This document shows, piece after piece, positions 1-64,000 of a DNA stretch of 64,000 bases. Each line of letters opens with the position of its first letter. The stretch's first letter is position 1. Origin of the DNA: Oscillospiraceae bacterium (GTDB lineage: Bacteria > Bacillota > Clostridia > Oscillospirales > Ruminococcaceae); NCBI GenBank assembly GCA_024684395.1, contig JAIKWY010000044.1:99044-163043 (forward strand). Reading direction: 5' to 3'. Made by a program: the position numbers and the translations under genes. The notes under the pieces are model-generated. The model made no database searches and was not told the DNA's origin. It worked only from the letters and a program-made list of their open reading frames with translations.

Positions 1-465
1 GGTATTCTTCCGGGCATAGTGCAGCGCATCCTCGCTGAAGTCGAGCGCATGTACCTCCGTCGCCGGGAGATGCTGCTGCAACGCCAGTGCGATGCATCCG
101 CTGCCCGTACACAGGTCGATGATGCGCAGCTCCTGCTTCCCCTTGCACCAGTCCAGCACGGTCTCCACAAGGACCTCCGTGTCCGGGCGGGGGATGAGTA
201 CGCCCTTGCCGACAAACAGCCGCATCCCGAAAAATTCCCACTCCCCGAGGATGTATTGCAGCGGCTCGCCGAAGGCTCTGCGCTGCGCCATGTTGCGGAG
301 CGGGTTCTCGTCCTCGGTGGGGATGCCCGTTGTAAGCAGCTTTTCATAGCGGCATCCCGTGACCTGCTCGAACATGCACCGCACATCGAAGGCAGCATCC
401 GGGATGTCAGCCTGTATCAGATAGTTGGTCAGCTCCGTGTGGAGCGCCGCTGTGTCCATTACCAT
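1..465 (-). CDS. prmC: Peptide chain release factor N5-glutamine methyltransferase (PrmC/HemK), C-terminus cut by window edge
   Basis: Minus-strand reading gives MVMDTAALHTELTNYLIQADIPDAAFDVRCMFEQVTG...RNMAQRRAFGEPLQYILGEWEFFG...VLIPRPDTEVLVETVL...LRIIDLCTGSGCIALAL; SAM-binding DLCTGSGCIALAL motif; start overlaps the stop of the upstream DUF1385 gene. Confidence 0.85.
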   Translation of the reverse strand, partial: MVMDTAALHTELTNYLIQADIPDAAFDVRCMFEQVTGCRYEKLLTTGIPTEDENPLRNMAQRRAFGEPLQYILGEWEFFGMRLFVGKGVLIPRPDTEVLVETVLDWCKGKQELRIIDLCTGSGCIALALQQHLPATEVHALDFSEDALHYARKNT

Positions 466-1454
466 TTGTCGTCCTCTAAGTTCTCCGGGATGCACGGCGT
501 CAGCGCTGCGATGGCGCATTCGATCTGTCTGGCATCCGGCTCACGGGTCGTGATGCGCTGGAGCTGCAAGCCCGGCCAGGAGATGAATTTGGAGATGAAG
601 CTGTCGCTCCGTCCGGCAAACTGGATGGCTTCAAAGGAACAGCCGATGGTGATGGGCAGCAGTGCAAAGCTGCACAGGAACCGCTGCCACGGGATCGTGA
701 ACGGCACCAGACACATCACTAAGATGCTGATGAACAGCGTCAGGAAAATGAAGCTCGTGCCGCAGCGGGGATGCAGCCGCACCTGCTTCTGGACGTTCTC
801 GACCGTCAGAGGGAGACCCGCCTCAAAGCAGGCAATGGTCTTATGCTCGGCGCCGTGGTATTCGTAGGTGCGCCGGATGTCCTTGGACAGCCCGGTGACT
901 GCCATATAGCCGATGAAAATGATGATCTTGATGATGCCCTCCAAAAAGGACTGCAAGATGCGGTTTTCGAGGCCTGCAAAATCCATGATGCCGCCGACGA
1001 TCCACTTCGGCAGGAACAGGAACAGCAGAAATGCCGCTGCCGTGCTGATGACGGTGAACACGGTCATGATGACGCTGACGGTCTTCTCGGTGAAATGTGC
1101 TTCGAGCCAGAGGTCGAGTTTGGAGGGCTTTTCGTCCTCGTTTTCCTCGTCCTCCTGTCCGTTCACCTGCTTTTCGGCGGACTTCATCAGGCATTTGTAG
1201 CCGTCCACCATCGAGAAGATGAAGCTGTAAACGCCCCGGATGAGCGGGATCTTCTTATACCACGGTCTGTCCTTCCCGACACCGCCCTTGATGTCCCATG
1301 TCTCCACGTCGATCGTGCCGTCCGGGAGCCGGCACGCCATAGCGCCCTTGTAGGCGCCCTTCATCATCACGCCCTCAATGAGCGCCTGCCCGCCGATCTT
1401 GCTCCGATGGCACGCCGTGGGGCAGGCTTCGGGCTGTTTTTCTTTTTCTTCCAT
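459..1454 (-). CDS. DUF1385 domain membrane protein (YqhQ family)
   Basis: IGGQALIEGVMMKG motif, YEYHGAEHKTIACFEAG, LHPRCGTSFIF; adjacency to prmC. Confidence 0.85.
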   Translation of the reverse strand: MEEKEKQPEACPTACHRSKIGGQALIEGVMMKGAYKGAMACRLPDGTIDVETWDIKGGVGKDRPWYKKIPLIRGVYSFIFSMVDGYKCLMKSAEKQVNGQEDEENEDEKPSKLDLWLEAHFTEKTVSVIMTVFTVISTAAAFLLFLFLPKWIVGGIMDFAGLENRILQSFLEGIIKIIIFIGYMAVTGLSKDIRRTYEYHGAEHKTIACFEAGLPLTVENVQKQVRLHPRCGTSFIFLTLFISILVMCLVPFTIPWQRFLCSFALLPITIGCSFEAIQFAGRSDSFISKFISWPGLQLQRITTREPDARQIECAIAALTPCIPENLEDDKW

Positions 1455-1487
1455 AGATACTCCTTTTGGTAATGCAGGGGTTCCCCG

Positions 1488-2933
1488 CTATTCAGGCTTC
1501 TGTCCCGGCGGGAGGGTGATGGTCACGGTCGTGCCGATGCCCTCTTCGCTGGTGATGTCGAGCCTGCCGCCGTGTGCCTGGATGATCTCATCCGCCACGG
1601 CAAGTCCGATGCCGGAACCACGTCTTGTGTGGTTCGGCTTATAGAATTTCTGCTTGATCTTCGGGAGGTCGGATGCCTTGATGCCGCAGCCGGTATCCGA
1701 AACGCTCACCACGATATTCCCCTGCCGCTCGGTGGCTTCGATATGCACGAGCCCGCCGGGGTCGGAATACTTGATGGCATTGTCGATGACATTGATGAAC
1801 ACCTGCCGGATGCGGTTCTTGTCGCCGTAGACAAACGGCAGCATCTCCGGCTCGTCATAGGTGATGTGGATCTTGTCACGGGCAGCCTTGTCCATGTAGA
1901 TGAGCACGGCATCGCCCAGCTCCGCCAGAACGTCCATCGTGTCCTTCTGCAAGGTGAAATGACCGCTCTGCATCCGGGAGAAGTCGAGCAGCTCCTCGAC
2001 CATCTGGGACAGACGCTCCGTCTCGCTGATGATGACGTTCATGCCCTTGTGGATGGTCTCGGGGTCGTTTTCGGTATAGATGGTCTCCGCCCAGCCCTTG
2101 ATAGCCGTCAGCGGGGTACGCAGCTCATGCGATACAGAAGAAATGAACTCATTCTTCATCTCCTCCGCGGTGGACAGCTCATCCGCCATGTGCGTGATCG
2201 CCGTGCAGAGGTCGCCGATCTCGTCATTGCCGTTGTAGCGGATGCGGAACGAGAAATCCCCCGTAGCGAATTTGCCCGCAGCCGTACTGAGCTGGGAGAT
2301 CGGTCGGATGATACTGCCGACGAAGTAGATGCCCGTGATGATGAGCAGCAGCAGGATCGCTGCGCAGATGATCGTGGCAGCGATGGTGATGGTCGTGATG
2401 GTCGAGTCCACCTCTTCGAGGGAGGAAACGACCCGCACGGCGCTGTATTCCGTCGAGAAGGACGAAATATCCATGCACACCGCCATGATCTTTTCCTTAT
2501 TGTCCGCCCTGCCGACCCAGTAGCCGTCACCGCCGGAGATGAGGTTCTCATAGTCCGGGAGCGCCGTATCCGCCGAAGGCGAAAAGCCGGATGATGTCAG
2601 CACGACCCTGCCCTTGACATTGACCGCCATCAGCTCCATCTTGTCCTTGGCGGAAAAGCTCTCAAAGGTATTGCGCAGCTCCGGCGAGAGGTTCGTCTCG
2701 GAATCCTGCGCATAGCGGGAGAGGATGTTGACCACGCTCGTCAGCTCCGCCGTGAGCTTCTGCTTGGCACCGGCATAGTAGAATGTCTGGATGGCATAGA
2801 TGAACGCCAGCTCCATGACCACCATGATGAGCACGAGCACGCCGAGGTTGTTGGCGATCCAGCGCCGGAGGAGCGTCCGCTTCTTGGGCTTTTTCTCAGC
2901 CTTATCAGGTCTTGTCATTCCACTTATAGCCAT
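1488..2933 (-). CDS. Two-component sensor histidine kinase (HAMP, HisKA, HATPase)
   Basis: SSVSHELRTPLTAIKGWAETI H-box, N/G boxes (NVIDNAIKYS, DTGCGI, GSGIGLAV), two TM segments. Confidence 0.9.
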   Translation of the reverse strand: MAISGMTRPDKAEKKPKKRTLLRRWIANNLGVLVLIMVVMELAFIYAIQTFYYAGAKQKLTAELTSVVNILSRYAQDSETNLSPELRNTFESFSAKDKMELMAVNVKGRVVLTSSGFSPSADTALPDYENLISGGDGYWVGRADNKEKIMAVCMDISSFSTEYSAVRVVSSLEEVDSTITTITIAATIICAAILLLLIITGIYFVGSIIRPISQLSTAAGKFATGDFSFRIRYNGNDEIGDLCTAITHMADELSTAEEMKNEFISSVSHELRTPLTAIKGWAETIYTENDPETIHKGMNVIISETERLSQMVEELLDFSRMQSGHFTLQKDTMDVLAELGDAVLIYMDKAARDKIHITYDEPEMLPFVYGDKNRIRQVFINVIDNAIKYSDPGGLVHIEATERQGNIVVSVSDTGCGIKASDLPKIKQKFYKPNHTRRGSGIGLAVADEIIQAHGGRLDITSEEGIGTTVTITLPPGQKPE

Positions 2934-3606
2934 AGCCCCAGATGGTCACGATATACTGCGGATTGGACGGCTCATCCTCGATCTTGAGCCGGATGCGGCG
3001 GATGTTGACATCCACGATCTTGTAATCGCCGTAGTAATTCTCGCCCCAGATGTGGTTGAGGATGGAAGCTCTGTCGAGCGCCGTATTCTTGTTGTTCATG
3101 AAGTACTCAAGGATCTGGTACTCCACCTGTGTCAGGTCGATCGGCTTGCCGTTCTTGGCAACGGTGCGGCTCTTGAGGTTGAGCGTGAACGGACCGGATT
3201 CGATGACCGGGCTGGAATCGTCATGGATGAAGCTCATGCAGACACGGCGGTAGATCGCGTCCACACGGGCGGTCAGCTCCGAGAGGGAGAAGGGCTTGGT
3301 GATGTAGTCATCGGCACCGATCATCAGACCGGAGACCTTGTCCATCTCCTGTGTACGGGCGGTGAGCATGATGATGCCGAGCGTGGAGCTCTTTTCCCGC
3401 AGCCGCTTGCAGACGGTGAAGCCGTCGATGCCCGGCATCATGATGTCGAGCAGGACGATATCGAAGTTGCCGTTCTCGTCATCAAAGGTCTGGAGCGCTG
3501 CCTCGCCGCTGTTCACATCGACAACGTCATAGCCGGCACGCTTTAAGTTGATGACGACACAATCGCGGATGACATCCTCATCCTCGCATACTAAAATTCG
3601 TTTCAT
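2905..3606 (-). CDS. OmpR/PhoB-family response regulator
   Basis: Receiver VLLDIMMPGIDGF, winged-helix C-terminus VDVNIRRIRLKIEDEPSNPQYIVTIWGYGYKW; overlaps the histidine kinase ORF. Confidence 0.92.
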   Translation of the reverse strand: MKRILVCEDEDVIRDCVVINLKRAGYDVVDVNSGEAALQTFDDENGNFDIVLLDIMMPGIDGFTVCKRLREKSSTLGIIMLTARTQEMDKVSGLMIGADDYITKPFSLSELTARVDAIYRRVCMSFIHDDSSPVIESGPFTLNLKSRTVAKNGKPIDLTQVEYQILEYFMNNKNTALDRASILNHIWGENYYGDYKIVDVNIRRIRLKIEDEPSNPQYIVTIWGYGYKWNDKT

Positions 3607-3655
3607 GGATTGACCTCCTTCTATTTCTATAGCTCAATAAACTTGCGGCTGGAGA

Positions 3656-4219
3656 TCACGGCAAAACCGCCGCGTTCTCTCTTTCATACAGGCTTTTTTT
3701 ACTCTGAATACTTTCGATCCCTTTTCGGATACCGATACAAAGTGAAACAGTGCAGAGAACCGCTGTACTGAGGTCTGTGAGGATGATCGGCATCAGTGGG
3801 TGATCATCCTCCAGCCTTATCTCCTGAAAATTTCCGTCCTTGTTCACAAACAACCGGACTTCCTTCGTCGGACTTGCTATATCGGGTGAGAAAGTGGTAC
3901 GAACTACTTTGCTGCCTTCCTTGCCGTTTATGGTATAGGTATAGGTAAGGTCGTAGCCTTCTACAGTCACATAGTAGTTCTCCTTTTTCTCCCGGTAGGT
4001 CCCATCTCTGCCGACTTGAACGGTACGGGTCCTTTGTTCCTCCCATGACACCTTCTCGGTTTTGGTAAGCTGTGCAGTCACGGTGTACTTCTCTGCATTA
4101 TGTTCCTCCAGATAGATACCGATGAATACAACATTCATATAAATCACAACGGAGATGATGCAGACCGGAACGAACATATGAATGCTGAAAAAAGGGAAAA
4201 CATAGTCCTTCCACCTCAT
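3656..4219 (-). CDS. Membrane protein, DUF3592-like
   Basis: N-terminal TM, extracytoplasmic beta-rich region, second TM; paralogue-like to 4387..4917. Confidence 0.6.
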   Translation of the reverse strand: MRWKDYVFPFFSIHMFVPVCIISVVIYMNVVFIGIYLEEHNAEKYTVTAQLTKTEKVSWEEQRTRTVQVGRDGTYREKKENYYVTVEGYDLTYTYTINGKEGSKVVRTTFSPDIASPTKEVRLFVNKDGNFQEIRLEDDHPLMPIILTDLSTAVLCTVSLCIGIRKGIESIQSKKSLYERENAAVLP

Positions 4220-4347
4220 AATGGCATTCCACCTTTATTTTGCTGTTCGTGTTTCCGTTTGCCGCAGCCCTTGATGAAGAGCACGACTCCGGCGGTCATG
4301 CCGCCGATGAGACACATCTGCTTTATGAGATCTCCCTGTCCGGACAT
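4216..4347 (-). CDS. Small (43 aa) hypothetical protein, translationally coupled to downstream gene
   Basis: Read directly: MSGQGDLIKQMCLIGGMTAGVVLFIKGCGKRKHEQQNKGGMPL*, stop overlaps the next ATG (ATGA). Not in the supplied ORF track (below size cutoff). Confidence 0.45.
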   Translation of the reverse strand: MSGQGDLIKQMCLIGGMTAGVVLFIKGCGKRKHEQQNKGGMPL

Positions 4348-4386
4348 TCTTCTTCACTCCTGTCATGCATCGTAACAGCCTGTCTG

Positions 4387-4917
4387 CTATTCTGATCCTT
4401 TGTCATTCTTGAAAAGATCCCTTTTGAATCGCTGGTATCTCCATTCCGTAAGGAAACCTCCTAAGAAAGGAAGCGGGATGAAAACAGCAAAAATGCAAGA
4501 ATAGAAATCATAAAGCAGGATCTCTTCTATCAATACAGTTCTGTCAGTATCTTTCTTGAGATGGTATCGCCCGTCTTTGCCCCGGTATAGTTCGACCTCG
4601 ATCGGTGCAGTATCCATGACCGGGATCGTTCGCTCAAAATAAAACGGCTCATTATTAAGGTAGCACACCCAGACCGTATCAAAGCCGGTAATCTCTTTGC
4701 CAGTGCCATTTGTTGTGACTCGCTTCTTACCGCTGGCATATTCTGCCGTCACGGTTATCTTTTCCTTGCTGAGATTATACTCACTGGGAAACGAGACAAT
4801 ACGGATGATCAACATGGTGAAACAGACGAAAAACGGAAGAGAGACCACGGCAGCACATATCAGCATCCCTTTCCATCTTTCCTTGAACCATTTAACGACC
4901 CAGTCGAACTCTGACAT
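4387..4917 (-). CDS. Membrane protein, DUF3592-like
   Basis: Same architecture as 3656..4219 (TM, VxLYxxKDGxxxx region, C-terminal TM). Confidence 0.6.
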   Translation of the reverse strand: MSEFDWVVKWFKERWKGMLICAAVVSLPFFVCFTMLIIRIVSFPSEYNLSKEKITVTAEYASGKKRVTTNGTGKEITGFDTVWVCYLNNEPFYFERTIPVMDTAPIEVELYRGKDGRYHLKKDTDRTVLIEEILLYDFYSCIFAVFIPLPFLGGFLTEWRYQRFKRDLFKNDKGSE

Positions 4918-4930
4918 GATCCTTCACTCC

Positions 4931-6280
4931 TCAGCTCATGAATCGGAAGCACGGCAGCAGCTTGCCGATGGTCAGCGAAAGCTCCTGCCCGCTCTCCGCC
5001 TTTGCCAGATAGGCAGCAGTGCCCTTGGTATGCAGCAGGCAGTAGCCGGATTGCAGATGCTCGTTCGTGTCCGCCTCGTCATAGGAGATGTAGATGCGCA
5101 GCAGGACGGGCATGTTGTCCTCCCATGCGCCGTCATAGGCCACGAATTGCAGCTCGCTGCCCGTGACGTCCTTCATGACGGAAACGTGATTGCGCCACAT
5201 CTCCGGCAGCAAAAACGCATAGCCGTCGCCGGCGCTGTAGTAGCTGTAGTATTCTGTATAAATGCGAGGCTCCTGCATCATTTTCCAGCGGGTCTGGCGG
5301 ATCTTGTCGGAATCGGCAGCATCCTCATAGCCGGGGAATGCCACCTGCACCGGGATCTCCGGCACGCCGTCGCTGTCGATGTCCATGCAGGAAAGCCCCG
5401 CACGGCGGACAGTGTCCTCGACCTTGTAGCTGCACCGGTCAAGCAGGTTGTTGAGCTGCCCGTCCTCGAGACAGAGGATCTCCGTCTGGAGGTTGGAGGT
5501 ACCCGTTGCCGCATCGACATAGAGCGTCACCCGCCCGTCCGGCAGCTTGCCGTAGATGAGCTGGGTGTAGTCCGTGTATCGGTCACGGAAGCTCCAGCGG
5601 TACTCGTGATAGCGGTCGTCCTCCCCGAGCCGGTAAACGGCTGCATACGCCGGATCGTCCGCCGCTGTGGCAGCGCCGAGCAGGATCAGGTCGGGATGCT
5701 CTGCACCGCTGCCGGAATCCGCCACATCGAACAGCGCATAGCTGTGGGAGAGCGTCTGTTCGAGGTAGTCGTCCTTGTAGGAATAGACGGAAAGGTACTT
5801 CTCCGACTGGTTCGAGGTGGAATAGCCCACAATGATATTGATGCGGTCATTCGTGCCGAGCTTGGAGATCACGACCTTCTCGATCTCGGAGCCGTCGGCG
5901 CTGCGGTCGCAGATGGACAGCCACTCCCCGTCAATGCAGTCGAGGATGTTGATGCGCAGTCCCGTATCCGCCGCAGCGATGCCGTTTTTCTCATAGAATA
6001 CGATCGCCTCCTCCGTGCTGTCACCGTCAATATCCGTCACGATGAAAGCGGAGAGGTAGGTGCCACGCTTGGGATATTTCAGCCGGATGTCCGGACCCGT
6101 CGTATCCCGCAGCGCCTGGTAGATCTGCTCCTGCTGGGCGCTGAGCTTCGGGGGCGTGAGCATCGCATCCACGTTGATGCCGATGGAACAGCCCGTCATA
6201 CAGAGCGCCGCCGCACCTGCCGTCAGGCGCAGCAGCAGATGCTTATGCAGTGTTGCCTTATCTCTGGTCGATCGGAACAT
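4931..6280 (-). CDS. Putative lipoprotein of unknown function with FG-GAP/VCBS-like acidic repeats
   Basis: Lipobox LTAGAAALCMTGC; DIDGDSTEEAIVFYE and DIDSDGVPEIPVQV stretches. Confidence 0.6.
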   Translation of the reverse strand: MFRSTRDKATLHKHLLLRLTAGAAALCMTGCSIGINVDAMLTPPKLSAQQEQIYQALRDTTGPDIRLKYPKRGTYLSAFIVTDIDGDSTEEAIVFYEKNGIAAADTGLRINILDCIDGEWLSICDRSADGSEIEKVVISKLGTNDRINIIVGYSTSNQSEKYLSVYSYKDDYLEQTLSHSYALFDVADSGSGAEHPDLILLGAATAADDPAYAAVYRLGEDDRYHEYRWSFRDRYTDYTQLIYGKLPDGRVTLYVDAATGTSNLQTEILCLEDGQLNNLLDRCSYKVEDTVRRAGLSCMDIDSDGVPEIPVQVAFPGYEDAADSDKIRQTRWKMMQEPRIYTEYYSYYSAGDGYAFLLPEMWRNHVSVMKDVTGSELQFVAYDGAWEDNMPVLLRIYISYDEADTNEHLQSGYCLLHTKGTAAYLAKAESGQELSLTIGKLLPCFRFMS

Positions 6281-7616
6281 AGGATTTCTTCTTGGGAAGC
6301 GCCTTGTATGCCGGACGGATGATGCGTCCGCCGGTCATGAGCTCCTCCATGCGGTGTGCCGACCAGCCCGCCATGCGGGAAACGGCAAACAGCGGTGTAT
6401 AGAGCTCCTCCGGGATGCCGAGCATCCGGTACACGAGCCCGGAATACATGTCCACATTGGCGCAGACCGTCTTTTCGATGCCCCGCACCTCCTTCATGAG
6501 GATGGGCGTCAGGCGCTCGATGGTGTCGAGCAGACGGAACTCCGCCTCGATCTCCTTGCCGGCAGCGAGCTTGAATGCCTTCTCCTTCAGGATGACCGCT
6601 CTCGGGTCGGAAAGCGTGTAGACCGCATGTCCCATGCCGTAGATCAGACCGGAGCCGTCACCGGCTTCCTTTTTCAGCACACGGCGGATGTAATCGGCGA
6701 CCTCGCCTTCGTTGTCCCAGTGCTTGATGTTCGCCTTGAACTCTTCGAGCTGTGCGGAGACCTTGAGGTTGGCACCGCCGTGCTTCGGACCCTTGAGGGC
6801 GCAGACAGCCGAAGAATATGCCGAATAGGCATCCGTCCCGGAGGACGTCAGCACACGGCAGGTGAATGTCGAGTTGTTGCCGCCGCCGTGCTCTGCATGG
6901 AGCATGAGCAGCACATCGAGGAGCTGTGCCTCCTCGGGGGTATACTGTCTGTCCGGACGCAGCATCGAGAGGATGGTCTCGGCGGTCTTTTCATCCGGAC
7001 GCAGCGGATGCATGAACAGCGACTGGTTGTCGAAATGCTTCCGCTTCACCTGGTACGCATTGACCATGATGATGGGCATCTTGGCGATGAGCGAGATCGC
7101 CGTGCGCATCTCGGATTCGAGCGTGGTATCCTCGCAGTCGATCTCGTTGTAGGAATAGAGAGACAGGATGGAGCGTGCCAGCTTGTTCATGATGTTGCGG
7201 GACGGTGCCTTCATCATCATGTCCACCACAAAACCCGAAGGCAGCGAGCGGTGCATCGAGAGATGATGGTTGAACGCCTCGAGCTCATCCGCCGTCGGCA
7301 GATCGCCGAACAGCAGCAGATACGCCGTTTCCTCATAGCCAAAGCGGTTCTCCCGCTCGGCATTGTGTACCAGGTCATAGATGTCATAGCCCCGGTAGAT
7401 CAGCTCACCCGGGATCGGCTCCACCTCGCCCTCGTTGACAACGTAGCCGTGGACATTGCAGATGTTGGTGATACCGGCAAGCACGCCCGTGCCGTCACTC
7501 CGGCGCAGACCGCGCTTGATGTGGAATTTGGTATATAAATTCTGGTCAATACGGGAATGTTCTTTCAGATGGTCGCATAAACTTTGCATATCAGCATTGG
7601 AAAAGACCTTACCCAT
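6258..7616 (-). CDS. gltA: Citrate synthase
   Basis: GELIYRGYDIYDL, MLHAEHGGGNNSTFTCRVLTSSGTDAYSAYSSAVCALKGPKHGGAN, GMGHAVYTLSDPRA. Start chosen at MGKVFSN. Confidence 0.9.
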   Translation of the reverse strand: MGKVFSNADMQSLCDHLKEHSRIDQNLYTKFHIKRGLRRSDGTGVLAGITNICNVHGYVVNEGEVEPIPGELIYRGYDIYDLVHNAERENRFGYEETAYLLLFGDLPTADELEAFNHHLSMHRSLPSGFVVDMMMKAPSRNIMNKLARSILSLYSYNEIDCEDTTLESEMRTAISLIAKMPIIMVNAYQVKRKHFDNQSLFMHPLRPDEKTAETILSMLRPDRQYTPEEAQLLDVLLMLHAEHGGGNNSTFTCRVLTSSGTDAYSAYSSAVCALKGPKHGGANLKVSAQLEEFKANIKHWDNEGEVADYIRRVLKKEAGDGSGLIYGMGHAVYTLSDPRAVILKEKAFKLAAGKEIEAEFRLLDTIERLTPILMKEVRGIEKTVCANVDMYSGLVYRMLGIPEELYTPLFAVSRMAGWSAHRMEELMTGGRIIRPAYKALPKKKSYVPIDQR

Positions 7617-7691
7617 AGGACGAACCTCCTGGAAATAAAGATAAGACTTGCTTCGGAAGGTTCCGAGAAAGTCTATAGTAATACATAATAC

Positions 7692-7720
7692 ATTATAGCA
7701 TTTTCTGGGTAAGAAGTCAA
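7692..7720 (-). promoter_or_regulatory. SigA-type promoter for citrate synthase
   Basis: Minus strand TTGACT-N17-TATAAT upstream of 7616. Confidence 0.7.
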
Positions 7721-7781
7721 TACACAAAAAGAATTACCTCCTATATCCCGCAACATATCACCAAAAGGGGAGAGAGCCGCT

Positions 7782-8798
7782 ATGAAACATCATTTTCTCA
7801 GTCTGCTGCTGTTCGCCTTTCTGCTGACGGGGCTGCCGCTGCTGCCGGCGATGCTGATCCGTCCGGCAGAGGAGCTCCCGGCAGCCGCAACGGTCACAGA
7901 GACAAGACCGACCGACTTTTCCACAGCCGAACCGCAGGAAGTGGAAAACTCTGCCGTCTATCATGTCCTCGATACCGAGACCGGCGAGATCCGGGAGATC
8001 CCGCTGCGGGACTACCTCATCGGCGCCGTAGGTGCCGAGATGCCCGCCTCCTTTGAGCAGGAAGCCCTCAAAGCGCAGGTCGTCGCAGCGCATACCTATG
8101 CCGAGCGGCAATGTATGCTCTCCGCCGGCAGGGAAGAGCTGCAAGGTGCGGATTTCTCCGATGATCCCGCAGTCTATCAGGCATGTCTGACCGAGGAGGA
8201 GCAGAAGGATCGCTGGGGCACGCACTATGCGCTGTACCATGACCGCATCGCCGCAGCCGTGGACGCCGTGCAAAATGAGCTGCTGTACTATGACGATGCG
8301 CCGATCATCGCAGCCTTTCACGCCATGTCGAGCGGACGGACGGAGTCGGCGGAGAATGTCTGGGGCAGCGAGATCGCCTATCTCTGCTCGGTGGCAAGCG
8401 ATGCCGACCGGGATGCACCGGAATATGAGACCGCCGTGACCCTCAGCGCCGATGCCGTCCGGGAGAGCCTGCTCTCGGCGCATACGGGACTGACGCTCGG
8501 GAACGATCCTGCGAAATGGTTCGGCGAACCGACCGTCTCGGAGGCAGGAACCGTGCTGCAAATGCAGGCAGGTGACGGCATCTTCACCGGGCAGGAGCTG
8601 AGGGGCATCCTCGGACTGCGTTCGGCGGCATTCACGGTCAGCTATGCGGACGGACAGTTCACCTTCATTGTCCACGGCTATGGGCATGATGTCGGCATGA
8701 GCCAGTACGGCGCCAATGCGATGGCGCAGAACGGGCATAGCTATAAAGACATTCTCTCGTATTATTACCCCGGCGCCGAGCTGCGGAAAATGGCATAA
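7782..8798 (+). CDS. spoIID: SpoIID/LytB-domain protein (stage II sporulation protein D-like)
   Basis: IPLRDYLIGAVGAEMPASFEQEALKAQVVAAHTYAERQ, ...GRTESAENVWGSEIAYLCSV..., HGYGHDVGMSQYGANAMAQNGHSYKDILSYYYPGAEL. Confidence 0.88.
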   Translation: MKHHFLSLLLFAFLLTGLPLLPAMLIRPAEELPAAATVTETRPTDFSTAEPQEVENSAVYHVLDTETGEIREIPLRDYLIGAVGAEMPASFEQEALKAQVVAAHTYAERQCMLSAGREELQGADFSDDPAVYQACLTEEEQKDRWGTHYALYHDRIAAAVDAVQNELLYYDDAPIIAAFHAMSSGRTESAENVWGSEIAYLCSVASDADRDAPEYETAVTLSADAVRESLLSAHTGLTLGNDPAKWFGEPTVSEAGTVLQMQAGDGIFTGQELRGILGLRSAAFTVSYADGQFTFIVHGYGHDVGMSQYGANAMAQNGHSYKDILSYYYPGAELRKMA

Positions 8799-8802
8799 CA
8801 AA

Positions 8803-8834
8803 ACCCCCTGCCACAATTCCATAGGGCAGGGGGT
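8803..8834. terminator. Bidirectional hairpin terminator between convergent genes
   Basis: ACCCCCTGCC-12nt-GGCAGGGGGT, 10-bp arms, between spoIID-like (+) and cellulase (-). Confidence 0.65.
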
Positions 8835-8856
8835 CGCTTTGTCTATGCAGTTTGCA

Positions 8857-10797
8857 TTACTCCACCGGCAGGTCGATCAGCTCAACCACTGCCTTGAGGA
8901 TGTTCAGGGAATCGGTCTCGTCGAGCTTGCCGTTGTTGTCTACATCGGCATTTCTTCTGCCCTGGTCAGAGATCGGGTCATTGACCAGAAGGTTCTTGTT
9001 CAGACAGATGACATCCAGGATGCTCAGAACGCCGTCACCGTCCACATCGCCGTAGATCGTCACGCCGAGCTCCGTCGGCTCCTCGGTCGGCTCCTGAGTA
9101 GGCACCTGTGTCGGCTCCTGCGTGGGTTCCTGCGTGGGCTCCTCCGTCGGTTCCTGGGTAGGCTCCTGGGTAGGTTCCTGCGTGGGCTCCTGTGTCGGTT
9201 CCTGCGTAGGCTCGGTCGGATCCTCCTCGCCGCTGTCGATCACGGATACTTCCTTGTCAAATACGAGCGTGATGGAATCAAGATCAGCCGTTGCAGCGCC
9301 GTCTGCCCACCACTGCTGGATCTGGAGGTATCTCATGACCATGTCATAGTTATACTCGCCGCTCTCGTCATCCGCCACGCCGTCAAACGGTACGGATGCA
9401 GAGCCGGAGGAGGTCAAAGAGACCTTCTCAGCGCTCCATACTGCGGAACTGCCGCCGTTACGGTATGCCTCAAAGCCCAGACCATAGCCGACATAATCGC
9501 CGCCGGTCACCTTGCCGTTGAGGATGATGGAGGTCAGCTTTGCGCCCTGTGCGCCGTAGGGAGAGAGGTCAACCATGTAATACGAACTCCCGTCGCTGGT
9601 CTCTACCGGAACATCGGAGAACTTCAGAGTCACACGGTTCTTGGTCGTGAAGCTCGGACCGTCGCCGGAACCGCCGGAGACCTCGTTGATGATCTTGCCG
9701 ACTTCCGCATCGAACCATTTGAGGTTGTCTCTGTCGTAATAGGTCAGGTCGCCGTGGCCGCTGTCGTCCCAGAGGAATGCAGCGATACCGCTGGTGTTCA
9801 TGGCCGTGGTGTCTACGGTCTTGATGAACTTGTGGATGGAATCCACATCCTTGTTGAACTTGCCTGCATTGGCAACGCCGGACTCGCCGAGGATAACGGC
9901 AATACCCTTATCCACAAAGGTGGATTTCATTGTGGAAAAGTCATTGTAAACAGCGTTGATGTCCGCGCTGGTGCCCCAGTCTGCACGATAGCCCCAGGAA
10001 GCGTCAGGGGGTGCCACACAGAAGGTGGACGGACGGTAGTAGTGGATGGATACGGCAAGCATCGGATCATCCGGCACCTTGAACTTGGAGGAGCAGGTCT
10101 GATCGAGGTCGGTGTTCGCACCCGCCAGGAGCAGCAGACGCTTGCTGTTGTTGCCGCCGGTGCTGCGGATGTTCTTGACGAACTCTGCATTCAGCGTGTT
10201 GACGATGTTGTAGTCATTGTCGGTGTAGCCGTAGGGATTGTCCCAGCCGACTTCGTTCATGTCCTCGAAGATGAGGTGCTCGTCATAGTCCTTGAAGTAG
10301 TTGGCGATCTCCTTCCACATCGTGTTGAACTGCGGGATGGCATCGAGACCCTTGTTCAGCCAGAGGCTCTTACCGGACTCCCAGTCCCAGTGCATGTTGA
10401 TGATGACATACATGTCCTGCTCACGGGCATAGTCCACAACGGTCTTGATGCGTGCGAGATAGTCATCCTCAATGTCGAAGGTGTTCTCGTCGGTGTGCTG
10501 GTACCAGGTGATCGGGATGCGCACGGAGCTGATGCCCTCTGCCTTCAGCGCAGCGAACAGATCTTTCGAGGGCATATCGTTGCCCCAGCCCGTCCATGTC
10601 TCCTTCGTCCATGTCACGTTCCATGCATCGAAGGTGTTGCCGAGGTTCCAGCCGAGACCCATCTCATCGACGATCTGGATGGCGGTCTTGTCCGCAGCGG
10701 TCGCCGTGGACAGAGAAGAAGTGAGGCTGCTTGCTGCCATAGAGAGTGACATCACACCCGCCGTGGCAATAGAAATGATTTTTTTTGCTGTAAACAT
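8857..10797 (-). CDS. GH5-family endoglucanase with CBM-like module, PTQE-repeat linker and C-terminal type I dockerin
   Basis: Signal peptide; LGWNLGNTFDAW, SVRIPITWYQHT, HLIFEDMNEVGWDNP, AVILGESGV; linker (PTQE)n; dockerin GDVDGDGVLSILDVICLNKNLL...NADVDNNGKLDETDSLNILKAVV. Confidence 0.9.
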   Translation of the reverse strand: MFTAKKIISIATAGVMSLSMAASSLTSSLSTATAADKTAIQIVDEMGLGWNLGNTFDAWNVTWTKETWTGWGNDMPSKDLFAALKAEGISSVRIPITWYQHTDENTFDIEDDYLARIKTVVDYAREQDMYVIINMHWDWESGKSLWLNKGLDAIPQFNTMWKEIANYFKDYDEHLIFEDMNEVGWDNPYGYTDNDYNIVNTLNAEFVKNIRSTGGNNSKRLLLLAGANTDLDQTCSSKFKVPDDPMLAVSIHYYRPSTFCVAPPDASWGYRADWGTSADINAVYNDFSTMKSTFVDKGIAVILGESGVANAGKFNKDVDSIHKFIKTVDTTAMNTSGIAAFLWDDSGHGDLTYYDRDNLKWFDAEVGKIINEVSGGSGDGPSFTTKNRVTLKFSDVPVETSDGSSYYMVDLSPYGAQGAKLTSIILNGKVTGGDYVGYGLGFEAYRNGGSSAVWSAEKVSLTSSGSASVPFDGVADDESGEYNYDMVMRYLQIQQWWADGAATADLDSITLVFDKEVSVIDSGEEDPTEPTQEPTQEPTQEPTQEPTQEPTEEPTQEPTQEPTQVPTQEPTEEPTELGVTIYGDVDGDGVLSILDVICLNKNLLVNDPISDQGRRNADVDNNGKLDETDSLNILKAVVELIDLPVE

Positions 10798-10833
10798 CGC
10801 AAATCTTCCTTTCTGTAGTTTCTTTCCATCTTT

Positions 10834-10862
10834 ACTATATCATATTCCATAATATTTGTCAA
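10834..10862 (-). promoter_or_regulatory. SigA-type promoter for the cellulase gene
   Basis: Minus strand TTGACA-N17-TATAGT. Confidence 0.7.
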
Positions 10863-10978
10863 GAAGATTTGTGAAAAAATATGCATGAATTTTCAGAAAG
10901 AAATCCGCCAAAATCCGGTGTGTTATACAGAAAGCAGGTAAAAAATTACAGCAATTCTACAAAAAATCGTGAAATAGC

Positions 10979-11007
10979 TTGTATCAGGTGAAGAAGTGTG
11001 CTATAAT
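10979..11007 (+). promoter_or_regulatory. SigA-type promoter for malQ-glgP
   Basis: TTGTAT-N17-TATAAT upstream of malQ. Confidence 0.65.
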
Positions 11008-11116
11008 ATAGGTGTATGGTCTGCCGGGAAAGTCCCCGAAACGCCCGTCAGACTGACTGCATTTTATGCAATATTACCGTATCGCCAGAAAAGATACGGA
11101 CGATCAGGAGGCAAGC

Positions 11117-12805
11117 ATGAGAAAAAGTGGCATACTACTTCATATTTCCAGTCTTCCGTCCCGCTACGGCATCGGCAGGATGGGAAAGGCAGCCTATGAC
11201 TTTGTGGACTTTCTGCACATGAGCGAAACAGCCTGCTGGCAGATCCTCCCCCTTTCCCCGACGAGCTACGGCGATTCACCCTACCAGAGCTTCTCTGTCT
11301 ATGCCGGGAACCCGTACTTCATCGACTTCGTAAAACTCGAATCCCAGGGGCTTCTGACCCGTGAGGATTACGCCTCCATGCTCTGGCAGCGTGATGCGGA
11401 AGCGATCGACTATGAGCTGCTGTACCGCAGCAACATCACCGTCCTGCGCAGAGCCTATGCCCGCTTCAAAGAAAAGCCCATGCGCGGCTTCACCGCCTTC
11501 AAGAACGCCAACAAGCACTGGCTCAAGGACTATGCCCTGTTCATGGCACTCAAATCCGAGCACGGCGGCAAGGCGTGGTACGAGTGGGAAAAGCCCCTTG
11601 CCATGCGTGAAAAGAAGGCTGTGGAGGAAGCCGAGACCCGTCTGAAAGACGAAATCGAGCTCTACAGCTTCATCCAGTTCATCTTCTCCCGCCAGTGGAG
11701 CGAGCTGAAAAAATATGCCAATGACAAGCACATCGAGATCATCGGCGACATGCCGATCTACGTCTCCTACGACAGCGCCGATGTCTGGTGCTCGCCGGAG
11801 CTCTTTGCCCTCGACAAGGAGAAAAAGCCCATCGAGGTGGCAGGCTGCCCGCCGGACTGCTTTGCCCCCAAGGGACAGCTCTGGGGCAATCCGCTCTATG
11901 ACTGGGACTACCACAAGAAGACCGGCTATGCCTGGTGGATCTCCCGCCTGAGCTATGCCGCATCGCTCTACGACATCATCCGGATCGACCATTTCCGGGG
12001 CTTCGAGAGCTATTACACCATCCCCTTCGGCAACAAGGACGCCGTCAAGGGCAAGTGGCGCAAGGGTCCGAACAAGGCGCTGTTCACCGCCGCCAATAAA
12101 GCTCTCGGCAAGCTGAACATCATCGCCGAGGATCTTGGCTTCATCACGCCGGGCGTGCGCAAGATGCTCGATGCCGTGGGTTATCCGGGCATGAAGGTGC
12201 TGCAATTCGGCTTCTCCGGACCCGATAACGAGCACCTCCCGATGAATTTCAGGACCTCCAACATGGTCGCCTACACCGGCACCCACGACAACGAAACGCT
12301 CCGTGGCTGGCTGGCATCCGCCGACAAGAAGACGATCAAGTTCGCCAAGAACTATCTCCGCTGCAAGAAGCAGGAGATCCCGGACGAGATGGTCGCCGCC
12401 TGCTGGAGCAGCATCGCAGAGCTCGCCGTGGCACAGATGCAGGATTTCCTGCATGAAGACAAGTCCGCCCGTATGAACACGCCCTCCACCCTCGGCGGCA
12501 ACTGGATGTACCGCACCGAGACCGAGGACTTCACACCGGAGCTTGCCAAGGAGATCCGGAAGCTCAACCGCACCTACGGCAGAGCCGTTCAGGCAGAGAC
12601 CCCCGAGCCGGAAGAGACCGCTCCCGAGCCCGAGGAAAAGCCCGCAGCCCCGAAGCGCCGCAAAGCCGCTTCCGAGACTGTGACCGAAACAGCCGAAGCC
12701 CCCAAAAAGCCCCGTGAGCGCAGAAAAGCCGACACCCCGCCGGCAGAACCCAAGCCGAAGCGCCGCTACACCAGAAGAAAAACTGAGACAACGGAGGAAT
12801 CTTAA
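11117..12805 (+). CDS. malQ: 4-alpha-glucanotransferase with extended basic/proline-rich C-terminal tail
   Basis: SGILLHISSLPSRYGIGRMG, ILPLSPTSYGDSPYQSFSVYAGNPYFIDF, IIRIDHFRGFESYYTIP, IAEDLGFITPGVRKM, YTGTHDNETLRGW. RBS caggagg at 11105. Confidence 0.92.
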   Translation: MRKSGILLHISSLPSRYGIGRMGKAAYDFVDFLHMSETACWQILPLSPTSYGDSPYQSFSVYAGNPYFIDFVKLESQGLLTREDYASMLWQRDAEAIDYELLYRSNITVLRRAYARFKEKPMRGFTAFKNANKHWLKDYALFMALKSEHGGKAWYEWEKPLAMREKKAVEEAETRLKDEIELYSFIQFIFSRQWSELKKYANDKHIEIIGDMPIYVSYDSADVWCSPELFALDKEKKPIEVAGCPPDCFAPKGQLWGNPLYDWDYHKKTGYAWWISRLSYAASLYDIIRIDHFRGFESYYTIPFGNKDAVKGKWRKGPNKALFTAANKALGKLNIIAEDLGFITPGVRKMLDAVGYPGMKVLQFGFSGPDNEHLPMNFRTSNMVAYTGTHDNETLRGWLASADKKTIKFAKNYLRCKKQEIPDEMVAACWSSIAELAVAQMQDFLHEDKSARMNTPSTLGGNWMYRTETEDFTPELAKEIRKLNRTYGRAVQAETPEPEETAPEPEEKPAAPKRRKAASETVTETAEAPKKPRERRKADTPPAEPKPKRRYTRRKTETTEES

Positions 12806-15196
12806 ATGCTGAACTATACAAAGGAAACGTTTCTGAACTACCTCAAAGCCACGCTGCCGGAGAACTTTACCCCGCAGGTGCTGCACAATGCCATCGGTGA
12901 GATGGTCATGAGCCTGATGACCGAGGACTGGGAGGATTCCCGTGCCGCACACCGCAACACCCGCCATGCCTGCTATTTCTCGATGGAATTTCTCGTAGGC
13001 CGCAGCATCTTCAACAACCTCCTGTGCCTTGGCATCTATGACGAGGTGGAGAAGGCGCTCAACGACCTGGGCACCTCCCTGTCCGCCCTCGAAGAGATCG
13101 GCGATGCCGCACTCGGCAACGGCGGTCTGGGCAGACTTGCCGCCTGCTTCCTCGACAGCGCCGCAACCCTCGACCTGCCGCTCGACGGCTACGGCATCCG
13201 CTATAAATACGGTCTGTTCAAGCAGCAGATCAAGGACGGTTTCCAGTGCGAGACCGCCGATGACTGGACAAGATACGGCGATGCATGGAGCATCCGGAGA
13301 GACGAGGACACCGTGCTCGTCAAGTACAGCAACATGACCGTCAAGGCTGTCCCCTACGACATGCCCGTGATCGGCTACGGCACCAAGCACATCAGCACGC
13401 TGCGTCTCTGGCAGGCAGAGCCCCTGCAGGAGTTCGACTTCCACACCTTCAACCAGCAGAACTACCTCGAAGCCTGCGCCGAGCAGATCTATGCCGAGAA
13501 CATCTCCCGCTGCCTGTATCCGAATGACGATACCAACGAGGGCAAGAAGCTGAGATTGCAGCAGCAGTACTTCTTCTGCTCCGCATCCCTCCAGGATCTG
13601 CTGAAAAAGCACTTCGAGGACTACGGCACCTACGAGAACCTCGCCGAGGTACTCACCGTACAGCTCAACGACACGCATCCGGTCATCTCCATCCCGGAGC
13701 TGATCCGCCTGCTGATGAACGAGGGCATCGCTTTTGAAGATGCCGCAGAGACCGCCCGCAAGGTCTTCCGCTACACGAACCACACCATCATGGCAGAAGC
13801 GCTCGAAAAATGGTGGGCACCGCTCGTCAAGGAGCTGCTGCCGGAAGTCTACCAGATCATCCAGCGCCTGCATGAGATGCTCATCGCCGAGCTCTACGAA
13901 AAGGGCGCCGAGAAGGAAGAGATCCAGTCCATGCGCATCATCAAGGACAACATGATCCACATGGCGCACATGGCGATCTTCATGGGCAGCTACGTCAACG
14001 GTGTAGCCGAGATCCACACCCAGATCCTGAAGGATACCGCCCTTGCGGTATGGTACAAGTACTATCCCGAGCGCTTCCAGAACAAGACCAACGGCATCAC
14101 CCAGCGCCGCTGGCTGGCACTCTGCAACAGAGAGCTGTCCGCCCTCCTCACCGAGCTCCTCGGCTCCGATAAATGGACGACCAATCTCGACCTGCTCAAG
14201 GAGCTTGACAAGTACGCCGAGAGCGATACGGTCATGAAGCGCTTCATGGACATCAAGACCGAGAAGAAGCGCCAGCTCGTGGCGAACATCTTCGCAAGAG
14301 AGCCCGAGCGCTTCGAGAATGACGTACAGTGTACCGAGTTCTTCGATGCCGACAACGCCGTTTTCGACATCCAGATCAAGCGCCTGCATGAATACAAGCG
14401 CCAGCTCCTGAATGCCTTCTCGATCCTGTATCTCTACTACGGCATCAAGGACGGCTCCATCAACAAGGATGAGCTGCCGACCGTGACTTTTCTCTTCGGT
14501 GCAAAGGCTGCCCCGGGCTATAAGCGGGCAAAGGCGATCATCAAGTATATCAACGCCATCGCCGACATGATCGCAGCCGATCCCGAGGTCAATGACAAGA
14601 TCAAGGTCTTCTTCGTAGCAGACTACAATGTCTCCTATGCCGAAAAGCTCGTCGCTGCGGCAGACATCTCCGAGCAGATCTCGACCGCCGGCACAGAAGC
14701 ATCCGGCACCGGCAACATGAAGCTCATGCTCAACGGCGCCGTGACGCTCGGTACCTTTGACGGTGCAAATGTCGAGATCGTGCAGGAAGCCGGCGAGGAG
14801 AACAACTATATCTTCGGCGCAAGAGTCGAGGAGCTCAAGGAGATCGTACCGGAATACGACAGCCGCCGCCTGCTTGCCGAGAACGACAAGATCCGCAAGG
14901 TCGTGCAGACGCTCATGGACGGCACGTTCGGCGACAACGAGGACATTGCGGAGCTCTATGATGCCCTGACCGAGGGCGCAAGCTGGCACGCCCCGGATCA
15001 CTACTACGTGATCGGCGACCTCCAGAGCTACTGCGACAAGAAGCTCGAAGCCCTGAAGGACTACAAGGCTGACCGCCTTGCCTTCGCCCGCAAGCAGTGG
15101 CACAACATCTGCCACGCCGGCAAGTTCAGCTCCGACCGCACGATCGCACAGTACGCCGAGGAGATCTGGCAGATTCACCCCGTAACATTAGACTAA
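12806..15196 (+). CDS. glgP: Glycogen/maltodextrin phosphorylase
   Basis: RHACYFSMEFLVGRS, ALGNGGLGRLAACFLDSAATLDLPLDGYGIRYKYGLFKQ, pyridoxal site EASGTGNMKLMLNGAVTLGTFDGANVEI. Confidence 0.95.
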   Translation: MLNYTKETFLNYLKATLPENFTPQVLHNAIGEMVMSLMTEDWEDSRAAHRNTRHACYFSMEFLVGRSIFNNLLCLGIYDEVEKALNDLGTSLSALEEIGDAALGNGGLGRLAACFLDSAATLDLPLDGYGIRYKYGLFKQQIKDGFQCETADDWTRYGDAWSIRRDEDTVLVKYSNMTVKAVPYDMPVIGYGTKHISTLRLWQAEPLQEFDFHTFNQQNYLEACAEQIYAENISRCLYPNDDTNEGKKLRLQQQYFFCSASLQDLLKKHFEDYGTYENLAEVLTVQLNDTHPVISIPELIRLLMNEGIAFEDAAETARKVFRYTNHTIMAEALEKWWAPLVKELLPEVYQIIQRLHEMLIAELYEKGAEKEEIQSMRIIKDNMIHMAHMAIFMGSYVNGVAEIHTQILKDTALAVWYKYYPERFQNKTNGITQRRWLALCNRELSALLTELLGSDKWTTNLDLLKELDKYAESDTVMKRFMDIKTEKKRQLVANIFAREPERFENDVQCTEFFDADNAVFDIQIKRLHEYKRQLLNAFSILYLYYGIKDGSINKDELPTVTFLFGAKAAPGYKRAKAIIKYINAIADMIAADPEVNDKIKVFFVADYNVSYAEKLVAAADISEQISTAGTEASGTGNMKLMLNGAVTLGTFDGANVEIVQEAGEENNYIFGARVEELKEIVPEYDSRRLLAENDKIRKVVQTLMDGTFGDNEDIAELYDALTEGASWHAPDHYYVIGDLQSYCDKKLEALKDYKADRLAFARKQWHNICHAGKFSSDRTIAQYAEEIWQIHPVTLD

Positions 15197-15221
15197 CAAA
15201 TCACCCCAAAGATGCTTTTCC

Positions 15222-15311
15222 CCCGCTTTGTGCTACAAAGCGGGCGGGGTCTGGGGCAGCGCCCCAGTGGGGGCAAGGGGGCAAAGCCCCCTAAGCCGCC
15301 TGAAAGGCGGC
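15222..15311. repeat. GC-rich multi-palindrome intergenic element (family 2)
   Basis: CCCGCTTTGT-gct-ACAAAGCGGG; CTGGGGC-agc-GCCCCAG; AGGGGGC-aaa-GCCCCCT; GCCGCCT-gaa-AGGCGGC in succession. Confidence 0.75.
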
Positions 15312-15328
15312 AGAAAAGGAGAATATCC

Positions 15329-16795
15329 ATGAATTATGATGTTATTATCGCCGGTGCCGGTGCAGCGGGGCTGTATGCGGCGATCAATCTGCCGGCAGAT
15401 GCCAAGATCCTGCTGCTGACCAAGCGTGAGCTCGGGCTGTGCAATACGGCGCTTGCACAGGGCGGCATTGCCGGTGTCTACAATTCGCCGGAGGACAAGA
15501 CCAGCCTGCACGAGAACGATACCTATATCGCCGGCGGCTTCCAGAACAACCACAAGACCGTCCACATGCTCGTAGAAGAAGCCGCACAGGACATCGGCAG
15601 GATCATCGAGCTCGGCGTGGAATTCGACAAGATGGAGAACGGCGACTATCACCGCACCCTCGAGGGCGGACACAGCAGACGCCGCATCTTCCACCACAAG
15701 GATGCGACCGGCAAGGAGATCGCCGACAAGCTGCTCGCCTATGTCCAGACGCTCCCGAATGTGGAAGTCCGTGCCAACACGCTCCTCTGCGACGTGAAGA
15801 AGACCAAGACCGGTTTCTCGGCGCTTCTGCTGCATGACAATGCCTATGAAACGGCAAATTCCCACTATTTCATCATGGCGACCGGCGGCATCGGACGTGT
15901 GTATGAATTTACCACCAACTCCGCCATTGCGACCGGTGACGGCATCATGTTCGCCTATAACATGGGCGCCATGATCCGTGGTCTGAGCCTGATCCAGTTC
16001 CATCCGACCGCCTTCAACAACCGCCACACCCGTGAATGCTTCCTCATTTCCGAAGCTGTCCGTGGCGAGGGCGCCTATCTGCTCAACTGTGACGGCGAGC
16101 GCTTCATGCAGCGCTATGACGACCGCCTTGAACTGGCGCCCCGTGATGTGGTGTCCAATGCGATCGTGCTCGAAAGCCGCCGCACCGGGTCGGATGACTT
16201 CTACCTCGACATTTCCCACAAGGATCCCGAGGAGGTCAAGAACCGCTTCCCGATGATCTACAAGAACCTGCTCGACCAGGGCTATGACATGACAAAGGAC
16301 CGCATCCCGATCTACCCCTGCCAGCATTACCTGATGGGCGGCATCCAGGTCGATCCCCACTCCCGCACGAGAGTCCCCGGGCTCTATGCCTGCGGTGAAT
16401 GCTCCAACACAGGCGTCCACGGCAACAATCGTCTCGCCAGCAATTCCCTGCTCGAAGCGCTCGTCTTCTCCCGTCATGCGGCGGAGGACATCGCCAAGAA
16501 GATGCAGTACAACGGCGAGAAGCATTTTGAGGAGACGACCTTCGACCTCCACGAGGGTGCAGAGCCCGTCCCGCACGGCATCCGCACGAGCCTGCGCCAT
16601 ATCTTGCAGGAGAGCTATTTCGTCAAGCCCGATGCCGAAAAGATCCAGAGCAATTTCTCCAAGGTCTGCGAGATTTTGCACGACTTAGAGGACGGCAACT
16701 ACAAGATCAATTCCGACTATGTGGAGGCACGCTCCACCGCCACCATCGCATTCCTCATCCTGAATGAGGCAATGATCGAGGAGAAGGGAGTATAA
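15329..16795 (+). CDS. nadB: L-aspartate oxidase
   Basis: YDVIIAGAGAAGLYAAINL, LALAQGGIAGV-like NTALAQGGIAGVYN, RTLEGGHSRRRIFHHKDATG, YACGECSNTGVHGNNRLASNSLLEALVF. Confidence 0.93.
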   Translation: MNYDVIIAGAGAAGLYAAINLPADAKILLLTKRELGLCNTALAQGGIAGVYNSPEDKTSLHENDTYIAGGFQNNHKTVHMLVEEAAQDIGRIIELGVEFDKMENGDYHRTLEGGHSRRRIFHHKDATGKEIADKLLAYVQTLPNVEVRANTLLCDVKKTKTGFSALLLHDNAYETANSHYFIMATGGIGRVYEFTTNSAIATGDGIMFAYNMGAMIRGLSLIQFHPTAFNNRHTRECFLISEAVRGEGAYLLNCDGERFMQRYDDRLELAPRDVVSNAIVLESRRTGSDDFYLDISHKDPEEVKNRFPMIYKNLLDQGYDMTKDRIPIYPCQHYLMGGIQVDPHSRTRVPGLYACGECSNTGVHGNNRLASNSLLEALVFSRHAAEDIAKKMQYNGEKHFEETTFDLHEGAEPVPHGIRTSLRHILQESYFVKPDAEKIQSNFSKVCEILHDLEDGNYKINSDYVEARSTATIAFLILNEAMIEEKGV

Positions 16796-16796
16796 T

Positions 16797-17690
16797 ATGC
16801 AGCTTCTGCAAAGCTATGTAGACCAGATCATCAACACCGCCCTCGAGGAGGACATCCATTATGTCGATGTGACAACGGACTACCTCCTCCCCGATGGTCA
16901 TACCTCCTCGGCGTACTACATCGCCAAGGACAACGGCATCCTCTGCGGCATCGACATCGCCAAGCGTGTCTTTGAGATCGTCGGCGGCGGGGTGACCCCG
17001 CTTGCAGGTGCCTCCCAATGCGCCGGTGGCGCAAAGGTCGGCGGGGTAACATTCTCCGAATGCCTGACAGACGGCTCCGAGGTGAAGAAGGGCGACATCA
17101 TCGCCCGGATGGAGGGCGACACCAAGACCCTCCTGAAAGGCGAGCGCACCGCACTGAACATTTTACAGCACATGTCCGGCATCGCCACGGCGACCAATCG
17201 CTGTGTGGAGCTCGTACAGGGCACCAATGCGAAGATCACCGACACCCGCAAGACGCTGCCTGGACTGCGCCGTCTCCAGAAATATGCCGTGACAGTCGGC
17301 GGCGGCTATAACCATCGCTACAACCTCTCCGAGGGTGCCATGCTGAAGGACAATCACATTGATGTCTACGGCGGCATCACCCCGGCAGTGACCGCCCTCC
17401 GCAAGAAGATCGGTCATATGACCAAGATCGAGGTCGAGGTGCGCAATTTAGACGAATTACAGGAAGCCCTCGACGTCGGCTGCGAGATCATCATGCTCGA
17501 CAACATGAGCTGTGAGGACATGACCAAGGCGGTCGAGATCACCGCCGGCAGAGCCATGCTCGAAGCCTCCGGCAATATCACCTCCGCCAACATCGCACAG
17601 GTCGCCGCCACCGGCGTGGACATCATCTCCCTCGGCGCCCTGACCCACTCCGTCATCTGCTTCGATATTTCGATGCGGTTTGATAAGTAA
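16797..17690 (+). CDS. nadC: Nicotinate-nucleotide diphosphorylase (carboxylating)
   Basis: MEGDTKTLLKGERTALNILQHMSGIAT, DTRKTLPGLRRLQKYAVTVGGGYNHRYNLSEGAMLKDNHI, EASGNITSANIAQVAATGVDIISLGALTHS. Confidence 0.95.
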   Translation: MQLLQSYVDQIINTALEEDIHYVDVTTDYLLPDGHTSSAYYIAKDNGILCGIDIAKRVFEIVGGGVTPLAGASQCAGGAKVGGVTFSECLTDGSEVKKGDIIARMEGDTKTLLKGERTALNILQHMSGIATATNRCVELVQGTNAKITDTRKTLPGLRRLQKYAVTVGGGYNHRYNLSEGAMLKDNHIDVYGGITPAVTALRKKIGHMTKIEVEVRNLDELQEALDVGCEIIMLDNMSCEDMTKAVEITAGRAMLEASGNITSANIAQVAATGVDIISLGALTHSVICFDISMRFDK

Positions 17691-17694
17691 GCTT

Positions 17695-17713
17695 GCGGTC
17701 GCTTTGCGACCGC
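17695..17713 (+). terminator. Short hairpin downstream of nadC
   Basis: GCGGTCGC-ttt-GCGACCGC, 8-bp arms; no clear U tract. Confidence 0.4.
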
Positions 17714-17775
17714 TTAGGGGGGCGGCTCACCAGAAGACCTGCACATAAAATATAAACTAAATAAGGAGTAAGTTT

Positions 17776-18558
17776 ATGAAACGTGATCTTACGGCTATTG
17801 CAGCCATCGCAGCCGCATGTGTGATGCTTGTCGGCTGCGGCAAGAAACCGGAACAGAACAGCACCGCACCGGCAGATACCGCACCCGCAGCGGAGTCGGT
17901 GATCGGCGAGAGCGGAGCAGACGCATCCGCTCAGGATAGTCAGGCAGAAGGCAGCGTATCCGGCGATACTGCCGATGGATCTGCTGCCGACCCGAATCAA
18001 AATAACGCACAGGATCCCCAGGCAGCGGACAGCACGCCTGGTGCAGAAAACAGCGAGGGCGACGCCCTTCCGAAGTCGGATCCTGCCGCCGCCGCAGGCG
18101 CCCTGCACGTCTCCATCGAGACGGTCAGCATCTCGCTTGAACAGCTCAAATCCCAGGACTACACCGTCCCCGTGCTCGTCACGCTCGACAAGAACCCGGG
18201 CATAACCTATTCAGAATGGGGACTGCATATCGACCCGAAGTGTACCTTCACGGCGGACAGCGAGGAGTGCAAGGTGCAGACCGTGCATGTGGAGAATGAC
18301 GAAGAGCACTTCCTCTGGACAGCCTGGGCATCGGGAGCCCTGTTAAAGGGTACCGGTTCGCTACTCGAGGTACAGCTCAAACTCCCGCTCGATGCCAAGG
18401 CAGGCGACACCTACACAATCACCTACGCAGATACCTCCCTTGCCAACAAGGGCGATGTCTGGGATTATACTGACATCAATACCCAAACGACAACATCTTA
18501 TGCTGATATGAACGGTGTCGTGACCTGGACAGACGGCGGCGTAAAGGTAACAGGCTAA
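17776..18558 (+). CDS. Lipoprotein with cohesin-like domain
   Basis: Lipobox CVMLVGCGKK, ~80-aa low-complexity Ala/Asp/Ser linker, then a ~140-aa domain with cohesin-like pattern (VPVLVTLDKNPGITYSEWGLHIDPKCTF... GTGSLLEVQLKLPLDAKAGDTYTITYAD... NGVVTWTDGGVKVTG). Confidence 0.55.
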   Translation: MKRDLTAIAAIAAACVMLVGCGKKPEQNSTAPADTAPAAESVIGESGADASAQDSQAEGSVSGDTADGSAADPNQNNAQDPQAADSTPGAENSEGDALPKSDPAAAAGALHVSIETVSISLEQLKSQDYTVPVLVTLDKNPGITYSEWGLHIDPKCTFTADSEECKVQTVHVENDEEHFLWTAWASGALLKGTGSLLEVQLKLPLDAKAGDTYTITYADTSLANKGDVWDYTDINTQTTTSYADMNGVVTWTDGGVKVTG

Positions 18559-18599
18559 GCTGTTTTTCTGCATGAGATCCATTCAGGAGGATATCAAAA

Positions 18600-19229
18600 A
18601 TGCAGAATCAGAAGTATTCCATCCGTTTAGAAACCAACGCAGACCACAGAGAAGTAGAAAACCTGATCCGTGAAGCATTCTGGAACGTCTACCGTCCGGG
18701 ATGCAGCGAGCACTATGTCATCCACGTCCTCCGGGACGATCCGGCATTCGTCAAGGAGCTGGACTTCGTCATGGAGCAGGACGGTAAGATCATCGGACAG
18801 AACCTGTTCATGAAGACCTATATCCAGGCAGATGACGGCAGACAGATCGACGTCCTGACGATGGGCCCGATCTGCATCACCCCCGAGCTGAAACGCCGGG
18901 GCTACGGCAAGATCATCCTGGACTACTCGCTCGAAAAGGCGGCAGCAATGGGATTCGGCGCAGTGCTGTTCGAGGGCAATATCGACTTCTACGGGAAAAG
19001 CGGCTTTGACTATGCCGGCAAGTTCGGCATCCGCTATCACGATCTCCCGGAGGATGCCGATGCGTCCTTCTTCCTCTGCAAGGAGCTGATCCCGGGCTAT
19101 CTGGATGACGTGACCGGCATCTACTACACCCCGCAGGGCTACTATGTCGATGACGCCGATGTAGAAGCCTTCGACAAGAACTTCCCGCCCAAGAAAAAGG
19201 AAAAGCTCCCCGGACAGATCTTCCAATAA
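18600..19229 (+). CDS. GNAT-family N-acetyltransferase
   Basis: LMGPICITPELKRRGYGKIILDYSLEKAAAMGFGAVLFEGNIDFYGKSGF. Confidence 0.88.
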   Translation: MQNQKYSIRLETNADHREVENLIREAFWNVYRPGCSEHYVIHVLRDDPAFVKELDFVMEQDGKIIGQNLFMKTYIQADDGRQIDVLTMGPICITPELKRRGYGKIILDYSLEKAAAMGFGAVLFEGNIDFYGKSGFDYAGKFGIRYHDLPEDADASFFLCKELIPGYLDDVTGIYYTPQGYYVDDADVEAFDKNFPPKKKEKLPGQIFQ

Positions 19230-19243
19230 GCGGGGAGCCCAAA

Positions 19244-19560
19244 GACGATTTTTTTGATCAAACTTTTTTTCTCCAAAAAAAGTTTGCAGGGGTCAAGGGG
19301 GCAGCGCCCCCTTGTCGCCGTCCGCAGACGGCGAAATCCCCTAAGCCCGAAGGCGCTCTGCAAGGGGTGAATTGAAAAAACAGTCCAGTGGACTGTTTTT
19401 TCAAGAGGGGACGCTCTGCAAGAGAGAGCGTCCCCTACCTCGCCTCTATGGATGCCTTTCCCCGCCGCTCAGCGGCGGCAAACAGTTTCCTGCACTGAGG
19501 GTGCGGCTGCAAGAGAGCCGTCCCCTACCTATCCCTCCGAGCAAGCCCTCTTGCCGCCTA
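19244..19560 (+). repeat. Composite palindromic intergenic element, copy R1a (family 1), all modules A-E
   Basis: A CAAACTTTTTTT-ctcc-AAAAAAAGTTTG (19259-19286); B CAAGGGGGC-agc-GCCCCCTTG (19294-19314); C TCGCCGTC-cgca-GACGGCGA (19315-19334); D AAAAAACAGTCC-agt-GGACTGTTTTTT (19375-19401); E AGGGGACGCTCT-7nt-AGAGCGTCCCCT (19406-19436); further GCCGCC/GGCGGC palindromes after. Confidence 0.9.
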
Positions 19561-19594
19561 AGGCGGAACAAACTAACCCACCCACATATAAAAC

Positions 19595-19623
19595 AAGACC
19601 TCTGCCCAAACAGCAGAGGTCTT
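19595..19623. terminator. Hairpin terminator
   Basis: AAGACCTCTGC-ccaaaca-GCAGAGGTCTT at the 3' end of the minus-strand gene 19636..21375. Confidence 0.7.
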
Positions 19624-19635
19624 ATCATTTACCCA

Positions 19636-21375
19636 TTAGAAGATATTCTCATTGAATACCCATACGATATAGCCGTCGATCACAAATTCCTGCGACACAT
19701 TGTTCACGATCGGATCGCCGGAATTGACCACCTGATCCCGCTCACCCTGCGACATCAGCAGGAAGTACTGCGACTGTCCGGGCTGGTTCTTGTACCAGCT
19801 GCGGCAGGTCTGGTAGTAATACGGACGATAGCCGCCGTCGTCGATCACGACCGCACGGCACTTGACATTGGAATCCGATGCCACCGTCAGACCGTTGGCA
19901 TTCCAGAATGTCGCATAGCCGTAGGTCAGATTCTTGGCTTCCAGCGCCTCCGCAAAGCGGTAGAGGTGATTGTCCTCAGTGTTGTGCGCCGGCATCTTCA
20001 TGATGTTCACCGCCGTGATCGTGCAGACGAGCATGATCGGGATCATCGCCAGTGTCATGACCCGCTGTAAGCTGACCTGTCCGGCTGCCCAGCGGATGAA
20101 TGCGATGGAGACCAGCGCCGACATGGCAACGATCGGAGAAAGCCGCCAGTTTGCGTTGGAGAGCTTGCCAAGGATATAGCCCAGCATGATGAGCATCACC
20201 ATCAGCCAGTGGGTGATGATGAGGATCCGGAGCTTGACATCTCCGATCTTGTGATAGCAGAACAGCGCCGCCAGCGGCAGGATCAGCAGCAGCACGCCCG
20301 TGATGACGAGCAGCAGCCCCTTCACACTGTCCACGCTCATGAGCTTGTCACCCTCCTGCATGGTAACGCCCAGCAGCGAGAGCCATGCCTTCGGGAAGGT
20401 CAGTGCATTGTCCGTCCACTTGTCCATGCCGGAATAATTGGAGTAAGCCCCCTCATAACCGGCAGTGATGTCCTTTGCCATTGCCTTGGTCAGCAGATAG
20501 CCGAGCACCATGCCCACGCCCATCACACCGAACACCAGCAGCGCCTGCTTGTTGCGGGCACAGAGCGGCTTGGAATCACGGTCGAGCCATCTCTCGATGA
20601 ACACGCCGCCCATCACAGGGAGCGCAAAGATCGTGATGGCAATGATCTGATCGGTACACGTCAGCAAAAACCAGACACCGATGAGCACCGTAAAGACGAT
20701 GAACCCCGTGCGGGTCTTCTTCTTCGCCGCCGCATCCGTCACAGTATCGAGCTTTGCCCGCAGATCCATCTGCGAGAACAGCAGCGCCAGCCCGACGAAA
20801 ATGAACTGCACGCCAAGGCTGTAGTAGATCGAATGTCCCCAGAAGATCTCCCGGAGCTTTTCACTGCCCGAGCAGATCATCAGCACGGTGAAGACCGCCG
20901 TTGCGATCCATCCCCAGCCCCATTCCATCTTCCTGAGCATCCAGATGAGTGCGCCCGTAAAGATGATAAAGAAGCAGAGCATACCGAGGACATGCGTTGT
21001 CATCGTCACGCCGAAGATCGGTATCAGCGCCGTCATGATCAGCGTCGTACCGAACGGCAGCAGACAGGCATAGTCAAAATCCGTGTTGAAGAGCGAGCCG
21101 CTCTCATTCGATGCGACCGCCCACATCAGCGTGTCTGTCGTATCCGAATGGAAATAGCCCCTCGACGGAAACAGCGTGTAGTACCCGACGATGAACACCG
21201 CCGCCAGCAGCAGCGCCGCCCAGCCCCATTCCTTGACAAAGCCAAGGCACATCTGGACAAAACCGGCTTCCTTTTCCGGAGCCGCCTTCGCAGGTGAGGG
21301 CTTTTTCGGGTCGATGACAGTCTCCTCCGACTCCTTCACGGATGCTTTGGACTTGGTTTCCGGCGTATTAGCCAT
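19636..21375 (-). CDS. Polytopic membrane protein (possible GT-C-type glycosyltransferase; function uncertain)
   Basis: About 10 hydrophobic segments; start at MANTPETK; overlaps the upstream oxidoreductase gene by 8 nt. Confidence 0.6.
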
Positions 21376-22942
21376 TGGAGGATTCCTCCTTGGCAGTCTC
21401 GTGATACTCCTTCTCGGTGTTGACGTTCCAAACATTGGTCTTGTCCGTCACGCCCGCAAGGATATTCTTGACAGCCTCAAAGGATGTCGCCATAGAGTGA
21501 TCCATGTTGTTATAGCGGTGCTGACCGTTTCTGCCGACGCACCACAGATTGCCGAACTTGCTCAGATACTCGACCACCTTGTCGATCTCGCTGTAGGTGT
21601 CGAAGTAAGCCGGATACGCCTTCTTGACCTTCTCACGATGCGCCGCATAGATGGTCGCCGTCGGAGCGATGATGCCCATTCTCACGAGCTCACCGGTACC
21701 GAACATGATGCAGTCACGGTCGGAGAGGTTCCAGAACTTGTCGCCTTCCTTGCAGAAGTACTCCAGACCTACCCATACCTTAGTCTCCGGCTCGGATACC
21801 ATGTAGGGCGACCAGTTGTTGAATACCTGGATACGGCCCATCTTCACGCCGGTATCCTGTACATAGATCCAGCAGTCCGGCACGATGTTGCCGAGTGTGC
21901 GGATGTCGGTCTCGTTCTTGAGCTGGAGCTTGTCGAGCAGCAGACCGATGGTCACAAAGTCACGGTACGGCAGCCCGGATGCAATGCGCAGCTCCTCCTC
22001 CGGTACATCGTTCATTGCCTCCACCAGATCCTTGACCGGCATGGAGGAGAAGAAGATGTCGCCCTCAACAGTGGTCTCAACGCCGTTCTGGTCGATCACG
22101 ATGCTCTCCACGGTGTCCTCGCCGTTGGTGTTGACACGAACGACCTTGGCATTCATCACGATCTCGCCGCCCATCTTGCGGATCTCGTCAGCAGTGGTCT
22201 CCCAGAGCTGACCCGGACCGTACTTCGGATAGTAGAACTCCTCGATGAGGGAGGTCTCCACCTTGTCGCCCTTGATGCCCGTCACCTTGCCGAACATATC
22301 CTTCAGGATGGCAACGACACTCAGACCTTTGACACGCTGAGCGCCCCAGTCTGCGGAGATTTCACGGGGATGACGGCCCCAGAGCTTCTCGGTATAGCCC
22401 TCAAAGAACATGGAGTACAGGGTGCGACCGAAACGGTTGATATAGAAGTTTTCGAGGGAATCCTCCGGCAGCTTGGAGACTGTGGAGCTGACATAGCTGA
22501 CACCAACATCCACCGTCGTAGCAAAGCCCATATTCTTGAGGGTATTCCACTTGAGCGATACCGGATAATCAAAGAATTTCTTCTTGTAGTAGATACGGGA
22601 CACACGGTTTCTCACGAGCATGACACGATCGGTGGTCTCCGGATCGGGACCCTCTTCTGCAAGGGTCTTCTCTCTGCCGAGCACGATGTCATCGAAGGAC
22701 GGCTTGCCCTGGAGCGGCATCATATCCATCCACCACTTCATGACCTCCTTATCCTTGGAGAAGAAGCGGTGACCGCCGATGTCCATGCGGTTACCCTTGT
22801 ACTTGACAGTACGGGAGATACCGCCGATGGCGTTCGATTCCTCATAGATCGTAACGCTGTATTCCTCCGGAGCTTTTTTCAGCAGCTCAAATCCGGCAGT
22901 CAGACCGGCAGGGCCTGCGCCGATGATCACAACTTTTTTCAT
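21368..22942 (-). CDS. NAD(P)/FAD-dependent oxidoreductase (amine oxidase / UDP-galactopyranose mutase-like)
   Basis: [19 protein letters not shown] dinucleotide-binding motif, [31 protein letters not shown]. Confidence 0.85.
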
Positions 22943-23010
22943 ATCAAATTCCCTCTTTTCTGGAAAATAGCATTTCCGGTACCCCTGACCGGATATAGCA
23001 ATACAGTATT

Positions 23011-23039
23011 ATTATACCCTATTTTGCAGATTATGTCAA
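23011..23039 (-). promoter_or_regulatory. Consensus SigA promoter for oxidoreductase/membrane protein pair
   Basis: Minus strand TTGACA-N17-TATAAT, exact consensus. Confidence 0.8.
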
Positions 23040-23097
23040 GTAAAAACAGGAAGTTTCACGGTAATCTATTATGCAAGCTCAGCATATAGAAAAAGCA

Positions 23098-23185
23098 TCC
23101 TTTTTCCCCCACCCCCAACCCCCTCCCCAAGGAGGGGAGTATATTCGCAGGGGCTGCGCCCCTGCACCCGCTTTTTGGTGTAACA
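23098..23185. repeat. GC-rich intergenic palindromic element (family 2)
   Basis: ccccctccccaaggaggggag and GCAGGGGC-tgc-GCCCCTGC followed by acccgctttttgg, as at 44456 and 46710. Confidence 0.6.
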
Positions 23186-23253
23186 CAAAAATCAAATGAA
23201 AGAAAAAACAGGTGCAGCAGCGGTATTCCGCCCTGCACCCCTTTTTAAACTAA

Positions 23254-23958
23254 TTACTCCTGCTCCAAAAACCCCTTGACTTCATCGACCCACTTCTCCG
23301 CCTCAAAGCTGGCAAGCTGCGCATGGGCATAGCCTTTGAAGCAGCGGATCTCCGTCTGCGGATTGACGGCTTTCATTTTGACAGCAGCCTTCTTCGAGAC
23401 AGACTCATTGCCCTTTGTCCCGTGCAGAAACAGGATCCTGCAAGGAAGCTGCCGGAAGTCATACCCGCTGAAAATGCTGTCCAGCATATTGGAGATGGAT
23501 CCCTCCTCCATATGATCCGCCACTTTGAGGAAATCCGGTATCAGCGCCTCCGGCAGAAAATCCCTTTTGGCATTTTCCAGCGTTTTGGGATCACGCTGTT
23601 TCGACTTCCGGATGATCGTGCCATAGCTTTTCTTCATGATGCCGATCATCAGCTTCGGCATCGGCAGCAGCGGCGCAAGACTTGCAGCGATCCTTCCGCC
23701 CATCGACAAGCCGCAGATGGCATAGACGCTGCCGCCGCAATTTTCCAGCAGAAACTGCCGGATCTGCGCCGCTTCGTCCTCGACCGCTACAAACCGGCTC
23801 ACCTCGTCCTCCGTGTGGGCATCGAGCTCCGGCACGATCACATAGTAGTCCCCCGAAAAGGCATCAATAGCCGTCTGCCACATCTGCCACGGATCCAGCA
23901 TCCCGTGGATCAGAACGATAGCCCGCTCCGTATTGCTGCCAAATGTATGGAATTTCAT
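23254..23958 (-). CDS. Alpha/beta hydrolase
   Basis: IVLIHGMLDPWQMW, nucleophile elbow GLSMGG, FLHGTKGNE, GYAHAQL. Confidence 0.8.
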   Translation of the reverse strand: MKFHTFGSNTERAIVLIHGMLDPWQMWQTAIDAFSGDYYVIVPELDAHTEDEVSRFVAVEDEAAQIRQFLLENCGGSVYAICGLSMGGRIAASLAPLLPMPKLMIGIMKKSYGTIIRKSKQRDPKTLENAKRDFLPEALIPDFLKVADHMEEGSISNMLDSIFSGYDFRQLPCRILFLHGTKGNESVSKKAAVKMKAVNPQTEIRCFKGYAHAQLASFEAEKWVDEVKGFLEQE

Positions 23959-23978
23959 AAGTGCCCCCTGTAGTTTTT

Positions 23979-24401
23979 CTATTCTGATATCCGAAAACTC
24001 TCCGTCCTCAGATCGCAGTAATACCGCCCGCTGACCGCCGTGAACCGCAGCACGCAGTAATCCGGATCCGTCACGCCGGCTTTGTAGAACATCGTGTCGC
24101 CCCTGCGCCAGATCATATCCTTCGACGCCTGATCGGTCAGCACCTCCATCGTGCCCTTCAGCATCACGCCCGTATAGCGGAAAAGCCCCTTGTGGTAGAA
24201 ATAGATACAGGCGTGCGGATCCCGCCGGAACTGCCCGACCCGCATGGAGGAGGTATTGGTGGAGAAGTAGAATACCCGCAGTCCCTCGGTCTTTCTCGGT
24301 TTTAGCATCGCCTTGACATTCGGGAACCCCTCTTCATCCACTGAGCAGATAAAAGCGACATTTTGCCTTCTGATAAATCTCGCCAATGTATCCAGATCCA
24401 T
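23979..24401 (-). CDS. Pyridoxamine 5'-phosphate oxidase family protein
   Basis: FICSVDEEGFPNVKAMLKPRKTEGLRVFYFSTNTSSMRVGQFRRDPHACIYFY. Start placed at MDLDTLAR. Confidence 0.8.
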   Translation of the reverse strand: MDLDTLARFIRRQNVAFICSVDEEGFPNVKAMLKPRKTEGLRVFYFSTNTSSMRVGQFRRDPHACIYFYHKGLFRYTGVMLKGTMEVLTDQASKDMIWRRGDTMFYKAGVTDPDYCVLRFTAVSGRYYCDLRTESFRISE

Positions 24402-24408
24402 GACAGCC

Positions 24409-25740
24409 CTACTCCCCACAAACCGGCGCCGCATACCCGATCAGCGCCTCCTTGGTATTCGGCAGCTCCTCATCAATGACCAGATCGAGCAGCACATCGA
24501 GCATTTTCCCGATCTCACGCCCCTCATACCCGAGCAGCTTCAGGTCATTGCCGCTGATGGCAAGCTCCTTGACAGTGCAGCAGAGCTTCTTTTCGAGACA
24601 CTCCGCAAACAGCGCCTCCGCATAGTCGATGCGCTGCCGGGACTGCGAGGTCATGATCTTCTTCGAGATCCGGTCAGCATCGAGCACCGCTAAATACTGC
24701 CGGAACACCTCCTCGCCCATCGTCCCCAGCAAACGCCGCACCTGTGGCATCGTCTTCGGGGTCATCCGGTGCCAGTAGATGAGCTGCACCACCGTCTCCC
24801 GCATCTTGTTGTCACAGCGCAGCCGCTGCAAGATGACATCCGCCTTCTTTGCACCAAGCGCCGCATGTCCCTTGAAATGCCCGCCCTTGTAGTCTATCGT
24901 GAAGCAATCCGGCTTTGCAATGTCATGCAGCAGCATGGCAATGCGCACCGTCAGATCCGGCGCCGCATTCCCGACTGTCCGGGCAATGTGCTCCCACACC
25001 GTGAAGTCATGCCATTTACTGCACTGGTCAAACCCGATGCAGGGCGTGATCTCCGGGATGCGCACCGCCAGGATCTCCGGGAATATCTCCAGTACCTCGG
25101 TGATATGCTCCCCCATCACCATCCCGCAGAGCTCCGTGAAAATGCGCTCCACCGAGATCTTTTCCAGCCCGGGCGCACCCTCCCGCATCGCCTGCTCCGT
25201 CTCCGGCTCCGGCACGAGCCCGAACCGGGCATAGAACCGCATTCCCCGCAGGATCCGCAGCGCATCCTCCCGGAATCTGTCCGCCGGCACGCCGACCGCC
25301 CGCAGGATGCCGTTTTCCAGATCCTCCGCCCCGTGGTAAGGATCCAGCAGCCCCGTCCGTGGATCATAGGCAATGGCATTGCAGGTAAAATCCCGCCGTG
25401 ACAGGTCATCTTCGACATGCCTGGAGAATGCCACTGTGTCCGGATGCCGTGCATCGGAATAGGAACCCTCCGTCCGGAAGGTCGTGATCTCGGCAGTTCC
25501 GCCGTTCTGCTTCACGCAGACCGTCCCGAATGCCTTCCCGTAATAGGTACAGCACTTCTCGCCGAACACCGCAATGATCTCGTCCGGCGTGGCATCCGTC
25601 GTGATGTCGTAGTCATGCGGCTCCAAGCCGATGAGCGCATCCCGCACACAGCCGCCCACTAAGTAAGCCGCATAGCCATGTTCATGCAGCCGCTCTGTCA
25701 TACCGGCAATGGCTGCCGGGAGCTGCATCCGAAATTCCAT
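24409..25740 (-). CDS. cca: CCA tRNA nucleotidyltransferase
   Basis: AYLVGGCVRDALIGLEPHDYDITTDATPDEI, RRDFTCNAIAYDPRTGLLDPYHGAEDLENGILRAVG, HD region LLHDIAKP. The longer ORF start is antisense to the neighbouring gene. Confidence 0.93.
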   Translation of the reverse strand: MEFRMQLPAAIAGMTERLHEHGYAAYLVGGCVRDALIGLEPHDYDITTDATPDEIIAVFGEKCCTYYGKAFGTVCVKQNGGTAEITTFRTEGSYSDARHPDTVAFSRHVEDDLSRRDFTCNAIAYDPRTGLLDPYHGAEDLENGILRAVGVPADRFREDALRILRGMRFYARFGLVPEPETEQAMREGAPGLEKISVERIFTELCGMVMGEHITEVLEIFPEILAVRIPEITPCIGFDQCSKWHDFTVWEHIARTVGNAAPDLTVRIAMLLHDIAKPDCFTIDYKGGHFKGHAALGAKKADVILQRLRCDNKMRETVVQLIYWHRMTPKTMPQVRRLLGTMGEEVFRQYLAVLDADRISKKIMTSQSRQRIDYAEALFAECLEKKLCCTVKELAISGNDLKLLGYEGREIGKMLDVLLDLVIDEELPNTKEALIGYAAPVCGE

Positions 25741-25745
25741 AGTTT

Positions 25746-26531
25746 TCACCTCTTTTCCGGCATCAGATCCACACAAACGATCTCCGCCGGATTGTTGAAC
25801 CGGAGCTTCCCTATGCCGGACGTCAGCTCCATGCGTGCGCCCGTCTCCGCATCGGTATACATCCCCTTTGTAAAATGCGGAAAAAAAAGCCGCTCCGGCG
25901 ACAAAATGCCCTGCTCCCGAATGCGCACGATCCCCCCGTGGATATGCCCCGAAAGGATCACATCTGCGCCCCATTTGCCATATGCCGAAAGCCCGAGCGG
26001 CGAATGCGCCAGCAGCACATGTGGATGTCCCTCACAGCCGCCGAGAGTGTTTTCCACCATATCCTGTGTAATGGTGGAAAGATCCGTGTACCCGCCCCTG
26101 ATATTCCGGAACACATGCCCCGGCAGCGTCAGCCCCGTGAGATACAGCTCCCCGAGCCGGACGCTCCGGTTGTGGAGGATGACCGCACCGCTCTCCTGCA
26201 TCGCCCTGACAAATTCCCTGCGCTGCTGCACCGGCAGATCCGTTTCATGGTTCCCGAGCGACAGGATCACCGGAGCGATCTTCCGCAGCTCACGTACCAG
26301 CTGCATGGCATCCGGCAGCGTATGTTCGTTCCATTTCCGGGAGACCAGATCCCCCGTGATGCAGACAGCGCTGACATTCCACATCGTTCTGCACCTTCTG
26401 AGGATCCTGCTGATGCACATCTGGTTCTGCGCATGGGACGTAAAGCGGCTGAAATGGATATCCGACAGATGGATCAGCCGGTATCCCTTCCGGATGCCGG
26501 ACATCTGCACCGTATCATGACGTACCTGCAT
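25746..26531 (-). CDS. Metallophosphoesterase
   Basis: RLIHLSDIHFSRF, ITGDLVSRK, LSLGNHETD, LLAHSPLGL, ILSGHIHGG. Confidence 0.9.
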   Translation of the reverse strand: MQVRHDTVQMSGIRKGYRLIHLSDIHFSRFTSHAQNQMCISRILRRCRTMWNVSAVCITGDLVSRKWNEHTLPDAMQLVRELRKIAPVILSLGNHETDLPVQQRREFVRAMQESGAVILHNRSVRLGELYLTGLTLPGHVFRNIRGGYTDLSTITQDMVENTLGGCEGHPHVLLAHSPLGLSAYGKWGADVILSGHIHGGIVRIREQGILSPERLFFPHFTKGMYTDAETGARMELTSGIGKLRFNNPAEIVCVDLMPEKR

Positions 26532-26549
26532 AGCTGCTCCTTTCTACAC

Positions 26550-26579
26550 AAAAGAGGGAGGCAGGAACCTCCCTCTTTT
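26550..26579 (-). terminator. Intrinsic terminator of gyrA
   Basis: AAAAGAGGGAGG-caggaa-CCTCCCTCTTTT, 12-bp perfect arms just 3' of gyrA. Confidence 0.85.
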
Positions 26580-26588
26580 CAAAAATGC

Positions 26589-29240
26589 TTACTCCTCGTC
26601 GTCGTCCGGCTCTACCTCCGGCATGATCTCATCCGGCTCCTCATTCTGAGCAGCGGCTTCATCATCCGAGATCTGCTCGACCTCAGCCGTTTCGGCAGTG
26701 CTGTCATGCTCTGCTCTGGTAAATGCAACGACCTCGTTCCCCTCGGAGACCTTCATCACACGAACACCCTTTGCCGTTCTGCCCATGACACGGATGTCGC
26801 TCGCTAAAATGCGGATGATGATGCCCTCGGTGGAGATCAGGATGATATCATCCTCCTCGTCCACGACCTTGATGCCGCAGACGGTACCTCTTGTATCGTC
26901 GGTCTTATAATTCCGCAGACCATAGCCGCCTCTGCCCTGGATGCGATATTCCTCCAGACCGCAGCGCTTGCCGTAGCCCTTGGTCGTGACGGTCAGCACC
27001 GTCGCATTGCTGCGGACTCTTGCCATCGAGATGACCTCGTCCCCTTCACGCAGCCGGATGGCACGCACACCGCCGGCATTTCTGGACTGCGGCCGGATGC
27101 AGGTCTCCTCCATCCGGAGCGTCATGCCGAGCTTTGTGGCTACAATGAGCTGTGCCTCGCCGTCCGTCATGCGCACGCCGGCGATCTCGTCGCCCTCATT
27201 CAGGTTGATGGCAATGATGCCACGCTTGTTGATATTCCGGTAAGCCGTCAGCGGGGTACGCTTGATCTTGCCCTGCTTCGTGACCATGACCACATAGTCA
27301 TCCGTATCGAAGGTACGGCATTTGAGCATCGCAGAGATCTGCTCGCCCTCCTGGAGATTCAGCAGGTTGGCAAAGTGAAACCCTCTCGAAGCCTTCGAGC
27401 CGTCCGGGATCTCATAACACTTGAGCTTGTACATGTAGCCCTTGTTGGTGATGAACAGGATATTGTCATGCGTCGAGCAGATGAACATCTCGGAGACAAA
27501 ATCCTCCTCACGCTGTTTCATGCCCTGTACGCCCCTGCCGCCTCTGCGCTGGGTCTTGTACTCATCGAGCGCAATGCGCTTCACATAGCCCTTGTCGGTA
27601 TAGGTGACAACGCAGTCCTCGACCTCGATCAGCTCTTCAATGTCGAGCTCACCGGAGATCGCCGTGATCTCCGTGCGGCGCTTGTCTGCGAACTTTCTGC
27701 GGATCTCCCCGAGTTCCTTGGAGATGACCTCATAGACCTTCTGCTTGTCCGAGAGGATGTTCTCAAACTCGGTGATCTTCTCACAGAGCCCATACAGCTC
27801 GTCCATGATCTTCTGACGCTCCAGACCTGTCAGAGCACCGAGACGCATCTGCACGATCGCCTCCGCCTGCTCCTCGGAAAGTCCGATGGTATGCGGCAGA
27901 TTCAGCTTCGACATGTCATACTGCGCCCGTTCGAGCAGCGCATTCATATCAATGTCCTTGAAGCGCTCCATCAGGCGTTCCTTGCCCTCCGGAATGCTCG
28001 AAGAAGAACGTAAGATAGCGATAACTTCGTCGATATAATCCGCCGCCAGCATGAAGCCCTGCAGCAGATGCGCACGGCTCAGCGCCTTGTTCAGGTCATA
28101 CTTCGTGCGCCGTGTGATGACATCGACCTGAAATTCGAGATAGTGTTCGAGTACCTGTTTCAGCGTCAGCACCTTGGGCGTGCCGTCCGCTAAAACGAGC
28201 ATATTCACGCTGCATGTATCCTGCAGCTGCGTGTAGCTGAACAGCTTGTTGAGCACAATATCCGGGATGGCATCCTTGCGCAGTCCGATGACGATGCGCA
28301 TACCGTCTCTGCCGGATTCATCCCGCACGAAGGTCGCACCCTCGATGCGCTTTTCGTTGATGAGCTCGGCAATATGCTTGACAAGACGGGTCTTGTTCAC
28401 CATGTACGGGATCTCGTGTACAATGATGTGCTGCTTGCCCTTGATCTCCTCAAAGGAGGTCTTTGCCCGGACAAGGATCTTGCCACGACCCGTGCCGTAA
28501 GCAGCCCGGATGCCCGATTTGCCCATGATGATGCCGCCCGTCGGAAAGTCCGGACCCTGGATGCATTCCATCAGATCGTCAAGCGTGCAGTCCGGGTCCT
28601 TGATGAGCAGATCCAGACCGTCGATGACCTCGCCCAGGTTATGCGTCGGGATATTGGTCGCCATGCCGACAGCGATGCCGACAGAGCCGTTGACCAGCAG
28701 GTTCGGATAGCGGGAGGGGAGCACCACAGGTTCTTTCAGACGATCGTCATAGTTGCTGCCCCAGTCCACTGTGTCCTTGTTGATGTCGGAGACCATTTCG
28801 AGCGAGAGCTTCGCCATCTTTGCCTCGGTATAACGGTAAGCAGCAGGCGGGTCGCCGTCGATGGAACCGAAGTTTCCGTGACCGTCCACAAGCGGATACC
28901 GGAGAGAAAAGTCCTGTGCCAGACGCACCAGCGCATCATACACAGAAGCGTCACCGTGCGGATGATAGCGACCCAGCACGGCACCGACGGTATCAGCGCA
29001 CTTACGATAGGGCTGATCCGGCGTCAGACCGTTCTCATGCATGGTGTAGATGATACGGCGGTGTACCGGTTTCAGACCGTCACGCACATCCGGCAGCGCA
29101 CGGGAGATGATGACCGACATGGCATAGGCAAGAAAGGAGTCATGCATCTCATCCGCCACATCGACCGGAATGACCTTCGGCTGCGGCTTTTCCGCTGTAT
29201 CCTGGGTCTCGTTGTTGATTTCGTTACTCAATGTTTTCAC
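26589..29240 (-). CDS. gyrA: DNA gyrase subunit A
   Basis: [73 protein letters not shown], GyrA box [11 protein letters not shown]. Confidence 0.98.
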
Positions 29241-29245
29241 CCCAT

Positions 29246-29860
29246 CTATTTTTGATGCGATCTAAAATTTTTATCAAGCCTCTTGCTGAAATGCACCCGC
29301 AGGATCTCCAGCTCCTCGCCGGAAAAAGCGGATTTCGGAAGGACATAGATCATGGATTTCTGCTGATAGATCAGGAAAAACGCCGCATATTCCTCCACAT
29401 GCATCCCCTTGTTATAGTGGATGCGTGTCCCGGAGAAATTTTCCTCCGGCGCATCATCAAAGAGCGCATCCGCCCCGGCGGTATCCTCGCCCTCCGGCGG
29501 GAGGATCGTGCCGATCTCGAGGTATTCCGGGAAGATCCGGATCCGGTATGCATCGTCCTCGATCTCCTTCACGCCCTCCATGAGCGTGCGTCTTGCTTTC
29601 AGCGGCGTGAACCACTGGAAGAACATCATGATCAGACAGAACAGGATGATCATGCAGTACAGCGTCCGGTTGGCATTTTCCCCGCCGTTGACGATGAACC
29701 AGGCATAGATGCCGCATACTAAGAACAGCAGCCCCATGACCAGATACGTCCTCGGATAGACGAACCGCTTCTGAAAGGCGATGAACGCCTCCCGGAACAT
29801 CTCAAACGGGATCTTGTACTGCTTTTCCATGAGCATTCCGTCTGTAGTTGTCTCTGCCAT
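29246..29860 (-). CDS. YcxB-like membrane protein between gyrB and gyrA
   Basis: Two TM segments followed by a YcxB-like domain ([33 protein letters not shown]). Confidence 0.7.
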
Positions 29861-29871
29861 GTATTCACTCC

Positions 29872-31812
29872 TCAGATGTCGAGATTGGAGACCGTTCTCG
29901 CATATTTCTCGATGTATTCCTTTCTCGGCATGACCTTGTCACCCATCAGGATGGTGATGACCTCGTCCGCCTTGACAGCATCCTCCATCTTCACACGGAG
30001 GATCGTTCTGGTCTCCGGATTCATGGTCGTCTCCCAGAGCTGCTCGGAATCCATCTCACCAAGACCCTTATACCGCTGTACAAGCAGCTTGAAGGACTTG
30101 CCGTCCTCTTCTTTCAGCTCATCGATATAGCGGTCACGCTCCTCATCCGAGAAGGCATAGCGGATCTGCTGGTATTTCTTTGTCTTGGTATCACGCTCGA
30201 CCTTGAACAGCGGCGGCTGTGCGATATAGACGTTGCCGTTCTCGATCAGCGGCTTCATATAGCGGAAGAAGAAGGTCAGCAGCAGTGTCCGGATATGGCA
30301 TCCGTCCACGTCGGCATCCGCCATGATGATGACCTTTTCGTAACGCAGCTTGGAGATGTCGAAGTCCTCGCCGATGCCGGTACCGAGCGCCGTCACCACC
30401 GGCATGAGCTTCTCATTGCCATACACAAGGTCGATACGGGCTTTCTCCACGTTGAGCATCTTGCCCCAGAGCGGGAGGATCGCCTGATACTTTCTGTCTC
30501 TGCCGCCCTTGGCAGAACCGCCGGCGGAATCACCCTCGACGATATAGATCTCGGTTCCCTCCACGCCGTGCTCCGAGCAGTCGGCGAGCTTGCCGGGAAG
30601 CGAAGCGCTGCCCATTGCCGTCTTGCGGCGGGCTGTCTCACGGGCATTCTTTGCCGCCTCACGGGCACGCCGTGCAGCAAGGCACTTGTCTAAGATCGCC
30701 CGTGCAACGGCAGGATTCATCTCGAAATAGCTCATGAGCTTCTCCTGCATGAGCTTCTCCACGAAAGGACGCACCTGCGGATTGCCGAGGCGTCCCTTGG
30801 TCTGTCCCTCAAATTCGCACTCCGTCAGCTTGACGGAAACGATCGCCGTCAGACCCTCCCGGACATCATCGCCGGAGAGCTTCTCATTGTCTTTGAGGAT
30901 GCCGAAGCGCTTGCCATAGTCATTCACGACCTTGGTCAGCGCATTCTTGAAGCCGTTCTCATGGCTGCCGCCGTCCTTGGTGTGGATGTTGTTGGCAAAG
31001 GAAAGGATCACTTCGTTATAGCTGTCATTGTACTGCATGGCGATCTCCGCAAAGGAATCGCCGTCCTTGCCGGAGACATAGATCACATCGCCAAGGGACT
31101 CATAGCCCTTGACCCGGTGGATATGCTCCACAAACTGCCGGATACCGCCCTCATAGTGCAGCGTCTCCGACTGCGGCTCCGCAGCGTCACGGGTATCCGA
31201 AATGGTGATACGGATGCCCGCATTCAGGAACGCCTGCTCCCGCATACGCTTGAGCAGAACCTCATAGTCATAATGCGTCGTTTCAAAGATCTGGTCATCC
31301 GCCTTGAAGGTGACGGTCGTACCGGTCTTGTCGGTATCGCCGATGATCTTCAGCGGTTCCTTGTACTCGCCCCGGTCAAAATGCTGGAAATGCTCGTGCT
31401 TTCCGTCCTTGACGTTGATCTCCAGCCACTCGGACAGCGCATTCACGACCGATGCGCCCACGCCGTGCAGACCGCCGGAGACCTTATAGCCGCCGCCGCC
31501 GAACTTACCGCCGGCATGGAGCACGGTATACACGACCGTCGCTGCCGAAATGCCCTCGGTCGGATGGATGCCCGTCGGGATACCACGACCGTTATCGGAC
31601 ACACGGATGATGTCACCCGGCAGGATCTCTACCGTGATCTCGGTACAATAGCCCGCCAGCGCCTCGTCGATCGCATTGTCCACGATCTCATAGACCAGAT
31701 GGTGCAGACCGTCGATACTGGTCGATCCGATATACATGCCCGGGCGCTTCCGCACCGGGTCAAGACCTTCAAGCACCTGTATCTGTTCCGCATCATAGCG
31801 TTCTTCTTCCAT
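29872..31812 (-). CDS. gyrB: DNA gyrase subunit B
   Basis: QVLEGLDPVRKRPGMYIGSTSIDGLHHLVYEIVDNAIDEALAGYC, TEIYIVEGDSAGGSAKGGRDR, MADADVDGCHIRTLLLTFFFR. Start at MEEERYDAEQ. Confidence 0.98.
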   Translation of the reverse strand: MEEERYDAEQIQVLEGLDPVRKRPGMYIGSTSIDGLHHLVYEIVDNAIDEALAGYCTEITVEILPGDIIRVSDNGRGIPTGIHPTEGISAATVVYTVLHAGGKFGGGGYKVSGGLHGVGASVVNALSEWLEINVKDGKHEHFQHFDRGEYKEPLKIIGDTDKTGTTVTFKADDQIFETTHYDYEVLLKRMREQAFLNAGIRITISDTRDAAEPQSETLHYEGGIRQFVEHIHRVKGYESLGDVIYVSGKDGDSFAEIAMQYNDSYNEVILSFANNIHTKDGGSHENGFKNALTKVVNDYGKRFGILKDNEKLSGDDVREGLTAIVSVKLTECEFEGQTKGRLGNPQVRPFVEKLMQEKLMSYFEMNPAVARAILDKCLAARRAREAAKNARETARRKTAMGSASLPGKLADCSEHGVEGTEIYIVEGDSAGGSAKGGRDRKYQAILPLWGKMLNVEKARIDLVYGNEKLMPVVTALGTGIGEDFDISKLRYEKVIIMADADVDGCHIRTLLLTFFFRYMKPLIENGNVYIAQPPLFKVERDTKTKKYQQIRYAFSDEERDRYIDELKEEDGKSFKLLVQRYKGLGEMDSEQLWETTMNPETRTILRVKMEDAVKADEVITILMGDKVMPRKEYIEKYARTVSNLDI

Positions 31813-31899
31813 GATCTCACTCTCCTCTGCGGCAATGCCGCTCCGGTATGCTCCATACATGGGGCTTTCCGGTGGTATGTTGAAAAATAATTTTAGTTT

Positions 31900-32000
31900 C
31901 AACCATGTTTTCCACAATGTTGGGGAAAACGCAGGGTCGAAAAAGGATGATTTTACGTGATCTCAGATCGGTTTTCCACTCTTTCCACAGAGTTTTCAAC
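31900..32000. promoter_or_regulatory. Cluster of DnaA-box-like sequences upstream of gyrB
   Basis: TTTTCCACA (31908-31916), TTTTCCACT (31972-31980), CTTTCCACA (31981-31989), TTTTCAACA nearby. Confidence 0.4.
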
Positions 32001-32059
32001 AATTCAGGGAAACACTGCTTCAATTGTTAACACAGTGCTTCGGGGATAGAAAAGGGCTA

Positions 32060-32112
32060 TTCGTGGGGCTGCGCCCCAAACCCCCTGTACTGATTTATGA
32101 ATAAATCAGTAC
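32060..32112. repeat. Palindromic intergenic sequence at the 3' end of recF
   Basis: GGGGC-tgc-GCCCC plus GTACTGATTTAT-ga-ATAAATCAGTAC (32087-32112, perfect 12-bp arms). Confidence 0.65.
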
Positions 32113-32116
32113 TTTA

Positions 32117-33241
32117 TCAGGCTTCTTCGGTCAAAACTCCGGCACGCATCCGGAAGGTTTTCCCCTTTTTCTCCAGACAGAGTGAAGAAGGATTGCACAG
32201 CGTGATGAACACCTGCATGTCCTCCACCATCTCATAGATCAACCGCTGCCGCCGCTCGTCGAGCTCGCCCATCACATCGTCGAGCAGAACGACCGGAGAC
32301 CGCTGCATTTTCTCGTTGTAGAGATATGCCTGTGCCAGTTTCAGCACGATGGCAGTGCTCTTGCGCTGCCCCTGTGAACCGAATGTCTGAACGGGATTCC
32401 CGTCGATGTTCAGCAGCAGGTCATCCCGCTGGATGCCCCGGCTCGTATACCCGAGCCGCAGATCCTCCTCCACATGCGCCGCCAGCCGCTCCTGATAAAG
32501 CGCCACGAGCTCCTGTGTCGGCTTCTCCGGCAGCTCTATGTCGCCGTAAATGGCGCTTTTATACGCCACCTCGAGCTGCTCGCTGCCCCCGGTCATGATC
32601 CCGTAAAGCTTTTTGCAGAGCGGTGCCATGCTGCGGATATACGCCGCCCGCATACAAGAGATCCACGCCCCCGTCTGTGCCAGCTGCGCATCCCAGAGCG
32701 TGACATCCTGCCGGCGGATCCTGCCCTTGTGGGCATTCTGGATCCCGGCATTCCGCTGCGATAACAAAAGCGAAGCACGGCTCACATACTGCATACTGTT
32801 CGGATGCAGCTGACAGGCACAGAGATCCACGAAGGAACGCCGCTTGTCCGGTGCGCCGTTCACCAATTCCACATCGGACGGCGAAAACGCCACACAATGG
32901 AACGCCTCGAACAGCCCGCCGGTCTTGTTGGTATCCACGCCGTTGATGGTGATCTTGCGCTTCTTCTGCACGCCCCGTTCGAGGCTGTACGCAATGCGCT
33001 GTTCCCGTCTGCCGTCGTGGAATTTCATATCACACTGGAAAAAATCGGCATCGAAGCCCAGATAATGCCGCTCCTTGGCGCCGTGAAAGCTCCTGCACCC
33101 GGTCATCAGCCAGATGGCATCGAGCAGATTCGTCTTGCCCTGGGCATTATCGCCTGTGATGATATTGTAATGCGGATCCGGCTCGAACCGCACCCCATGC
33201 AGGTTGCGGAAGCCGTCAGCCGCAAACGAAGTGACATACAT
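32117..33241 (-). CDS. recF: DNA replication and repair protein RecF
   Basis: FRNLHGVRFEPDPHYNIITGDNAQGKTNLLDAIWLMTGCRSF, GSQGQRKSTAIVLKLAQA, VVLLDDVMGELDERRQ. Confidence 0.96.
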   Translation of the reverse strand: MYVTSFAADGFRNLHGVRFEPDPHYNIITGDNAQGKTNLLDAIWLMTGCRSFHGAKERHYLGFDADFFQCDMKFHDGRREQRIAYSLERGVQKKRKITINGVDTNKTGGLFEAFHCVAFSPSDVELVNGAPDKRRSFVDLCACQLHPNSMQYVSRASLLLSQRNAGIQNAHKGRIRRQDVTLWDAQLAQTGAWISCMRAAYIRSMAPLCKKLYGIMTGGSEQLEVAYKSAIYGDIELPEKPTQELVALYQERLAAHVEEDLRLGYTSRGIQRDDLLLNIDGNPVQTFGSQGQRKSTAIVLKLAQAYLYNEKMQRSPVVLLDDVMGELDERRQRLIYEMVEDMQVFITLCNPSSLCLEKKGKTFRMRAGVLTEEA

Positions 33242-33454
33242 TCACTCGACCTCTACCCGATACTGATCGACTTCAACGACATCGCCCGGGCGGATCTTCT
33301 TGCCCCGCATCGTGCAGACCTCGCCGTTGACCCTGACAGCGCCCTGCTGCACGAGCTCCTTGGCAAAGCCGCCCGTATCGCAGAGCCCCGCAAATTTCAG
33401 AAGCTGGTCGAGCTTGATAAATTCTGTCCTGATCTTTACTTTCTCTGTTTTCAT
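33242..33454 (-). CDS. yaaA: S4 domain RNA-binding protein (YaaA/RlbA family)
   Basis: 70 aa, [52 protein letters not shown], between dnaN and recF. Confidence 0.92.
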
Positions 33455-33471
33455 AGCATTCTCCCCGCCGC

Positions 33472-34575
33472 TCAGTTCTTCAGCTGGATCGGCATGATGA
33501 GGTAAACGAAGCTCTCGCCCTCGGGCGGTGTGATCTTGATGACCTTGTTGCTGCCGCTCATATGGAGCGTGATCTTGTCACACTCGCAGGCACGGAGCGC
33601 TTCGAGGAGGTACTTGTTGGAGAAACCGATCGTCACCGGCTCGCCGCTGATGTCTGCCGGGATCTTGTCATGGATCTCGCCGACAGCGGTCTTGCAGGAG
33701 ATCTCCATAGCGCCGTCCCCGAACACACAGCGCATGGGCGCCTTGTTCTTGTCGTTGATGAACAGTGCACAGCGCTCTGCACAGGCGATGATGTCCTTGG
33801 TATTGAGCACGACCGTGGTCTTTTCGTCGGTCGGGATGCTGCTGCGGAAGTTATGGAACTGTCCTTCGAGCAGTCTTGCGAACAGCTCAAAGCCGTTGAC
33901 AGAAAAGACGATGTGCTTGCCGTTGGTGGAGAACTCACACGGTGTCTCGGCATCGTCCTTCATCATGCCGATCAGCTCGGAAAGCGCCTTCTTCGGCACC
34001 ACAAAGCGGAACGCACTCAGCTCGCTGACGAGCTCCTGCCGCATAGCGAGGCGGTAGCGGTCCATTGCGACCACGTAGAAGGTGGAATTTTCCGACTCAA
34101 ACAGCAGACCTGTCAAAATCGGCTTATCCTCTTTCACAGATGCCGCAAAGCTCGACTGCTGGATCATCGACCGCAGCAGCGGCTGAGGAACAGCGCTCTT
34201 TGTCGTGGATTCCACGACAGGCAGTGCCGGAAATTCCTCCGCACTCATCGCAGAGATAGCGCATCTGGTATCGTTGCTCGACATTCTGACATTCAGATTC
34301 TCGTCGATCTCAAAGGTGATGGTCTCACCGGTCATGCGGCGGGTCATCTCATTGAACAGTCTGGCACCGAGCACACAGGTGAAATTGTCATGGCACTCCG
34401 CAGCGATGCGGGTACGCACACCTATCTCGAGGTCATAGCCCGTGAGAACAACAGCATTCTCCTCCATCTGGAGACAGATGCCCTCCAGTGCAGGGATGGT
34501 GGATTTTACAGACACGCCCTTCATGACGTGAGAGATCGCATTGCAGATCTCATTACGGTTACAGGTAAACTGCAT
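33472..34575 (-). CDS. dnaN: DNA polymerase III beta subunit (sliding clamp)
   Basis: [36 protein letters not shown]..., C-terminal [23 protein letters not shown]; synteny. Confidence 0.96.
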
Positions 34576-34626
34576 GTATGTCAACTCCTTAATTGGCTTC
34601 CGGTGTTCGGCAGGCTGCACCCGCAT

Positions 34627-35117
34627 CTTTTTTCAGAATGTGGAAATTAACAGTACGGGAAAGAATTGCGGAAGCACTAAATCAATCAATCTATTAAAAG
34701 AAAATAGTAGTTATAGTAGGGGATCTTGAAAGTGTGGAAACGACTCCAAACAAGCGTGATTCAGGGGATTTTCATTTCACAACCTCTTCCGGGAGAAAAA
34801 GTGGAAATGTGGTAAAAACCGTTTGTCGATTTTTGCAGGTTAAAAAGTGGAAAGATTGTGGAGTGAAAAAGAAAAACTTCTTGAAAATTTTGTGGAGAAC
34901 CGATCTCCGATTTTTCACAACGGTGGAACTGTGAAATCCACCCCCTGAAGAAAAAGTGGAATTTGTCGTTTCATGTCTTTGAAATCACGGAGACACGGAT
35001 AAAATCTCTCAACCTACTTTTCAACGGAGTGTTGAAAAGTAGGTTGAGAACAGTTGGAAATCTGTTCCTCTGCACTTTTTCACACAATGTTTTCAACCAC
35101 ACTGTGGAAAAGACAGT
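34627..35117. other. oriC: Candidate oriC (dnaA-dnaN intergenic region)
   Basis: AT-rich; TTWTNCACA-type sites TTTTTCACA (34911-34919), TTTTTCACA (35076-35084), TGTGGAAAA (35103-35111); near matches TGTGGAAA at 34639 and 34733; many GTGGAAA/TGTGGA repeats. Confidence 0.65.
35007..35049. repeat. Perfect inverted repeat, 19-bp arms, 5-nt loop
   Basis: TCTCAACCTACTTTTCAAC-GGAGT-GTTGAAAAGTAGGTTGAGA. Confidence 0.95.
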
Positions 35118-36527
35118 TTAGTTATTGACCGGCTGCGGATTCTTTTCACGGATGTCCTTGATGATGTCATCCACGAGCGTTTTCAGGTTCTCATCCTTCT
35201 TCAGCGCATCGTTGACCGTGTTGATGGCATAGACGATGGTCGAATGGTCTCTGCCGCCGAACTCTGCACCGATGGCAGCCAGCGACATGCCCGTCACCTC
35301 ACGCACGACATACGCAGCGACTTTACGGGCAATGGAGATCTGGGAGGTACGCTTGCTCGAACGGATCTCCTCCGGGGTGATGCCGTAAACAGTAGCGACC
35401 TCGGCGATGATATTCTCCACCGTGATCGGGATGGGCTGGTCATCGGTCAGGATGTCCCGGATGACGCTCTGTGCCATCGAGATCGTCGGCGAGCTGTTGG
35501 CGAGCATCTTGAGCGCCTTGAGCTTCTTGACAGCGCCCTCGAGCTGGCGGATATTGGTCTTGAGGCGGCCTGCGATGAACTCCACCACCTCATCCGGGAT
35601 CTTGAGATCCAGGAGCTCTGCCTTGCGGCGGATGATGGCGAAGCGGGTCTCAAAGTCCGGTGTGCTGATGTCAGCGATCAGACCCCACTCAAAGCGGTTG
35701 CGGATACGCTCCTCCAGCGTTTTGAGGTCACGGGGCGGCTTATCGGATGTGATGACGATCTGCTTGCCCTCGGAGTGCAGCTTGTTGAAGGTATGGAAGA
35801 ACTCCTCCTGCATACGTTCCTTGCCGGAGAAGAACTGGATATCATCGACGATGAGCACGTCCGCATTTCTGTACTTGTCGTGGAAAACGGAGGTATCTCT
35901 CTTGTCGATGGCTTTGATCAGCTCATTGCCGAAGGTCTCGCCGGTGACATAGATGACGTTGATATCCGGGAAATTCTTCTCGATCTCCTGCTTGATGGCA
36001 GTCACGAGGTGTGTCTTGCCAAGACCGGACGGACCGTAGATGAAGAGCGGATTTGCCTGGAGCTTCTTGGCATCGGCATCGCTTCTCGGATTGCCTGCAT
36101 CGGTGGCGACCGCCTTGCACGCTGCGAAGGCGAACTCATTGGATCTGCCGACGATGAAGGTATCGAAGGTATAGTCATACTCGGCGAACTCATAGCTTTT
36201 CTGGAGCTCTGCGTGCTTTTCCTCGAGCTCCTTGGGATCCGGCACATGCAGCACAGGCTCCTCGTCCTTGGCGGGCGGCTGCACATTGACAACGAGATTC
36301 ACCGGGAACCCCATGATCTCTTCGAGCACTTTTTCGATCTTTGCCTTATAGTGGGTCTGGATGATACCCTGCTGGAAATCAGTATCCACCTGGAACACAG
36401 CATCCTGTCCGTCGAGCTTGACAGGGATGAGGGTATTGATCCAGGTCGTCATAGCGGCTTCGGCGACCATACCGTTTTCTGTCATGTAACGCTTGACCTG
36501 TTCAAACACTTCTTCAAACGAATTCAT
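35118..36527 (-). CDS. dnaA: Chromosomal replication initiator protein DnaA
   Basis: NPLFIYGPSGLGKTHLVTAI, DVLIVDDIQFFSGKERMQEEFFHTFN, FGGRDHSTIVYAI signature. Confidence 0.98.
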   Translation of the reverse strand: MNSFEEVFEQVKRYMTENGMVAEAAMTTWINTLIPVKLDGQDAVFQVDTDFQQGIIQTHYKAKIEKVLEEIMGFPVNLVVNVQPPAKDEEPVLHVPDPKELEEKHAELQKSYEFAEYDYTFDTFIVGRSNEFAFAACKAVATDAGNPRSDADAKKLQANPLFIYGPSGLGKTHLVTAIKQEIEKNFPDINVIYVTGETFGNELIKAIDKRDTSVFHDKYRNADVLIVDDIQFFSGKERMQEEFFHTFNKLHSEGKQIVITSDKPPRDLKTLEERIRNRFEWGLIADISTPDFETRFAIIRRKAELLDLKIPDEVVEFIAGRLKTNIRQLEGAVKKLKALKMLANSSPTISMAQSVIRDILTDDQPIPITVENIIAEVATVYGITPEEIRSSKRTSQISIARKVAAYVVREVTGMSLAAIGAEFGGRDHSTIVYAINTVNDALKKDENLKTLVDDIIKDIREKNPQPVNN

Positions 36528-36560
36528 ATGATGACCTCCATTAGATTCTTACTTAATTAT

Positions 36561-36589
36561 ATTGTATCACATTCTGCTTTAAAAAGCAA
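36561..36589 (-). promoter_or_regulatory. Putative SigA promoter for dnaA
   Basis: Minus strand TTGCTT-N17-TACAAT upstream of dnaA. Confidence 0.6.
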
Positions 36590-36749
36590 GTGCCTTAAAG
36601 AAAAGTTTTCAACATACTATAAATGTGGAATTGTTAAAAGCTGAAAATTATGCATGTTGTATAAAACCGGAAATGCCCCCTCACGCCCCCCTTCCGGAGG
36701 TACTTTTCGTGATACGGATGTGTCAGCTTCATGAAACTTTGCGGAACAC

Positions 36750-36778
36750 TTGCAATTCTTCAAGCAATATGGTATAAT
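36750..36778 (+). promoter_or_regulatory. Putative SigA promoter for the LRR cluster
   Basis: TTGCAA-N17-TATAAT upstream of 36841. Confidence 0.65.
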
Positions 36779-36840
36779 GATTCAATGAACACGCACGATC
36801 GCCCATAAAGCGTATTTTTACCCGGAAGGAAGGAAACAGT

Positions 36841-38220
36841 ATGAAGTTTTATGCAGTACTGGCTGCTGCGGCGCTGCTGCTGTCTGCACCGTTGACAGTG
36901 TATGCCGATGAGGAGCCGGCACCCGAAGCATCCGAAGAGGAGATCGAAGGCTCCACTGCGGACTATGAATATACCATTGATGCAGAAGGCAATGTGACGC
37001 TCGATCATTTCATCCCGGCTGAGAGCTATGAAGGCGAGCTGACGATCCCGTCCGAGATCGAGGGGCACCCTGTAACGACCCTCGGCAAGGGCTGCTTCAT
37101 GAGCTGTACAGGCATCACAGCCGTCACGATCCCCGCCTCCGTCACGGATGTCGGCGTTCATGTATTTTTCGACTGCGATGCCCTGACGACCTTCACCGTG
37201 GAGGAGGGCAATCCCTATCTCTATGTGGAAAATGACGTTCTCTTTGCCGATGACGGCAAGCTCCTGGTCGCCTACCCCGCATCCAAGCCGGACGAGAGCT
37301 ACACCATCCCGGACGGCGTAGAGGAAGTGACCTCCGGCGCCTTCGGCTTCACCCGGCATCTGAAAGACCTCTCGATCCCGGAGGGTGTGCAGTACCTCGG
37401 CAGATGGACATTCGGTCATTCCGACACCCTCGAAACGGTGGACATCCCCGGTTCCGTTATCCTGATCGAGGACTATGCCTTCTCCTACTGCACCGCTCTG
37501 AACAGTGTGACGTTCCACAGCGGCACCGAGGAGATCTCCCATGCCGCCTTTGCCTATGACACGGCGCTGAAACAGGTCACGCTCCCCGATACGCTCAAAA
37601 CGGTCGGTCAGTACGCCTTCTGCGGGACAGGTCTGTCCTGCATCACCATACCACCCTATGTGGAGAGCATCTCCTACTGTGCCTTCGGCTATGACGGCGA
37701 TATGAAAGCCATCCACGACTTCACGATCTACGGTCAGCCCGGCACAGAGGCATACATGTATGCCATTGCCGAGGATGCGGATAATGACTACAAGAACAGC
37801 TTCAACTTCATCGCGGTCGAGGATGCCTGTATCCCCTACGAGCTCGGCGGCGGCAAGCTCTACACCGAGGAGACCGAGCCGGCAGAGACCGATGCAGCGG
37901 ACTCTGACAGCAGCTCTGTTGTCACCGAGACCGACGAGAACGGCAACCCTGTCAAGGTCGAGGACAAGATCGGCGCAGGTCTGTTCGGCAACAAGCGGCT
38001 CCAGCTCATTTTAGGCATCGGCGGCGGCGTTGCGATCGCACTTGCCATCGTGCTGCTGATCGCATTTGCCAAGAAGCCGAAGAAAAATGAGACCGAGCCG
38101 GAGGAAACTGCTGACGAAGAAAAGGCAGCTTCTGAGGAGAATTCCACAGAGGACGCAGAATCTGTGGAAAAATCAGACGATGAAACACCCGCCGAGCCCG
38201 AGAAGGATGAAGAAGCATGA
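36841..38220 (+). CDS. BspA-type leucine-rich repeat (LRR_5) surface protein, C-terminal TM
   Basis: Signal peptide; repeated (I)PxxVxxIGxxAFxxCxxLxxVxIP units; C-terminal hydrophobic helix LQLILGIGGGVAIALAIVLLIAFAKK with acidic tail. Confidence 0.88.
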   Translation: MKFYAVLAAAALLLSAPLTVYADEEPAPEASEEEIEGSTADYEYTIDAEGNVTLDHFIPAESYEGELTIPSEIEGHPVTTLGKGCFMSCTGITAVTIPASVTDVGVHVFFDCDALTTFTVEEGNPYLYVENDVLFADDGKLLVAYPASKPDESYTIPDGVEEVTSGAFGFTRHLKDLSIPEGVQYLGRWTFGHSDTLETVDIPGSVILIEDYAFSYCTALNSVTFHSGTEEISHAAFAYDTALKQVTLPDTLKTVGQYAFCGTGLSCITIPPYVESISYCAFGYDGDMKAIHDFTIYGQPGTEAYMYAIAEDADNDYKNSFNFIAVEDACIPYELGGGKLYTEETEPAETDAADSDSSSVVTETDENGNPVKVEDKIGAGLFGNKRLQLILGIGGGVAIALAIVLLIAFAKKPKKNETEPEETADEEKAASEENSTEDAESVEKSDDETPAEPEKDEEA

Positions 38221-39416
38221 AAAAGCACCTGAAAGCCTTTGCAGCGCTGCTTGCAGGCGCATTGCTGCTGCCTGTGATGCCGCTGCTGCCCGGACATGCG
38301 GAATACGGCGAGGATGACACCTGGTCCTACAATGACTACGGTGATGGTGTCGTTTCCGTGACGCTGCTCGATAAGGAGACCGCCGGAAAGATCGAGGTCC
38401 CGGAGAAGATCAACGGTCTGACCGTGACGATGATCGAGGTCGATTGCTTCAACAGCTGCACGAACCTGACCGCCGTGAAGCTCCCGGACACGATCACCGT
38501 CATCGACGACTATTCCTTCTACGGCTGCACCGCATTGACGGAGGTCAACATCCCGCAGAATGTGCAGAAGATCGGCATGAAGGCGTTCTACAACTGCTCC
38601 GCTATGGAGGATCTTCAGATCCCGGCAAATACCGGGGAGATCGGCGACTTTGCCTTCGAGGGCTGCTCTGCGCTCACGGGCGTACAGGTCGCAGACGGGA
38701 ACACGCATTACAAGGACGAAGACGGCATCCTGTTCGACATCGACGGGACAACGCTCATCCTCTACCCCAGCCAGAAGACCGATACCCAGTATGCGATCCC
38801 GGACGGCTGCACCCGCATCGAGGACTATGCCTTCATCGGCAATACCTATTTAGAAGCAATTGATATGCAGCATATCACCGAGCTCGGCAGAGATGCCTTC
38901 TACTACTGCACCTCCCTGAAAACCGCAGAGGTGCCCGACAGCATCACCGTGCTGGAAGGCTCCGTTTTCGGCAACTGCACCTCCCTCGAAAGCGTGAAGC
39001 TCCCGCAGAACTTAGAGGAGATCGGCGAAGGCTGCTTCTATGCCTGCATGGCGCTGAAAGAGATCGAGATCCCGGAGACGGTCACAGCGATCCGGAACTA
39101 TGCCTTTTTCAACTGCCCGCTGCTCAAAACGATCCGTGTTTCGGCAAATGTGACGCAGATCGGTGACTATGCGCTCGGCTACTACTACAGCGACGGCGAC
39201 CAGCCGAGCCGCCTGCCCGGCTTCGAGGTCGATGCCGAAAACGGCACCGAAGCCTTCACCTACTGCGTGAACAACAGCATCAAATGCACCGGCGGCGTCA
39301 CTCAGCGAAGCGTATTTGTCATCATTATCCTGTGCGTTGTAGGACTGGTCATCCTCATTACAGTCGGTATTATCATCATGCAAAGACAGGCACGGAAAAA
39401 GTATGAATTGAACTGA
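38217..39416 (+). CDS. BspA-type leucine-rich repeat protein, C-terminal TM
   Basis: ATGA overlap with previous gene; LRR_5 repeats; VFVIIILCVVGLVILITVGIIIM TM. Confidence 0.88.
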   Translation: MKKHLKAFAALLAGALLLPVMPLLPGHAEYGEDDTWSYNDYGDGVVSVTLLDKETAGKIEVPEKINGLTVTMIEVDCFNSCTNLTAVKLPDTITVIDDYSFYGCTALTEVNIPQNVQKIGMKAFYNCSAMEDLQIPANTGEIGDFAFEGCSALTGVQVADGNTHYKDEDGILFDIDGTTLILYPSQKTDTQYAIPDGCTRIEDYAFIGNTYLEAIDMQHITELGRDAFYYCTSLKTAEVPDSITVLEGSVFGNCTSLESVKLPQNLEEIGEGCFYACMALKEIEIPETVTAIRNYAFFNCPLLKTIRVSANVTQIGDYALGYYYSDGDQPSRLPGFEVDAENGTEAFTYCVNNSIKCTGGVTQRSVFVIIILCVVGLVILITVGIIIMQRQARKKYELN

Positions 39417-39430
39417 TAAAGGAAAAAATT

Positions 39431-40618
39431 ATGGATATATCAAAACTATGCGGCATCGCAGCCGGTATTCTGCTCGCCGCCATGCCCGTGACGCTGCTCC
39501 CTTGTGCGGCGGCGGAGACCTATTCCTACACGCTGCTCGATGACGGCACCGCCTCCCTGAAATGCGAGGACACAGCACTCGTTCATGCCGACATCCCGGA
39601 GACGATCGACGGTCATACCGTCACAGCGCTTGCGGAGAACTGCTTCGACGGCTGCACCCAGCTGGAGACCGTCACCATCCCGGATTCCGTGACGCTCATC
39701 CACAGCTATGCCTTCCAGGGCTGCAATATGCTCGAAACAATCTCCATCCCGGCAAGTGTGGAAAAGATCGACGACTTCGCCTTTGAGGGATGCCTGGCAT
39801 TGCAGGCGTTCACCGTAGCAGACGGCAACGAGACCTACTATGCCGAGGACGGTATCCTGTTCAAGAACGGCATCTCCCAGACGCTCGTCCGCTATCCGCA
39901 GTCGAAAACGGACATGTCCTACAAGACCCCGGACAAATGCGGCACCGTCTCGCCGTGGGCATTCACAGACTGCCGCTATCTCGAAAAGCTTGAATTTTCC
40001 AAGACCAGCGCCATCGGTGCAGACGTCTGCATGAACTGCACCGCCCTGCGAAAGGTGAGCATCTGCGACGATGTGACCGAGCTCATCGGCGCAGGCTTTG
40101 CCTATTGCAGCAGCCTGCGATCTGTCAAGCTGCCGGAACGTCTGACACAGATCGGTGACAGATGCTTCTACGGAGATGCCGCCCTCAAGGAGATCAATTT
40201 CCCGGAGAAGCTCAGCAGCGTCGGTGAGCAGGCATTCTATGCATGTGTCGAGCTGAAAACGCTCCCCCTTCCCAAATCCCTCAAAACGATCGGCAATGAG
40301 AGCTTCGGCTACAGCGTGAACGAGAGCGGTTCCTCTACCAAGATCCCCGGCGTGGTCTTTGAGGTGGATTTCGGCAGCGCAGCCTATAAATATGCCAAAT
40401 CCAACGGCTTTTCCTATAAATCCGAAGCCCCGCAGTCCCTCATCCTCGTCATTGTGGTGGGCGCTGTCCTGGCGATCCTCATGATCGCCGGCATCAGCAT
40501 TTCCGTGAAGCGCCGGAAAGCCGAACAAGCAGCAGAAGCGGAGCGCATCGCCCTCGAAGAGCGCCGGAAGGCACACGAGGAGCGCAAGCGCAAGAAGAAA
40601 GAAGAATCAGCGAAATAA
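39431..40618 (+). CDS. BspA-type leucine-rich repeat protein, C-terminal TM
   Basis: LRR_5 repeats; LILVIVVGAVLAILMIAGISISVKRRK TM with basic cytoplasmic tail. Confidence 0.88.
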   Translation: MDISKLCGIAAGILLAAMPVTLLPCAAAETYSYTLLDDGTASLKCEDTALVHADIPETIDGHTVTALAENCFDGCTQLETVTIPDSVTLIHSYAFQGCNMLETISIPASVEKIDDFAFEGCLALQAFTVADGNETYYAEDGILFKNGISQTLVRYPQSKTDMSYKTPDKCGTVSPWAFTDCRYLEKLEFSKTSAIGADVCMNCTALRKVSICDDVTELIGAGFAYCSSLRSVKLPERLTQIGDRCFYGDAALKEINFPEKLSSVGEQAFYACVELKTLPLPKSLKTIGNESFGYSVNESGSSTKIPGVVFEVDFGSAAYKYAKSNGFSYKSEAPQSLILVIVVGAVLAILMIAGISISVKRRKAEQAAEAERIALEERRKAHEERKRKKKEESAK

Positions 40619-40631
40619 AGGAGTTTTTACC

Positions 40632-42131
40632 ATGCATTTGAAACAGATCGCAGCCGGCATCATTGCCGGAATGCTGCTCATGACCGGTGCCGCATTGCCG
40701 GCAGCTGCCCGGAATACGGATAACCAGGGTGTTTCCAGTTCGGAGATCGGCTCCTCCTATGAGGACGGCATGTTCGTTTTCACCATCGTGGAAGGCGGAG
40801 TGGAATTATCCGGCGTCAACACCAATTCCCTCGCCGTCATCCTGCCCGATGAGACCGACGGCAGAAAGATCATCAGCATCGGCAACAGCGCTTTCTATAA
40901 CTGCAATAAGATGGAATCCGTGCAGCTCGGCAAATACATCAAGACCATCGGCATTTCCGCCTTTGAGGGCTGCGAATCGCTGACTTCTATCACGATCCCG
41001 GACAGCGTGACCGAGCTCGGACGGGATACATTCAGCGGCTGCTCTTCCCTGAAAACGCTGAATCTCCCGGCGCATCTGAAAGCTGTCCCGGAGGGCATGT
41101 GCTACACCTGCGCCCAGCTCGAAACGATCAAGATCCCGGATGAAGTCACGGACATCGGCGCCGAGGCATTCTATAACTGCTGGCTCCTCTCGGATGTCAC
41201 CATCCCGGAGGGCGTGGAGCATGTGGGAAACTACGCCTTCGCCTTCTGCGGCAGCATGACGGATGATTCCCTCCCGTCAAGCGTCAAGGCGATCGGCTCC
41301 GGCGTGTACTGCGGCTGCGAGGGTCTGACCTCCTTCACATTCGGCAGAGAGCTGAACGATGTCGGAACGCTGAACTTCATCGGCTGCAAGAACCTCAGCA
41401 CCTACATCGTAGAAGCCGGGAACCAGACCTATACCGAAACGGACGGCGTTGTCTATAAGGCGGGCGGCAGCGTGCTGTTTGCCTATCCTGCGGGCAATCC
41501 GGCAGAGAAATTCGCCGTGCCGGAGGGCGTGACGACCATCTACGATGCCGCATTTTTCACGGCAGAGCATCTGAAAGAAGTCACCTTCCCGAGCACCCTG
41601 CACTATGTCGGCGCAGGCGCCTTTGAATACTGCACAGCGCTGAAAAGCGTGACGCTGCCGGAGGGCACGGAGATCATCTATGAGAATGCCTTTGCCGACT
41701 GCACGAGCCTGAGCTCCGTCATTTTGCCGCAGTCGCTGCAGGGCATCGGCAATTATGCCTTCTATGCCTGTCCGTCCCTGAAGGAAGTCACCATCCCGGC
41801 AAGATGCAGCACCGTCGGGAACTATGCGTTCGGCTATCAGGACGGCACGGAGACGGACGAGAACGGCAAGCCCGTCCCGGTCAAGGTCGAAGGCTTCAAG
41901 CAGAGGGGCGGCGGACTTTCGGCAGGGAAGATCATCGTCATCGTGATCGGCGTCATTTTGCTGGGCGTTGTGATCTTCCTGCTGGTGAAGATCATCCGCA
42001 AGAACCAGCTCTCCAAGGAGGAGCACGAAGCGCTGATGGACGCCAACGAGGAGCCTTATGAGAGCATGGCGGGTGATTCCGAGGAAGAAACGGACGATAC
42101 AGATGAATCGTCGGAAAACACAGAAGAATAA
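40632..42131 (+). CDS. BspA-type leucine-rich repeat protein, C-terminal TM
   Basis: LRR_5 repeats; KIIVIVIGVILLGVVIFLLVKIIRK TM with acidic tail. Confidence 0.88.
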   Translation: MHLKQIAAGIIAGMLLMTGAALPAAARNTDNQGVSSSEIGSSYEDGMFVFTIVEGGVELSGVNTNSLAVILPDETDGRKIISIGNSAFYNCNKMESVQLGKYIKTIGISAFEGCESLTSITIPDSVTELGRDTFSGCSSLKTLNLPAHLKAVPEGMCYTCAQLETIKIPDEVTDIGAEAFYNCWLLSDVTIPEGVEHVGNYAFAFCGSMTDDSLPSSVKAIGSGVYCGCEGLTSFTFGRELNDVGTLNFIGCKNLSTYIVEAGNQTYTETDGVVYKAGGSVLFAYPAGNPAEKFAVPEGVTTIYDAAFFTAEHLKEVTFPSTLHYVGAGAFEYCTALKSVTLPEGTEIIYENAFADCTSLSSVILPQSLQGIGNYAFYACPSLKEVTIPARCSTVGNYAFGYQDGTETDENGKPVPVKVEGFKQRGGGLSAGKIIVIVIGVILLGVVIFLLVKIIRKNQLSKEEHEALMDANEEPYESMAGDSEEETDDTDESSENTEE

Positions 42132-42135
42132 CCCG

Positions 42136-42170
42136 AAAGAGAGGTGCTTTATAGCATCTCTCTTTTCTTT
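42136..42170 (+). terminator. Intrinsic terminator of the LRR cluster
   Basis: GAGAGGTGC-tttata-GCATCTCTC followed by TTTTCTTT (one G-T pair). Confidence 0.75.
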
Positions 42171-42178
42171 ACCCAAAG

Positions 42179-42370
42179 ATCGTTTTTTTGCTCAAGCTTT
42201 TTTTTCGTAAAAAAAGCTTGCAGGGGTCAAGGGGGCGGCGCCCCCTTGTCGCCGTCCGCAGACGGCGAAATCTCTTGAAACCGAAGGCGCTCCGCAAGGG
42301 GTGAATTGAAAAAACAGTCCAGTGGACTGTTTTTTCAAGAGGGGACGCCCTGAAAGAGAGGGCGTCCCCT
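42179..42370 (+). repeat. Composite palindromic element, copy R1b (family 1, forward)
   Basis: A CAAGCTTTTTTT-tcgt-AAAAAAAGCTTG; B CAAGGGGGC-ggc-GCCCCCTTG; C; D; E AGGGGACGCCCT-7nt-AGGGCGTCCCCT. Confidence 0.9.
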
Positions 42371-42469
42371 ACCTTGCCTATTAGGATGCCTATCCTTGCC
42401 CCCCTTGGGGGGCAACGCAGCGATTTGCCGCATAAAGGCGGCAAGGAAAAACTCTCATAGCCGAAAGAA

Positions 42470-42650
42470 GGGGCACTTTTTTGCAAAAAAGTGCCCCTCT
42501 TCCAAAAACAGTCCACCGGACTGTTTTTGAAATTCACCCCTGAAAAAAGCGAAGCACAGGGGATTTCGCCGTCTGCGGACGGCGACCAAGGGACTCTGTC
42601 CCTTGGATCCCTGCAAACTTTTTTTAGAGAAAAAAAGTTTGATCAAAAAA
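42470..42650 (-). repeat. Composite palindromic element, copy R1c (family 1, reverse)
   Basis: Order reversed: AGGGGCACTTTTTT/AAAAAAGTGCCCCT, D, C, B (CCAAGGGAC/GTCCCTTGG), A (CAAACTTTTTTT-agag-AAAAAAAGTTTG). Confidence 0.9.
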
Positions 42651-42668
42651 CCAGGTTGGCTCCTTCCT

Positions 42669-42697
42669 GCATCTTTCCTCTTCTCCTCGCATACACT
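42669..42697 (+). promoter_or_regulatory. Candidate SigE-type promoter for yabP operon
   Basis: GCATCTT-N14-CATACACT, resembling sporulation SigE consensus. Confidence 0.45.
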
Positions 42698-42726
42698 ATC
42701 CCAAACCTTGACAGGAGGGCATCATC

Positions 42727-42996
42727 ATGCAGGACAACGGAACACAGCTCCTCACCATCGAAGACCGCAGCAGGCTCCGTGTGACAGGCGTCACGGATCT
42801 GGATCGTTTCGACGAACGGGAGATCGTGCTGTATACCACGCTCGGCGAGCTGACCGTGAACGGACGGGAGCTCCATATCGGGGAGATCAGCATCGAGACC
42901 GGCGAGCTCCTTGTGGAGGGCGACATCTGGGGCATCCGGTACGGCGATAAGGATAAGCAGTCCCCTCTCCGCCTCCTCGGAAGGATCCTCCGATGA
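42727..42996 (+). CDS. yabP: Sporulation protein YabP
   Basis: LTIEDRSRLRVTGVTDLDRFDEREIVLYTTLGELTVNGRELHIGEISIETGELLVEGDIWGIRY. Confidence 0.9.
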   Translation: MQDNGTQLLTIEDRSRLRVTGVTDLDRFDEREIVLYTTLGELTVNGRELHIGEISIETGELLVEGDIWGIRYGDKDKQSPLRLLGRILR

Positions 42997-43526
42997 GTAC
43001 CCGCATCCCCGATACCTTCTGGACAACACAGGAAGAGCTCCTCCTGTTCGGCGGCGCCTGCCTGCTCGGGCTCCCGGTCGGCATCCTGTTTGACATCTGG
43101 CGGATATTGCGCAGGCTCCGGAAGCATCCCGCCGTGCTGGTGGCAGTCGAGGATGCGCTCTGGATCCTTTCGGCGGGGATGCTCCTCCTCTGCTATGCCG
43201 ATGCCTTCGCAAAGGGCGTGTTCCGGGGCTATTACGCCATCGGCTGCGGGATTGGGTTCGTGCTGTATGAGTGTATCCTCGGCAATGCCCTGACAGGCTT
43301 TGTCACCGGTCTTGTGAAGCTCCTCGGGATGCCGGTGCGGGAGCTTTGTGCGGGCTTTGCATCTATTTGTAGAAAAGGGGCTGGCAGTTTTGTGAAATCT
43401 ACCAAAAAAGACAAAAAGGAGAAAGAAAATGCACAAAAGCGCTTGCAGAAACCTATGAAATGGGTGTATAATAAAACCAGAACCCAGAAAGAAAGGGAAC
43501 ACATATGGCAAAGGCAAGACGACTGA
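42993..43526 (+). CDS. yabQ: Spore cortex biosynthesis protein YabQ
   Basis: ATGA overlap with yabP; multi-TM; LPVGILFDIWRILRRL, VLVAVEDALWILSAG. Confidence 0.85.
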   Translation: MSTRIPDTFWTTQEELLLFGGACLLGLPVGILFDIWRILRRLRKHPAVLVAVEDALWILSAGMLLLCYADAFAKGVFRGYYAIGCGIGFVLYECILGNALTGFVTGLVKLLGMPVRELCAGFASICRKGAGSFVKSTKKDKKEKENAQKRLQKPMKWVYNKTRTQKEREHIWQRQDD

Positions 43527-43813
43527 CAGACAGACCGCATTTCGGCGCAAGGATCCTGCTGAGGATCGCACTTGTGCTCTTTGTGCTGTTCTGTGCGGTG
43601 TCGATCGTGACACTGCAAAATTCAATTGCAGAAAAGAAGCGCCAGCTTGCATCGATCGAAGCAAATATAGAAACGGTCGCAGCAGAAAATGATGAGCTGG
43701 CTGATCTGATCAAGGCTGATGATATCGGCAGGTACATGGAAAAGCTCGCTGTGGAAAATAATGGCTATGCTTATCCCGATGAGCGCCGCTATTATGACAC
43801 ATCCAGAGACTGA
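43505..43813 (+). CDS. divIC: Septum formation initiator family protein (DivIC/FtsL-like)
   Basis: Single TM followed by coiled coil (LQNSIAEKKRQLASIEANIETVAAENDELADLI); position between yabQ and yabR. Confidence 0.8.
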   Translation: MAKARRLTDRPHFGARILLRIALVLFVLFCAVSIVTLQNSIAEKKRQLASIEANIETVAAENDELADLIKADDIGRYMEKLAVENNGYAYPDERRYYDTSRD

Positions 43814-43839
43814 TGCCAAAGGCATTATGACATATTATT

Positions 43840-44319
43840 TTGAAGCAGGGGGCTTTCGTTTTTATGCAGCTTGAGATCGGTACGATTTACCAGGGTAAAG
43901 TAAAAGGGATCACAAATTACGGCGCTTTCGTGGAGGTGCCTGTGGAGGGCGGCAAGCCTGTGACGGGCATGGTACATATCTCCGAGGTCGCCAACACCTA
44001 TGTCAGCGACATCCACGATTTTCTCACAGAGGGACAGGAGGTCAGTGTCAAGGTACTTTCTGTCAATGAGCAGGGCAAGATCAGCATGTCCATCAAGAAG
44101 GCTGCACCGGAGGATGAAAAGCCGCCGCAGAAGCCCCGTCAGCCCCGCCGTCAGGATCGGGAGAAGCCGATCGTATGGGAGCCCAAGCCCCAGAAGCCGC
44201 AGTCCGAGATGACGTTCGAGGACATGATGAGCCGCTTCAAGCAGCACAGCGAGGAGCGTATCAGTGACATCAAGCGGAATACCGACCGCAAGAACGGTTC
44301 CCGCAGAAGATCAAAATAA
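43840..44319 (+). CDS. yabR: S1 RNA-binding domain protein (YabR family)
   Basis: LEIGTIYQGKVKGITNYGAFVEVP...GMVHISEVANTYVSDIHDFLTEGQEVSVKVLSV; true start may be 43864. Confidence 0.85.
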   Translation: MKQGAFVFMQLEIGTIYQGKVKGITNYGAFVEVPVEGGKPVTGMVHISEVANTYVSDIHDFLTEGQEVSVKVLSVNEQGKISMSIKKAAPEDEKPPQKPRQPRRQDREKPIVWEPKPQKPQSEMTFEDMMSRFKQHSEERISDIKRNTDRKNGSRRRSK

Positions 44320-44326
44320 ATAAAAT

Positions 44327-44349
44327 ACCCTCCGCTTTTCACGGAGGGT
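44327..44349 (+). terminator. Hairpin terminator after yabR
   Basis: ACCCTCCG-cttttca-CGGAGGGT then TATTTGTT. Confidence 0.65.
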
Positions 44350-44394
44350 TATTTGTTGTCACGCCATTCTCCTCTATCCCGGTAGATAAGTAAG

Positions 44395-44462
44395 ACATGT
44401 CCCCTCCGCAAGCGGGGGAGGAAGGGATTTTAAGGGGCTGCGCCCCTTGACCCGCTTTAACA
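44395..44462. repeat. Family 2 GC-rich palindromic element
   Basis: cctccgcaagcgggggagg; AAGGGGC-tgc-GCCCCTT; followed by gacccgctttaac. Confidence 0.6.
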
Positions 44463-44547
44463 ATTTTTTTGAAGATCAGTGTTAGATGAAACAGAAAGAT
44501 GCGGGCGAACTGCGCCCCGATGATATGAAACAGAAAGGATCCTGTAC

Positions 44548-46113
44548 ATGAAGAAAAGAATCGCAGCAGTGCTGCTTGCCGGTCTGATGACGGCAGGCAT
44601 CCCTGCAATGCTGCCCGTGGAGTCGTTCACTGTCCATGCGCTGGACGAAACGATCCCGACGAGCATTTTTACTGCCAGTCCGGACAGGGCTTACTCCAGA
44701 CCGTGCAAGCCCCGGTTCGACAACATCCCCGAGCCGCTCCTGGCGCTGGTGCCGGAGGAGGATGTCACCAACTGGAAAAATTATAATGACATCCTGCGCA
44801 CCGAAACAGCCGGGACCCTGACGGAATATCCGAATACCTATTCCTTCATCAGGATCTTTGAGCTGAGCGATGAGCAGGTACATCAGGCGATGGATCCGGC
44901 GATCGAGGAGGGGACTGTCTCCCTCACCGATGACGAGCTGAACCTGATCCTGACGGCAAGCGAGAAGGATATCCTGAGCTATTTTGTGACGGAGTATCCC
45001 ATTGTGGTCGGGGACAGATTCTATACACCCAAGTGGCTGTTTGAACATACCGCAGAGGAATATGCCGAGGCGGGCATCACCCCGGAGATGATCTCCAAGA
45101 AGCTCGACATCTACCCGGATTTCCCGTTCACGCTTGAAGCATCTGTCTCCTTCTCGGAGAAGCTCTACAGCTATGTGGGATCGGATGCCGGGAGGATGAA
45201 CTGGACCTTTACCGCCGGTGATATGGATCTCAACGGCGAGGTCAATGTCCTTGATGCTGTCCTGATGCAGCGCTATCTGCATAAGGTCGAGAACATCGGC
45301 TATGCGAACTGGGCATCGGGTGACATGAACGGCGATGACTGCATCGACATCATGGATCTCGGAATGCTCAAACGCACCTTGCTGAAGGACATGCAGCCGA
45401 TCACACCGCCGGAGGATCCGACCGAGCCGCCGACTGAGAAGCCCACAGAACCGACGGAGCCGACTGAAAAGCCGACCGAACCCACCGAGCAGCCGACAGA
45501 GCCCACCGAGGAGCCGACGGAAAACAAGGGCGTCATGCTCGATGCGATCGAGTTCAACCAGCATCCGGATTATCCGACCGGCTGCGAGAGCGTGGCGCTG
45601 TACATCCTGCTGAAATACTATGATGTGGATGTGACGGTAGATCAGATCATTGATGCGCTCCCGAAGGCAGGGCTGCCCTATACCAAGAACGGCAAGCTCT
45701 ATGGTCCGGATCCGAACAAGTACTTTGTCGGCGATCCCCGGAACAGCAGCTCCTACGGTGTTTTCAATGAGCCGATCGCACAGGTCGCCGAGCAGTTCCG
45801 CAGCGGCGTACAGTGCCGGACGGGTGCTCCGCTCGAAGATGTCCTCGCCATTCTGGACACCGGCAATCCTGTGCAGGTATGGTATACGACCAATCCTTCG
45901 AGGGGTATCGTCTACAAGCGGGAATGGTACCTTGACACCGGTGAGCTGTTCAAGTGGCCGGGCGGTGAGCATTCTATTGTGGTCTGCGGACATGATGATA
46001 AGACGCTGACCTACCGGGATCCGGATACGGGCGGCTCTGTCACGATGGAGATCGAGTTCTTCCGGGAGACCTATGACGAACTGGGCGGACGTATCGTGTA
46101 TTATAACGAATGA
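44548..46113 (+). CDS. Secreted dockerin protein with C-terminal C39-like (Peptidase_C39_2) domain
   Basis: Signal peptide; dockerin GDMDLNGEVNVLDAVLMQRYLHK...GDMNGDDCIDIMDLGMLKRTLL; PTEP linker; NQHPDYPTGCESVALYILLKYY ... GGEHSIVVCGHDDKTLTYRDP. Confidence 0.85.
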   Translation: MKKRIAAVLLAGLMTAGIPAMLPVESFTVHALDETIPTSIFTASPDRAYSRPCKPRFDNIPEPLLALVPEEDVTNWKNYNDILRTETAGTLTEYPNTYSFIRIFELSDEQVHQAMDPAIEEGTVSLTDDELNLILTASEKDILSYFVTEYPIVVGDRFYTPKWLFEHTAEEYAEAGITPEMISKKLDIYPDFPFTLEASVSFSEKLYSYVGSDAGRMNWTFTAGDMDLNGEVNVLDAVLMQRYLHKVENIGYANWASGDMNGDDCIDIMDLGMLKRTLLKDMQPITPPEDPTEPPTEKPTEPTEPTEKPTEPTEQPTEPTEEPTENKGVMLDAIEFNQHPDYPTGCESVALYILLKYYDVDVTVDQIIDALPKAGLPYTKNGKLYGPDPNKYFVGDPRNSSSYGVFNEPIAQVAEQFRSGVQCRTGAPLEDVLAILDTGNPVQVWYTTNPSRGIVYKREWYLDTGELFKWPGGEHSIVVCGHDDKTLTYRDPDTGGSVTMEIEFFRETYDELGGRIVYYNE

Positions 46114-46132
46114 TTGGATATTGCGCTGTTTT

Positions 46133-46169
46133 CAGCCCCTTTCCTGTGTCGGGAGAGGGGCTGTTTTTT
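46133..46169 (+). terminator. Intrinsic terminator of the dockerin-peptidase gene
   Basis: CAGCCCCT ... AGGGGCTG followed by TTTTTT. Confidence 0.75.
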
Positions 46170-46185
46170 GAGGGCGAAGCCGATC

Positions 46186-46301
46186 TCGTTTTTTTGGTCA
46201 AGCTTTTTTTTCGTAAAAAAAGCTTGTGGGAGTCCAGAGGGCAAAGCCCTCTGGTCGCCGTCCGCAGACGGCGAAATCCTCTTGCCGCTCATCGGCGGCA
46301 G
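46186..46301 (+). repeat. Composite palindromic element, copy R1d (family 1, forward; modules A-C)
   Basis: CAAGCTTTTTTT-tcgt-AAAAAAAGCTTG; CCAGAGGGC-aaa-GCCCTCTGG; TCGCCGTC-cgca-GACGGCGA. Confidence 0.88.
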
Positions 46302-46508
46302 TGTTATTCTTCGGAAATTTGCCCTCGGATGTGCAAAAATCGGGGGTTTTTGACCCTCTTGTGAAAGGGCTCGGCTGTGATCGCAGGATCTGCCTCTTCA
46401 ACGTGGCATCCATCAGAAGGGATATGGGCGATGTTGAGGTCGGATCGTTCGACGGACGGCGGGGCGGAAAGGTTTTTTCCCTGGCTCCGGAAAAATTTCC
46501 GAAAATGC

Positions 46509-46537
46509 TTGACAAATGGTGCGGAATCCTTTATAAT
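46509..46537 (+). promoter_or_regulatory. Consensus SigA promoter upstream of symporter
   Basis: TTGACA-N17-TATAAT exact consensus, about 235 nt upstream of the symporter start. Confidence 0.8.
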
Positions 46538-46617
46538 ATTAAGTACACGGCACTTTTACGGCAAAAAGCATAAAACCGTTAAAGTGCAAAAGTGGAACGT
46601 AATACTACTCCCCATTA

Positions 46618-46735
46618 CCCGGATAGATAAGTAAACTTCCCCCTCCGCCGCCATTCGGCGGCACCTCCCCTGTTGGGGAGGAAAAGGAGGGGGCTTGCGC
46701 CCCCTCAGACCCGCTTTATCTATTTTTGTTTTGAG
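46618..46735. repeat. Family 2 GC-rich palindromic element in symporter leader
   Basis: ccctccGCCGCCattcGGCGGCacctcccctgttggggagg; GAGGGGGC-ttgc-GCCCCCTC; acccgcttta. Confidence 0.7.
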
Positions 46736-46774
46736 GATCAGTAGCAAATCAAATGTAAAAAAGGAGACGGCATT

Positions 46775-48355
46775 ATGGTAAAATGGCTCATTCTGGTAGC
46801 ATACCTCCTGCTGATGGTGGGGATCGGTATCTACTGCAGCAAGAAAACAAGCAATGTCAGTGACTTCGTGCTCGGCGGACGCAGCATCGGGCCGTGGTTC
46901 TCGGCATTTGCGTTCGGTACATCGTACTTCTCGGCGGTGGTGTTCATCGGCTATGCGGGACAGTTCGGCTGGACGTATGGTATCTCGGCTTCGTGGATCG
47001 GTCTGGGCAATGCGCTGATCGGTTCGCTGCTGGCGTGGCTCATCCTTGGACGGCGCACACGAACGATGACGAAGCATCTTGATGCGACGACGATGCCGGA
47101 GTTCTTCGAGAAGCGCTATGACTCCAACAAGCTCAAAGTCGTGGCTTCGCTCATCGTGTTCCTGTTCCTCATCCCCTATACAGCGTCGGTCTACAACGGT
47201 CTGTCGAGACTGTTTGAGTCCACGCTGCACATCCCGTACATCTATTGCATCATCATCATGGCGCTGTTCACGGCGATCTATGTGATCGCAGGCGGCTTCC
47301 ATGCGACGGCGCTCAACGACTTCATCCAGGGCATGATCATGATCGCCGGTATCCTTGCTGTTGTCATCACCATCGTGTTCAAGGCGGGCGGTTTCACCGA
47401 AGCCATCAAGAGCCTGAATGCCACGCCGGATGATGCGGGCAATCTGAATACGCTCGGTTCTGTCTTTGGTCCGAAGCCGTTCGACCTGCTCGGCGTTGTG
47501 GTTCTGACCTCGCTCGGTACATGGGGTCTGCCGCAGATGATTCAGAAGTTCTATTCCATCTCCGATGACAGCGCTATCAAGAGAGGTACTGTCATTTCCA
47601 CCGTCTTTGCGGTCATCATTTCCGGCGGCTGCTACTTCATCGGCGGTTTCGGCCGTCTGTTTGCCACAGAGGGCGAGGCGACCGGCATCATGGCGCACAT
47701 CGACCGTCTTCCGAACGGCAAGCTCGAATTTGACGCCATCGTGCCTTCCATGCTCCAGACGGCACTTCCGGAGGCACTGCTCGGTCTGATCGTGGTACTG
47801 GTGCTGGCGGCTTCCATGTCTACGCTGTCCTCTCTCGTGCTGACATCGAGCTCCACGCTGACGCTCGACCTCATCAAGCCCGCTGCACTCAAGAAGGGCA
47901 AGGCGTTTGACGAGAAGAAGCAGGTGCTCATCATCCGTGTGTTCATTGCGCTGTTCCTGATCCTGTCCGTCATCATGGCGGCGTTCAAGAATGCCTATAT
48001 CACGACCCTCATGAGCATTTCCTGGGGTGCGCTGTCCGGCTCGTTCCTGGCACCGTTCCTGCTCGGTCTCTACTCCAAGAAGATCACACCGGCTGCGGTC
48101 GGCACATGCTTCGGCTTTGCGGTGCTCTTCACGCTGACACATACCGCACTGTTCCTGATGGGCTGGTTCCCGGGCGTGGTAGACGCTGTCAAGGGGCTGA
48201 ACCTGCCGTTCTCCATCAATTCTCCGCTGAATGCCGGTGCATTCTGTATGCTGTTCGGTCTTGTCCTCTGCCCGATCGTGAGCAGCTTCACGAAGGTCAA
48301 GGATGAGAAGAAGGTCGAGGAGATCTTTACCTGCTATTCTGAGAAAGCTGAATGA
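46775..48355 (+). CDS. Sodium:solute symporter (SSS family)
   Basis: ~13 TM segments; VSDFVLGGRSIGPWFSAFAFGTSYFSAVVFIGYAGQFGW. Confidence 0.88.
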   Translation: MVKWLILVAYLLLMVGIGIYCSKKTSNVSDFVLGGRSIGPWFSAFAFGTSYFSAVVFIGYAGQFGWTYGISASWIGLGNALIGSLLAWLILGRRTRTMTKHLDATTMPEFFEKRYDSNKLKVVASLIVFLFLIPYTASVYNGLSRLFESTLHIPYIYCIIIMALFTAIYVIAGGFHATALNDFIQGMIMIAGILAVVITIVFKAGGFTEAIKSLNATPDDAGNLNTLGSVFGPKPFDLLGVVVLTSLGTWGLPQMIQKFYSISDDSAIKRGTVISTVFAVIISGGCYFIGGFGRLFATEGEATGIMAHIDRLPNGKLEFDAIVPSMLQTALPEALLGLIVVLVLAASMSTLSSLVLTSSSTLTLDLIKPAALKKGKAFDEKKQVLIIRVFIALFLILSVIMAAFKNAYITTLMSISWGALSGSFLAPFLLGLYSKKITPAAVGTCFGFAVLFTLTHTALFLMGWFPGVVDAVKGLNLPFSINSPLNAGAFCMLFGLVLCPIVSSFTKVKDEKKVEEIFTCYSEKAE

Positions 48356-48365
48356 TTTGAAAGAA

Positions 48366-48397
48366 GCCGCATCCGTACCGGGTGCGGCTCTTTTTTG
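48366..48397 (+). terminator. Intrinsic terminator of symporter gene
   Basis: AAGCCGCATCC-gtacc-GGGTGCGGCT-CTTTTTT. Confidence 0.8.
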
Positions 48398-48448
48398 GGG
48401 GGTGAGGGGGAGAGTGTTGGAGGATGTGTGGAAAATTCAGAAAATCCC

Positions 48449-48477
48449 TTGTATTCCGGACTGATTTATGTTATAAT
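48449..48477 (+). promoter_or_regulatory. SigA-type promoter for ung
   Basis: TTGTAT-N17-TATAAT. Confidence 0.7.
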
Positions 48478-48513
48478 AATTGTGTATGCAAAAAAATCAG
48501 ACGGAGGTGCGCT

Positions 48514-49185
48514 GTGGTCAATATCGGAAATGAATGGGATGTCCTGCTGGCAGAGGAATTCCAGAAGCCCTATTATCTGCAACTGCGGGAATTTCTCAAA
48601 CAGGAGTACAGCACCGGCATCGTGTATCCGCCGAGCCAGGACATTTTCAATGCGCTGCGCTATACGACCTACAGCGATGTGCGCTGCGTCATCCTCGGAC
48701 AGGATCCCTACCACGGACCGGGACAGGCGCACGGGCTGGCATTTTCCGTCAGAAAGGGCGTACAGCCGCCGCCTTCGCTGCTGAACATCTACAAGGAGAT
48801 CGCCAGCGACCTTGGCATCCAGAACGATCCCCGCTCCGGCGAGCTCATCCCCTGGACAAAGCAGGGCGTGCTGCTCCTCAACACGGTGCTGACCGTGCGG
48901 GACGGGCAGGCGGCAAGCCACCGGAACAAGGGATGGGAGACGTTTACGGATCATATCATCCGGCTGCTGAATGTGCGGGAGGATCCGATCGTGTTTTTGC
49001 TGTGGGGGGCACCTGCCGGGAAAAAGGCGGAGTTCATCACGAATCCCTGCCATCTGGTGCTGCGGTGTGCGCATCCGAGCCCGCTGTCGGCGACGAAGGG
49101 GTTCTTCGGGTGCAGGCATTTTTCACAGACCAATGCATTTCTGAAAGCGCATGGCTTTGCGGAGATCGACTGGTCGATCAAATAA
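48514..49185 (+). CDS. ung: Uracil-DNA glycosylase (GTG start)
   Basis: VRCVILGQDPYHGPGQAHGLAFSV, VFLLWGAPAGKKA, AHPSPLSATKGFFGCRHFSQTN; RBS ggagg before GTG. Confidence 0.95.
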   Translation: MVNIGNEWDVLLAEEFQKPYYLQLREFLKQEYSTGIVYPPSQDIFNALRYTTYSDVRCVILGQDPYHGPGQAHGLAFSVRKGVQPPPSLLNIYKEIASDLGIQNDPRSGELIPWTKQGVLLLNTVLTVRDGQAASHRNKGWETFTDHIIRLLNVREDPIVFLLWGAPAGKKAEFITNPCHLVLRCAHPSPLSATKGFFGCRHFSQTNAFLKAHGFAEIDWSIK

Positions 49186-49189
49186 GGGG

Positions 49190-49305
49190 TTTCCCCCTCC
49201 GCCGCTGTTCGGCGGCACCTCCCCCATAGGGGGAGGATGATAGGGGTGCTGCGCACCCTCAACCCGCTTGTGGGGCGGAGCCCCACACCCCATCTAAGTT
49301 ATAAG
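49190..49305. repeat. Family 2 GC-rich palindromic element
   Basis: ccctccGCCGCtgttcGGCGGCacctcccccatagggggagg; GGGGTGC-tgc-GCACCC; GTGGGGC-gga-GCCCCAC. Confidence 0.7.
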
Positions 49306-49314
49306 GAGACATGT

Positions 49315-50166
49315 ATGGAACAGACAAGACCTATCTATTCATTTGAAGTATTCCCGCCGAAGCCGACTACGCCGGTCGAGGCGGTCACGAGCGCCTTTGC
49401 GGAGCTTTCGGCGCTGAGACCGGACTTCATCAGCGTGACCTATGGCGCCGGCGGCGGTCTGAACGGCGGTCGGCTCACCTGTGAGCTGGCAGCACGGCTG
49501 AAAAATGAGTTCGGCATCAAGCCGGTGGCGCATCTGCCCTGTATTTCCTACACCAAGGAGGAGATCTCCTCGGTGCTGGAGGATTTCAAGGCGCATGGCA
49601 TCACCGACATTCTGGCGCTGCGGGGGGACAAGAACCCGGACATGCCGGCGAAGGATGATTTTCACTATGCTTCGGAGCTGATCGACTTCATCCGGCAGAA
49701 GGAGGACTTCAAGCTCTATGCGGCGTGCTATCCGGAGACGCATCCGGAGGCGAGAACGGCGGCGGACGACCTGCGGCACCTCAAAGAGAAGGTGGACAAG
49801 GGCGCTACGCATCTCATTTCACAGCTGTTCTTCGACAACAACAGCTTCTATGATTTCCGGGAGAAGTGTGATATCATCGGCATCAACGTGCCGATCGAGG
49901 CGGGTATCATGCCGGTGGTCAATGCGGCGCAGATCCAGCGGATGGTGAGCCTTTGCGGCGCTTCGCTGCCGCGGAAATTCACCGTGATGATGCAGCGCTT
50001 CGGGCACAGCCCGGAGGCGATGCGGGATGCGGGCATTGCCTATGCCATCGACCAGATCGTGGATCTGGCGGCAAACGGCGTGGACGGCATCCATCTGTAT
50101 ACCATGAACAATCCGCTTGTGGCACGGCGCATCACCGAAGCCGTTTCCGGGATCCTGGGCAGATGA
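49315..50166 (+). CDS. metF: Methylenetetrahydrofolate reductase
   Basis: YSFEVFPPKPTTPVEAV, FISVTYGAGGG, DILALRGDKNPD, ATHLISQLFFDN, HLYTMNNPLVARRI. Confidence 0.93.
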   Translation: MEQTRPIYSFEVFPPKPTTPVEAVTSAFAELSALRPDFISVTYGAGGGLNGGRLTCELAARLKNEFGIKPVAHLPCISYTKEEISSVLEDFKAHGITDILALRGDKNPDMPAKDDFHYASELIDFIRQKEDFKLYAACYPETHPEARTAADDLRHLKEKVDKGATHLISQLFFDNNSFYDFREKCDIIGINVPIEAGIMPVVNAAQIQRMVSLCGASLPRKFTVMMQRFGHSPEAMRDAGIAYAIDQIVDLAANGVDGIHLYTMNNPLVARRITEAVSGILGR

Positions 50167-50831
50167 TCCGGCTCACGGAAGTCGATCTGCCGCAGGCATA
50201 CCGCTACATGGGGATGCATACCGAGCCGGATGAGCGGATGCAGCAGCTGGCTGTCATCTGCGAAAAGCGGCTGTTATCGCTTGTTTCGCCGAGGTACATA
50301 CACCTTGTCTGTCCGATCCGGCAGACGGAGGGCGGTGTCCTCTGCGAGGGGACGACGCTTTTGCTCACGGGGCAGGACATTGCTGCGCATTTAGAGGGGT
50401 GTGACCGGGCGGTCATCCTCTGTGCGACGCTTTCTGCCGGGGCAGAGGCTGCCATCCGGCAGGCGGGGGCTTCGGATGTCTTAGCGGGTATGATGACCGA
50501 TGCGATGGCGAGCGCTCTGACGGAGCAGCTCTGCGATGCGGCGGAGCAGGAGATCCTTGCGGGACTGCCGGAGACGCATCCGACATGGCGGTTTTCCCCG
50601 GGGTACGGCGATCTGCCGCTGACGGTACAGGGCGACCTCCTGCGGACGGTCAATGCGGAAAAGCGCCTTGGCGTGACCCTCAGCGAGAGCGGTATGCTCA
50701 TCCCATCCAAGACCGTGACGGCTGTTATCGGGCTGTCTTCACAGCCGGTGCAGAAAGGCAAGCGGGGCTGTGCGGTCTGCAACATGAACAAATCCTGTCC
50801 CTATCGTGCGAAAGGAGTACACTGCGCATGA
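50163..50831 (+). CDS. Stand-alone B12-dependent methionine synthase activation domain protein
   Basis: RFSPGYGDLPLTVQGDLLRTVNAEKRLGVTLSESGMLIPSKTVTAVIGLS; ATGA overlaps on both sides (metF and metH). Confidence 0.88.
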   Translation: MIRLTEVDLPQAYRYMGMHTEPDERMQQLAVICEKRLLSLVSPRYIHLVCPIRQTEGGVLCEGTTLLLTGQDIAAHLEGCDRAVILCATLSAGAEAAIRQAGASDVLAGMMTDAMASALTEQLCDAAEQEILAGLPETHPTWRFSPGYGDLPLTVQGDLLRTVNAEKRLGVTLSESGMLIPSKTVTAVIGLSSQPVQKGKRGCAVCNMNKSCPYRAKGVHCA

Positions 50832-53179
50832 CAGAGCTTTTGAAAAATCACCCTTTTCTCTTCCTGGACGGCGGCATGGGTACCATGCTGCAGGCGGAGG
50901 GGCTGCTGCTCGGCGGCGTGCCGGAGCTGTGGAACCTCGAACGCCCGGAGACCATCACGGCGGTGCATCGTGCCTATGCAGAGGCGGGGTCGCATGTCGT
51001 GTATGCCAATACCTTCGGCTGTAATCGTCTGAAAATGGCGAGAACAGGGCATACGGTCGGGGAACTCATCCCGGCTGCTATCCGGAATGCGAGAGCATCC
51101 GGGGCGGAATATGTGGCGCTCGACATCGGTCCCATCGGGCAGATGCTGGAGCCGACGGGCATCCTGAAATTTGAGGAAGCCTATGACATCTACCGGGAGG
51201 AGATCGAAGCCGGAAAGGACGCCGATCTCATTGTCTTTGAGACCATGAGCGACCTGCTCGAAGTGCGGGCGGGCGTACTGGCGGCGAAGGAGCACGGCAA
51301 CGGCAAGCCCATTTTTGTCACCATGAGCTTTGAGGAGAACGGGCGTACCTTCACCGGATGCAGCGTGGCAGCGATGGGTCTGACGCTCGAAGGACTGGGC
51401 GTGGATGCCATCGGCGTGAACTGCTCGCTCGGTCCGGAGGAGCTTGTCCCCATCGTGGAGGAGCTCTGCAAATGGACGACTTTGCCGGTCATCGTCAAGC
51501 CGAATGCGGGTCTGCCGGATCCGGTGACGAATACCTACAACTTCACGCCGGAGCGCTTCGGCGAATGCATGAAGCGCTTTGTGGAGATGGGGGCGGTCAT
51601 TTTCGGCGGGTGCTGCGGCACGACGCCGGCGCATATCCGTGCCATGACGGAGACGGTCTCCGCCATGCAGCCGGTGGAGCGGCACCCGGAGATCCCGTCG
51701 GCGGTCTGCACGGCGAACAAGGTCGTGCCCATCACGGAGCCGCGCATCATCGGCGAGCGCATCAATCCGACCGGCAAGAAGCGCTTCAAGCAGGCGCTCA
51801 TCGAACATGATATTGACTACATCCTCGGGCAGGCGATCCAGCAGATCGACGCAGGTGCGGACATCTTAGACGTGAATGTCGGGCTGCCGGAGATCGACGA
51901 GACCGAGATGATGATACTCGCTGTCAAGGCGATACAGGGCATCACGGACACGCCGTTGCAGCTCGATACGACCGATCCGCAGGCATTGGAGGCGGGGCTG
52001 CGCATCTACAACGGCAAGCCCATCGTCAATTCCGTCAACGGCGAGGAGGAGTCGCTCAACACCGTGCTCCCGCTCGTCAAGAAATACGGCGCTGCGGTGG
52101 TCGGGCTGACGCTCGACAAGAACGGTATCCCGAAAACGGAGGAGGGGCGCTTTGCCATTGCGGAGCGCATCCTGGATCGGGCGCTGGCGCTCGGCATCCG
52201 GCGGGAGGATGTGTTCATCGACTGTCTGACGCTGACGGCTTCGGCGGAGCAGGAGGGTGTGATGCAGACGCTCCATGCGCTGCACCGTGTCCGCTATGAA
52301 CTCGGGCTGCATACGGTGCTCGGTGTATCGAACATCAGCTTCGGATTGCCGAACCGGGAGCTCGTCAACCGGAATTTCCTGACGATGGCGCTGTATGCGG
52401 GGCTTTCTCTGCCCATCATCAACCCGAACATCGACAGCATGACGGCTGCGGTGCGTACATATAAATTACTGGCGAACATCGACAGGAATGCGGTCGATTT
52501 CATTGCACATTACGGCGCGGAGACGGCGCCTGCACCCAAGGCGGCGCAGGGCAGCAGCATGACGCTCGAAGCGGCGATCTCGGCGGGACTGAAGTCCGAG
52601 GCGGGGTCGCTCACCAAGGAGATGCTCGGCACCTCCGATGCCATGACCATCGTCAATGACCAGCTCATACCGGCACTCGACAAGGCGGGTGCACAGTTTG
52701 AGCAGGGGAAGATCTTCCTCCCGCAGCTCATTTCGGCGGCATCGGCGGCGCAGTCGGCGTTTGAGGTCATCAAGGAGCATCTTTCTGCGACGAGCAGCGA
52801 GAGCGTTGACCGGGGGACGATCGTCCTGGCGACGGTGAAGGGCGATATTCATGACATTGGCAAGAATATCGTCAAGATCCTGCTCGAAAATTACGGCTAC
52901 CGGGTCATTGATCTTGGCAAGGATGTGCCGTATGAGGATGTGGCGGATGCAACGGAGAAATACCATGCGCCGCTGGTGGGTCTGTCGGCGCTGATGACGA
53001 CAACGCTCCCCTCGATGGAGGGCACCATCAAGCTCCTGCGGGAGCGCTGTCCGTGGTGTCAGACCGTGGTCGGCGGGGCTGTGCTGACGCCGGATTATGC
53101 CGAGCATATCGGGGCGGATTTCTATGCCAAGGATGCCAAGGAGACTGTGGACATCGCAAAGCAGGTGTTCGGGAATTGA
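50828..53179 (+). CDS. metH: Cobalamin-dependent methionine synthase lacking the C-terminal activation domain
   Basis: FLFLDGGMGTMLQAEGL, GGCCGTTPAHIRAM zinc site, pterin-binding IIGERINPTGKKRFKQAL, B12 motif TVKGDIHDIGKNIVKILLENYGYRVIDLGKDV. Confidence 0.95.
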   Translation: MTELLKNHPFLFLDGGMGTMLQAEGLLLGGVPELWNLERPETITAVHRAYAEAGSHVVYANTFGCNRLKMARTGHTVGELIPAAIRNARASGAEYVALDIGPIGQMLEPTGILKFEEAYDIYREEIEAGKDADLIVFETMSDLLEVRAGVLAAKEHGNGKPIFVTMSFEENGRTFTGCSVAAMGLTLEGLGVDAIGVNCSLGPEELVPIVEELCKWTTLPVIVKPNAGLPDPVTNTYNFTPERFGECMKRFVEMGAVIFGGCCGTTPAHIRAMTETVSAMQPVERHPEIPSAVCTANKVVPITEPRIIGERINPTGKKRFKQALIEHDIDYILGQAIQQIDAGADILDVNVGLPEIDETEMMILAVKAIQGITDTPLQLDTTDPQALEAGLRIYNGKPIVNSVNGEEESLNTVLPLVKKYGAAVVGLTLDKNGIPKTEEGRFAIAERILDRALALGIRREDVFIDCLTLTASAEQEGVMQTLHALHRVRYELGLHTVLGVSNISFGLPNRELVNRNFLTMALYAGLSLPIINPNIDSMTAAVRTYKLLANIDRNAVDFIAHYGAETAPAPKAAQGSSMTLEAAISAGLKSEAGSLTKEMLGTSDAMTIVNDQLIPALDKAGAQFEQGKIFLPQLISAASAAQSAFEVIKEHLSATSSESVDRGTIVLATVKGDIHDIGKNIVKILLENYGYRVIDLGKDVPYEDVADATEKYHAPLVGLSALMTTTLPSMEGTIKLLRERCPWCQTVVGGAVLTPDYAEHIGADFYAKDAKETVDIAKQVFGN

Positions 53180-53493
53180 GCTGGCGCAGGAAGGAAAGAC
53201 GGGTCGCCGACTGTCTGTATGGGACAGATGCCGGTGACATCGCAGAGGCGGTGCGGCTTTTGGAGCGGTGCGGGTTCTGCATCCGGAAGGAGAGCCGGCA
53301 GGAGGGCTATGACCTCTACGGCACCTGGACGGCGGAGGGATTCGGGGCGCTTTGCGAGATAGCGGAGGGCTCGGAGCGTTCGCTGGCGGAGGTGCTGGCT
53401 GTGATGGTGCCGCCTTTTGAAGGGGCGGCGGTCAAGAGTCGTGTGTGCTTTGGTAAAAATGGCGGGGTAAGTATTTACCTTGACCGGAGGTAA
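53176..53493 (+). CDS. Hypothetical protein coupled to metH (TTG start)
   Basis: In-frame TTG overlapping the metH stop (TTGA); ~105 aa MSWRRKERRVADCLYGTDAGDIAEAVRLLERCGF... Confidence 0.55.
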   Translation: MSWRRKERRVADCLYGTDAGDIAEAVRLLERCGFCIRKESRQEGYDLYGTWTAEGFGALCEIAEGSERSLAEVLAVMVPPFEGAAVKSRVCFGKNGGVSIYLDRR

Positions 53494-53496
53494 GGG

Positions 53497-53590
53497 ATTT
53501 CGCCTTCTGCGGACGGCGACCAGAGGGCTTTGCCCTCTGGACTCCCACAAGCTTTTTTTACGAAAAAAAAGCTTGAGCAAAAAAACGAGA
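53497..53590 (-). repeat. Composite palindromic element, copy R1e (family 1, reverse)
   Basis: C, CCAGAGGGC-ttt-GCCCTCTGG, CAAGCTTTTTTT-acga-AAAAAAAGCTTG. Confidence 0.88.
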
Positions 53591-53620
53591 TAGGGTTTTA
53601 TCATTAGGTAGAATAGAAGA

Positions 53621-55804
53621 ATGGAGAGATGTATGAAAAAACTACGCTATGCAGCCCTGTGCTTGTGTGCCGTTATGACAGCGGGTCTGGCAGGGTGCGG
53701 CGATGCTTCACCGCCGGACTACGCCTGGAGCAATGTTGCCATCGGCGGCGGCGGGTATGTCACCGGCATGGTCTACAGCGAGGCGGAGGAGAACCTCATC
53801 TACGCCCGCACGGACATCGGCGGTGCGTACCGCTGGGACGAAAGTCAACAGCGCTGGTCAGCGCTGACCGATCACCTCGGCGGGGATGCCTGGAACCTCA
53901 TCGGCATCGAGAGCATTGCACCCGATCCGGTGGACGCAAACCGGGTCTATGCGCTTTGCGGCACGTATATGGGCAGCAAGGGTGCTGTGCTTTCCTCCGA
54001 GGACTACGGCAACACCTGGGTACAGGTGGATATGCCCTTCGACTGCGGCGCCAATAACTATGGGCGTGGCGTCGGGGAGCGCATGGCTGTGGATCCGAAG
54101 AACAATGCCCATGTCTGGACGGGCACCCGCAATGCGGGACTCTGGAAGTCGGAGGACTACGGCAAGACATGGAACGAGGTGGTTTCCTTCCCGGCGAAGG
54201 GCGATTACCGGCAGGAAAATACGGCTGTCGGCGTTATGTGGGTGCAGTTTGATCCGGTGAGCGGCGATGTGTATGCAGGCGTGGCGAACACGGACGGGAA
54301 TTGCATCTACCGCTCCTCCGATGACGGCGCAAGCTGGGAGGCGCTGCCGCAAAATCTGGCGGGGATGTTCCCGCTTCATGCGGATTTTTCGGCGGACGGG
54401 ACGCTGTATCTTGCCTATGCAGACAATACGGGGCCGAATGCGGATCATGCGGACGGGGCTGTCTGCAAATATGACGGCGTGTCCTTCACCGACATCACGC
54501 CGCCGAAGAATGACGGCAGATACGGCGGGTTCAGCGGCATCTCCGTGGATGCGAACGACCCGGACACGGTCGTTGTCAGCACGATGTTCTACTGGTCAGA
54601 TCCGGGCGATAATATCTATCGTACCACGGACGGCGGGGAGAGCTGGACGGGGATGTTCAACGAGAAGACCGGCGAGAAGCATTATCATATGGATGTAGCC
54701 GAAGCGGACTGGCTCACCTGGGGACGGGACGAGGCCAAGCTCGGGTGGTGGATCACGGATGTGAGCATCGACCCGTTCCACTCCGACCGGGTGATGTACG
54801 GCACGGGGGCGACCATCTATCGCACGGAAAATATGACAGCGCTGGATACGGGCGGCGATGTGACCGTTTCATTTGCAGCGCAGGGGCTCGAGGAAACGGC
54901 GGTCTATGAGATGCTGTCGCCTGCCTACGAGGACGGCGAGCCGCAGCTTTACTCCATCATGGGCGATCTGACGGGGTTTGCACACATGGATGTGACGCAG
55001 CGCCCGGACGATGCGCATTTTATGGGCAGCGCCTCGGGCGGGAATGCGACGGATCTCGATGCGGCGTATGAGAATGCCAATGTGGCGGTGTATGCCATTC
55101 AGGACAGGCGCAACCCGCTCTGGATGACCACAGACGGCGGTACCAGCTGGCAGGCGGTCGAAAACCCTCCCGAAAAGGTCGAGGGCGGCAAGGTCTGCGT
55201 CAATGCGGACGGCACCTGCTTCCTCTGGACGCCTGCCGGGACGGGGAGCTCCAACATCTACAAATACAGCATCCCTGACAACAAGTGGTACTACACACAG
55301 GGGCTCGGCTACGGGGCTTCTGTGGCGGCGGACAGGGTGGATCCGAAGCTGTTCTATGCGGTCTACAACGGGACGTTCTGCGTCTCGGAGGATGCGGGCG
55401 TGAGCTTCCATCCGACCGGGCAGCTGACGCCGGATCACTGCACGATACAAGCGGTGGTCGGCAAGGCGGGGAGCGTCTGGCTCAACAGCGGTTCCTCTGT
55501 CATGTACTCCGAGGACAGGGGACAGAGCTTTACGAACATACAGGATGTCAGCTTCACGGCGATCGGCTTCGGGGCGCCCAAAAAGGCGGGCGGCTATCCG
55601 ACAGTGTATGCCATGGGCGAAGCCGGTCAGGGCAAGGGCATCTACCGTTCGACCGACAAGGGGAAGACCTGGGTGCGGCTGAACGATGAACAGCATCTGT
55701 TCGGGCATCTGAACGATGCCATCGCCGGGGACAGCAAGGTCTTCGGGCGTGTCTATTTTGCCACCAACGGGCGTGGTATTGTAATGGGTGATCAAATACA
55801 GTGA
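53621..55804 (+). CDS. GH74-like xyloglucanase / BNR-repeat lipoprotein
   Basis: Lipobox AVMTAGLAGCG; AIGGGGYVTGMVYSEAEENLIYARTDIGGAYRWDE; multiple Asp-box-like S.DxGxTW motifs. Confidence 0.85.
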   Translation: MERCMKKLRYAALCLCAVMTAGLAGCGDASPPDYAWSNVAIGGGGYVTGMVYSEAEENLIYARTDIGGAYRWDESQQRWSALTDHLGGDAWNLIGIESIAPDPVDANRVYALCGTYMGSKGAVLSSEDYGNTWVQVDMPFDCGANNYGRGVGERMAVDPKNNAHVWTGTRNAGLWKSEDYGKTWNEVVSFPAKGDYRQENTAVGVMWVQFDPVSGDVYAGVANTDGNCIYRSSDDGASWEALPQNLAGMFPLHADFSADGTLYLAYADNTGPNADHADGAVCKYDGVSFTDITPPKNDGRYGGFSGISVDANDPDTVVVSTMFYWSDPGDNIYRTTDGGESWTGMFNEKTGEKHYHMDVAEADWLTWGRDEAKLGWWITDVSIDPFHSDRVMYGTGATIYRTENMTALDTGGDVTVSFAAQGLEETAVYEMLSPAYEDGEPQLYSIMGDLTGFAHMDVTQRPDDAHFMGSASGGNATDLDAAYENANVAVYAIQDRRNPLWMTTDGGTSWQAVENPPEKVEGGKVCVNADGTCFLWTPAGTGSSNIYKYSIPDNKWYYTQGLGYGASVAADRVDPKLFYAVYNGTFCVSEDAGVSFHPTGQLTPDHCTIQAVVGKAGSVWLNSGSSVMYSEDRGQSFTNIQDVSFTAIGFGAPKKAGGYPTVYAMGEAGQGKGIYRSTDKGKTWVRLNDEQHLFGHLNDAIAGDSKVFGRVYFATNGRGIVMGDQIQ

Positions 55805-56595
55805 AACAAAAACGGAAAATCGCATTCGGCAGGATCTTTGTCTTTCTCGTTCTGCCGGTCTTGCTTATCATCTGCGCTATTTTTGCGGTGCGGATGAAGC
55901 TGATCTATGACGGAAAGATCGTTGCCAATGTCCCTGATCCGGAGAAATATCCGGTCTGCGGGGTGGATGTTTCCCGGTATCAGGGGAATATCGACTGGGA
56001 TGTGCTCGCTTCCCAGAATGTGACATTTGCCTTCATCAAGGCAACAGAGGGAAGCTCCCACCGGGATCCGTGCTTTGCCTATAACTGGCAGGAGGCACGT
56101 CGGAACGGGGTCTATGCGGGGGCATATCACTTCTTCAGCTATGAATCGAGCGGCACGACGCAGGCGCAGAACTTCATCGAGACAGTCGGCAACGAGGAGG
56201 GGACGCTCCCGCCGGTGGTCGATCTCGAATTTTACGGCGATTACTATGCCGAGCCCGCTTCCAAGCAGGAGACACGCAAGATCCTTGACGAGCTCCTCGA
56301 TACGCTCGAACAGCATTACGGCTGCAAGCCCATCATCTACACCACGGCGAGGGCGTATTACAGCTATATCCTCGGCGGGGATTACGGGCAGTATCCGCTC
56401 TGGATGCGGGACACGAATATGAAGCCCATCGTCAAGTGGAAATTCTGGCAGTATTCCGATCAGGGACAGCTTGAGGGCTATGACGGGGTGCAGTCGGACA
56501 GTCTGGAGAAATATATCGACCTGAATGTCTACAACGGCAGCTATGAGAAATTCCTGACGGACTTTGCGCTGCCGCCGAAGGAGGAGCAGGAATGA
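55801..56595 (+). CDS. Membrane-anchored GH25 lysozyme (GTG start)
   Basis: N-terminal TM; CGVDVSRYQGNIDWDVLASQNVTFAFIKATEGSSHRDP, AGAYHFFSY, PPVVDLEFYG. Confidence 0.9.
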   Translation: MKQKRKIAFGRIFVFLVLPVLLIICAIFAVRMKLIYDGKIVANVPDPEKYPVCGVDVSRYQGNIDWDVLASQNVTFAFIKATEGSSHRDPCFAYNWQEARRNGVYAGAYHFFSYESSGTTQAQNFIETVGNEEGTLPPVVDLEFYGDYYAEPASKQETRKILDELLDTLEQHYGCKPIIYTTARAYYSYILGGDYGQYPLWMRDTNMKPIVKWKFWQYSDQGQLEGYDGVQSDSLEKYIDLNVYNGSYEKFLTDFALPPKEEQE

Positions 56596-57548
56596 TGCCG
56601 TTTCTGCTGCAAGCCCCCTGCAAGGACTATGTCTGGGGCGGGGAGCGGCTGCGGGCATTCGGGAAGGTCTCCTCGGCGGATCGGATCGCCGAGAGCTGGG
56701 AGCTTTCGTGCCATCCGGACGGGGAGAGCATCATCGCATCGGGGGAGTGCAAAGGTATGACGCTCCCGGCATTCCTGCGGGAGCATCCGGAGGCGCTGGG
56801 CGAAAACTGCCGGCGGTTCGACCGGTTCCCGGTGCTGGTCAAGCTCATTGATGCGCAGGATGATCTTTCCGTGCAGGTACATCCGGACGATGCCTATGCA
56901 AGGGCGCATGGCGAAGATCTGGGCAAGACGGAGCTCTGGTATGTCATTGATGCGGCGCCGGGGGCAGAGATCCTCTACGGCGTGAAACGGGCGATGACGC
57001 AGGAGGAACTCCGGGAGAGCATCGAACAGCAGACGATCCTTGACAAGCTGCGGCATGTGCCGGTGAAGGCGGGGGATGTGTACTTTATCCCGGCGGGGAC
57101 GATCCATGCCATCGGCAGGGGGTGTCTCATAGCGGAGGTGCAGCAAAATTCCAACACGACCTACCGGGTATATGACTACGGTCGGGGGCGGGAGCTGCAC
57201 ATTGCACAGGCGCTCGATGTGGCAAGGCTCACGCCGAACCGGAACCGGAAGACGGCGCAGGGAGCGATCCCGTTCACCAAAAACCATGTGCATGATCTGG
57301 GGCGCTGTTCCTACTTTTCCACACAGGTGTTTCAAATTGTGGAAAGGATGGCGCTGTGTCACGGTGAAGCGAGCCGGGGCTGGACATTTACGCACTGGCT
57401 GTGTCTGGATGGTCATGGTGTGCTGCATCATGACGAGGGCGACCTTGTATTTCAGAAGGGGGACAGCATATTTGTGCCCGCCGATGCTCCTTGCAAGGAG
57501 ATCGAGGGGGACTGCACGATGCTGAACACCATTGTGGAACCTAAGTAA
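56592..57548 (+). CDS. manA: Mannose-6-phosphate isomerase, class I
   Basis: KDYVWGGERL, VQVHPDDAYA, GKTELWYVI, VYFIPAGTIHAIG, YDYGR. Confidence 0.92.
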   Translation: MMPFLLQAPCKDYVWGGERLRAFGKVSSADRIAESWELSCHPDGESIIASGECKGMTLPAFLREHPEALGENCRRFDRFPVLVKLIDAQDDLSVQVHPDDAYARAHGEDLGKTELWYVIDAAPGAEILYGVKRAMTQEELRESIEQQTILDKLRHVPVKAGDVYFIPAGTIHAIGRGCLIAEVQQNSNTTYRVYDYGRGRELHIAQALDVARLTPNRNRKTAQGAIPFTKNHVHDLGRCSYFSTQVFQIVERMALCHGEASRGWTFTHWLCLDGHGVLHHDEGDLVFQKGDSIFVPADAPCKEIEGDCTMLNTIVEPK

Positions 57549-57632
57549 AAATCTGCGCAGATGCGCGGTTTTATAAGAGACTTACCCGGAATCTTCCGAG
57601 GAAGTCAAATGCAAAAACAGGAGGAAATGAGT

Positions 57633-58592
57633 ATGAAGTACTACATTGGCATTGATCTGGGCGGCACGAACATCGTGGCTGCTGTGGTGGATGAGGAATA
57701 CAAGATCCTCACCAAGGCAAGCACCAAGACCAACCGTCCCCGTCCGGCAGAGGCGATCGCAGACGATATGGCGGCTATGGCGATCAAGGCTGTCAAGGAC
57801 GCAGGTCTGACGATGGATGACATCGAGTGGGTCGGCGTCGGCACACCCGGCATCGCCAACAGCGAGACGGGTATCATCGAGTTTTCCAACAACCTCGGCT
57901 TTGAGAATACGCCTATGGCAGATCTCATCCGCAAGCACATCGACAAGCCCATCTACATCGAGAACGATGCCAATGCGGCAGCGTATGGCGAGTATGTAGC
58001 CGGTGCGGCTAAGGGCGCAAAGAATGCAGTCTGCATCACGCTTGGCACGGGCGTCGGCGGCGGTATCATCATCGACGGCAAGATCTATGCGGGCTCCAAC
58101 TTCGGCGGCGCTGAGATCGGTCACACGGTCATCGGGCTGGACGGTCCGCAGTGCTCCTGCGGCAGAAAGGGCTGCTTTGAGGTATATTCCTCTGCGACAG
58201 GTCTCATCCGCATGACCAAGGAGAAGATGGACGCTGTGCCGGATTCCGTTATGCACAAGATCACCGAGGAGCGCAGCGGCAAGGTATCCGCACGCACGGC
58301 GTTCGATGCGATGCGTCAGGGCGATGCGGCTGCCAAGGAGGTCGTGGACTTCTACATCAAGGCGCTGGCTGCCGGTATCACCAATACCATCAACATTTTC
58401 CAGCCGGATGTGCTCTGCGTGGGCGGCGGCGTCTGCAACGAGGGCGATGCACTGCTCCTGCCGATGAAGGCGCTCGTGGAGCAGGAGGTCTATACCCGCA
58501 ATTCCCCGAAGAATACCAAGATCGTCATTGCAGAGCTCGGCAATGATGCCGGTCTGATCGGTGCGGCGTTTTTGGGCGCAGCTTCTAAGTGA
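57633..58592 (+). CDS. glk: ROK-family glucokinase
   Basis: YYIGIDLGGTNIVAAVVDE, GVGTPG, ENDANAAAYGE, TLGTGVGGGIIIDGK, zinc motif CSCGRKGCFE. Confidence 0.93.
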   Translation: MKYYIGIDLGGTNIVAAVVDEEYKILTKASTKTNRPRPAEAIADDMAAMAIKAVKDAGLTMDDIEWVGVGTPGIANSETGIIEFSNNLGFENTPMADLIRKHIDKPIYIENDANAAAYGEYVAGAAKGAKNAVCITLGTGVGGGIIIDGKIYAGSNFGGAEIGHTVIGLDGPQCSCGRKGCFEVYSSATGLIRMTKEKMDAVPDSVMHKITEERSGKVSARTAFDAMRQGDAAAKEVVDFYIKALAAGITNTINIFQPDVLCVGGGVCNEGDALLLPMKALVEQEVYTRNSPKNTKIVIAELGNDAGLIGAAFLGAASK

Positions 58593-58599
58593 TGCGTTA

Positions 58600-58672
58600 G
58601 GAGGGGGCTACTCGCCCCCTCCTAAAACCTCCCCTCGGCAGGACTATGCAGCCCTGCACCCGCAGGTTTAGC
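58600..58672 (+). repeat. Family 2 palindromic element, forward copy
   Basis: ggagggggctactcgccccctcc... cctcccctcggcaggactatgcagccctgcacccgc; inverted counterpart at 61765-61815. Confidence 0.65.
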
Positions 58673-58680
58673 AAGACCAA

Positions 58681-58780
58681 AAGACGATTTTTTTGATCAA
58701 ACTTTTTTTCTCCAAAAAAAGTTTGTGGGAGTCCAGAGGGCAAAGCCCTCTGGTCGCTCGTCGCAACGAGCGAAATCCCC
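58681..58780 (+). repeat. Composite palindromic element, copy R1f (family 1, forward)
   Basis: CAAACTTTTTTT-ctcc-AAAAAAAGTTTG; CCAGAGGGC-aaa-GCCCTCTGG; TCGCTCGT-cgca-ACGAGCGA. Confidence 0.9.
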
Positions 58781-58795
58781 TATTCGGCTATATAA

Positions 58796-58827
58796 AAAAA
58801 GAACCCCGAGATCTCGGGGTTCTTTTT
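58796..58827 (-). terminator. Intrinsic (palindromic) terminator of the pseudokinase gene
   Basis: AAAAAGAACCCCGAGATCTCGGGGTTCTTTTT, perfect 32-bp palindrome. Confidence 0.85.
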
Positions 58828-58833
58828 GTTGCA

Positions 58834-60741
58834 TTATTCATCAAGGATCAGCGGGGGCGGGGGCGGATTGTCCGGGAGCACCTCTACGGAATCATCTGCG
58901 GGAGGTGTTACGGGGGTGTCCTGACCGCCGGGGTTTGCGGCGCCGCTGTCTTCGGTATCGCTGCCGTCCGGGTCAAGGGTCGGGGTCGGCGTGGGCTTCG
59001 GTGCGCTGGTCTCGATCACGGGGTTATTTGCATAGAAGATCTTCAGCGTCTCGCCCTTGGTCAGGTCGAATTTCTCGCCGGCATCCTGGCTCAGCTCGAT
59101 GACCATGCCGTCTTCATAGTCATAGTTGACAACTGCTTCGGTGTTGTACGGGAGTCCGAGATCATCCAGCTCGGCGGTATATGCCTTGAGCGTCTTATCC
59201 TTGAATTCCGGAATGACGATCGAGGACGGTCCCTTGCTGACGGTGACTTCTACCGTGGCACCGCTGCTGAACGGCGTACCCGGTTGGAGCTCCTGGTCAA
59301 TGATCAGACCTGCCTTGTACTTCTCGCTGTAGTCATATTTTGCACTCAGATAGAGCCAGCCGTCCTTTTCGAGCTGCTCCTTCTTGGACTCGAAGTTCTT
59401 GCCGATGAGGTCGGGCATCTGGCTGTCGCCGCTCGGCTGTTCCTCATCCGAGGTGGATTCGAGCACGATATTATCCGTGGTCGCTGCAATGGTCGGTGCC
59501 GAGGTCTCAGCAGCCATGCTTTCCTTCGGATCCATGTCAATATCGAGCAGATTCAGCACAACGATCGCAATGACCAGCAGGACACAGGTCAGCAGGACAC
59601 CGATGATGATCGGGATCTTGATGCGGTCGATGACATTTTCCTTATCCTCGGTGATATAGTCATCGCCCTTGTGCTCTTCACGCAGCACGTTGCGGCGATA
59701 TGTCTCAAGATCCGTGACATTCTGACGGCGGCTCTGCTGGCGGCGGGAGGGCTCGATCGGGATGGGCTTGGTCTCCTCCTCCTCTGCCTGCTCGAACAGC
59801 TCGGTGACAAGCTCGGTCACGTCCTTGATACGATCCTCGGAGAAGAGGCTCATACCATGCATGATGACCTTGGACACATGCTTCGGGATGCTGGAGTTCA
59901 TCTCGTGCGGGGCGCAGAGGTTGTCATTCTGCATACGGCTCGGCGCATCGGTCGGCTTGCAGCCGGTCAGGATGCGGTACAGCACGGCACAGATGCCGTA
60001 GACATCCGTCCAGGTGCCCTGGCGGGTGCTGGCGTTGTACTGCTCGGGTGCCGCATAGCCGCCGAAGATCTCGCACGGCAGCTCGGTATGCACGGTGCGG
60101 ACGGTCGAAATGGAAAATCCGGTCAGCCGCAGCTCGTTCTTATCCGTGACATAGATCGTATCCGGGCTGATGGCACGGTGGATGATGCCGTTGTTGTGCA
60201 GCAGGCTGAGGGTGGTGAAGAAGGTAGGGAACATCTCCGAGACCTGCTTCCAGGTCAGCTCGCCGGCATTGTCTTTCAGGTAATCCACCAGCGTGACGCC
60301 GTCGATATATTCATAGACGGCATAGGTGGTGTTATTGGTCGCAAACAGATCCAGTGTAGGGGTGATATGCGAAACGTTCCGCATATGGGCAAGGCTTTTG
60401 TTCAGCTCCGTAAATTCTGCCATGAGTGCCTTATACTGTACCACCTGCTGTGTATTGACACTGATCATGGGGATACCCTTCATGCGGGTACACAGCCCCT
60501 CCGGCATGTATTCCCGGATGAGCACCTTGCAGCCGATCGACTTGTTATAGCCGAGATAGGTCGCACCCTCGCTGTTGTGTCTGAGCATGACGCCCACAAT
60601 ATATCTCTCATTCAGTTCCGTTCCCGGAGCGATGTAATTTGTATCATAAGCCGTGCCGTCGGCATAACCACAATTGGGGCAGACAGCTGCTTCGGCGGGT
60701 TTATATTCCATGCATCCGCAGCACAGTCTTCTTTCTCCCAT
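58834..60741 (-). CDS. Zinc-ribbon, kinase-fold (candidate pseudokinase), TM, PASTA-domain protein
   Basis: CCGCMEYKPAEAAVCPNCGY zinc ribbon; kinase fold with VLIREYMP, HRAISPDTIYV, LRLTGFSIS, GGYAAPEQY...WTDVYGICAVLYRILTG; TM PIIIGVLLTCVLLVIAIVVLNLL; two PASTA-like repeats (PDLIGKNFESKKEQLEKDGW..., IPEFKDKTLKAYTAELDDLGLPYN...). Start at MGERRLCC preceded by AAGGAG. Confidence 0.88.
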   Translation of the reverse strand: MGERRLCCGCMEYKPAEAAVCPNCGYADGTAYDTNYIAPGTELNERYIVGVMLRHNSEGATYLGYNKSIGCKVLIREYMPEGLCTRMKGIPMISVNTQQVVQYKALMAEFTELNKSLAHMRNVSHITPTLDLFATNNTTYAVYEYIDGVTLVDYLKDNAGELTWKQVSEMFPTFFTTLSLLHNNGIIHRAISPDTIYVTDKNELRLTGFSISTVRTVHTELPCEIFGGYAAPEQYNASTRQGTWTDVYGICAVLYRILTGCKPTDAPSRMQNDNLCAPHEMNSSIPKHVSKVIMHGMSLFSEDRIKDVTELVTELFEQAEEEETKPIPIEPSRRQQSRRQNVTDLETYRRNVLREEHKGDDYITEDKENVIDRIKIPIIIGVLLTCVLLVIAIVVLNLLDIDMDPKESMAAETSAPTIAATTDNIVLESTSDEEQPSGDSQMPDLIGKNFESKKEQLEKDGWLYLSAKYDYSEKYKAGLIIDQELQPGTPFSSGATVEVTVSKGPSSIVIPEFKDKTLKAYTAELDDLGLPYNTEAVVNYDYEDGMVIELSQDAGEKFDLTKGETLKIFYANNPVIETSAPKPTPTPTLDPDGSDTEDSGAANPGGQDTPVTPPADDSVEVLPDNPPPPPLILDE

Positions 60742-60807
60742 AGGGCCATCTCCTTTCCGGCAGTCTCTCTTTTGTTCATCGGGATACACTACCCCGATAC
60801 CTATACT

Positions 60808-60836
60808 ATTTTAACAGTTTCAAGGAAGAATGTCAA
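60808..60836 (-). promoter_or_regulatory. SigA-type promoter for the pseudokinase gene
   Basis: Minus strand TTGACA-N17-TAAAAT. Confidence 0.7.
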
Positions 60837-60947
60837 CCAAAATCCTGTTTTGTACAGGTATTCGGGGAAGAATTGTATTTGATTTGTAACATTCTTTCAC
60901 TTTTTTTTAACCACGGTCAAGGCTCCTCTATCATAAAAAGACGGCGA

Positions 60948-60982
60948 TGCGCCGGAGAGGGGGCGTTTTCCTCTCCGGCGCA
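60948..60982 (-). terminator. Strong hairpin 3' of sigE
   Basis: TGCGCCGGAGAGG-9nt-CCTCTCCGGCGCA, 13-bp perfect arms. Confidence 0.7.
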
Positions 60983-61016
60983 GCAATGTTATGAAACGGC
61001 GTATTTTCCATGCTTT

Positions 61017-61718
61017 TCAGACCTTCTCCTGGAGGGCTGTGCGCAGCTTCCGGATGATCTTTTTCTCGAGCCGTGAGATATAGGACTGCGAGATGCCGAT
61101 GCGGTCGGCGACCTCCTTCTGGGTCAGTTCCCTGCCGCCGCAGAGCCCGAAGCGCAGCTCCATGATCTCCCGTTCCCGTTCCGGGAGTGCCCGGACGGCT
61201 TCGAGGAGGGCTTCCCGTTCGGCTTCCTGCTCCACGCCACGGCTGACGATGTCCTCCTCGGTGCCGAGGACATCGGAGAGGAGCAGCTCATTGCCGTCCC
61301 AGTCCACATTCAGGGGCTCGTCGATGGAGATCTCGCCCCGGTATTGCGCCGCTTTCCGCAGGAACATTAAAATTTCATTCTCGATGCAGCGGGAGGCATA
61401 GGTCGCCAGCTTGATATTTTTGTCCGTCCGGAAGGTCTCCACGGCTTTGATGAGCCCGATCGTGCCGATGGAGATGAAGTCTTCGAGCGAATGGCCGGGG
61501 GTCTCGAATTTCTTGGCGATGAACACCACCAGCCGCAGATTGTGGACAATGAGCGTTTCCCGTGCCTGCGGATCGCCTTTGGCAAGGCGGGTGAGGACTT
61601 CGTTTTCCTCCTCCCGGGTGAGCGGCGGTGGGAGCGTATCGGCGCCGTTGATGTAGTGTACGCCGGCGGGGGGGAGCAGTTTGCGGAAGAGGGTGCGGAT
61701 GAGTTGCAGTAGGTTCAT
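61017..61718 (-). CDS. sigE: RNA polymerase sporulation sigma factor SigE
   Basis: [81 protein letters not shown]; adjacency to spoIIGA. Confidence 0.95.
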
Positions 61719-61764
61719 GGTGATACCTCCTATGCAGTGATGAAAAAAGATGCGGGTGCAGGGC

Positions 61765-61815
61765 GGTCACCGTCCTGCCGAGGGGAGGTAAGGAGGGGGC
61801 GAGGAGCCCCCTCCT
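61765..61815 (-). repeat. Family 2 palindromic element, reverse copy between sigE and spoIIGA
   Basis: gggcggtcaccgtcctgccgaggggagg...ggagggggcgaggagccccctcctt, inverted relative to 58600-58672. Confidence 0.65.
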
Positions 61816-62615
61816 TAATAGCGAAGCAGCTTGGGATTGAAAACAGCCTGCTTCGTGTCGTGCTCCGTAAAGCCGATGAGGACGTCTACGGGCTTTTTGA
61901 TGCGGTCTGTGCTGATGAGCACTTCATCCGGCGCAAAACACAGCACGACACCGTCCCCGGCGACGGTCGAGCAGGGGAGCGGGCGGTATTTCTCCGGGGG
62001 CAGCTCCTTCGGCAGCAGCGGCGAAAGCTGCGCTCTCCCGCAGATGATGACGGGCTTTCCGGTGTAGAAATCTGTCAGGGAATTGCCGGTATCTGCCATG
62101 CCGTCCAGTACGATCACGGCATCCCCTTTCCGGATCGTGACGTGATAGCTCCCGTCGGCGGCTGTTGTCCTGTCACGGAGGCGCTGTATCACGGTCAATA
62201 GCAGATAGGCTATGACGGTGAAGAGCACGAGCTGCCGGAGGGAGATGTCCGGGTACCAGCTGCCGTTGGCATACCAGATGCGGGCGCCCATGAGCGAGAG
62301 GGCGAGCAGGATCCCGGCTGTCATGCAGCTCATGCCCAAAAAGCTGAGACAATGCCAGAACAGCCGTTGTCCGTCCTTGCATCCGAAGGCGGCGATGCAG
62401 AGCAAAGTGCTGCTGCCGATCTTACACAGGAGCGAGAGCAGCAAGGGCATTGGCGGCAGCAGGATCAGCAGCGAGGCGGCGCTCCCCACTGCTGCGCCGA
62501 GCAGTGCTCTGCTGAAGGAGAGCCGTGTGTGCGTCAGTCCGGCGGTGAGCTGCAAGAGGATATAGTCCATGAACAGCGATGTCACCAGCAGGACATCGGC
62601 ATAGATGATGTGCAA
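61815..62615 (-). CDS. spoIIGA: Sigma-E processing peptidase SpoIIGA
   Basis: Five TM segments; Asp-protease-type motif GMADTGNSLTDFYTGKPVIIC; adjacency to sigE. Confidence 0.9.
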   Translation of the reverse strand: MHIIYADVLLVTSLFMDYILLQLTAGLTHTRLSFSRALLGAAVGSAASLLILLPPMPLLLSLLCKIGSSTLLCIAAFGCKDGQRLFWHCLSFLGMSCMTAGILLALSLMGARIWYANGSWYPDISLRQLVLFTVIAYLLLTVIQRLRDRTTAADGSYHVTIRKGDAVIVLDGMADTGNSLTDFYTGKPVIICGRAQLSPLLPKELPPEKYRPLPCSTVAGDGVVLCFAPDEVLISTDRIKKPVDVLIGFTEHDTKQAVFNPKLLRY

Positions 62616-62638
62616 GGCGCCACCTCCCTCCGGTTTTT

Positions 62639-62672
62639 ATTATACCGCAGGAGGCGGGGCGTTTTTTGTCAA
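62639..62672 (-). promoter_or_regulatory. spoIIG-type promoter (22-bp spacer) for spoIIGA
   Basis: Minus strand TTGACA-N22-TATAAT; TTTGACA is one mismatch from a Spo0A box (TTCGACA). Confidence 0.6.
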
Positions 62673-62757
62673 AACGGCGCAGGCGGGGAAATTTTCCTGC
62701 TCCCCTGCTGCATAGCGCTATCCGGCGGGGGCATACTTCCGTCAGAATCTTAGCTCC

Positions 62758-62850
62758 GTAGGGAGTTTGAGGGGGCTTTGCCCCCTCAAACCCATTCCTC
62801 CCCCTTTTGGGGAGGTGCCGCCGAATGGCGGCGGAGGGGGCGCTTGGCAG
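62758..62850. repeat. Family 2 palindromic element between spoIIGA and sigG
   Basis: TTTGAGGGGGC-ttt-GCCCCCTCAAA; cctcccccttttggggagg; GCCGCCgaatGGCGGC. Confidence 0.75.
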
Positions 62851-62880
62851 AGAACAGCCACATCAACAGGAGGCAAAACC

Positions 62881-63654
62881 ATGGGTTATCAGAAGGTCGT
62901 GATCGCAGGGATCAACACATCAGAGCTGACGGTGCTCACCGAGGCGGAAAAGATCGCCCTGCTCCGGGAGTTCAAGGAGACCGGGAGCAAGGCGGTGCGG
63001 GACAAGCTGGTGCAGGGGAATCTGCGGCTGGTGCTGAGTGTGGTACAGCGGTTTGCGGGGCGCGGCGAGGATGTGGATGACCTCTTCCAGATCGGGGTGG
63101 TCGGGCTCATCAAGGCGATCAATAATTTTGATCTATCCAAAGAGGTACGGTTCTCGACCTATTGTGTGCCGATGATCAGCGGCGAGCTGCGGCGGCATCT
63201 GCGGGATCACAGCCATATCAAGGTCAGCCGCTCGATGCGGGATCTTGCGTACAAAGCCATTCAGGCGAAGGAAGCGCTGACCAACCGTTTCCAGCGGGAG
63301 CCGACGATGGATGAGATCGCCGGGGAGATCGGGGAAAAGCGGGCGGACGTGGTGATCGCCCTGGAGAGTATCAGCGATCCGATCTCGTTATATGAGCCGG
63401 TGTATTCGGATGCGGGGGATACGCTGTATGTGATGGATCAGCTGAGTGACAACGAGAGCGATGAGAGCTGGATCGCACGGTTTTCGATGCGGGATGCGAT
63501 GCGGTCGCTGGGCAAGCGGGAGAAGCATATCCTGTATATGCGGTTTTTATGCGGGAAGACGCAGACGGAGGTGGCGCAGGAGATCGGCATCTCGCAGGCG
63601 CAGGTGTCACGGCTGGAGAAAGGGGCGATCGCTAAGATCAAAGAGGCGATTTAA
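62881..63654 (+). CDS. sigG: RNA polymerase sporulation sigma factor SigG
   Basis: MGYQKVVIAGINTSELTVLTEAEKIALLREFKETGSKAVRDKLVQGNLRLVLSVVQRFAGRGEDVDDLFQIGVVGLIKAINNFDLSKEVRFSTYCVPMI. Confidence 0.94.
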   Translation: MGYQKVVIAGINTSELTVLTEAEKIALLREFKETGSKAVRDKLVQGNLRLVLSVVQRFAGRGEDVDDLFQIGVVGLIKAINNFDLSKEVRFSTYCVPMISGELRRHLRDHSHIKVSRSMRDLAYKAIQAKEALTNRFQREPTMDEIAGEIGEKRADVVIALESISDPISLYEPVYSDAGDTLYVMDQLSDNESDESWIARFSMRDAMRSLGKREKHILYMRFLCGKTQTEVAQEIGISQAQVSRLEKGAIAKIKEAI

Positions 63655-63680
63655 GCAGACCTGTAGTTTTAAGGTGCCCT

Positions 63681-64000
63681 AATCTCGTTTTTTTGCTCAA
63701 GCTTTTTTTTCGTAAAAAAAGCTTGCAGGGATCCAAGGGACAGAGTCCCTTGGTCGCCGTCCGCAGACGGCGAAATCCCCTGTGCTGCGCTTTTTTCAGG
63801 GGTGAATTCAAAAAACAGTCCGGTGGACTGTTTTTTGAAGAGGGGCACTTTTTTGCAAAAAAGTGCCCCTTCTTTCGTCTATAGAATTGTATCCTTGCCG
63901 CCTTTAGGCGGCAAATCATTGTGTCGCCGCACAAGTGCGGCAAGAATAGGCATCCTCAGCGGACAGGTAGGGGACGCTCTCTCTTGCAGAGCGTCCCCTC
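63681..64000 (+). repeat. Composite palindromic element, copy R1g (family 1, forward; reaches window edge)
   Basis: CAAGCTTTTTTT-tcgt-AAAAAAAGCTTG; CCAAGGGAC-aga-GTCCCTTGG; TCGCCGTC-cgca-GACGGCGA; AAAAAACAGTCC-ggt-GGACTGTTTTTT; AGGGGCACTTTTTT-gc-AAAAAAGTGCCCCT; terminal AGGGGACGCTCTctcttgcAGAGCGTCCCCT. Confidence 0.9.

Follow-up and report, generated by a model that had tools for sequence, protein, structure and literature searches.

What can a wall-sensing receptor do when its kinase fold no longer has the catalytic residues? The question is raised by a gene in a 64,000 nucleotide stretch of an Oscillospiraceae genome (the window), whose product joins a degenerate kinase domain to PASTA repeats. 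Most of the bacterial pseudokinase families on record come from actinobacteria, proteobacteria or cyanobacteria, and few have a known function. Here the pseudokinase is attached to a module recognised for wall sensing, and about nine in ten of the genomes sampled from two gut and rumen families have kept it. A first-pass annotation of the window took the protein for a dead relative of the PknB/PrkC kinases with a possible link to sporulation.

Structure of the gene and its product

The gene has its own promoter and terminator, as first described (Table 1). The ATG at 60741 is preferred to an in-frame GTG further upstream at 60789 because it is preceded by an AAAGGAG site and because the promoter -10 ends at 60808. 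The 11/12 promoter match is found in 26 of 29 congeners as TTGACA-17-TAAAAT/TACAAT or a close variant, against an average of 7.2 to 8.9 in shuffled sequences. By its consensus the promoter appears to be a conserved housekeeping pattern. The terminator is missing from the terminator scan, which demands a loop of 3-8 nt.

Along the product, a 4-Cys zinc ribbon is followed by a kinase fold, then by a single transmembrane (TM) helix and two PASTA domains; Pfam and hydropathy bear out the layout proposed earlier. The kinase domain (60.7 bits against a PF00069 cut-off of 31.7) and both PASTA domains exceed the Pfam gathering scores, PASTA 2 with 24.8 bits against 23.2 in the genome search. The PASTA domains follow the single TM helix, as in kinases of the PrkC/PknB/Stk1 type. 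The linkers are long and rich in Ser, Thr and Pro.

Table 1. Features of the pseudokinase-PASTA receptor locus, in window positions
Feature	Position	Strand	Basis or remark
Pseudokinase-PASTA receptor gene	58834..60741	-	635 aa, ATG start
Ribosome site AAAGGAG	60756-60750	-	ahead of ATG 60741
Extended -10 housekeeping-type promoter TTGACA-17-TAAAAT	60836-60808	-	11/12 match
Intrinsic terminator GAACCCCGAGATCTCGGGGTTC + T7	58822-58794	-	read from sequence
4-Cys zinc ribbon C7, C10, C21, C24	60670..60723	-	at least 95% conserved over pseudokinase set
Pseudokinase domain, about residues 45-317	59791..60609	-	Pfam PF00069 and HHalign
Altered Gly-rich loop NSEG (56-59)	60565..60576	-	family consensus N-G/S-E-G; active paralogues GGFG/GGMA
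R76 at beta3; Lys in active kinases	60514..60516	-	opposite IKEYMP-type Lys (HHalign)
L113 at alphaC; Glu in active kinases	60403..60405	-	active E 7/7
Catalytic loop HRAISPDT: HRD Asp = A190, Asn = T195	60157..60180	-	D in 7/7 active
DFG position = GFS (208-210)	60112..60120	-	active LIDFG opposite LTGFS (HHalign)
Single TM helix, about residues 376-398	59548..59616	-	hydropathy
PASTA 1, residues 441-503	59233..59421	-	Pfam PF03793 best stretch
PASTA 2, about residues 508-571	59029..59220	-	Pfam, two stretches

Loss of the catalytic residues

Residue equivalence was established from sequence and profile alignments. The HHalign profile-profile alignment with 14 active zinc-ribbon kinases (probability 100, E 7.7e-92) runs without gaps through the motifs, and therefore all the canonical catalytic residues are replaced in this protein. 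The changed motifs RHNSEG, VLIREYMP, HRAISPDTI and TGFS all read as originally claimed. The HRDISPDN of the active kinases pairs with HRAISPDT. The D of SPDT has its counterpart in the D of SPDN, and that residue does not serve as the catalytic base. The first-pass annotation had allowed that the catalytic residues might be supplied nearby; in the alignment with active kinases no neighbouring residue substitutes for the HRD Asp, and the position is unfilled. The DFG motif is altered as stated, reading TGFS, but the equivalent of its Asp had to be refined to G208 rather than T207, and the alphaC Glu proved to be lost as well.

Bacterial pseudokinases are defined by loss of the beta3 Lys, the HRD Asp and/or the DFG Asp, and these positions hold R76, A190 and G208. 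Judged by its sequence, the protein is a PASTA-bearing pseudokinase and would be expected to lack kinase activity in vitro. AlphaFold2 with 12 close homologues gave poor models (pLDDT 51 over the full length, 48 for the kinase domain). The top Foldseek matches of the low-confidence model were protein kinases (PpkA, S. aureus PknB/Stk1) at a TM score of about 0.3, so the order of the elements is supported and not their geometry.

The same loss extends across the family. Among 145 aligned rows, which include a few duplicates, none has the HRD Asp, and 25 extra loci, which bring the set to 153 distinct orthologues, add no exception. As read from these alignments, this is far more than chance or sequencing error would produce. 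The beta3 position is Arg in 109 rows and Lys in 29 (R/K/H/Y/A/S seen overall), the DFG Asp is retained in 18 (G/D/A/E/N/S seen), and both Lys and DFG Asp are retained in 7. The alphaC position is Leu in 115, and Lys, HRD Asp, Asn and DFG Asp are jointly lost in 82. The fold-holding HRD His, APE Glu and C-lobe Arg304 are invariant (145/145), and the alphaF Asp is present in 144. In the Gly-rich loop, residue 58 (60568-60570) is Glu in 132 rows and acidic (E or D) in 142; it may pair with R76, closing the pocket. Orthologues were expected to keep the same replacements beside sigE. The congeners read across the motifs all have R76 and T195, and their residue 190 is either Ala or Gly; the adjacency to sigE is not shared by the seven congeners whose flanks were read.

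Distribution, selection and descent

About 35 congeners with the gene were found among 60 relatives. A 31-member profile at E<=1e-120 finds a single-copy orthologue in 179 of 199 genomes (88 of 95 genera) of the window's family and in 90 of 100 genomes (89 of 99 genera) of a second family, or 269 of 299 combined. About 90% of the sampled genomes in two gut-bacterial families carry a receptor with the same loss, and for this reason the inactive form has very probably been retained to serve cell-wall signalling without catalysis. A caveat is that the profile was built from pseudokinases, but class-wide its matches drop from 1e-151 or better to 1e-113 for the next class, and the two are separate in the tree described below. 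In this class-wide sample full-length matches at the pseudokinase level are confined to the order, and most of the weaker ones are active zinc-ribbon kinases that have HRD. The architecture of zinc ribbon, kinase, TM helix and PASTA recurs across the wider order. In the genera g360, g424, g426 and g409 all sampled genomes lack the pseudokinase at E<=1e-120 and keep PrkC; these may be natural losses, which would be useful for comparison, or else copies that have diverged.

The kinase domain is under strongly purifying selection, with dN/dS of 0.02-0.14 (five pairs, two of them near or beyond synonymous saturation). The motif losses alone might suggest a decaying gene or a sequencing artefact, but the low dN/dS, the conserved promoter and the orthologues in 269 of 299 genomes refute both, in agreement with the first assessment, and leave this explanation with practically no probability.

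A tree built by a quick method after masking of the catalytic columns places 30 pseudokinases in a single clade (SH-aLRT 97). Their same-lineage sister is a group of 22 zinc-ribbon kinases, and PrkC is a distant outgroup. The simplest reading is that the catalytic Asp was lost once in the pseudokinase clade. Descent from a PknB/PrkC kinase, implied earlier, did not survive this analysis: the kinase domain groups with active zinc-ribbon 'IKEYMP/HRDISPDNI' kinases, and the masked-column tree, together with an NF033483 score of 164.4 bits against a cut-off of 450, rejects a dead PknB/PrkC origin.

The first-pass annotation proposed looking for an active PASTA kinase elsewhere in the genome, and an intact one is there: a canonical prpC-prkC-rsgA locus encodes a PrkC that has three PASTA domains and whose kinase motifs are intact. 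PrkC is present in 198 of 199 genomes of the family, including all 20 without the pseudokinase. Because it is near-universal, the co-occurrence carries little information. An active-looking zinc-ribbon kinase fused to leucine-rich repeats lies on contig C103 of the window's genome (L127:2639-5530, minus strand). At another locus (L136:4693-14001, plus strand) three zinc-ribbon kinases with intact HRD motifs stand in tandem, and the one scanned has six PASTA domains and Listeria-Bacteroides repeats.

Gene neighbourhood

The pseudokinase gene lies downstream of spoIIGA and sigE on the same strand (the pair at 61017-62615, minus), and a sigG-like gene (62767-63654, plus) is divergent from them. 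In B. subtilis sigG follows sigE. No sigE adjoins the pseudokinase gene in seven congeners read with flanks of about 5-6 kb, and no conserved neighbour genes were found across the order. In L044 and L045, the two closest relatives (96% and 85% identity), the gene comes after genes resembling yabQ, divIC and yabR and one for a secreted protein, all identified by eye from their translations. DNA similarity to the nearest relative (L044) ends sharply, at 60940 on one side and 58790 on the other, which leaves the gene with its promoter and terminator as the conserved unit. Such sharp ends could come from a rearrangement, or one of the assemblies could contain a contig join. The window's genome measures 4.21 Mb, against 1.3-2.9 Mb in congeners.

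The neighbouring genes had been taken as a hint of a sporulation role. A sporulation-specific receptor tied to sigE and spoIIGA would fit the adjacency in this genome and a weak association with SpoIIGA among genomes of the window's family (both present in 168, the pseudokinase gene only in 11, SpoIIGA only in 16, neither in 4; Fisher p=0.049, uncorrected for phylogeny). However, the nearest relatives have other neighbours and homology to the nearest one stops at 60940 and 58790, the conserved promoter is of housekeeping type, and the gene is kept in the 11 genomes without SpoIIGA. On neighbours, promoter and counts the link is rejected as the main reading, and its probability is slight indeed.

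Relationship to known kinases and pseudokinases

The PrkC/PknB/Stk1 kinases (NF033483) share with the window protein a cytoplasmic kinase fold, one TM helix and extracytoplasmic PASTA repeats. The window protein differs in scoring under their cut-off, in lacking the catalytic residues, in its zinc ribbon and in a kinase domain of another lineage. The zinc ribbon and kinase lineage are those of the active 'IKEYMP/HRDISPDNI' Hanks kinases of Clostridia (L127, L136, L160-L171), the sister clade, which keep Lys, Glu, Asp, Asn and Asp and of which some have 5-6 PASTA domains. The best PDB sequence match is PpkA (5hnv, E 2.5e-18), which we take to be a P. aeruginosa protein. It has IKEYMP where the window protein has IREYMP, and HRD and DFG in place of HRA and GFS.

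By analogy, the closest functional precedent is CD2148 of C. difficile, a membrane-anchored atypical Hanks kinase without the catalytic D and N (S134, S139), which is phosphorylated in vitro only with PrkC present and modulates PrkC-dependent CwlA phosphorylation (PMC9674922). The corresponding residues of the window protein are A190 and T195. Unlike the window protein, CD2148 has no PASTA domains in the published description, on which this likeness is drawn (PMC9674922). The pseudokinase domain of M. tuberculosis MviN (ActPs3) likewise lies within a membrane protein and is a client of a PASTA kinase (PMC12599244); compared by description, it differs in a reported activation-loop deletion and in having no PASTA domains. 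The DYD family of actinobacteria and firmicutes (PMC12599244) shares the change of beta3 Lys to Arg and the loss of the alphaC Glu (R76, L113), but the window protein has GFS for the DYD motif and T195 for the Asn, and has lost the HRD Asp.

ActPs1-3, GLW, CP1 and DLHK were compared by their written description in PMC12599244. None of the seven pseudokinase-rich families described in the literature outside subscription journals combines a zinc ribbon with PASTA domains. A PASTA pseudokinase family was not found in that literature, the subscription papers, including a 42-family kinase classification, lying beyond its scope. The PASTA-sensor pseudokinases look like a new family when the bSTK families are compared by description.

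Proposed role and alternatives

We give an even chance to the proposal that the protein is a non-catalytic, single-pass wall-sensing receptor that signals through contact, the PrkC/PrpC module being its most likely target. The two extracytoplasmic PASTA domains are predicted to be the sensors of cell-wall material, with ligands of the muropeptide/lipid II class, and the cytoplasmic zinc-ribbon and kinase-fold module would relay their state through protein-protein contact, not phosphotransfer. From the features above we infer wall-ligand sensing by the PASTA domains and PrkC as the partner. Toward the PrkC/PrpC (PASTA kinase/PP2C) module the protein might be a docking partner, an allosteric regulator or a substrate adaptor. 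An allosteric partner or decoy of an active PASTA kinase, as suggested earlier, is plausible from the sequence. Contact signalling is favoured by the replacement of four to five catalytic residues with the fold-holding residues kept, by order-level conservation in one clade under purifying selection, and by the intact PrkC in the genome. Against the proposal, PrkC is too widespread for its presence to tell much, and no conserved gene neighbour points to a partner.

The receptor could instead be a scaffold downstream of PrkC, with its pseudokinase domain or tails, once phosphorylated by PrkC, recruiting wall-synthesis or division proteins while PrkC itself goes unregulated. The scaffold roles of the MviN pseudokinase with FhaA and of EssB/YukC (PMC12599244) are precedents, and the long Ser/Thr/Pro-rich linkers would suit it, but no conserved neighbour is fit to be the client, and we consider a scaffold somewhat unlikely. 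A switch in which the altered pocket binds a nucleotide or metabolite without catalysis, its occupancy altering partner binding, draws on the 7 of 145 rows that keep both beta3 Lys and DFG Asp and on the ATP binding modelled for the K-to-R pseudokinases ActPs2 and DYD (PMC12599244). The joint loss of four catalytic residues in 82 rows speaks against such a switch, as does the acidic E58 in the P-loop (132/145), which should disfavour phosphate binding, and this makes it unlikely. Catalysis by non-standard residues would make the protein a YegI-like kinase or a SelO-like AMP transferase. SelO and SidJ exist (PMC12599244), and YegI, cited in PMC9674922 and one of a few bacterial kinases reported active without canonical motifs, counts against the proposed non-catalytic receptor. 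The candidate positions at beta3 and DFG vary freely, however, and no invariant acidic residue takes the place of the HRD Asp; atypical catalysis is very unlikely.

Returning to contact with PrkC, we tentatively raise the possibility that the protein is an obligate non-catalytic co-receptor of PrkC, and that with its relatives it makes up a PASTA pseudokinase family, so far undescribed and near-universal in two large families of gut Clostridia. If true, the cell wall would be read jointly by a live PASTA receptor and a dead one. If PrkC is regulated in this way, Gram-positive wall sensing would in these bacteria be the work of a live/dead receptor pair, offering a clean test of what bacterial pseudokinases can do. 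The conserved change of the HRD Asp to Gly or Ala also provides a simple annotation rule, which is useful because these proteins pass the Pfam cut-off for kinases.
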